Below are positions 1 to 34,679 of a stretch of 34,679 nucleotides of DNA, piece after piece. Within the stretch, counting starts at the first letter, position 1. Each line of letters starts with the position of its first letter. A program made the translations under genes and the position numbers. Source of the DNA: Clostridia bacterium (GTDB lineage Bacteria > Bacillota > Clostridia > Tissierellales > Dethiosulfatibacteraceae). The notes under the pieces are model-generated. The model did not search any database. It had not been told where the DNA came from and saw only the letters and a program-made list of their open reading frames with translations. The stretch covers positions 1 to 34,679 of the forward strand of contig JAABRS010000007.1 of the NCBI GenBank assembly GCA_011390775.1, read 5' to 3'.

Positions 1-1
1 G

Positions 2-1825
2 ATAACTCCAGCTCATGATCCTAATGATTTTGCTATAGGCAAAAGACATGATTTAGAAGAAATATCATGTATGAATGAAAAGGGAATGATGAATTCTTAT
101 GCTGGCAAATATGAAGGAATGGACAGATATGAATGTAGAAAAGCCTTTGTAGAGGACCTTAAAGAAGCTGATTTAATTGTTAAAATAGAAGAAACAGAGC
201 ATTCAGTTGGAGCTTGTTATAGATGTAATACTGTTATAGAACCTAGGATTTCAGAGCAGTGGTTTGTAAAAATGAAGCCTTTAGCTGGTCCGGCTATTGA
301 AGCAGTTAAAGAAGGTAGAACAGAGTTTGTTCCAGAAAGATTTGACAAAATATATTTTCACTGGCTTGAGAATATAAGAGATTGGTGTATTTCTAGACAG
401 TTATGGTGGGGACATAGAATTCCTGCATACTACTGCCAGGACTGCGGAGAAACAATAGTTTCTAAAAAACCACCGGAAAAATGTACAAAATGCGAAAGTG
501 AAAACTTAAAGCAAGATGAAGATGTTTTAGATACCTGGTTTAGTTCCGCATTATGGCCTTTCTCAACTTTAGGATGGCCTGAAGAAACAGAAGATTTAAA
601 ATATTTTTATCCTACAAATGTCCTTGTAACAGGATACGATATTATTTTCTTCTGGGTTATTAGGATGATGTTTTCAGGATTAGAACATATGAATGAAGTA
701 CCTTTTAAACATGTTTTAATACACGGTTTAGTAAGAGATGCAGATGGAAATAAAATGAGCAAATCCAAAGGAAATGGAGTAAATCCATTAGAAGTAATAG
801 ATGAATTTGGAGCCGATGCTCTGAGATTTATGCTTGTAACGGGACTAACTCCAGGAAATGACACTAGATATCAAATTGAAAAACTTGAAGCAAGTAGAAA
901 TTTTGCAAATAAGTTGTGGAATGCATCAAGGTTTGTATTGATGAATTTAGATGGAGCAAATGAAATACCAAACTTAAATATTAAAAATTTAAAAAATGAA
1001 GATAAATGGATTTTGTCTAGAATAAGCAATGTGACAGAAGAGGTAAATAAAAATCTTGAAAACTTCGATTTAGGACTGGCGCTCCATAAAACCTATGAGT
1101 TCATATGGAACGAATACTGCGACTGGTATATAGAATTAGTTAAGCCTAGACTATATGGAGAAGACGAGGAAGATAAAAAAACAGCTCTTTATATTTTAGT
1201 AAATGTAATGAAAGATATGCTTAAACTTCTTCACCCATTTATGCCTTTTATAACTGAAGAAATATGGCAGAATTTACCTCAAAATGAAGGACCTTTGATT
1301 GTAAGTCAATGGCCGGAAGTAAGTATAGAAAACAAATATGGAGATTCTGTTGAAGAAATTAAATTTGCCATGGAAATAATTAAAAGTATAAGAAATGTTA
1401 AGGCAGAAATGGATGTGAAACCTTCAAAAAAAATTAAAGGATATTTTATTCCTAAAAATGAAAAATATAAAGAATATCTTGAAAATACAGAAAGACATCT
1501 AGTTAATTTAATAAACTTAGAAGAGATGACTATATTAACTAATAAGGATATAATCAATGAAGATACAGCTTCTGCTGTAATAGACGGCTTAGAAATATAT
1601 CTTCCGTTATCAAACTTAATTGATTTTGAAAAGGAAAAACAAAGATTGTCAAAAGAAAAAGAAAAACTGGAATCTGAAATTAAAAGAGCCGAAGGAAAAC
1701 TTAAAAATAAAAGTTTCATAGAAAAGGCTCCTGAAAAAATTGTGAATGAAGAAAAAGAGAAGCTAAATAAGTACAAAGATATGTATAATAAATTATTAAA
1801 TAGGATAAAACAAATTAATAGTTGA
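2..1825 (+). CDS. valS: Valine--tRNA ligase, C-terminal part (5' truncated by window edge)
   Basis: Frame is open from base 2 (ITPAHDPNDFAIGKRHDLEEISC...) into the listed ORF; KMSKS motif (KMSKSKGNGVNP), class I aaRS catalytic core, C-terminal coiled-coil (FEKEKQRLSKEKEKLESEIKRAEGKLKN). Confidence 0.97.
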   Translation: MTPAHDPNDFAIGKRHDLEEISCMNEKGMMNSYAGKYEGMDRYECRKAFVEDLKEADLIVKIEETEHSVGACYRCNTVIEPRISEQWFVKMKPLAGPAIEAVKEGRTEFVPERFDKIYFHWLENIRDWCISRQLWWGHRIPAYYCQDCGETIVSKKPPEKCTKCESENLKQDEDVLDTWFSSALWPFSTLGWPEETEDLKYFYPTNVLVTGYDIIFFWVIRMMFSGLEHMNEVPFKHVLIHGLVRDADGNKMSKSKGNGVNPLEVIDEFGADALRFMLVTGLTPGNDTRYQIEKLEASRNFANKLWNASRFVLMNLDGANEIPNLNIKNLKNEDKWILSRISNVTEEVNKNLENFDLGLALHKTYEFIWNEYCDWYIELVKPRLYGEDEEDKKTALYILVNVMKDMLKLLHPFMPFITEEIWQNLPQNEGPLIVSQWPEVSIENKYGDSVEEIKFAMEIIKSIRNVKAEMDVKPSKKIKGYFIPKNEKYKEYLENTERHLVNLINLEEMTILTNKDIINEDTASAVIDGLEIYLPLSNLIDFEKEKQRLSKEKEKLESEIKRAEGKLKNKSFIEKAPEKIVNEEKEKLNKYKDMYNKLLNRIKQINS

Positions 1826-1874
1826 TTTTTTATCCAAAGTGTAATAAACTTTTTATTGTTGTAATTAAATATTT

Positions 1875-1942
1875 CTCGTATAAATTTGGCGATAAGGGTC
1901 AAATGTTTCTACAAACTACCGTAAATAGTTACAGGCTACGAG
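1875..1942 (+). ncRNA. Purine riboswitch aptamer (guanine-class fold with atypical J3/1)
   Basis: P1 CTCGTA/TACGAG (1875-1880/1937-1942); J1/2 UAA; P2 7 bp ATTTGGC/GTCAAAT; L2 GAUAAGG; J2/3 GUUUCUAC; P3 AACTA/TAGTT; L3 CCGUAAA; located upstream of xpt. Confidence 0.93.
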
Positions 1943-1986
1943 TTCTGAACAAAAATTAATTTTTGTGTTAATTTTGTTGTGAACTC
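1940..1986 (+). promoter_or_regulatory. Putative riboswitch antiterminator stem
   Basis: GAGTTC (1940-1945, sharing GAG with the P1 3' strand) is complementary to GAACTC (1981-1986); inner AACAAAAATTAA / TTAATTTTGTT extends the stem. Confidence 0.75.
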
Positions 1987-2012
1987 TGCTTTTAGCAGAG
2001 TTTTACTTTTTT
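1982..2012 (+). terminator. Rho-independent terminator of the riboswitch expression platform
   Basis: AACTCTGC-TTTTA-GCAGAGTT perfect 8-bp stem followed by TTACTTTTTT, just before the xpt start codon. Confidence 0.9.
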
Positions 2013-2026
2013 ATGAAGGAGAATGT

Positions 2027-2593
2027 ATGGAATTATTAAAACAAAAGATTTTAAAAGAAGGCAAAGCATTAGGAAATAATATTGTTAAAGTTGATTCTTT
2101 TCTCAATCATCAGATAGATGTTAATCTCTTACAGAGCATAGGAAAAGAATTTCACAAAAGATTTGAAGATGATAATATAACAAAGATTTTAACAATAGAA
2201 GCTTCGGGAATAGCTATAGCAACGGTAACTGCTTTGTATTTTAATGTTCCAGTGGTTTTTGCTAAAAAAACTGAATCATTGAATTTAGATGAAGATGTAT
2301 ATACTCACAAGGTATTTTCATATACTAAAGACAGATATTACGACATTAAAGTTTCAAAAAAATATCTTGATGAAAAGGACAATGTTTTAATAATTGATGA
2401 TTTTTTAGCAAAAGGACAAGCAGCATTAGGACTTTATAATATTGTAAAACAGAGCAAGGCAAAGGTAAAAGGTATCGGTATAGTTGTAGAAAAAGGATTC
2501 CAAGATGGTAGAGAATTACTACTTGAAAAAGGAATCAAATTAGAATCACTAGCAATAGTAAAAAAAATCCAAGAGGGAAAAATTATTTTCTAA
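2027..2593 (+). CDS. xpt: Xanthine phosphoribosyltransferase
   Basis: MELLKQKILKEGKALGNNIVKVDSFLNHQIDVNLL...; PRPP motif NVLIIDDFLAKGQA; ATG at 2027 preceded by GAAGGAG. The listed ORF start at 1979 overlaps the terminator and is too early. Confidence 0.93.
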   Translation: MELLKQKILKEGKALGNNIVKVDSFLNHQIDVNLLQSIGKEFHKRFEDDNITKILTIEASGIAIATVTALYFNVPVVFAKKTESLNLDEDVYTHKVFSYTKDRYYDIKVSKKYLDEKDNVLIIDDFLAKGQAALGLYNIVKQSKAKVKGIGIVVEKGFQDGRELLLEKGIKLESLAIVKKIQEGKIIF

Positions 2594-2608
2594 AATTAGG
2601 AGGAAAAA

Positions 2609-3694
2609 ATGAAAAAACTTTTATTAGTACTTTTATCATTAATTTTAATATTATCACTTGCAGCTTGTGGAAATGACCAAGGGGAAGAGCCATCAGCAGA
2701 GGAAGAATTAACTGTAGGATTCATATATGTTGGACCTATAGGTGATGGTGGATGGACATATGCCCACAATGAAGGAAGATTATATCTTGAAGAGAACATG
2801 AATGTAAAAACTATTTATAAAGAATCAGTTCCAGAAACTCAAGAAGTAGAACAAGAAATAAGAAATATGATTGATCAGGGAGCTGAAGCAATTTTTGCTA
2901 CAAGTTTTGGTTATATGGATTATATAGAAAAAGTATCAAAAGATTATCCTGAGGTTGCTTTTTTTCACTGTTCAGGGTATAAAACTACAGAGAATTTAGC
3001 TACATATTTTGGTAGAATATATGAACCTAGATATTTAAGTGGTATTGTAGCAGGTTTAAAAACAGAAACAAATCAAATTGGATACGTAGCAGCTTACCCA
3101 ATACCTGAAGTTATAAGAGGTATAAATGCATTTACATTAGGGGCTCAATCTGTAAATCCTGATGTTACTGTTAGTGTAAAATGGACTTCAACTTGGTACG
3201 ATCCAGCAATAGAAAAAGAAGCAGCAGTAGCCTTAATAGATGAAGGTGCAGACGTAATAGCACAGCATCAAGATACTACAGGACCACAGCAGGCAGCTGA
3301 AGAAAGAGGAGTTTATTCTATAGGGTATAATACAGATATGGCTGAAATGGCACCGGAAGCATACATGACAGCTCCAATATGGAACTGGGGACCATACTAT
3401 GTTGAGCAGGTTCAAAATGTTATTGATGGATCATTCGAATCCCATCAATACTGGGGTGGAATAGAAGATAATATAGTTGAGTTGGCGCCATTAACTGATT
3501 TGGCACCAGATGAAGCTCAGGAAAAAATAGATGAATCTAAAACAGAAATCCTAAATGATGAACTATTAGTATTTGAAGGACCTATTTACGATCAAGAAGG
3601 AAACTTAAAAGTTGAAGAAGGACAGAATTTATCAGTTGAAGAAATGCTGAATATGATGTGGTTTGTTGAAGGTGTAGAAGGAAATATAGAATAG
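2609..3694 (+). CDS. BMP-family ABC transporter substrate-binding lipoprotein (nucleoside/purine uptake type)
   Basis: Lipoprotein signal MKKLLLVLLSLILILSLAACGN; BMP/Med-type features (GFIYVGPIGDGGWTYAHNEG...); downstream ABC genes. Confidence 0.9.
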   Translation: MKKLLLVLLSLILILSLAACGNDQGEEPSAEEELTVGFIYVGPIGDGGWTYAHNEGRLYLEENMNVKTIYKESVPETQEVEQEIRNMIDQGAEAIFATSFGYMDYIEKVSKDYPEVAFFHCSGYKTTENLATYFGRIYEPRYLSGIVAGLKTETNQIGYVAAYPIPEVIRGINAFTLGAQSVNPDVTVSVKWTSTWYDPAIEKEAAVALIDEGADVIAQHQDTTGPQQAAEERGVYSIGYNTDMAEMAPEAYMTAPIWNWGPYYVEQVQNVIDGSFESHQYWGGIEDNIVELAPLTDLAPDEAQEKIDESKTEILNDELLVFEGPIYDQEGNLKVEEGQNLSVEEMLNMMWFVEGVEGNIE

Positions 3695-3703
3695 AGGATA
3701 GCT

Positions 3704-5227
3704 ATGGATCAAAATATTTATGTAAAAATGGAAAGCATAAGTAAAAATTTCGGCACTGTTAAAGCAAATGATAATATTAATTTAACAGTAAAAAAAGGTG
3801 AGATCCATGCTCTTTTAGGAGAAAATGGTGCAGGGAAAAGCACCCTTATGAACATGCTATCAGGTTTTTATAAGCCTGATAGCGGTTCTATATATATACA
3901 TGGAGAGCCTGTTAAATTTGATTCTCCAAAGGATTCAATAAAAAAAGGTATTGGTATGATACATCAACATTATAAATTAGTGGAAGCTATGACTGCTGTA
4001 CAAAACATTACATTAGGACAAAAAGGCAGCTTTTTTTTAAGTGAAAAGAAAAGCAAGAATAAAATAAAAAAAGTAGCAGAAAGTTATGGTTTAAAAATAA
4101 ACTATGATAAAAAAGTATATGAAATGTCAATTGGTGAAAAACAAGCTACAGAAATAATTAAGGTTTTATATCAAGGAGCAGATATTTTAATAATGGACGA
4201 ACCAACCGCAGTACTAACTCCCCAAGAAACAAAAAAACTTTTTGAAATATTAAAAAATATGGCTAGAGAAGGTTGTTCAATTATTATCATAACTCATAAA
4301 CTACACGAAGTAATGGAAATATCTCATAAAGTAACTGTTTTAAGAAAAGGTCAAACTATCAAAACACTAGAAACTGAAAAAACTAATTCTAAAGAATTGA
4401 CAGATTTAATGGTAGGTAGAGCAGTAGATTTATCTATAGACAGACCTGAGGTTGAAATAGGTGAAGAAATCCTAAAAATTGAAAATTTAACTGCCGAAGA
4501 TGTAGATAAGGTAGAAGTTTTGAAAAATGTTTCTTTTAATCTTCGAAAAGGAGAAATATTAGGAGTAGCTGGAGTAGCTGGTAGCGGCCAAAAAGAATTA
4601 TGCGAAGCTATTGCAGGACTTTATAAAATAAAAAAAGGGAAAATCTTATATGAAAATGAAGATATTGTTGGACTATCACCTAGAGATATAATTCATAAAG
4701 GTATTAGTATGAGCTTTATTCCGGAAGATAGATTAGGTATGGGACTTGTGGCTTCAATGGATATGGTAGATAATTACTTACTTAAAGAGCAGCACAAACA
4801 AAAAGGAATTTTTATTAAAAGAAAACCTGTTAAAGAAAAGTGTAATAATATGATAAGTAAACTTGAAATACAAACACCGGGAACATCACATCCTGTAAAA
4901 CAACTATCCGGTGGAAATATTCAGAAGGTTTTAATAGGTAGAGAGATAGATACAAATCCTCATGTTTTAATAACAGCATATGCAGTTAGAGGACTAGATA
5001 TAGCATCATCTCACACTATATATGATCTACTTAACGAACAGAAGAAAAAAGACGTAGGTATTTTGTTTATTGGTGAGGATTTAGATGTGCTTTTAAAGCT
5101 TTGTGACCGAATAATGGTGCTTTCAAGTGGCAGAGTAACTGGAATAGTATCAGCTAAAGAAACAACAAAAGAAAAAATTGGCTTATTAATGTCCGACGAA
5201 ATTAATACAGAGGTGTTGGCAGTATGA
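3704..5227 (+). CDS. ABC transporter ATP-binding protein, tandem NBDs (nucleoside/BMP type)
   Basis: Walker A GENGAGKST, Walker B ILIMDEPTAVLTPQE; second NBD degenerate (GVAGSGQKE, LITAYAVRGLDIASS). Confidence 0.93.
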   Translation: MDQNIYVKMESISKNFGTVKANDNINLTVKKGEIHALLGENGAGKSTLMNMLSGFYKPDSGSIYIHGEPVKFDSPKDSIKKGIGMIHQHYKLVEAMTAVQNITLGQKGSFFLSEKKSKNKIKKVAESYGLKINYDKKVYEMSIGEKQATEIIKVLYQGADILIMDEPTAVLTPQETKKLFEILKNMAREGCSIIIITHKLHEVMEISHKVTVLRKGQTIKTLETEKTNSKELTDLMVGRAVDLSIDRPEVEIGEEILKIENLTAEDVDKVEVLKNVSFNLRKGEILGVAGVAGSGQKELCEAIAGLYKIKKGKILYENEDIVGLSPRDIIHKGISMSFIPEDRLGMGLVASMDMVDNYLLKEQHKQKGIFIKRKPVKEKCNNMISKLEIQTPGTSHPVKQLSGGNIQKVLIGREIDTNPHVLITAYAVRGLDIASSHTIYDLLNEQKKKDVGILFIGEDLDVLLKLCDRIMVLSSGRVTGIVSAKETTKEKIGLLMSDEINTEVLAV

Positions 5228-6300
5228 GAATGATAAAAAGAGAAAGAATCTCCAAAAAAGATGCATTTAGAATAAGATCTACTGCTATAATAGGTTCACT
5301 AATTCTCTCTGGATTGTTTATATTTTTCTTAGGGCATAATCCATTGGATGTATACTTATCAATGGCAAAAGGAGCTTTTGGTTCTATATATAGAATAAAA
5401 GATACTATCAATATAATAATCCCTTTAATCATGACCTCTCTGGGAATAATGATAGCATTTAAAATGAAGTTTTGGAATATTGGCGGAGAAGGTCAAATTT
5501 TAATGGGGGCTTTATTTGCAAGCTATTTCGCATTAAACTTTTCAACTCTTCCAAAACCAATACTATTGTTTGTTATGTTTATTGCTGGATTTATAGGGGG
5601 AGGTTTTTGGGCTTTTATACCGGCATTTCTAAAGGTTAAATTTCAAACTAATGAAACTATAACAACATTAATGATGAACTATATAGCATTAAATTTAATT
5701 ACTTATTTACAATATGGACCTTGGAGGGATCCTCAATCTTTAGGATTCCCTAAAATAGCTAATTTTGCAGATAGTGCAACTCTACCTAGATTATTTGGAA
5801 TACATATAGGTTGGATAATAACTATAATTGCAGTTGTTGTTATTACTATATTCTTAAATAAATCAAAATTTGGATATGAAATCAAAGTAGTAGGAGAAAG
5901 TCAAGATACTGCAAACTATTCAGGAATTAGAGTCAATCGCGTTATTATTAGAGGATTAATAATCAGCGGTGGAATATGCGGAATTGTTGGAATGATGGAA
6001 GTTTCTGGAGTTAACGGTACACTTACAAATCATGTATCAGCAGGATACGGTTATACTGCTATAATTACTACATGGCTATCCGGATTAAAACCAGCTTTTA
6101 TAATTCCTGTATCTACTTTATTTGCAGGTCTAATAAAAGGAGGAGGATTTATACAGACTGCTTATCAAATCCCTCAATCTGCAGCTGATATAATACAAAG
6201 CATGATATTATTTTTTGTTATAGGAAGTGAGTTTTTTATTCAATATAAAATAGTTCCGGATAGAAGAAATGCTAAAGGAGGAGAAGTAAATGTTAGTTAA
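5224..6300 (+). CDS. ABC transporter permease (nucleoside/BMP type)
   Basis: Hydrophobic, FKMKFWNIGGEGQILMGALFASY motif typical of BPD_transp_2 permeases; overlaps the ATPase gene. Confidence 0.93.
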   Translation: MRMIKRERISKKDAFRIRSTAIIGSLILSGLFIFFLGHNPLDVYLSMAKGAFGSIYRIKDTINIIIPLIMTSLGIMIAFKMKFWNIGGEGQILMGALFASYFALNFSTLPKPILLFVMFIAGFIGGGFWAFIPAFLKVKFQTNETITTLMMNYIALNLITYLQYGPWRDPQSLGFPKIANFADSATLPRLFGIHIGWIITIIAVVVITIFLNKSKFGYEIKVVGESQDTANYSGIRVNRVIIRGLIISGGICGIVGMMEVSGVNGTLTNHVSAGYGYTAIITTWLSGLKPAFIIPVSTLFAGLIKGGGFIQTAYQIPQSAADIIQSMILFFVIGSEFFIQYKIVPDRRNAKGGEVNVS

Positions 6301-7213
6301 TATACTAAAGGCATCATTAGTTGCGGGGACTCCTTTACTATTAGCAACCTTAGGGGAACTTATAACAGAAAAAGCTGGAAATTTAAATTTAGGTGTTGAA
6401 GGTATGATGCTAGTAGGAGCTATATCAGGATTTGCTTTAGGATTTTATTTTCAAAATCCATATATGGCTTTAATAGGAGCTTCTCTATCGGGAAGTTTCG
6501 CTGCATTAATTTACGGGTTTTTAACTATAACACTAAGATCAAATCAAGTTGTCTCCGGGTTGTCCTTGACAATATTTGGTACCGGGCTTTCAAGTTTTTT
6601 AGGGACTAATTTCGTAGGGAAGAAAATGCCTGTTGAAGTAATTAACTTTTTTAAACCTATAGAAATTCCTTTAATTTCTAAAATTCCAATCATTGGAGAA
6701 GTTCTTTTTAATCAAGATATATACGTATACTTTAGTTATATACTAGCAGTATTTTTGGGAATCTATCTGTTTAAAACTAGAAAAGGATTAAATCTAACAG
6801 CTATTGGAGAAAATCCTTCAGCTGCAGATGCAGCAGGGATAAAGATAGATTTGTATAAATACATACATATTCTTATTGGAGGAGCATTATGCGGTCTGGG
6901 TGGTGCTTATCTTTCAGTAGTACAGGTACCAACTTGGCAGGAAAACATAACTGCTGGTAGAGGATGGATTGCTATTGCCTTAGTTATTTTTTCGAAATGG
7001 AATCCATTTAAGTCTATCTATGGTGCATATTTGTTTGGAGGATTAAGTATTATTGGTTTTAGAATTCAGTATTTAAATATATCTCAAAATCTACTTAATA
7101 TGCTGCCTTATATAGTTACAATAGTTGTATTAGTATTTAGTTCACTAAATAAATCAAAAGAAGGAAGTCCTCCTAAATCATTGAGTCTTCCTTATTTTAG
7201 AGAAGAAAGATAA
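6290..7213 (+). CDS. ABC transporter permease (nucleoside/BMP type)
   Basis: ITEKAGNLNLGVEGMMLVGAISGF motif; overlaps the upstream permease. Confidence 0.93.
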   Translation: MLVNILKASLVAGTPLLLATLGELITEKAGNLNLGVEGMMLVGAISGFALGFYFQNPYMALIGASLSGSFAALIYGFLTITLRSNQVVSGLSLTIFGTGLSSFLGTNFVGKKMPVEVINFFKPIEIPLISKIPIIGEVLFNQDIYVYFSYILAVFLGIYLFKTRKGLNLTAIGENPSAADAAGIKIDLYKYIHILIGGALCGLGGAYLSVVQVPTWQENITAGRGWIAIALVIFSKWNPFKSIYGAYLFGGLSIIGFRIQYLNISQNLLNMLPYIVTIVVLVFSSLNKSKEGSPPKSLSLPYFREER

Positions 7214-7219
7214 AACATA

Positions 7220-8500
7220 TTATGAGTTTCTTCTTGATTCAATAAATTTAATAAATAGATAAGTAATATAAACTTTAGGCATGAAATTAATAAGGTGTTT
7301 GCTGCTTAAAGTTTCTTTTTCGTTTAAGTTCATTAGATATACAACTAGATTTTGTTTGTTTATATTTGTCCAATCAAAAGATTTATATTTTCCTTTTATT
7401 AAATCTACTGTGGTTGTATTTTTTAATATACTTTTACATTCAGAGTAAGTATCTATAACTCTTTCGTAAAGTTCATCTACAGTATAAGATTCAATAGGTT
7501 CTACTCCAAAGAGTTCTGCAGCTATCTCCAAGCAGGATGGCAGTATATTTTTCATAGTTAGTGAATTATCAGAGTATTCGTGTATTCTTTTAATTAATGA
7601 ATATCTTGCACTTTTTGTATTTCCTTCAGCATCCGATTCAATAATATCAAAAATTTCTAAAAGTTCTCTGTTGTTTAAAGGATAAATATATTTTGAATCA
7701 GAATAATCTTGAGATTTTTTTGAAATATAAAACTTTTGCCCAGAGTATTCCCCGAAAGCTTTCATAGTATCAAGGTAACCCATTTTTATTCCTCTTTTTA
7801 TTTTATCTAAATCAAATTCAAGAACACCGCATATATCATAGGAGTTCTTAATTCTGTACAGATTATCTATATTTAATCCTTCAGAACTATAGTTTCTATT
7901 CACTCCCATACCGGAAATATCTACAATTATAATATCCTTGCAACCATTATCTGCCAATAGAGGAGCAGGTGAATTATTGTAAACAGCGCCATCAATATAT
8001 TTTTTTCCGTTTATTTCCGGTGTTTTAAATAGAGGGAAAGCTGAAGAAGCCATAATATAATCGATTAATTCCCCTTCGGGGATATCTTTTTTCATTACCA
8101 TAAAAGGTTTCATGTCGCTTAAAGAAAAAGTTACTAGTCCATAGTCGATTTTTGATTCTCTAATTTTTCTCTCATCTATGGTTTTTTTCATCATTAATTT
8201 TAATGAAGTTGTGTCTATTCCCATTTCTTTTACAGCACTTAAAAAAAGAGTGACAGGATTATCATCGGGAGAATTTAAATAATCTTTAATATCCGCATTA
8301 GTCCATTTTTCATAAGCTAAGTCGTAATCTCCTTGAACAAATAGAGCCCCATTTATAGCTCCAATAGATGTTCCTGCAACAGCTTTTATCTTAATACCTA
8401 ATTCATTAAAAGCTTTCCATGCACCAATTTCATAACATCCTTTGGTACCACCGCCGGTAAATACAATTCCGAATTCCTTAGTTTTATCGATTATTTTCAT
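7220..8500 (-). CDS. Patatin-like phospholipase family protein
   Basis: GIVFTGGGTKGCYEIGAW oxyanion-hole motif, GTSIG nucleophile elbow, DGAVYNNSP catalytic Asp motif. Confidence 0.92.
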   Translation of the reverse strand: MKIIDKTKEFGIVFTGGGTKGCYEIGAWKAFNELGIKIKAVAGTSIGAINGALFVQGDYDLAYEKWTNADIKDYLNSPDDNPVTLFLSAVKEMGIDTTSLKLMMKKTIDERKIRESKIDYGLVTFSLSDMKPFMVMKKDIPEGELIDYIMASSAFPLFKTPEINGKKYIDGAVYNNSPAPLLADNGCKDIIIVDISGMGVNRNYSSEGLNIDNLYRIKNSYDICGVLEFDLDKIKRGIKMGYLDTMKAFGEYSGQKFYISKKSQDYSDSKYIYPLNNRELLEIFDIIESDAEGNTKSARYSLIKRIHEYSDNSLTMKNILPSCLEIAAELFGVEPIESYTVDELYERVIDTYSECKSILKNTTTVDLIKGKYKSFDWTNINKQNLVVYLMNLNEKETLSSKHLINFMPKVYITYLFIKFIESRRNS

Positions 8501-8621
8501 TATTTTGACCTCGCTTTTCTAGATATACTTTATAATATCAAAAATAAAAACCTAAAACAACTGTATAAATTGATATAATTATATATATGATGTAAAATAA
8601 AACATAAAAGGAGATAATTAC

Positions 8622-8849
8622 ATGGATACTTTTAGAATAAAATTAAACAATCAATATGAAAGCGATATATTCACAGAAGTACTTGAAGACTATGATATTC
8701 CTTATGCATTGATAAAAAATCACAGTGTTGTTTATGATGGCATTTTTGAAAATCAATTTGGTTGGGGATATTTAGAAATAGAAAACAAATATAAAGAACA
8801 AGTAGAAAAACTATACAATGAATTTACAAAAGGAAAACCACAGGAGTGA
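8622..8849 (+). CDS. Small uncharacterised protein (75 aa)
   Basis: AAGGAG RBS upstream of ATG; plausible compact domain; family not recognised with confidence. Confidence 0.65.
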   Translation: MDTFRIKLNNQYESDIFTEVLEDYDIPYALIKNHSVVYDGIFENQFGWGYLEIENKYKEQVEKLYNEFTKGKPQE

Positions 8850-8854
8850 TGAAT

Positions 8855-9694
8855 TTGAAGTTTAATCTCCATACACATACTAAATACTGCGATGGAAGTA
8901 AAGATACAGAAGATATGATAAAGGCTGCAATTAATTACAATTATAAAATAATTGGTATATCTTCCCATGGACCTTTACCTTTTGATAGTGACTGGACTAT
9001 GAAGAAAAAAGATCTACATAGTTATATAGAAGAAGTAAAAAATTTAAAAAAGAAATATAAAAACGAAATAAAAATATTATTAGGATTAGAACTTGATTAT
9101 ATACCAGGTTATAGGCTTGACTATATAGATGATAACATACTTAAATCTTTAGATTATTGGATAGGATCTATACATTTTTTAGGTCAATACAAAAATAAGA
9201 AATATTGGACTGTTGATTATGACTTAACTGAGTTAAAAAGAGGTATACAAGAATCTTTTGAAGGAAATGTAGAAAAAGCAGTGATTCAATACTACAAATA
9301 TATGGAAGACATGGTAGAGAATTATAAACCTTATATATTAGGTCATTTAGATTTAATTAAAAAAAATAATAGAAATAATATTTTTTTTAACGAAAGTGAA
9401 TTATGGTATAAAAAAACCATTAGTTCTTTGTTAGATAAAGTAAAAAAATCAAATACAGTAGTAGAACTTAATACAGGTGGTAAGTACAGAAAATATACAG
9501 AAAACTACTATCCAAGCAACTGGATTTTAGAAGAAATTAATGGCAGAGACATACCTATTACAATAAGTAGAGACGCTCACGATATTGAAAGTCTAGACTT
9601 TGAGTATGAAGATTCCATTAAATTACTTAAAACTATTGGATTTAGTAAAATATATTACTACAACGGAAAAACATGGGAAAAAATATATATATAA
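8855..9694 (+). CDS. PHP-domain phosphatase, histidinol-phosphatase (HisJ) like
   Basis: N-terminal LHTHTKYCDGSKDTEDM PHP motif; GSIHFLG; GHLDLI; SRDAH. Start reassigned: AGGAG at 8842-8846 is well spaced for TTG at 8855; the listed start at 8846 (GTG) overlaps that RBS. Confidence 0.85.
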   Translation: MKFNLHTHTKYCDGSKDTEDMIKAAINYNYKIIGISSHGPLPFDSDWTMKKKDLHSYIEEVKNLKKKYKNEIKILLGLELDYIPGYRLDYIDDNILKSLDYWIGSIHFLGQYKNKKYWTVDYDLTELKRGIQESFEGNVEKAVIQYYKYMEDMVENYKPYILGHLDLIKKNNRNNIFFNESELWYKKTISSLLDKVKKSNTVVELNTGGKYRKYTENYYPSNWILEEINGRDIPITISRDAHDIESLDFEYEDSIKLLKTIGFSKIYYYNGKTWEKIYI

Positions 9695-9707
9695 TTTAGG
9701 AGGAGTT

Positions 9708-9872
9708 ATGTCATTAAAGTTAAAAAGAATTGGTGGAATAACTTTTGTAATTTCATTGATACTAGCATTTGTTATTGAAGACTTAAGAAGCAATCCATTA
9801 ATATCAATTATTATGGTTGTTAGTTTAATAATATGTGCTTTAGGATTTTACATTGAAAGGAGAAATAAATGA
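9708..9872 (+). CDS. Small membrane protein (54 aa)
   Basis: TTAGGAGGAGTT RBS before ATG at 9708; two hydrophobic segments; MSLKLKRIGGITFVISLILAFVIEDLRSNPLISIIMVVSLIICALGFYIERRNK. Confidence 0.75.
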   Translation: MSLKLKRIGGITFVISLILAFVIEDLRSNPLISIIMVVSLIICALGFYIERRNK

Positions 9873-11488
9873 ATAAAAAACTTTATAAAAATGGAAAAAT
9901 TCATATAATGGATGAAAAAAGAAGGATTGCTGATTCTATTTATATAGAAGAAGGTAAAATAAAAGAATCTGGAGAATTCGAATATTTGAATGAAAAATAT
10001 GATATAAAAGATGCAGATATCATAGATTTAAAAGGAAAAACAACCCTGCCTGGATTTAATGACTCTCACATGCATATTTTAAAATACGGTGAAAGTTTAG
10101 AAAGTGTAGATCTTAGAGGAGTGAAATCTGTTGAGGAAATTATTCAAAGGTGTAAAGATTTTCTAAGCAAAAATGAACTCAGAGAAGAACAATGGTTGGT
10201 AGGAACAGGATGGAATCAGGATTTGTTTTTAAAGAATGAATTCCCTAACAAAAATGATTTAGATAAAATCTCTACAGAAATCCCTATTGCATTATCCAGG
10301 GTATGTACTCACATAACAGTATGCAACTCGAAAGCTATTGAGATTATGGGAATAAATGAAAAAACAAATGTTGAAGGTGGAGAAATAGAAAAAGATGAAG
10401 ATGGTAATTTAACCGGAATGTTTAAAGAAAATGCAAACAGTTTAATAAATAAAGCAAAACCGGAACTAACATTAGATGACATAAAAGATATCTTACAAAA
10501 AGCTACTAAAAGCCTTGAAAAATACGGGTTGACTAGTATACAAAGTGATGATCTACAACATGGTGGTAAGTCTTGGGAAACTGTAATACAAGCATATAAA
10601 GAATTATACGATGAGGAAAAAATAAATATTAGAATAAATCAACAGAGTTTATTTTTTGATATAAAAGAATATTTAGATTTTATAGAAAAAGAGGTACATA
10701 AATTAAAAATAGATAATAAATTTAGAGTTGGTCCTTTAAAACTATTAGGAGATGGTTCTTTGGGAGCTAGAACTGCTTACTTAAGTAAACCTTACAACGA
10801 TGATCCAACAAAAACCGGGATGACAGCTTATACATCAGAACAATTGGATGAATTTGTACTTACAGCATGTAAAAACGGGAAACCAGTAGCCATACATTCT
10901 ATAGGAGATAAGATGATGCATATGGCTTTTGATAGTATTGAAAAAGCGACAAAAGAGACAGGAAAAGAACTGCGACACGGAATAGTTCACTGTCAAATAA
11001 CTACAGAAAGTTTATTTGAAAGATTCCAAAAAAACAATGTATCTGCATATATACAACCTATATTTGCATCCTCAGATTGGAATGTTGCACCGAAAAGAAT
11101 AGGAAATGAAAGAGCGAAATATACCTACAATTGGAAAAGATATTATGATTTAGATATTATTGCATCTTTTGGTACTGATTCACCAGTAGAGAGTCCAAAT
11201 CCTTTGGAAAACATATATTCTGCTGTTACTAGAAAAGACTTTGAAGGAAATCCGGAAAATGGATGGTTGCCCGAACAAAAGCTTACCGTTGATCAATCAG
11301 TAGTGGGATACACATATAATTCTGCATATATGTCCTATGAAGAAAATATCAAAGGAACTCTCGAAAACGGACAGTTGGCAGATATGGTTATATTAAATCA
11401 GGATATTTTTAATATAGAACCAGAAAAGATAAAAGATGTAAAAGTAGAAATGACAATAATAGATGGGGAAATAGTACATGAACAATAA
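9869..11488 (+). CDS. Amidohydrolase family protein (YtcJ-like)
   Basis: GKTTLPGFNDSHMHILKYGESLESVDLRGV; SLGARTAYLSKPY; AIHSIGD; FGTDSPVESPNPLENI. Confidence 0.92.
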   Translation: MNKKLYKNGKIHIMDEKRRIADSIYIEEGKIKESGEFEYLNEKYDIKDADIIDLKGKTTLPGFNDSHMHILKYGESLESVDLRGVKSVEEIIQRCKDFLSKNELREEQWLVGTGWNQDLFLKNEFPNKNDLDKISTEIPIALSRVCTHITVCNSKAIEIMGINEKTNVEGGEIEKDEDGNLTGMFKENANSLINKAKPELTLDDIKDILQKATKSLEKYGLTSIQSDDLQHGGKSWETVIQAYKELYDEEKINIRINQQSLFFDIKEYLDFIEKEVHKLKIDNKFRVGPLKLLGDGSLGARTAYLSKPYNDDPTKTGMTAYTSEQLDEFVLTACKNGKPVAIHSIGDKMMHMAFDSIEKATKETGKELRHGIVHCQITTESLFERFQKNNVSAYIQPIFASSDWNVAPKRIGNERAKYTYNWKRYYDLDIIASFGTDSPVESPNPLENIYSAVTRKDFEGNPENGWLPEQKLTVDQSVVGYTYNSAYMSYEENIKGTLENGQLADMVILNQDIFNIEPEKIKDVKVEMTIIDGEIVHEQ

Positions 11489-11504
11489 AAGAAAATAATT
11501 GAAA

Positions 11505-11537
11505 TAAAGTTCGTAATAATACGAACTTTATTTTTTT
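11505..11537 (+). terminator. Rho-independent terminator after the amidohydrolase gene
   Basis: TAAAGTTCGTA-ATAA-TACGAACTTTA, 11-bp perfect stem, then TTTTTTT. Confidence 0.88.
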
Positions 11538-11564
11538 ATATTAAAATAAATACCCGTAATTTCA

Positions 11565-11593
11565 TTGACATTCAAAAATATATTTTGTATTAT
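11565..11593 (+). promoter_or_regulatory. Sigma-A promoter of the pur operon
   Basis: TTGACA (11565-11570) - 17 nt - TATTAT (11588-11593), about 31 nt before purL ATG. Confidence 0.87.
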
Positions 11594-11623
11594 ATTAGTA
11601 CAAAAAGAAAAAAGGAGAATTGA

Positions 11624-14600
11624 ATGAATTCCTCGGTTTATAGAATATTTGTAGAAAAGAAAAATGTATTTAATACTGAAAGCGATACACTGATTAATGA
11701 TTTCAAGAAAAATTTAAATATTGAAAAATTAAAAGATTTAAGAGTTTTGAACAGATACGATATAGCAGGTCTTACAAAGAAAAATTTTGAAGACTCTATT
11801 TTTAAAGTTTTTGCTGAAAAGAATCAGGACAATGTATATTTTGAAAAAATAGATTATGAAGGAGAAATTTTTGGAGTTGAATATTTACCTGGACAATTTG
11901 ATCAACGTTCGGATTCTGCTTCACAATGCCTTCAAATTATTACAGGGAAGGAAAAACCCTTAGTAAAATATACACAAATAATTATTTTGATGGGAAATTT
12001 AAATCAGAAAGAAATAAAAAGAATAAAAGATTATTATATTAATCCGGTAGATTCAAGAGAAGCTTCTCTTCTAAAACCCCTCACATTAGAGATAGCATAT
12101 CCCGAACCACCGGATGTTTCTATTTGTAATGGATTTACCGAGTATTCAACTGAAGAGCTTAAAAAATTTATTGAAGAGTATTCCCTTGCAATGAATATGG
12201 ATGATATTAAATACTGTCAACATTATTTTAAAGAAAAAGAAAAAAGAAATCCATCTATTACAGAACTGAAAGTTATTGACACCTATTGGTCGGATCACTG
12301 TAGACATACTACTTTTTCAACTAAAATCAATAATATTAATTTTGAAGAAGGGTTATTAACAAAAAGAATAGAAAAATCATATGAAAACTATTTAAGTTCA
12401 AGAAAATTTGTATATAACAAAAGAAAAAAAGACATGAACTTAATGGATTTAGCAACTATCAATATGAAAGAAATCAGGAAAAAAGGATTATTAAATGATT
12501 TGGAAATATCTGATGAAATTAATGCCTGTAGTATAGAAACAAAGGTAGATATAAATGGCAAAGATGAAGATTGGCTAATAATGTTTAAGAATGAAACTCA
12601 CAATCATCCAACAGAAATAGAACCTTACGGCGGTGCAGCGACATGTTTAGGTGGAGCTATTAGAGATCCTCTTTCCGGCAGATCTTATGTTTATCAAGGA
12701 ATGAGAGTAACTGGAAGTGGAGACCCAAGAAGAAAAATAGAAGACACTATAGAAGGTAAACTTCCTCAAATTAAGATAACAAAGGAAGCAGCTAAAGGAT
12801 TTAGTTCCTACGGGAATCAAATAGGACTGGCTTCCGGAGAAATTAGAGAATATTACAATGAAGGATTTTTAGCAAAGCGAATGGAAGTGGGAGCGGTAAT
12901 CGCTGCGAGTCCTAAAGAAAATGTTAAAAGAAAAAAACCGACAACGGGAGATATTATTCTACTTGTTGGAGGAAAAACCGGAAGAGATGGATGCGGTGGA
13001 GCTACAGGTTCATCTAAGGTTCACACAGAAGAATCCATAGAAGAATGCAGCTCTGAAGTTCAAAAAGGGAATCCACCGGAAGAAAGAAAAATTCAAAGAC
13101 TTTTTAAAAATCCGGAGGCAAGTAAATTAATTAAAAAATGTAATGACTTTGGTGCTGGAGGAGTATCTGTTGCAATTGGAGAATTAGCAGAAGGGTTGAG
13201 AATAGATTTAGATTTAATACCTAAAAAATACGAAGGCCTAGATGGTACTGAACTTGCAATTTCAGAATCTCAGGAACGTATGGCTGTATTAATTGATAAA
13301 TTGGATAAAGAAGAATTCATACAACTGGCATCAAAAGAAAATTTAGAATGTACAAAGGTAGCAGAAGTAACAGAAGAAAAAAGGTTAGTAATGACATGGC
13401 GTGGGGAAAAAATACTTAATATTTCCAGAGAATTTTTAGATACAAACGGTGTCAGTCAAAATACAGATGTATTTGTATCGGAACCTGATAAACCAACTTA
13501 TTTTACAAACTTTAAAAGCAAAATTGATCTGGAATCTAAATTTTTAAAAAATTTAGAAGATTTAAATGTTTCGAGTCAAAAGGGATTGGTTGAAATGTTT
13601 GATTCTACAGTAGGTGCTGGAAATATTTTAATGCCTTTTGGTGGTAAATATAAACTTACTCCTGTGGATGGCATGGTATCTAAAATACCTGTTGAAAAAG
13701 GAGATACGAAGACATGTACAATAATGACCCATGGTTACGATCCTAATCTAGCTATTTGGAGTCCTTATCATGGAGCAATGTTTGCAGTTATTAGCTCTGT
13801 AGCAAAAGTTGTAGCTTTAGGTGGAGATTATAAAAAAATTAGACTATCTCTTCAAGAATACTTTGAAAGATTAAATTTTGATTCCAAAAAATGGGGCAAA
13901 CCATTTGCTGCTTTATTAGGAGCTTATGATGTACAGAAAAATCTAAATATTCCAGCAATAGGAGGGAAGGATAGTATGTCTGGAACATTTAAAGATTTAA
14001 ATGTTCCTCCGACTTTAATTAGTTTTGCAGTCTGTGTTAGCAAAGTTGATGATATTATATCTCCAGAATTTAAAAAAATAGATTCCAGTATAGTAAAAGT
14101 ATCTATTGAAAAAAACAAAGATCTTACACCTAATTATGAAGACATGAAAAAAAAATATGAAGAGATACATAAATTAATAATAAACAAAAATATTTTATCA
14201 GCTTCAGCTATTGGATATGGTGGAGAAGCAGGGTCTATTAGTAAAATGTGTTTAGGAAATAAAATAGGATTTGAATTTAATGAAAATTACAACGCAGAAA
14301 ATATTTTTGTGCCGACCTATGGAGATCTAATCTTAGAAGTTGAAGATTTAAATAATTTAAATGAACTAGATTACGAACTACTGGGAAGAACAACTAAAAA
14401 TAGTTTTATTAACATTAATAATAAAAATATAAGTTTAGAAGAAGTTAAAAAATCATGGGAAAGAACTTTGGAAAGCATATTTAAAACAAAAGAAAATCAT
14501 TTTGGAGAAATCAAGGAATTCAATTATAATAATCAAGATAAATTTAAATATAAAAGTATAAATACTTTAAAAGGAGAAAAACCAAAAGTATTTATTCCTA

Positions 14601-15376
14601 TATTTCCCGGAACAAACTGCGAATACGATACAGGAAAAGTATTTGAAGAAGCTGGGGGAAAAGTAGTATATCAGGTATTTAAAAATCAATCTTCAAAAGA
14701 TATAGAAGAATCTCTAAAAATGATGTCAAAGAATATTTCCAAATCAAACATAATAGCTATACCGGGAGGTTTCAGTGCAGGAGATGAACCTGACGGATCC
14801 GGTAAGTTTATAACTTCCGTATTTAGAAATCCTTATGTATCTCATTCAGTTATGGATTTAATAAAAAATAAAGATGGATTAATGATAGGCATATGTAATG
14901 GATTTCAAGCCTTGATTAAACTAGGATTACTTCAATACGGCGAAATAACAGATATAAAAGAAGATTTTCCAACTTTAACTTTTAATAAAATAGGAAGACA
15001 TATATCAACCTTTGTAAAAACAAAGGTTACTTCAGATTTATCACCATGGTATAGTGGATGTAAATTAGGAGACGTACATTATATACCGGTATCCCATGGA
15101 GAAGGAAGGTTTGTAGCTAATAAAGATTGGATAAATAGACTGGAAAGAAATGGACAGATATCAACTCAATACATAGATGATAAGAACAAACCATCCTATG
15201 ATGGGGAATTTAATCCAAATGGCTCTTATTACGCTGTAGAATCCATTACTAGCCCTGATGGAAGGATATTAGGGAAAATGGGTCACTCAGAAAGAATAGG
15301 CACAAATTTATACAAGAATATATATGGTGATAAGAATCAAAGGATATTTGAATCGGGAATAAACTACTTTAGATAA
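11624..15376 (+). CDS. purL: Phosphoribosylformylglycinamidine synthase, long single-chain form with glutaminase domain
   Basis: 1250 aa; DTYWSDHCRHTTFSTK, NETHNHPTEIEPYGGAATCLGGAIRDPLSGRSYVYQGMR; C-terminal GATase with GICNGFQ. Confidence 0.96.
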   Translation: MNSSVYRIFVEKKNVFNTESDTLINDFKKNLNIEKLKDLRVLNRYDIAGLTKKNFEDSIFKVFAEKNQDNVYFEKIDYEGEIFGVEYLPGQFDQRSDSASQCLQIITGKEKPLVKYTQIIILMGNLNQKEIKRIKDYYINPVDSREASLLKPLTLEIAYPEPPDVSICNGFTEYSTEELKKFIEEYSLAMNMDDIKYCQHYFKEKEKRNPSITELKVIDTYWSDHCRHTTFSTKINNINFEEGLLTKRIEKSYENYLSSRKFVYNKRKKDMNLMDLATINMKEIRKKGLLNDLEISDEINACSIETKVDINGKDEDWLIMFKNETHNHPTEIEPYGGAATCLGGAIRDPLSGRSYVYQGMRVTGSGDPRRKIEDTIEGKLPQIKITKEAAKGFSSYGNQIGLASGEIREYYNEGFLAKRMEVGAVIAASPKENVKRKKPTTGDIILLVGGKTGRDGCGGATGSSKVHTEESIEECSSEVQKGNPPEERKIQRLFKNPEASKLIKKCNDFGAGGVSVAIGELAEGLRIDLDLIPKKYEGLDGTELAISESQERMAVLIDKLDKEEFIQLASKENLECTKVAEVTEEKRLVMTWRGEKILNISREFLDTNGVSQNTDVFVSEPDKPTYFTNFKSKIDLESKFLKNLEDLNVSSQKGLVEMFDSTVGAGNILMPFGGKYKLTPVDGMVSKIPVEKGDTKTCTIMTHGYDPNLAIWSPYHGAMFAVISSVAKVVALGGDYKKIRLSLQEYFERLNFDSKKWGKPFAALLGAYDVQKNLNIPAIGGKDSMSGTFKDLNVPPTLISFAVCVSKVDDIISPEFKKIDSSIVKVSIEKNKDLTPNYEDMKKKYEEIHKLIINKNILSASAIGYGGEAGSISKMCLGNKIGFEFNENYNAENIFVPTYGDLILEVEDLNNLNELDYELLGRTTKNSFININNKNISLEEVKKSWERTLESIFKTKENHFGEIKEFNYNNQDKFKYKSINTLKGEKPKVFIPIFPGTNCEYDTGKVFEEAGGKVVYQVFKNQSSKDIEESLKMMSKNISKSNIIAIPGGFSAGDEPDGSGKFITSVFRNPYVSHSVMDLIKNKDGLMIGICNGFQALIKLGLLQYGEITDIKEDFPTLTFNKIGRHISTFVKTKVTSDLSPWYSGCKLGDVHYIPVSHGEGRFVANKDWINRLERNGQISTQYIDDKNKPSYDGEFNPNGSYYAVESITSPDGRILGKMGHSERIGTNLYKNIYGDKNQRIFESGINYFR

Positions 15377-15430
15377 TAAAGTATTATTATTAATAATTGA
15401 TAGTTAATATTATAAAAAGGAAGTGAAATT

Positions 15431-16585
15431 ATGAATCCAAATAATTTTAGAATTGGAATAATCGGTGGTGGACAACTTGGAAAAATGCTAATAAGGGAAG
15501 CTAAACAAATGGATTTTAAAGTTATCGCTTTAGATCCTACCCCTGGATCCCCAGGAGGTAGTATGGCTGATGAACAAATAATAGGAGATTTTTATGATAG
15601 AGAAAAAATCATAGAATTAGTTAAGAAATGTGATGTAACTACATTTGAAATAGAACATATAGATACGAAGATTTTAGCTGAACTTGAAAAAGAAGGACAT
15701 AAAATATATCCTTCTCCAAGGATTTTAGAAATTATTAAGGATAAATCTGTTCAAAAAGAAATGATGGTGGAAAACAATATACCTACATCAAGATGGGAGA
15801 GAATATCTGATCTTAAAGAAACTGGAAAAAGATTAGGCTTTCCCTTTATACAAAAATCCTGTAGGGGAGGCTATGATGGCAGAGGAGTTTTCCTTATTAA
15901 AGGTGAAGAGGATTTTGAAAATGCACTCAAGGGAGAAAGTTTTGGAGAAAAATATATAGACTTTAAAAAAGAGCTGGCGGTTCTTGTTGCAAGGGATATA
16001 GATGGAAAAATAAAGTGTTTTCCTATAGTGGAGATGGTCTTTGATGAAGGGGCAAATATCTGTGATACTGTAATTGCTCCGGCTAGAATAGATAGCATTA
16101 TAGCGGATAAAGCAATAAATATGGCTATAAAGTGTATGGAAGTACTTGAGGGAGTAGGGGTTTTTGCAGTAGAAATGTTTCTAACTGAGGATGATGAAAT
16201 TCTTGTAAATGAAATAGCTCCTAGAGTTCATAATTCAGGACATTTCACTATAGAAGCCTGCATGACCTCTCAATTTCAACAGCATATTAGAGCTATTTGT
16301 GGAATTCCTTTGGGAGAAACAGAGTCTTTAATACCATCAGTTGTTGTAAATATTCTAGGAGAAGAAAATGAAAAAGGCAATCCATATTATGAAGGTTTTA
16401 AGGAAGCTCTAGAAATACCTGGTGTAAACATTCATATATACGGTAAGGACATAGTAAAGCCCTATAGAAAAATGGGTCATGCAACCATAATTGATAGTGA
16501 TATTGAAAAGGCTCTATATAAAGCAGGAAAGGTAAAGAAAGTTTTAAAAGCCATAGCAAAGGAGGAAGATAGACATGAAGAATAA
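15431..16585 (+). CDS. purK: 5-(carboxyamino)imidazole ribonucleotide synthase
   Basis: [66 protein letters not shown]. Confidence 0.96.
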
Positions 16586-17090
16586 TATAAAAGTAGGTAT
16601 TATAATGGGAAGTGATTCGGACCTACCTATTATGAAAGAATCAGCTAAAATACTAGACCATTTTGAAATTAAATATGAGTTAACTATAGTTTCAGCCCAT
16701 AGAACTCCGGAGAGGCTTGTTGAATATGCAAAGAAAGGAAAAGCAAGGGGGATGCAGGTTATTATAGCAGGAGCAGGGGGAGCAGCTCATCTTCCGGGCA
16801 TGATAGCATCAATAAGTGAGCTTCCGGTCATAGGGGTGCCTATTAAAACTTCTACCTTAAATGGTTTAGATTCATTACTGTCTATAGTTCAAATGCCTAG
16901 AGGTGTTCCAGTAGCAACGGTAGCGATAAATGGATCTAAAAATGCAGGGATATTAGCTGCACAAATACTTGGTTTAAAGGAAGAGAACATTCAGGAAAAA
17001 GTGTTGAAATATAAGGAAGAAATGAAAAAAGAGGTAATAAAAAAAGCTGATAAGCTGGAAGCTATTGGATATAAGGAATATTTAAAATAG
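16575..17090 (+). CDS. purE: 5-(carboxyamino)imidazole ribonucleotide mutase
   Basis: [38 protein letters not shown]. Confidence 0.97.
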
Positions 17091-17103
17091 GGAGGAAATT
17101 ACA

Positions 17104-17802
17104 ATGAAAAGGGAAATGATTTATGAAGGAAAGGCAAAAAAAGTATATAAAACTGAGGATAAGGACAAGTATATAGTAGAGTACAAAGATGATGCTACAG
17201 CTTTTAATGGAAAGAAAAAGGGAACTATAGTAGGCAAGGGAGTTGTGAACAATAAGATGTCTGCAGCTATGTTTATGCTTTTAGAAGAAAAAGGTATACC
17301 TACCCACATGATAGAGCTTATAAATGATAGAGAATCTTTAGTTAAAGCCGTTGAAATATTACCTATAGAAGTTATTGTAAGAAATGTAGCAGCTGGTTCT
17401 TTGGCTAAGAGACTTGGATTAGAAGAAGGTACAGTAATGGATAAAACTGTATTAGAATTTTGTTATAAAAACGATGATTTAGGTGATCCTATGATTAACG
17501 AATATCATATCGCAGCTTTAAATTTAGCATCTGAAGAGCAGTTAAAAGAAGTGAGAAAATATGCATTCAATATTAACGAAGTATTGATGAATTATTTCCA
17601 AGAAAGAGGGATTAGATTAATAGACTTCAAACTAGAATTTGGACTTTATAAAGGGGAGGTTATTTTAGCAGATGAAATTTCCCCTGACACATGTAGATTA
17701 TGGGATGCAAAATCAAATAAAAAATTAGATAAAGATAGGTTTAGAAGAGATTTAGGACAGGTAGAAGAGACCTATCAAGAAGTATTGAAAAGAATTCAGT
17801 AA
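17104..17802 (+). CDS. purC: Phosphoribosylaminoimidazolesuccinocarboxamide synthase
   Basis: [58 protein letters not shown]. Confidence 0.97.
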
Positions 17803-19205
17803 TGGAGGATTTAACTCTTATGGAGTATATAAAAGAAGATAAACTAAAGGATGAGTGTGGTGTTATTGGAGTATATTCATCTAAGGATGAAATAGTATCA
17901 CAGCTGGCATACTATGGACTTTTTGCATTGCAGCATAGAGGGCAAGAGAGTGCTGGTATAGCTGTAAAATCCGGTGGAAAAATAAAATCTCACAAAAATA
18001 TGGGATTGGTTTCAGAAATTTTTGATGATGATATAATCAACGAACTTAAAGGTGGGATGGCTACAGGTCACGTTAGATATTCAACTACTGGAGATAGTCT
18101 TGTGGAGAATGCACAACCTCTAGTTGTTAAATATAAAAAAGGTAGTTTAGCTATATCACACAATGGAAATCTTACAAATGCAGAAGCCTTAAGAGACATG
18201 TTGGAAAATACAGGAGTAATATTTCAAACTTCAACAGATACAGAAGTAGTAGCAAATCTGCTTTCAAGGCATATAAATGGAGATATGATTAAGTCGGTAA
18301 AGAATGTTGTGGAAATAATAAAGGGAGCTTTTGCTTTCGTTATAATGACTGAAAAAGAACTAATAGGGATTAGAGACCAATTTGGACTTAGACCTTTATG
18401 TATTGGAAAAAGAAAAGATGGCTATCTATTAGCTTCAGAAAGTTGTGCAATTACAGCAATGGGAGGAAAATTTGTTAGAGATGTTGAGCCAGGAGAAATA
18501 GTAGTAATAAATGATGATGGTTTAAAAAGCATAAAAAGTAATAAATACGCGAACAGAAAATCATGTGTATTTGAATATATCTACTTTGCACGTCCGGATA
18601 GCACTATAGATGGAATAAACGTTTATGAATCAAGATTCAAAGCAGGAGAACAACTAGCTAAGGAATCTCCGGTAGAAGCAGACCTTGTATTTTCAGTTCC
18701 CGATTCAGGGACCCCTGCTGCAATTGGTTATGCACAGGCTTTAGGAATACAGTATGGACTAGGACTTATAAAAAACAGATATGCTAAGAGAACATTCATT
18801 CAACCAAATCAAGACTTGAGAGATGAGGGTGTAAAGATAAAATTAAGTGTACTTGAAAATATTGTAAAAGATAAGCGAGTTGTAATAGTTGATGACTCAA
18901 TTGTAAGAGGAACTACAAGTAAACGAATCGTTAAAATGGTAAGAGAAGCTGGAGCTAGAGAAGTTCATATAAGAGTTGCATCTCCACCGGTAAGCTATCC
19001 TTGTTATTTTGGAATAGATACTCCTTATCGAAGATATTTAATAGGTTCATATAAAAATAATGAAGAGATTACTGAATATATAGGTGCTGATAGTGTGAGA
19101 TATATTACAGAAAAAGGACTTTTAAAAGCTCTCGGACAGGAAGAAGGTTTTTGTCTTGCATGTCTAAACGGACAATATCCTATGGAGGTGCCAAATTTTG
19201 AGTGA
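17802..19205 (+). CDS. purF: Amidophosphoribosyltransferase
   Basis: DECGVIGVYSS with catalytic Cys after propeptide; ALQHRGQESAGIA; VVIVDDSIVRGTTSKRIV. Confidence 0.97.
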   Translation: MEDLTLMEYIKEDKLKDECGVIGVYSSKDEIVSQLAYYGLFALQHRGQESAGIAVKSGGKIKSHKNMGLVSEIFDDDIINELKGGMATGHVRYSTTGDSLVENAQPLVVKYKKGSLAISHNGNLTNAEALRDMLENTGVIFQTSTDTEVVANLLSRHINGDMIKSVKNVVEIIKGAFAFVIMTEKELIGIRDQFGLRPLCIGKRKDGYLLASESCAITAMGGKFVRDVEPGEIVVINDDGLKSIKSNKYANRKSCVFEYIYFARPDSTIDGINVYESRFKAGEQLAKESPVEADLVFSVPDSGTPAAIGYAQALGIQYGLGLIKNRYAKRTFIQPNQDLRDEGVKIKLSVLENIVKDKRVVIVDDSIVRGTTSKRIVKMVREAGAREVHIRVASPPVSYPCYFGIDTPYRRYLIGSYKNNEEITEYIGADSVRYITEKGLLKALGQEEGFCLACLNGQYPMEVPNFE

Positions 19206-20244
19206 TAAGGGAAAATTAACTTATAAAAGTTCAGGAGTGGATATAGAAGCAGGTTACAAATCTGTAGATATGATTAAAAAACATGTTAAAAGCACTTTTA
19301 CAGAAGGTGTTTTATCTGATATAGGTGGATTTGGCGGTCTCTTTTCTTTAGGAAAAGAAAAGATGGAAGAGCCGGTGCTCGTTTCAGGAACTGATGGAGT
19401 TGGAACTAAACTCATGATAGCTTTTAAAGCAGATAAGCACGATACTATAGGTCAGGATGCTGTAGCTATGTGTGTAAATGATGTAGTATGTCAGGGAGCT
19501 AAACCTTTGTTTTTTTTAGATTATGTAGCTACAGGAAAAGTAAAACCGGAAAAAATCAGTAGCATTGTAAAAGGAATTGCAGATGGTTGCAAGATATCAA
19601 ATGCTGCTTTAATAGGTGGAGAAACAGCTGAAATGCCCGGGTTATATTCAGAGGGAGAATACGATATAGCTGGATTTTGTGTTGGAATAGTTGATAAAAA
19701 AGATATCATTACAGGAGAAAACATCACTAAGGGGGATATATTAATAGGTATACCTTCCAGTGGGCTTCACAGTAATGGTTATTCTCTAGTAAGAAAGCTT
19801 TTTTTCGAAATTAAAAAATGGGATATAGATAAATATATTTCTCAACTAGGATGCACATTAGGAGAAGAACTTCTTAAACCAACTGAAATTTACGTAAGAG
19901 TAGTATTAAAAGTTTTGGAAAAATATAAAGTCAAAGGTATTTCTCATATTACCGGGGGAGGTTTCTACGAAAATATTCCGAGAATGCTTCCTGAAAGTTT
20001 ATCAGCAAAGATTATCTTAAACAATATAAAGAAATTACCTATATTTGAATTAATTCAAAATGAAGGAAATATAGAAGATAAAGAAATGTATTCAACTTTC
20101 AACATGGGTATAGGAATGGTTATGGCTGTTGATAGTAAAAATAAAGATGGTATTATGGAAATAATTAAAAATGAAGGGTATCATCCTGTAATTCTAGGAG
20201 AAGTAACTAAAAATAATAAAAAGGTTGAATTATGGAAAAAGTAA
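19198..20244 (+). CDS. purM: Phosphoribosylformylglycinamidine cyclo-ligase
   Basis: TYKSSGVDIEAGYKSVDMIKKHV; LVSGTDGVGTKLMIAF; LIGGETAEMPGLYSEGEYDIAGF. Confidence 0.97.
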   Translation: MSDKGKLTYKSSGVDIEAGYKSVDMIKKHVKSTFTEGVLSDIGGFGGLFSLGKEKMEEPVLVSGTDGVGTKLMIAFKADKHDTIGQDAVAMCVNDVVCQGAKPLFFLDYVATGKVKPEKISSIVKGIADGCKISNAALIGGETAEMPGLYSEGEYDIAGFCVGIVDKKDIITGENITKGDILIGIPSSGLHSNGYSLVRKLFFEIKKWDIDKYISQLGCTLGEELLKPTEIYVRVVLKVLEKYKVKGISHITGGGFYENIPRMLPESLSAKIILNNIKKLPIFELIQNEGNIEDKEMYSTFNMGIGMVMAVDSKNKDGIMEIIKNEGYHPVILGEVTKNNKKVELWKK

Positions 20245-20852
20245 AAATAGCTGTCTTAATATCAGGATCTGGAACTAATCTACAGGCAGTAATCGATAGT
20301 ATTAATAAAAAAGAAATAAATGGTGAGATAAAATTAGTTATATCAAATAGACAAAATGCTTTTGGATTAAAAAGAGCTGAAGAAGAAAACATAAAAAATA
20401 TTTTCGTTGATCCTAGAAATTTAAATGATGAAAATTATGATAAAAAATTGATTTTTGAATTAGAAAAAGAAAGCATAGATTTAATTATATTAGCAGGATA
20501 TTTAAAAATACTTACAAAAAATATAATTAAAGAATATAAAAATAAAATTATGAACATCCATCCATCACTAATACCATGTTTTTCTGGTAAAAAATATTAT
20601 GGAATTAAAGTGCATGAGGAAGCTATAAAATATGGTGTCAAGATATCTGGTGCTACCACTCATTTTGTGGATGAAGAACCTGACGGAGGTCCAATAATTA
20701 TTCAGGAAATGGTGAAAGTTGATTATGATGATACAGCAGAATCACTTCAAAAGAAAGTTTTAAAAATAGAACATAAAATACTTCCTGAAAGCATTAAATT
20801 GTTTTGTGAAGGTAAATTAGAGGTTATAGGAAGAAAAGTAAAAATAAAATAG
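20232..20852 (+). CDS. purN: Phosphoribosylglycinamide formyltransferase
   Basis: [49 protein letters not shown]. Confidence 0.96.
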
Positions 20853-20863
20853 TAGGAGGCTTT

Positions 20864-22414
20864 ATGAGAGCATTAATAAGCGTGTCAGATAAAAATGGAA
20901 TAGTAGAATTAGCAAAGAATTTAGATAAATTAAAAGTTGAAATAATTTCTACTGGAGGAACTGCAAAAAAATTAAGAGATAATGGAATTAGGGTAAAAGA
21001 TGTATCAGAAATTACAGGTTTCCCAGAATGTTTAAATGGTAGAGTTAAAACACTACATCCTAAAATTCACGGTGGTTTATTAGCATTAAGAGATAATAGT
21101 GACCATATGGATGAAATTTCAAAATTAAATATTGAACCTATTGATATAGTGGTTGTAAACTTATATCCTTTTAAAGAGACAATCTTAAAAGAAAATGTAA
21201 CCAGAGAAGAAGCAATTGAAAATATAGATATTGGTGGTCCTACTATGCTTAGGTCAGCTGCAAAAAATTATAAAAGTGTTTCTGTTGTGGTTGATCCTAA
21301 TGACTATGAAGTTTTAATTAAAGAACTTGAAGGTAAGGGCATTGTAAGTGAAGAAACTAATTTATATTTAGCTTCTAAAGTATTTCAATATACAGCTCAC
21401 TACGATTCATTAATATTTGATTATTTAAAAAAGGAAAATAATAGCGATATATTTCCAAAGTATCTTACACTAACTTATGAAAAACTAGAGGATATGAGAT
21501 ATGGTGAAAATCCACACCAAAAAGGATCCTTTTATAAAGAAGTATCAAAAGACACCGGTAATTTAACTGAGGCTCTTCAACTACATGGAAAATCTTTATC
21601 TTTTAATAACATCAACGATACAAACGGAGCCTTAGAACTGATTAAAGAATTTGATGAACCTACTGTTGTGGGATGTAAGCATGCTAATCCCTGTGGTGTA
21701 GGAAGCGGTGAAAACTTGCTTACTGCTTATAAAAAAGCCTACGAAGCTGATCCGATTTCTATATTTGGAGGCATAATAGTTGCAAATAGAAAAATAGATG
21801 AAAAAGTTGCAGAGGAGATAAATAAAATATTTATAGAAATAGTTGTTGCTCCTGATTATACATCTAAAGCTTTAGAAATACTTAAAGAAAAGAAAAATAT
21901 AAGAATTCTAAAATTGAAAGATTTAAATAAAGTAAGTGAAAGTTCTTATGATTTGAAAAAAGTTTTAGGTGGATTGTTAATACAAGATAAGGATACTCAA
22001 TTATTTAAAGATAATAAATATGAAGTAGTAACAAATAGAAAACCTACAAAAGCAGAAATACAGGATATGATTTTTGCATGGAAAATAGTAAAATATGCTA
22101 AGTCAAATGGTATTGCAATAGCAAAAAACAAACAATCAGTTGGTATAGGTCCAGGACAGGTTAGCAGAATTTGGTCATGTAAACAAGCAATAGATCATGC
22201 TGAAGAACATTTAGGAAAAGAAATATTAATTGATTCAGTAATGGCTTCGGATGCTTTCTTCCCATTTGCCGACAGTATTGAAGCTGCAAAAGAAGCAGGT
22301 ATAAAAGCTATAATTCAACCTGGAGGATCAATTAGAGATGAAGAAGTTATAAAAGCCTGTAATGAAGCAGATATTGCTATGATCTTTACTGGAATGAGAC
22401 ATTTTAAGCATTAA
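20864..22414 (+). CDS. purH: Bifunctional AICAR formyltransferase / IMP cyclohydrolase
   Basis: [20 protein letters not shown]...[41 protein letters not shown]. Confidence 0.97.
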
Positions 22415-22429
22415 TGAAAGGGTGATAAA

Positions 22430-23683
22430 ATGAAAGTATTAGTAGTAGGATCCGGTGGACGTGAACATGTTTTATGTTGGAAGTTAGAACAAAGTTCAAA
22501 AGTATCAAAACTTTACTGCCTACCTGGCAATGGAGGAATAGAATCTGCAGCTGAATGTATTGATATAAAATCAGATGACATTAATGGAATAGTTAAGTTT
22601 TCAATTGAAAAAGAAATAAATTTAGCTATAATTGGTCCGGAGGCACCTTTAGTAGAAGGTTTAGCTGACAAGTTAATAGAAAATAATATAAAGGTATTTG
22701 GACCGGAAAAATCTGGGGCTAAGCTTGAAGGTAGTAAGATATATTCTAAAGAATTTATGGAAAAATACGATATACCAACAGCAAAGTACAAAAAATTCAC
22801 TAATTCTGATAAAGCTAAAGAAGCATTAAAAGACTTCAAACCTCCATATGTAGTAAAAGCAGATGGGTTAGCTGCAGGCAAGGGAGTATTAATATGTGAA
22901 AACAAAACAGAAGGTATAAGAGCTATTGAAAAAATCATGGAAGACAAAAACTTTGGCGGTGCTGGAGAAAAAATAATAATAGAAGAATTTTTAGATGGTA
23001 TTGAAGGCTCTCTTTTATGTCTAGTAAGTAAAAATAAAATAATTCCTTTAGAAAGTGCTAGGGATTATAAAAAAGCTCTTGATGAAGATTTAGGTCTGAA
23101 CACAGGAGGTATGGGATGTTTTTCACCTAACCCACTTTTTAATGATGAATTAAAAATATACTTAAGAAATGAAGTTATTTCTAAAATAGAAGATGGATTA
23201 AATCAAGAAAAAATAATTTTTACAGGAATTTTATTTATTGGTATTATGATAAAAAATAATAAAGCTAAGGTACTTGAATTCAACGTAAGATTTGGAGATC
23301 CTGAGTCACAAGTAGTTATACCTAGATTAGAGAATGATTTATATGAAGTTATTCAAAAAACTATTGAAGGAACTATAGAAGAAAAAGATTTAAAATGGAC
23401 GGATAAAAAAGCGGTTACGGTAATATTAGCTTCAGGAGGATATCCTGTAAAATACCAAAAAGAGAAGATTATTAACGGACTTGAAAATATTGAAGATGAT
23501 GTAATAGTATTTCATAGTGGTACAAAAAAAATCAATGGAAATTACCTAACAAATGGAGGAAGAGTATTAGCTGTCACTGTATTAGCTGAATCTCTTGAAA
23601 AAGCTAGGAAAAAAGTTTATAATAATATCAAAGGTATTGAGTTTGATAACATGCAGTATAGAAAAGATATAGCCAAACTTTAA
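22430..23683 (+). CDS. purD: Phosphoribosylamine--glycine ligase
   Basis: MKVLVVGSGGREHVLCWKLEQS; VVKADGLAAGKGVLI; NVRFGDPESQVV. Confidence 0.97.
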   Translation: MKVLVVGSGGREHVLCWKLEQSSKVSKLYCLPGNGGIESAAECIDIKSDDINGIVKFSIEKEINLAIIGPEAPLVEGLADKLIENNIKVFGPEKSGAKLEGSKIYSKEFMEKYDIPTAKYKKFTNSDKAKEALKDFKPPYVVKADGLAAGKGVLICENKTEGIRAIEKIMEDKNFGGAGEKIIIEEFLDGIEGSLLCLVSKNKIIPLESARDYKKALDEDLGLNTGGMGCFSPNPLFNDELKIYLRNEVISKIEDGLNQEKIIFTGILFIGIMIKNNKAKVLEFNVRFGDPESQVVIPRLENDLYEVIQKTIEGTIEEKDLKWTDKKAVTVILASGGYPVKYQKEKIINGLENIEDDVIVFHSGTKKINGNYLTNGGRVLAVTVLAESLEKARKKVYNNIKGIEFDNMQYRKDIAKL

Positions 23684-23699
23684 GTTTGGCTATAATGTT
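23669..23699 (+). terminator. Hairpin spanning the purD stop codon, possible weak or partial terminator
   Basis: ATAGCCAAAC-TTTAA-GTTTGGCTAT, then AATGTTTT; U-tract is poor. Confidence 0.5.
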
Positions 23700-23716
23700 T
23701 TGACATTGAGGATATA

Positions 23717-24367
23717 ATGAAAAAAGAAACGAAAAAACTAATAAAAAAAGTAATATTCCTTTCCCCATTATTAATGATATTAAGTATATTAATCTTAAAT
23801 TTTTATATTGAATATAGGACACAACCTTATCTTTACGATAATGTTGATAGTATACCTCAAAATGAAGTAGGATTATTATTGGGAACCTCAAAATATTCAC
23901 CTTATGGTGGAGAAAATTTATTTTATAAATATAGGATTGAGGCAGCAGTTGAGTTATATGAAAATGATAAGATAAATTATATAATTGTAAGTGGTGATAA
24001 TAGCACAAAGGAATACAATGAACCTGTAAACATGATGAATGATTTGATTGAGAAAGGAGTGAAAAAAGAAGATATATTTTTAGATTTTGCAGGTTTTAGA
24101 ACATTAGACTCAGTTGTAAGAAGCAAGGAAGTTTTCAACGAGAATAAAATTACTATTATATCCCAAGAATTTCACAACGAGAGAGCAATTTTTATTGCTA
24201 TGTCAAGAGATATAGAAGCAATTGGATACAATGCTAAAGATGTTAGTTTTAAATATGGATTTAAAACTCAATTAAGAGAATATTTAGCAAGAGTAAAAAT
24301 GATTATTGATATTGCTGTTAACAAACAACCTAAATTTTTAGGCGAAAAAATACTGATAATTAAATAA
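23717..24367 (+). CDS. SanA/YdcF-like (DUF218) membrane-anchored protein
   Basis: N-terminal TM; GLLLGTSKYSPYGGENLFYKYRIEAAVELYENDKINYIIVSGDN; ITIISQEFHNERAIFIA. Confidence 0.85.
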   Translation: MKKETKKLIKKVIFLSPLLMILSILILNFYIEYRTQPYLYDNVDSIPQNEVGLLLGTSKYSPYGGENLFYKYRIEAAVELYENDKINYIIVSGDNSTKEYNEPVNMMNDLIEKGVKKEDIFLDFAGFRTLDSVVRSKEVFNENKITIISQEFHNERAIFIAMSRDIEAIGYNAKDVSFKYGFKTQLREYLARVKMIIDIAVNKQPKFLGEKILIIK

Positions 24368-24384
24368 AATTGAAAGGATAAATC

Positions 24385-25161
24385 ATGAGCGAATTACAAG
24401 ATTTAAGGTTAGCGGTATTAATTGATGCAGATAATGTGCCTTATGGAGATGTTGGAGCTATGATGGAAGAAATAGCACTCTATGGAACAGCAACAATAAA
24501 AAGAATATATGGCGATTGGACTAGACCAAACCTCTCCGGATGGAAAAAGAATTTACTTGATAATGCTATAACCCCAATACAGCAGTATAGTTATACATTT
24601 GGTAAAAATTCAACTGATTCTGCAATGATTATAGATGCAATGGATATTTTATATTCAGGAAAAGTAGATGGCTTTTGCTTAGTTTCAAGTGATAGTGATT
24701 TTACTAGATTAGCAATAAGACTTAGAGAAGCTGGAATGAAAGTTTTTGGTATTGGAGAGAAAAAAACACCAAGTCCTTTTATTGTAGCTTGCGATAAATT
24801 TATTTATTTTGAAATATTAGGACCTTCAAATAACAAAAAAGAAGAAAAATCAAAGTCAAAGAAGAATGGTAACTATACTTCAAAAGGTGCTAAATCTTAC
24901 ACCAAAGTACCAAAAGATGTAATTAAATTAATTTCTGTCACAGTTGATAATTTAGCAGATGACAATGGATGGGCATTCTTAGGAGAAGTAGGGAGTTTGC
25001 TTTCTAAGAAAAGACCTGATTTCGATCCAAGAAATTACGGTTTTAAAAAATTAACACCTTTAGTTAAGTATTTGAAGGAGTTCGAAATAGACGAAAGAGA
25101 TACAAATAATCCTTATGTAAAACACAATTATATAAGAAATAAAAGTACAAATAGTAAATAG
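24385..25161 (+). CDS. NYN-domain (LabA/PIN-like) protein with C-terminal OST-HTH-like region
   Basis: LAVLIDADNVPYGDVGAMMEEIALYGTATIKRIYGDW; DAMDILYSGKVDGFCLVSSDSDFTRLA; C-terminal AFLGEVGSLLSKKRPDFDPRNYGFKKLTPLVKYL. Confidence 0.88.
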   Translation: MSELQDLRLAVLIDADNVPYGDVGAMMEEIALYGTATIKRIYGDWTRPNLSGWKKNLLDNAITPIQQYSYTFGKNSTDSAMIIDAMDILYSGKVDGFCLVSSDSDFTRLAIRLREAGMKVFGIGEKKTPSPFIVACDKFIYFEILGPSNNKKEEKSKSKKNGNYTSKGAKSYTKVPKDVIKLISVTVDNLADDNGWAFLGEVGSLLSKKRPDFDPRNYGFKKLTPLVKYLKEFEIDERDTNNPYVKHNYIRNKSTNSK

Positions 25162-25184
25162 ATGGAAAAATAAATAAAAATATT

Positions 25185-25225
25185 ATGACATCAAATATAT
25201 AATTATATGCTTGATGTCATTTTTC
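25185..25225. terminator. Probably bidirectional terminator between NYN gene (+) and aldehyde dehydrogenase (-)
   Basis: ATGACATCAA ... TTGATGTCAT 10-bp perfect stem, followed by TTTTTC on + and by AATATTTTTATTTATTTTT on -. Confidence 0.8.
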
Positions 25226-25260
25226 ATGATAGTAATCTTAGAGATAATGTTGTAAGCAAT

Positions 25261-26625
25261 CTACTTCATTATTTTCTTTATAAAATTCAATTTTCCCTTA
25301 TAAGGTGGATAAATGTATCTAATATCAAAACGTGTTGATTTTTTCATCATGCTTTTTTTGTGTGAAAAGGTTATAAAACTTTCTTCACCGTGATATGATC
25401 CTATTCCAGAATTCCCAGTACCTCCAAATGGAAGCCTTGGAGAAGATACATGAGATATAGTATCGTTAATGCATCCGCCACCGAAAGGTATTTCATCTTC
25501 TATTTTTTTTTGAAGATATTTATCTTCTGTAAATAAATATAAGGATAAAGGTCTTGGTCTATCTTTTACAGTATTTATAACATCTTTGATATCATTATAG
25601 GTTAGAACAGGCAAGATAGGTCCAAAAATTTCCCTCTTCATTACATCATCATCCCATGTTATGTCTGTAAGGATTGTAGGAGATATTTTTAATTTTTCTT
25701 CAATTTTTTCTCCACCAAAATACAGTTTATTTTCATCTATTAATCCAGACAGTCTTCTAAATTCTTTTGAGTTTATTATTTTTCCGTAATCCGGGCTTTT
25801 CAAAGGATCATCACCGTAAAAGTTAATAATTTCTATTTTTAGATTTTTTATTAATTCATCTTTTACATCTTCGTGGACGTAGAGATAGTCTGGGGCTATA
25901 CAGGTTTGTCCTGAATTGTAAAATTTTCCCCAAGCTATACGAGCAGCTGTTTTTTTGATATCTGCATCTTTATGTACAATTGTAGGACTTTTTCCGCCAA
26001 GTTCTAAAGTAACAGGAGTTAGGTTTTTTGAAGCTGCTTCCATTACTATCTTTCCAACTGGGACACTTCCAGTAAAAAATATGTAATCAAAATCTGAATG
26101 TATAAGCTCCGATACAGCCTTTCTATTTCCAGTCACTACAGATACATGTTCTTCTATAAATACTTCTGATATTATTTCTTTCAATATTTTTACAGTCTCA
26201 GGAGTTTTATCCGAAGGTTTTAATACACAAGTATTTCCGGCTGCTACAGCTCCTATTAAAGGTTCCATAATCAGCTGAAAAGGATAATTAAATGGTCCAA
26301 TTATTAGAACTGTACCATGAGGTTCATATTTAAAATAGCTTCTAGATATAGGCATAAATATAGGACGGCGGACCTTTTTTTCTTTTGCCCAACTTCTAAT
26401 ATTTTTAAGCGTAAAACCTATACTTTCCAAAACAAAACCAACTTCAGAAGTGTAGGCTTTAAAATTTGATTTGCCTAAATCCTTACCTAAAGCTTTTATT
26501 ATATTCTCTTCTTTTTCCTTAATAACTTCCTTTAATTTTAACAGATGTAGTATCCTAAAGGATACATCCTTTGTTTTATTTGTATAAAAAAATTCTTTTT
26601 GCTTTTCGATTTTTTTCTGTATCAT
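25261..26625 (-). CDS. Aldehyde dehydrogenase (class 3-like)
   Basis: ILIIGPFNYPFQLIMEPLIGAVAAGNTCVLKPSDKTPETV; TLELGGKSPTIVH; YNSGQTCIAPDYLYV; REIFGPILPVLTY. Confidence 0.94.
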   Translation of the reverse strand: MIQKKIEKQKEFFYTNKTKDVSFRILHLLKLKEVIKEKEENIIKALGKDLGKSNFKAYTSEVGFVLESIGFTLKNIRSWAKEKKVRRPIFMPISRSYFKYEPHGTVLIIGPFNYPFQLIMEPLIGAVAAGNTCVLKPSDKTPETVKILKEIISEVFIEEHVSVVTGNRKAVSELIHSDFDYIFFTGSVPVGKIVMEAASKNLTPVTLELGGKSPTIVHKDADIKKTAARIAWGKFYNSGQTCIAPDYLYVHEDVKDELIKNLKIEIINFYGDDPLKSPDYGKIINSKEFRRLSGLIDENKLYFGGEKIEEKLKISPTILTDITWDDDVMKREIFGPILPVLTYNDIKDVINTVKDRPRPLSLYLFTEDKYLQKKIEDEIPFGGGCINDTISHVSSPRLPFGGTGNSGIGSYHGEESFITFSHKKSMMKKSTRFDIRYIYPPYKGKLNFIKKIMK

Positions 26626-26695
26626 TATATCACCTTATTTATTTTATAATCTACTAATATTGTAAATGAATTAAAATTTTATAATCAAATTATAA

Positions 26696-26719
26696 GGGGA
26701 TATGAATATTCATATCCCC
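26696..26719 (-). terminator. Perfect 24-bp palindrome, probable terminator after the baeRF-like gene
   Basis: GGGGATATGAATATTCATATCCCC located 17 nt downstream of the 26737 stop; downstream sequence on minus is TTATAATTTG, only moderately U-rich. Confidence 0.6.
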
Positions 26720-26736
26720 AATTATTTAACTTTAAT

Positions 26737-27867
26737 TTAATATCTAAATTTAGCTATATATGGTTTATCACCCGGGATGTCTTCTAGGCTTACTACATAA
26801 ACATTACCATTTGTTTTGAAAGTATGTACAGCTGAGAAGTTTAGAAGTTCTACATTATCTTCATTACTTCTTTTTTGAACATCTACTTCATTAGTTTCTA
26901 GGTTGTATTTTCCCCACTGTTGGAAACCAGATGCTAAAATTAAATTTTCTACACGACCGTTATATGCTGCAGGGGCTATATCATCGATTTTATTTGATGT
27001 TTGATCTGTATTTTTTGTATCTTCATAACTTTCAACTGTTTTTTCATATGATTCTTTAAAGTAGGATCTAACTATATCCCATGCTTTTTTATGTAATATA
27101 TCATCTCTTAAATCTTCAGGACTTCCTTCTACTCCTTCTTCCATAAGATTTGAATATTTACTGGCTTTTCTGTATATAGCTTGAACGTTTTTAACTCCAG
27201 CAAGAACTAAAGGAAGATTTCTGTTTTCAACACTATTAATTACACCCGAATCTACCATCTGAAAAAATCTAAATACCTGATTTTTTCTATCTTCAGTTTC
27301 GATACCGTGCATAATAGTTGAAGAACCGGAACCAGAATGACCTGACATTTGCTTTTCAAAAACATCATACTTTAATGCTTCAGATAAGCTTTTAGGAGTA
27401 TCTTTTAATTCAACTTCGTCTATAGTGTATTGACTGCACTGATATAATTTGATGTTGTTTTGATTTAGTGATAGAAGATAAAACTCTCCATCTCCTGTAA
27501 ATTGAGATAGCAGAGGAACTATGTAGAATTGATTAGATACCAGAGAAACTTCATTGAATTTTACAGGGACCTTAAAATATTCAAAGGAATCTTCTGTAAT
27601 AAATATTGCCAGACCATCTTTTTGATACTGCCAGAAGGTCGTGTCATCCACTAACTTATAAGCCGGTTCAAGCATGCTATCGATTAAACTATCCTGAATC
27701 TTATTGTCTTTTAGACTGTTCTCAGTTTCTTTTAAAAGATTTTTTAAGCGGATTTTTCCGTGCATTGCTTCTTTTCCGCTTTTCTCAGTAGGTAAAAAAA
27801 TTGATACAGAAACATCTTTGCTTTTTTCTATTAAATTCATGACATCATTTTTAGTAATTAAATCCAT
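26737..27867 (-). CDS. baeRF-like protein (bacterial archaeo-eukaryotic release factor, family 3-like)
   Basis: SVSIFLPTEKSGKEAMHGKIRLKNLLKETENSL; GLAIFITEDSFEYFKVP; FYLLSLNQNNIKLYQCS; GHSGSGSSTIMHG...RFFQMVDSGV; NLPLVLAGV; strong AAGGAGG RBS. Confidence 0.78.
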   Translation of the reverse strand: MDLITKNDVMNLIEKSKDVSVSIFLPTEKSGKEAMHGKIRLKNLLKETENSLKDNKIQDSLIDSMLEPAYKLVDDTTFWQYQKDGLAIFITEDSFEYFKVPVKFNEVSLVSNQFYIVPLLSQFTGDGEFYLLSLNQNNIKLYQCSQYTIDEVELKDTPKSLSEALKYDVFEKQMSGHSGSGSSTIMHGIETEDRKNQVFRFFQMVDSGVINSVENRNLPLVLAGVKNVQAIYRKASKYSNLMEEGVEGSPEDLRDDILHKKAWDIVRSYFKESYEKTVESYEDTKNTDQTSNKIDDIAPAAYNGRVENLILASGFQQWGKYNLETNEVDVQKRSNEDNVELLNFSAVHTFKTNGNVYVVSLEDIPGDKPYIAKFRY

Positions 27868-27906
27868 TATTTAACCTCCTTAAAAAGTTTTACACTTATT
27901 TAATTA

Positions 27907-27931
27907 TTACCCAGATAATTAAAGAATAAAC
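27907..27931 (-). promoter_or_regulatory. Sigma-B-like promoter upstream of the baeRF-like gene
   Basis: On minus: GTTTAT-N13-GGGTAA (27931-27926 / 27912-27907), against the GTTTAA-N12-15-GGGTAT consensus; about 40 nt before the start codon. Confidence 0.55.
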
Positions 27932-27949
27932 GTATTATAAATATTAATA

Positions 27950-28753
27950 TTATTTGTATTTTTTCATATATTGTCCGGGTGAAATTCCCTTTAGATTGCT
28001 AAAAGTTCTTATAAAATGGGAATTGTTATTAAAACCGGATAATTCTCCAGCAGTTTGAACATTACACCCTTTTCTTAGAAAAGCACATGATTTTAATACT
28101 CTAGTGCTGATTATATATTCTCTCAATGTAAAACCTGTTGATTCTTTAAATATTCTACATAGATGATATTTGCTTATATAGAAATTATTAGAAATGGTAT
28201 CTAGTGACAAATCACCTTCAATATTCTTTTCTATGTATTTAATTATAGGGTGGATTTTATTAAATTTGAAGTTGTTGGTAGAGTTTTTATTTGTATTATA
28301 ATCAAAGTAATTACTAATTTTTATAAGTAGTTCAATAAAAGCTATATCTTTTAAAATGTCAGATCCGAATTTTTCCAGATCTTTATTCATGATCTTATTA
28401 ATTATCAAAATAATTGAAGAAAGCTGATCTTCAGTCAATTGTATGCAGATATCATCTCCACAAAACTTGGATAACAAATCGGTTTTTTCGCTTGAAATTT
28501 CTGAAAGAGTAGATTGAGGAAAATGAACTATATATCTTTTATATAGAATTTTTTTGTCTACCATAGTTCTATGAAGAGAAGTATTTTTTATAAGTATTAG
28601 GGTTCCACGTTTAATATTGTAAACATTGTTTTCCAAAAATATACTGCCTGAATTAGTTAAAGATAGAAGAATTTCATAATTTTCATGAAAATGGTGTTTC
28701 TTCATATTCCAGTCATTGTCTTTGTTTAGTTTGATTTCATAATCTATATTCAT
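27950..28753 (-). CDS. AraC-family transcriptional regulator
   Basis: N-terminal cupin-like region (HHFHENYEILLSL), C-terminal HTH SLDTISNNFYISKYHLCRIFKESTGFTLREYIISTRVLKSCAFLRKG...GFNNNSHFIRTFSNLKGISPGQYMKKY. Confidence 0.95.
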   Translation of the reverse strand: MNIDYEIKLNKDNDWNMKKHHFHENYEILLSLTNSGSIFLENNVYNIKRGTLILIKNTSLHRTMVDKKILYKRYIVHFPQSTLSEISSEKTDLLSKFCGDDICIQLTEDQLSSIILIINKIMNKDLEKFGSDILKDIAFIELLIKISNYFDYNTNKNSTNNFKFNKIHPIIKYIEKNIEGDLSLDTISNNFYISKYHLCRIFKESTGFTLREYIISTRVLKSCAFLRKGCNVQTAGELSGFNNNSHFIRTFSNLKGISPGQYMKKYK

Positions 28754-28806
28754 AAATTTTATTGTGTGACTTATTTTGGTTTAAATATCACACTTTCCTC
28801 CATTTG

Positions 28807-28835
28807 TTTATAATATATCCTATCACAGATAGCAA
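28807..28835 (-). promoter_or_regulatory. Putative promoter of the araC-type gene
   Basis: On minus: TTGCTA (28835-28830) - 17 nt - TATAAA (28812-28807). Confidence 0.5.
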
Positions 28836-28881
28836 TATATGCAAAGTATTAATCAAGAAAACGATAGATATTGCATATATT
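28834..28881. repeat. 11-bp perfect inverted repeat in the divergent intergenic region
   Basis: AATATATGCAA (28834-28844) and TTGCATATATT (28871-28881), 26-nt gap. Confidence 0.8.
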
Positions 28882-28893
28882 CAGTTGTATAAT
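28865..28893 (+). promoter_or_regulatory. Putative promoter of the FAD dehydrogenase/etf operon
   Basis: TAGATA (28865-28870) - 17 nt - TATAAT (28888-28893). Confidence 0.5.
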
Positions 28894-28947
28894 TAAATAA
28901 ATTAGAGCTAATGATAAATAAATATTAGAAAATAGAGGAGTTGTAAT

Positions 28948-30531
28948 ATGAATAATAATATAATTCATTGTATGAAAGAAGATTATATTGAATATTTAAG
29001 AGATGAATCAAGAACGATAGGTAGAGCAGAAAGTATTTCTTTTCCAAAAAATGAAGAAGAAATAATTGGAATTGTTAAAGATATGTATTCCAAGGAAATT
29101 CCTATTACAATACAGGGAGCTAGAACTGGGCTTGCTGCAGGTGCTGTTCCTAGGAAGGGTCACGTGTTAAATCTTTCAAAGCTTAATAATATTTTGGGAA
29201 TGAGAGTAGATTCGGAAGATAATTATTATGTAACTTTACAACCTGGTACGATACTATCTCAATTTAAAGAAAAAATAAAATTAAGAAAATTTGACACTAC
29301 TAAATGGGATTTTAAATCAAAAAGAGTGTTCAATGATTTTTGTAAAAAAGAAGAAATGTTCTTTAGTCCGGATCCAACTGAGACTAGTGCTACAATTGGT
29401 GGAATGGTTTCTTGTAATGCATCAGGGGCAAGGAGTTATATGTATGGACCTACGAGAAAATATATTGAAAAATTAAAATTAGTACTATCGAATGGGGATA
29501 CATTAACTGTAGAGAGAGGTAAAAATTTTGCAAATGGGAGAAAGTTAGAATTAAAAACTGATGAAGGTATGAATATAGAATTTAAATTACCTAAATATTT
29601 TATGCCTAATAGTAAAAATGCATCAGGATACTTTGTAGAAGATAATATGGACGCTGTAGATTTGTTTATAGGTGCAGATGGAACTCTTGGAATAATAACT
29701 GAAATAGAAGTAAGACTTTTAAAACTACCAGAAATAATTTGGGGAGTAAGTTGTTTTTTTGAAAATGAATCAGCAGCAATTAAGTTTGTTGAAGAGATCA
29801 GATCTAACCAAAAAGATATAGCTTCAATAGAGTTTTTCGATAAAAATGCTTTAGATATTTTAAAAAAACAAAAAGAAATTAATCCTGGATTTGAAAGATT
29901 ACCAGATGTGGATGAAAAAATGAAGTCAGTTATATATTTGGAGATTCATACAGAAGAAGAGAAGGAAGCATTAATAGATTTAAAAAAAATAGCAAAGATA
30001 ATGAATGATTCCCAAGGTTCTTCAAAAAATACATGGGTTGCAAAAAATGATGTAGGACTAAATAGATTAATATTTTTTAGGCATGCAGTTCCAGAAAGCG
30101 TTAACATGCTTATAGATGAAAGAAAAAAAGAAAATTCTAAGATAACAAAACTAGGTACAGATATGTCTGTACCAGATGAACATTTGGAAAAAGTTATAAA
30201 AATGTATAAAAAAGATATTATAAAAGAAAAATTAGAATCAGCAACCTGGGGACATATAGGTGATAATCATCTCCACGTAAATATTTTGCCTAGAGACAAT
30301 AAAGATTATGATAAAGGATTAAACCTTTATGAAAAATGGGCTAAAAAAGTAACAGAATTAGGAGGAGCTGTTTCGGCTGAACACGGAGTAGGAAAATTAA
30401 AATCAAAATATTTAAAAGTAATGTATGGACAAAATCATATAGATGAAATGATAGATATAAAATCGAAACTTGATCCTAAGTTATTATTAAGTCCAGGTAA
30501 TTTATTTGAAGTCGGAAAAAGGAGTGAATAA
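28948..30531 (+). CDS. FAD-linked 2-hydroxyacid dehydrogenase (GlcD/D-lactate dehydrogenase family)
   Basis: PITIQGARTGLAAGAVP; PDPTETSATIGGMVSCNASGARSYMYGPTRKYI; GADGTLGIITEIEVRLL; GHIGDNHLHVNILP; SAEHGVGKLK. Confidence 0.92.
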   Translation: MNNNIIHCMKEDYIEYLRDESRTIGRAESISFPKNEEEIIGIVKDMYSKEIPITIQGARTGLAAGAVPRKGHVLNLSKLNNILGMRVDSEDNYYVTLQPGTILSQFKEKIKLRKFDTTKWDFKSKRVFNDFCKKEEMFFSPDPTETSATIGGMVSCNASGARSYMYGPTRKYIEKLKLVLSNGDTLTVERGKNFANGRKLELKTDEGMNIEFKLPKYFMPNSKNASGYFVEDNMDAVDLFIGADGTLGIITEIEVRLLKLPEIIWGVSCFFENESAAIKFVEEIRSNQKDIASIEFFDKNALDILKKQKEINPGFERLPDVDEKMKSVIYLEIHTEEEKEALIDLKKIAKIMNDSQGSSKNTWVAKNDVGLNRLIFFRHAVPESVNMLIDERKKENSKITKLGTDMSVPDEHLEKVIKMYKKDIIKEKLESATWGHIGDNHLHVNILPRDNKDYDKGLNLYEKWAKKVTELGGAVSAEHGVGKLKSKYLKVMYGQNHIDEMIDIKSKLDPKLLLSPGNLFEVGKRSE

Positions 30532-30533
30532 TT

Positions 30534-31313
30534 ATGAAAATAGTAGTTTGTGTAAAACAGGTTCCCTCTACTAATGAGGTTAGATTAGATCCTGAAACTA
30601 ATACAATTATAAGAGATGGAAAACAATCTGTTATTAATCCCTTTGATACATATGCCTTAGAAGAAGCCATTAGAATAAAAGAAAAAATTCAAGGAGAAGT
30701 AATAGCATTAAGTATGGGTATACCAGCTGCAGAAAAAATATTGAGAGATGCTGTAAGTGTTGGAGCCGATAGTGGAATGCTATTGTCTGATAGAAGTTTT
30801 GCTGGAGCAGATACTTTAGCTACTGCATATACATTATCATTAGGAGTTAAAAAAATTAGTGAAGTAGATTTAATATTATGTGGAAAAATGGCAGTTGATG
30901 GAGATACAGCTCAAATAGGACCTGAATTAGCTGAGAATTTAAAGATACCTCATATTACAAATGTATCAGAAATAATAGAAATTAATGATAGTGAAATAAT
31001 ATGCAGAACTATTACTGAAACTGGCAAAAGGTTGGTAAAAACAAAGACACCTGTTTTATTAACGGTTTTAAAAGATATTAATATGCCCAGATTACCTTCT
31101 ATAGATGGGGTTATTAATAGTTTGGATGCTCCTGTTGCTGTGGAAAATGCTGAATCTTTAGGAGCAAATAAGTCCTATATTGGGCTTTCAGGTTCTCCTA
31201 CTCAAGTTGTAAAAACATACATACCTGAAAGAAAGAATGAGTCAATTGAGATTAAAGGTGACTCTGAAACTAAATCAGAAAAAATAAATTCTGTAATAAA
31301 GGAGGTAATCTAA
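30534..31313 (+). CDS. etfB: Electron transfer flavoprotein subunit beta
   Basis: MKIVVCVKQVPSTNEVRLDPETNTIIRDGKQSVINPFDTYALEEA; DLILCGKMAVDGDTAQIGPELAENL. Confidence 0.96.
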   Translation: MKIVVCVKQVPSTNEVRLDPETNTIIRDGKQSVINPFDTYALEEAIRIKEKIQGEVIALSMGIPAAEKILRDAVSVGADSGMLLSDRSFAGADTLATAYTLSLGVKKISEVDLILCGKMAVDGDTAQIGPELAENLKIPHITNVSEIIEINDSEIICRTITETGKRLVKTKTPVLLTVLKDINMPRLPSIDGVINSLDAPVAVENAESLGANKSYIGLSGSPTQVVKTYIPERKNESIEIKGDSETKSEKINSVIKEVI

Positions 31314-32513
31314 ATGAGTGGATTAATAATAGATAGTGATGCGTGTAGAGGATGTGGTATCTGCATAAAAAGTTGTAGTTATGAAGCTTTGGAAATGAAA
31401 GATAAGAAAGCTCAGGTTAATGAAAATTGTGTCTTATGCGGTATGTGTATTGAAAGTTGTCCTTTTGATGCAATTAAAATTGAAAAAGAAAAAACAAATG
31501 GTATTGAACTAGAGGACTATAAAGATATATGGGTTTTTATAGAGCAAAATGATGGTGAAATAGAGCCTGTATCTTACGAGCTATTATCAAAAGCAAGAGA
31601 ATTATCTAAAGAAAGGAATTGTTCTGTAAATGCCCTTCTGCTGGGAGAGGATATAAGTAAAGAGGCAGACAAATTATTTGCTTATGGTGCAAATAAAGTT
31701 TATATAAGTGAATATGAAATTTTGAAAGATAATTTAGAAGAGATTTATGTTGAATTTTTAGATAAGGTTGTATTAGATTATAAACCTGAAATATTTTTGT
31801 TTGGAGCAACTAATTTTGGTAGATCTATAGCACCAAGGATAGCTGCACGTGTAAAGACAGGTCTTACAGCTGACTGTACGATTTTGGAAATTGATGAAGA
31901 ATCAGGATTATTGAACCAAACTAGGCCTGCATTTGGTGGAAATTTAATGGCTCAGATAGTTTGTCCGGAACATAGACCACAAATGGCAACAGTAAGGCCA
32001 GGTGTAATGGAAGCAGTTAAAAAGGAGACAAATACTAAAGAAGTAATAAATATAGATATGCCTAGTATTAAAGAACCAAGTATTAAAATATTAGAAAATA
32101 TAATAGAAAAAAAAGCCGAATCTATTTCTGACGCAGAAATAATAGTATCTGTAGGAAGGGGGATTGGATCACAGAAGAATCTTGCGTTAGTTGAGAGATT
32201 AGCAGAGCTTTTGGGTGGTAAAGTTGGAGTATCTAGACCGTTGGTAGATGTAGGTTGGGCTGACCAAAAGAATCAAATAGGTCAAACGGGTTCTATTGTA
32301 GCACCAAAACTACTAGTTACTTTTGGCATTTCAGGTGCAATACAACATCTTGCAGGTATTAGCGGAGCAGAAACGATTATATCCATTAATACAGATAAGG
32401 ATGCAGCTATATTTACAGTTGCTAATTATAAAGTAGTAGGAGATTGTGTGGAAATTTTGAAGAGCATGATTTCTAAGTTAGAAAAAAAGTGTGAAAAAGA
32501 ACAGGTAGTATAA
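31314..32513 (+). CDS. etfA: Electron transfer flavoprotein subunit alpha with N-terminal 2x[4Fe-4S] ferredoxin domain
   Basis: CRGCGICIKSC...CVLCGMCIESCP; C-terminal EtfA FAD domain GGKVGVSRPLVDVGWADQKNQIGQTGSIVAPKLLVTFGISGAIQHLAGI. Confidence 0.96.
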   Translation: MSGLIIDSDACRGCGICIKSCSYEALEMKDKKAQVNENCVLCGMCIESCPFDAIKIEKEKTNGIELEDYKDIWVFIEQNDGEIEPVSYELLSKARELSKERNCSVNALLLGEDISKEADKLFAYGANKVYISEYEILKDNLEEIYVEFLDKVVLDYKPEIFLFGATNFGRSIAPRIAARVKTGLTADCTILEIDEESGLLNQTRPAFGGNLMAQIVCPEHRPQMATVRPGVMEAVKKETNTKEVINIDMPSIKEPSIKILENIIEKKAESISDAEIIVSVGRGIGSQKNLALVERLAELLGGKVGVSRPLVDVGWADQKNQIGQTGSIVAPKLLVTFGISGAIQHLAGISGAETIISINTDKDAAIFTVANYKVVGDCVEILKSMISKLEKKCEKEQVV

Positions 32514-32534
32514 AAAATAAATGGAGGTATTAGT

Positions 32535-33788
32535 ATGATGAATTTAAGTTTTGACATGACACAAACGCTTTTTATAGCAGTTATATTATTATTAATTGGA
32601 GGTTTTATTAAAAGTAAAGTTAAATTTTTAGAAAAGTATTGCATTCCATCTCCCGTAGTTGGAGGACTTATATTTTCTGTATTAGTTTTAATATTAAGAC
32701 AAACAGGAATAGTTACCTTTGTATTTGATAAAACTTTACAACAATTTTTTATGAACTTATTCTTTACTGCTTGTGGATTTGCAGCTAGTATTGCTTTGCT
32801 GAAAAATGGAGGTAAAAAAGTCATAACATTTTTGGGTTTAGCAGCAGCTTTAGCATTTTTACAAAATGTTACATCAGTTGGGTTATCAAAAGTTTTAAAT
32901 ATAGAACCTATGATGGCTTTAATGACTGGATCAATACCTATGACAGGTGGACATGGAAATGCAGCAGCATTTGCTCCATTAGCAGAAGAAATGGGATATA
33001 CAGGAGCATTATCAGTAGCAGTAGCAGCAGCAACTTTTGGTTTAGTGGCAGGATCTATAATCGGAGGGCCTATAGCAAACAATCTAATAATAAAGAAAAA
33101 TTTATTTAACAAAGAATTAAAAGAAAAAAGCTTGGAAAATTCTAGAGTTCAAGAAAACGTTTCTGGATCTACAGTAACAGTATCCTATGGTGAAAGCACC
33201 AAAGAATCGGAGGATAATTTGTTTAATGCAAAACAATTGACAAAAGGATTTTATTTGTTGTTTATCGGGTTAGGACTAGGATCCATTCTTCATATTGTTT
33301 TTAAGATTTTACTACCTGGAGTAACTCTTCCAATTCACGTAATGGGGATGTTAGGCGGAGTAATCATAAGAGTTGTTATGGATATTAAGGGTTTTAAAGT
33401 TCCTTCAAAAGAAATAGATACAATAGGTAATGTAAGTTTGGGTATATTTGTATCAATGGCAGTATACACAATGAAATTATGGGAGCTTGCAGAACTTGCA
33501 CTACCATTAATAATCCTATTAATAGCTCAAGTTGTATTAGTTATTCTTTTTGTAAGGTTTATTACATTCTATGTTATGGGTAAAGATTACGATTCAGCTA
33601 TGATGGTAGCTGGGCATGTAGGTTTTAGTATGGGAGCTACACCAGTATCAATGGCTAATATGAAGAGTGTGAGTGATAAATATGCTTATTCCAAACTAGC
33701 ATTTTTCGTAGTTCCTATTATAGGTGGATTATTTAGTAATTTCACAAATGCAGCTATAATAACATTTTTTATGAATTATGTGAAATAA
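32535..33788 (+). CDS. gltS: Sodium/glutamate symporter family protein (GltS-like)
   Basis: PSPVVGGLIFSVLVL; GSIPMTGGHGNAAAFAPLAEEMGYTGALSVAVAAATFGLVAGSIIGGPIANNLI; GHVGFSMGATPVSMANM. Confidence 0.93.
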   Translation: MMNLSFDMTQTLFIAVILLLIGGFIKSKVKFLEKYCIPSPVVGGLIFSVLVLILRQTGIVTFVFDKTLQQFFMNLFFTACGFAASIALLKNGGKKVITFLGLAAALAFLQNVTSVGLSKVLNIEPMMALMTGSIPMTGGHGNAAAFAPLAEEMGYTGALSVAVAAATFGLVAGSIIGGPIANNLIIKKNLFNKELKEKSLENSRVQENVSGSTVTVSYGESTKESEDNLFNAKQLTKGFYLLFIGLGLGSILHIVFKILLPGVTLPIHVMGMLGGVIIRVVMDIKGFKVPSKEIDTIGNVSLGIFVSMAVYTMKLWELAELALPLIILLIAQVVLVILFVRFITFYVMGKDYDSAMMVAGHVGFSMGATPVSMANMKSVSDKYAYSKLAFFVVPIIGGLFSNFTNAAIITFFMNYVK

Positions 33789-33881
33789 AAATTAAGAAAA
33801 TAATATAGATTAATGATTTATCCTTCAAATTATGTTATCATATCAATAGATTTATGATACGTGATTTGGAGGATTGATTTT

Positions 33882-34622
33882 TTGAATAGACTAATATATT
33901 TATTAGATATGAAATTACTTGTTGATTTAGGCTTTAAAAAAGGAAATAGATTTTTCAGAAGATTAGCTGCTGAAGAGGTAGAGAAGAATATTCGAAAGAT
34001 GGAAAACGATTTAATTGGAATGCAGATTTTTTTGGTAACTAAATTGGTTTTATATATTATTGTTTTATTAAGTGTATTAATAATTAATAAATTTTTGCTG
34101 GATTCAACTATACCTATGTTTTTGATAAGCAGTATTTATCTGCTGTTATTCACTCTGTTCATATATAGAATGGTGAAATGGACTATCCTTTATAGAAACA
34201 ATCGAGAATTAATTAAACAGTACTTACCTAAATATTTAAATGCAAAGAAAAAGAAAAGCAATAAAGAAGCACTAGCGGTATTATTGAATAATTATGTTGA
34301 TAAAAAAATCATAGATAAGGCTGAAGAAAAAAACGGAATAAAAAAAGTTGCATATAGAGTTTTTAATAAATTCAAAAAGAAAAGCAATAGATTACAGGAA
34401 GAACAGGAAAACTTATGTAGAGATGCTGTAGATGAAATAAGTAAGAAAATAAATGAAATATTAAAAAAGAGAGCGATACTATATACCCTTACATTTATTC
34501 TATATATTTTGATAATATTTTTATCAAATGAATTTGTACTCAAGTACTATTACGATGGCAATGGGATATCGGCTTTGATGTATCCATTTAGATATATTTT
34601 AAATTCATACGTATTTAATTAA
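33882..34622 (+). CDS. Uncharacterised membrane protein
   Basis: TTG start at 33882 with GGAGG (33867-33871) upstream, in frame with the listed ORF; hydrophobic segments at residues about 50-100 and near the C-terminus, charged middle region; no family recognised. Confidence 0.65.
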   Translation: MNRLIYLLDMKLLVDLGFKKGNRFFRRLAAEEVEKNIRKMENDLIGMQIFLVTKLVLYIIVLLSVLIINKFLLDSTIPMFLISSIYLLLFTLFIYRMVKWTILYRNNRELIKQYLPKYLNAKKKKSNKEALAVLLNNYVDKKIIDKAEEKNGIKKVAYRVFNKFKKKSNRLQEEQENLCRDAVDEISKKINEILKKRAILYTLTFILYILIIFLSNEFVLKYYYDGNGISALMYPFRYILNSYVFN

Positions 34623-34679
34623 AATAATAACTTTGACCAAAGCACAGTAATAGGAACTAACAGTATTATCCTTATAAAC

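Follow-up and report, generated by a model that had tools for sequence, protein, structure and literature searches.

A probable guanine-II riboswitch with an expanded J3/1 junction and predicted OFF control of an xpt operon in a Clostridia bacterium

The 34,679-nucleotide stretch of Clostridia DNA analysed here, referred to below as the window, carries at positions 1875-1942 a purine-riboswitch aptamer with a conserved, expanded J3/1, and we consider it probable (about 0.8) that this element is a guanine-II riboswitch which places the adjoining xpt operon under guanine-triggered OFF control. Guanine-riboswitch variants with an expanded J3-1 were reported by Hamal Dhakal et al. (2022; PMC9295807). 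They include xanthine-II, marked by U51G, two extra J2-3 nucleotides and purine-degradation genes, and guanine-II, in which U51 is kept, one extra J2-3 nucleotide is present and the associated genes are mostly PRT genes. A guanine-II representative bound guanine at ~8 nM or better and left xanthine unbound at 100 uM (PMC9295807), and a solved guanine-II structure is attributed to Li et al. (2025, NAR gkaf884), as cited in PMC13374515.

The Rfam search of the window returned RF00167 at 1856-1958 on the plus strand (62.1 bits, gathering threshold 37, E=1.2e-8), which upholds the purine-riboswitch scaffold proposed by the initial annotation and is the sole Rfam match within the window to reach its gathering threshold. 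In the host MAG (2.1 Mb, 82% complete), this is the only purine aptamer detected. The coordinates and core elements given at that earlier stage, including a 7-bp P2, are correct on direct reading, and the aptamer is composed as follows.

1875-1880, plus strand: 5' strand of P1, CUCGUA, forming 6 bp with 1937-1942 and 100% paired in the alignment of 16 relatives
1881-1883, plus strand: J1/2, UAA, invariant in the 16 relatives; U1881 corresponds to U22
1884-1904, plus strand: P2 (1884-1890 with 1898-1904, 7 bp, with a G1889-U1899 wobble) and its loop L2, GAUAAGG (1891-1897)
1905-1913, plus strand: J2/3, GUUUCUAC (1905-1912) followed by an inserted A1913, from the sequence and the relatives' alignment; U1910 corresponds to U51
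1914-1930, plus strand: P3, AACUA/UAGUU (1914-1918 with 1926-1930, 5 bp, from covariation), and its loop L3, CCGUAAA (1919-1925)
1931-1936, plus strand: expanded J3/1, ACAGGC, where the canonical junction is AC, from the sequence and relatives; C1936 corresponds to C74
1937-1942, plus strand: 3' strand of P1, UACGAG, whose GAG is shared with the first arm of the antiterminator

Relatives were collected by scanning genome contigs with a pattern for long-J3/1 purine aptamers, which yielded 19 stretches, 15 of them real aptamers; the pattern matches in L013, L016, L017 and L024 were set aside as chance occurrences, the P1/P2 context being absent. The window, its close relatives and the recovered long-J3/1 aptamers were combined into an alignment of 16 rows, in which the three-stem junction and the L2-L3 kissing loop are present, with 20 pairs and 95.9% of cells paired. 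All seven pairs of P2 vary on both sides in a compensatory manner, compensatory changes occur at 5/5 pairs of P3, and the GG/CC pairs of the kissing loop (GG 1896-1897 with CC 1919-1920) are invariant.

The same alignment settles the boundary between P3 and its flanking junctions. Every row has an A at the position of A1913 and, facing it at A1931, either A or C but never U, so that A1913 reads as a 1-nt J2/3 insertion rather than part of a P3 pair, and pairing of A1913 with A1931 to close P3 is ruled out. The A-A mismatch placed inside P3 by the initial annotation is thus better read as this insertion. By these sequence comparisons, P3 is a 5-bp stem and J3/1 the hexamer ACAGGC, 4 nt longer than the canonical AC; the expansion noted earlier at CAGGC (1932-1936) stands, while its size, put at about 3 extra nucleotides, has to be extended to a 6-nt junction that includes A1931. 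A comparison of J3/1 across relatives had also been proposed, and it finds the expansion in the same genus (L003, L021), in the same family (L004, L005) and in other Clostridia. As these are independent assemblies carrying the same J3/1, sequencing error is excluded as its source.

A plain guanine-I aptamer whose P3 has a small internal bulge, whose J3/1 change is neutral and whose pocket is canonical would fit an Rfam alignment that needs a 2-nt insertion only; short AGGC forms precede the same operon in other Clostridia (L027, L036), and whether guanine-I and guanine-II truly differ was left undecided by the authors who described the variants (PMC9295807). We nevertheless regard this explanation as improbable, since distantly related bacteria keep both the nYAGGC J3/1 and the extra A despite drift in the P3 sequence, and since the window lacks a C54 to close the canonical P3 and has G in place of A73. 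The solved guanine-II structures are also reported to lack the crossing linker-linker pair of other purine riboswitches (PMC13374515). The guanine-I aptamer of B. subtilis xpt resembles that of the window in scaffold, in most junction residues, in the xpt gene and in an OFF logic of exchange between P1 and antiterminator, but its J3/1 is AC and its J2/3 has no insertion, whereas the window has ACAGGC and the inserted A1913.

Among the variant classes, U51 together with one extra J2/3 nucleotide identifies guanine-II by sequence and predicts guanine, not xanthine, as the ligand. The window combines U1881 (U22), U1910 (U51), C1936 (C74), the A1913 insertion and a J3/1 ending in AGGC, and its aptamer is therefore most likely guanine-II and most likely not a xanthine sensor; C1936 is predicted to be the Watson-Crick partner of the ligand. 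The initial annotation had stated that such variant classes exist, as indeed they do, both xanthine-II and guanine-II being recovered from Paenibacillus (below). It could not confirm that this J3/1 matches a described class, which it does, that of guanine-II, and its favoured ligand, xanthine, is not borne out by the junctions. A xanthine sensor matching the substrate of Xpt would be metabolically sensible, since xanthine is the base that Xpt converts to XMP; the operon opens with xpt, and the J3/1 of xanthine-II has the same length and a near-identical sequence (CCAGGC versus ACAGGC). This explanation is nonetheless improbable: U51G and two extra J2/3 nucleotides were present in every xanthine-II aptamer fetched, and the window has neither; the class that keeps U51 is the one that rejected xanthine; and the gene neighbours of xanthine-II are degradative, whereas purine-degradation genes were not found downstream in the window. 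On U51 and the length of J2/3, membership in xanthine-II is rejected.

The value of these two positions can be judged in a sample of 100 Paenibacillus genomes searched with a covariance model built on the aptamer group to which the window belongs. All 34 fetched U51 aptamers with a long J3/1 carried a single inserted A (34/34), and all 14 fetched xanthine-II aptamers carried G51 and an inserted CA in J2/3 (14/14). Neighbouring genes, assigned by family searches on examples and otherwise by eye, differed accordingly: a PRT gene and then an IMPDH-like gene followed the U51 aptamers at 8/10 loci and a Rieske oxygenase at 2/10, while allantoinase lay downstream of G51 aptamers at 8/10 loci and a Rieske oxygenase again at 2/10. 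The long J3/1 was CCAGGC in nearly all that were fetched, differing from the window in its first base; two aptamers, L109 and L110, had ACAGGC or AUAGGC instead. These two, with U51 and one extra A, precede genes for a Rieske oxygenase and a reductase-like protein in place of a PRT gene; as they share the junction type of the window and Rieske oxygenase also accompanies xanthine-II, they speak against the guanine-II assignment.

The genes downstream of the aptamer in the window form the following operon.

2027-2593, plus strand: xpt, xanthine phosphoribosyltransferase, starting with ATG at 2027 with AAGGAG just upstream (TIGR01744, 250 bits against a cut-off of 164; NF006671, 279 bits)
2609-3694, plus strand: Bmp/PnrA-like (purine-nucleoside-type) ABC substrate-binding lipoprotein (PF02608, 240 bits)
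3704-5227, plus strand: ATP-binding protein of this ABC transporter
5224-6300, plus strand: ABC permease 1 (PF02653)
6290-7213, plus strand: ABC permease 2 (PF02653)

The TIGR01744 score thus confirms xpt as the gene directly downstream, as first annotated, and the order aptamer, xpt, Bmp is common to seven further loci (L003, L004, L010, L012, L014, L019, L020). A PRT gene downstream is in keeping with guanine-II, although it encodes an XPRTase, the type that accompanies guanine-I in Paenibacillus and unlike the PRT type found there with guanine-II, and the Clostridia operon of xpt and nucleoside ABC transporter differs from the known PRT-IMPDH arrangement of Paenibacillus. The genes preceded by U51 relatives, namely xpt with a nucleoside transporter, PRT with IMPDH, purE, purL and a permease, are consistent with guanine and support the assignment. 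On the other strand, a 198-aa antisense ORF at 1306-1902 (minus strand) overlaps the end of a valS-like gene and the aptamer, and appears to be a mere consequence of the coding sequence opposite.

The nucleoside-type transporter also raises the question of a sensor for another guanine derivative, such as a nucleoside, 2'-deoxyguanosine or 8-oxoguanine, and the purine-riboswitch scaffold has switched ligand repeatedly (PMC9295807). We judge this very unlikely, because the J1/2 and J2/3 core of the window equals the consensus, whereas 2'-dG-III has all three junctions changed and occurs solely with nucleoside hydrolase genes (PMC9295807); in the window, J1/2 UAA and the J2/3 core are kept, and no nucleoside hydrolase gene lies in the operon.

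Between the aptamer and xpt, two mutually exclusive structures are predicted.

1940-1987, plus strand: antiterminator hairpin of ~-15.5 kcal/mol, pairing GAGUUC (1940-1945) with GAACUC (1982-1987), with a long inner stem
1981-2003, plus strand: intrinsic terminator, GAACUCUGCUUUUAGCAGAGUUU followed by UACUUUUUU, identified by folding (1 found versus 0.1 expected in shuffles)

The 3' strand of P1 ends with the first half of GAGUUC, and GAACUC lies in the 5' arm of the terminator. When the transcript was folded at increasing lengths, P1 was at first intact, was then broken by the antiterminator (1990-1995) and reappeared together with the terminator from 2000 onwards. Mutually exclusive pairing of the GAGUUC/GAACUC type is kept in 8/8 Clostridia loci (the window and seven relatives), with compensatory changes among the relatives, for example GAGUUU with GGGCUC. 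A consensus scan for a sigma-70-like promoter upstream found none, a result of little weight.

Since the 5' arm of the terminator can base-pair with the 3' strand of P1, ligand binding should cause termination. Guanine would bind the three-stem junction, held by the kissing loop, through C1936, U1910 and U1881, in a pocket that would be rearranged by the one extra J2/3 nucleotide and the 6-nt J3/1. By stabilising P1, it would keep GAGUUC from GAACUC, the terminator would then form, and transcription would stop short of xpt and the genes for the nucleoside ABC transporter; without guanine, the antiterminator would form and the operon would be transcribed. Both guanine as the ligand and OFF as the direction of control are inferred from these features. 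In Paenibacillus, by contrast, the predicted terminator stem of guanine-II and xanthine-II starts in J3/1 and extends over the 3' strand of P1, and an ON design has been predicted for these variants (PMC9295807). The polarities predicted from secondary structure, OFF by antitermination in Clostridia and ON in Paenibacillus, therefore differ; this departure from the studied members counts against our reading of the window, although polarity lies outside the definition of the aptamer class.

The expanded-J3-1 variants have been called Firmicutes-only (PMC9295807). With the covariance model of the window's group, 12/50 Atribacterota genomes scored 75-92 bits, and U51 with a long J3/1 is present in all eight Atribacterota aptamers read (L006, L007, L009, L022, L119, L122-L124). 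Such forms occur in 4/7 genomes of a small Chloroflexota class (L008 and L131-L133 were read) and, among the matches listed, in at least 16 of 251 genomes of the Selenomonas class. The Atribacterota and Chloroflexota aptamers have two extra J2/3 nucleotides. They precede purE-purC-purS-purQ-purL in Atribacterota and purL in Chloroflexota, while in Selenomonas the U51 long-J3/1 aptamer stands before a gene resembling a purine permease; of these neighbours, purE was confirmed by family search and the others were named by eye. Hybrid junctions, in which U51 is accompanied by a two-nucleotide J2/3 insertion, CA, are seen in L004, L005, L007, L008, L009 and L011, of which L004 belongs to the window's own family and stands before the same xpt operon.

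In an Atribacterota locus (L009, 759-896, before purE) and a Chloroflexota locus (L008, 1604-1701, minus strand, before purL), the long-J3/1 aptamer is directly followed by a ykkC-type aptamer (RF00442, 33.9 and 60.6 bits, respectively, both below the gathering threshold of 63). Together with the pur genes that come next, this arrangement points to probable tandem guanine-PRPP switches in which the guanine half is a variant, comparable to the tandem riboswitch of Sherlock et al. (2018; PMC5912903); the window differs in having a single aptamer. We tentatively propose, as a possibility with the odds against it, that the expanded-J3/1 guanine aptamer is much wider than the Firmicutes-only set reported in PMC9295807, with an OFF version running purine salvage and uptake in Clostridia and the hybrid form, found in the window's family, Negativicutes, Atribacterota and Chloroflexota, supplying the guanine component of tandem guanine-PRPP switches and perhaps having a ligand preference of its own.

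Several other aptamers were met along the way. The short AGGC forms (L027, L036) lie before an xpt-Bmp operon and have A73G and an A-A at the base of P3; they are possible intermediates between guanine-I and guanine-II. A stepwise origin from guanine-I through these forms is not claimed, because the backbone of the Xpt tree lacks resolution and the AGGC forms cluster with a canonical one. Selenomonas aptamers (L011 972-1041, also L015 and L018) have a J3/1 of AAAGUC and a P1 3' strand that runs into AGGAGG before a permease-like gene, and are probable translational OFF switches. A genome of the window's family (G005) has a second purine aptamer (L002 1312-1380), which retains C74 and whose P3 contains a bulged U, before an adenine deaminase-like gene.

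Guanine-II as a class is already described, while the predicted OFF expression platform of the window differs from the characterised Paenibacillus examples. A plausible guess of xanthine is corrected here by a two-position rule, U51 and the length of J2/3, which matched gene context in most of the sampled Paenibacillus loci. The hybrid relatives bear on which of the two, the length of J2/3 or U51G, determines specificity for xanthine, and a natural comparison is offered by near-identical guanine-II pockets whose output is predicted to be OFF in Clostridia but ON in Paenibacillus.
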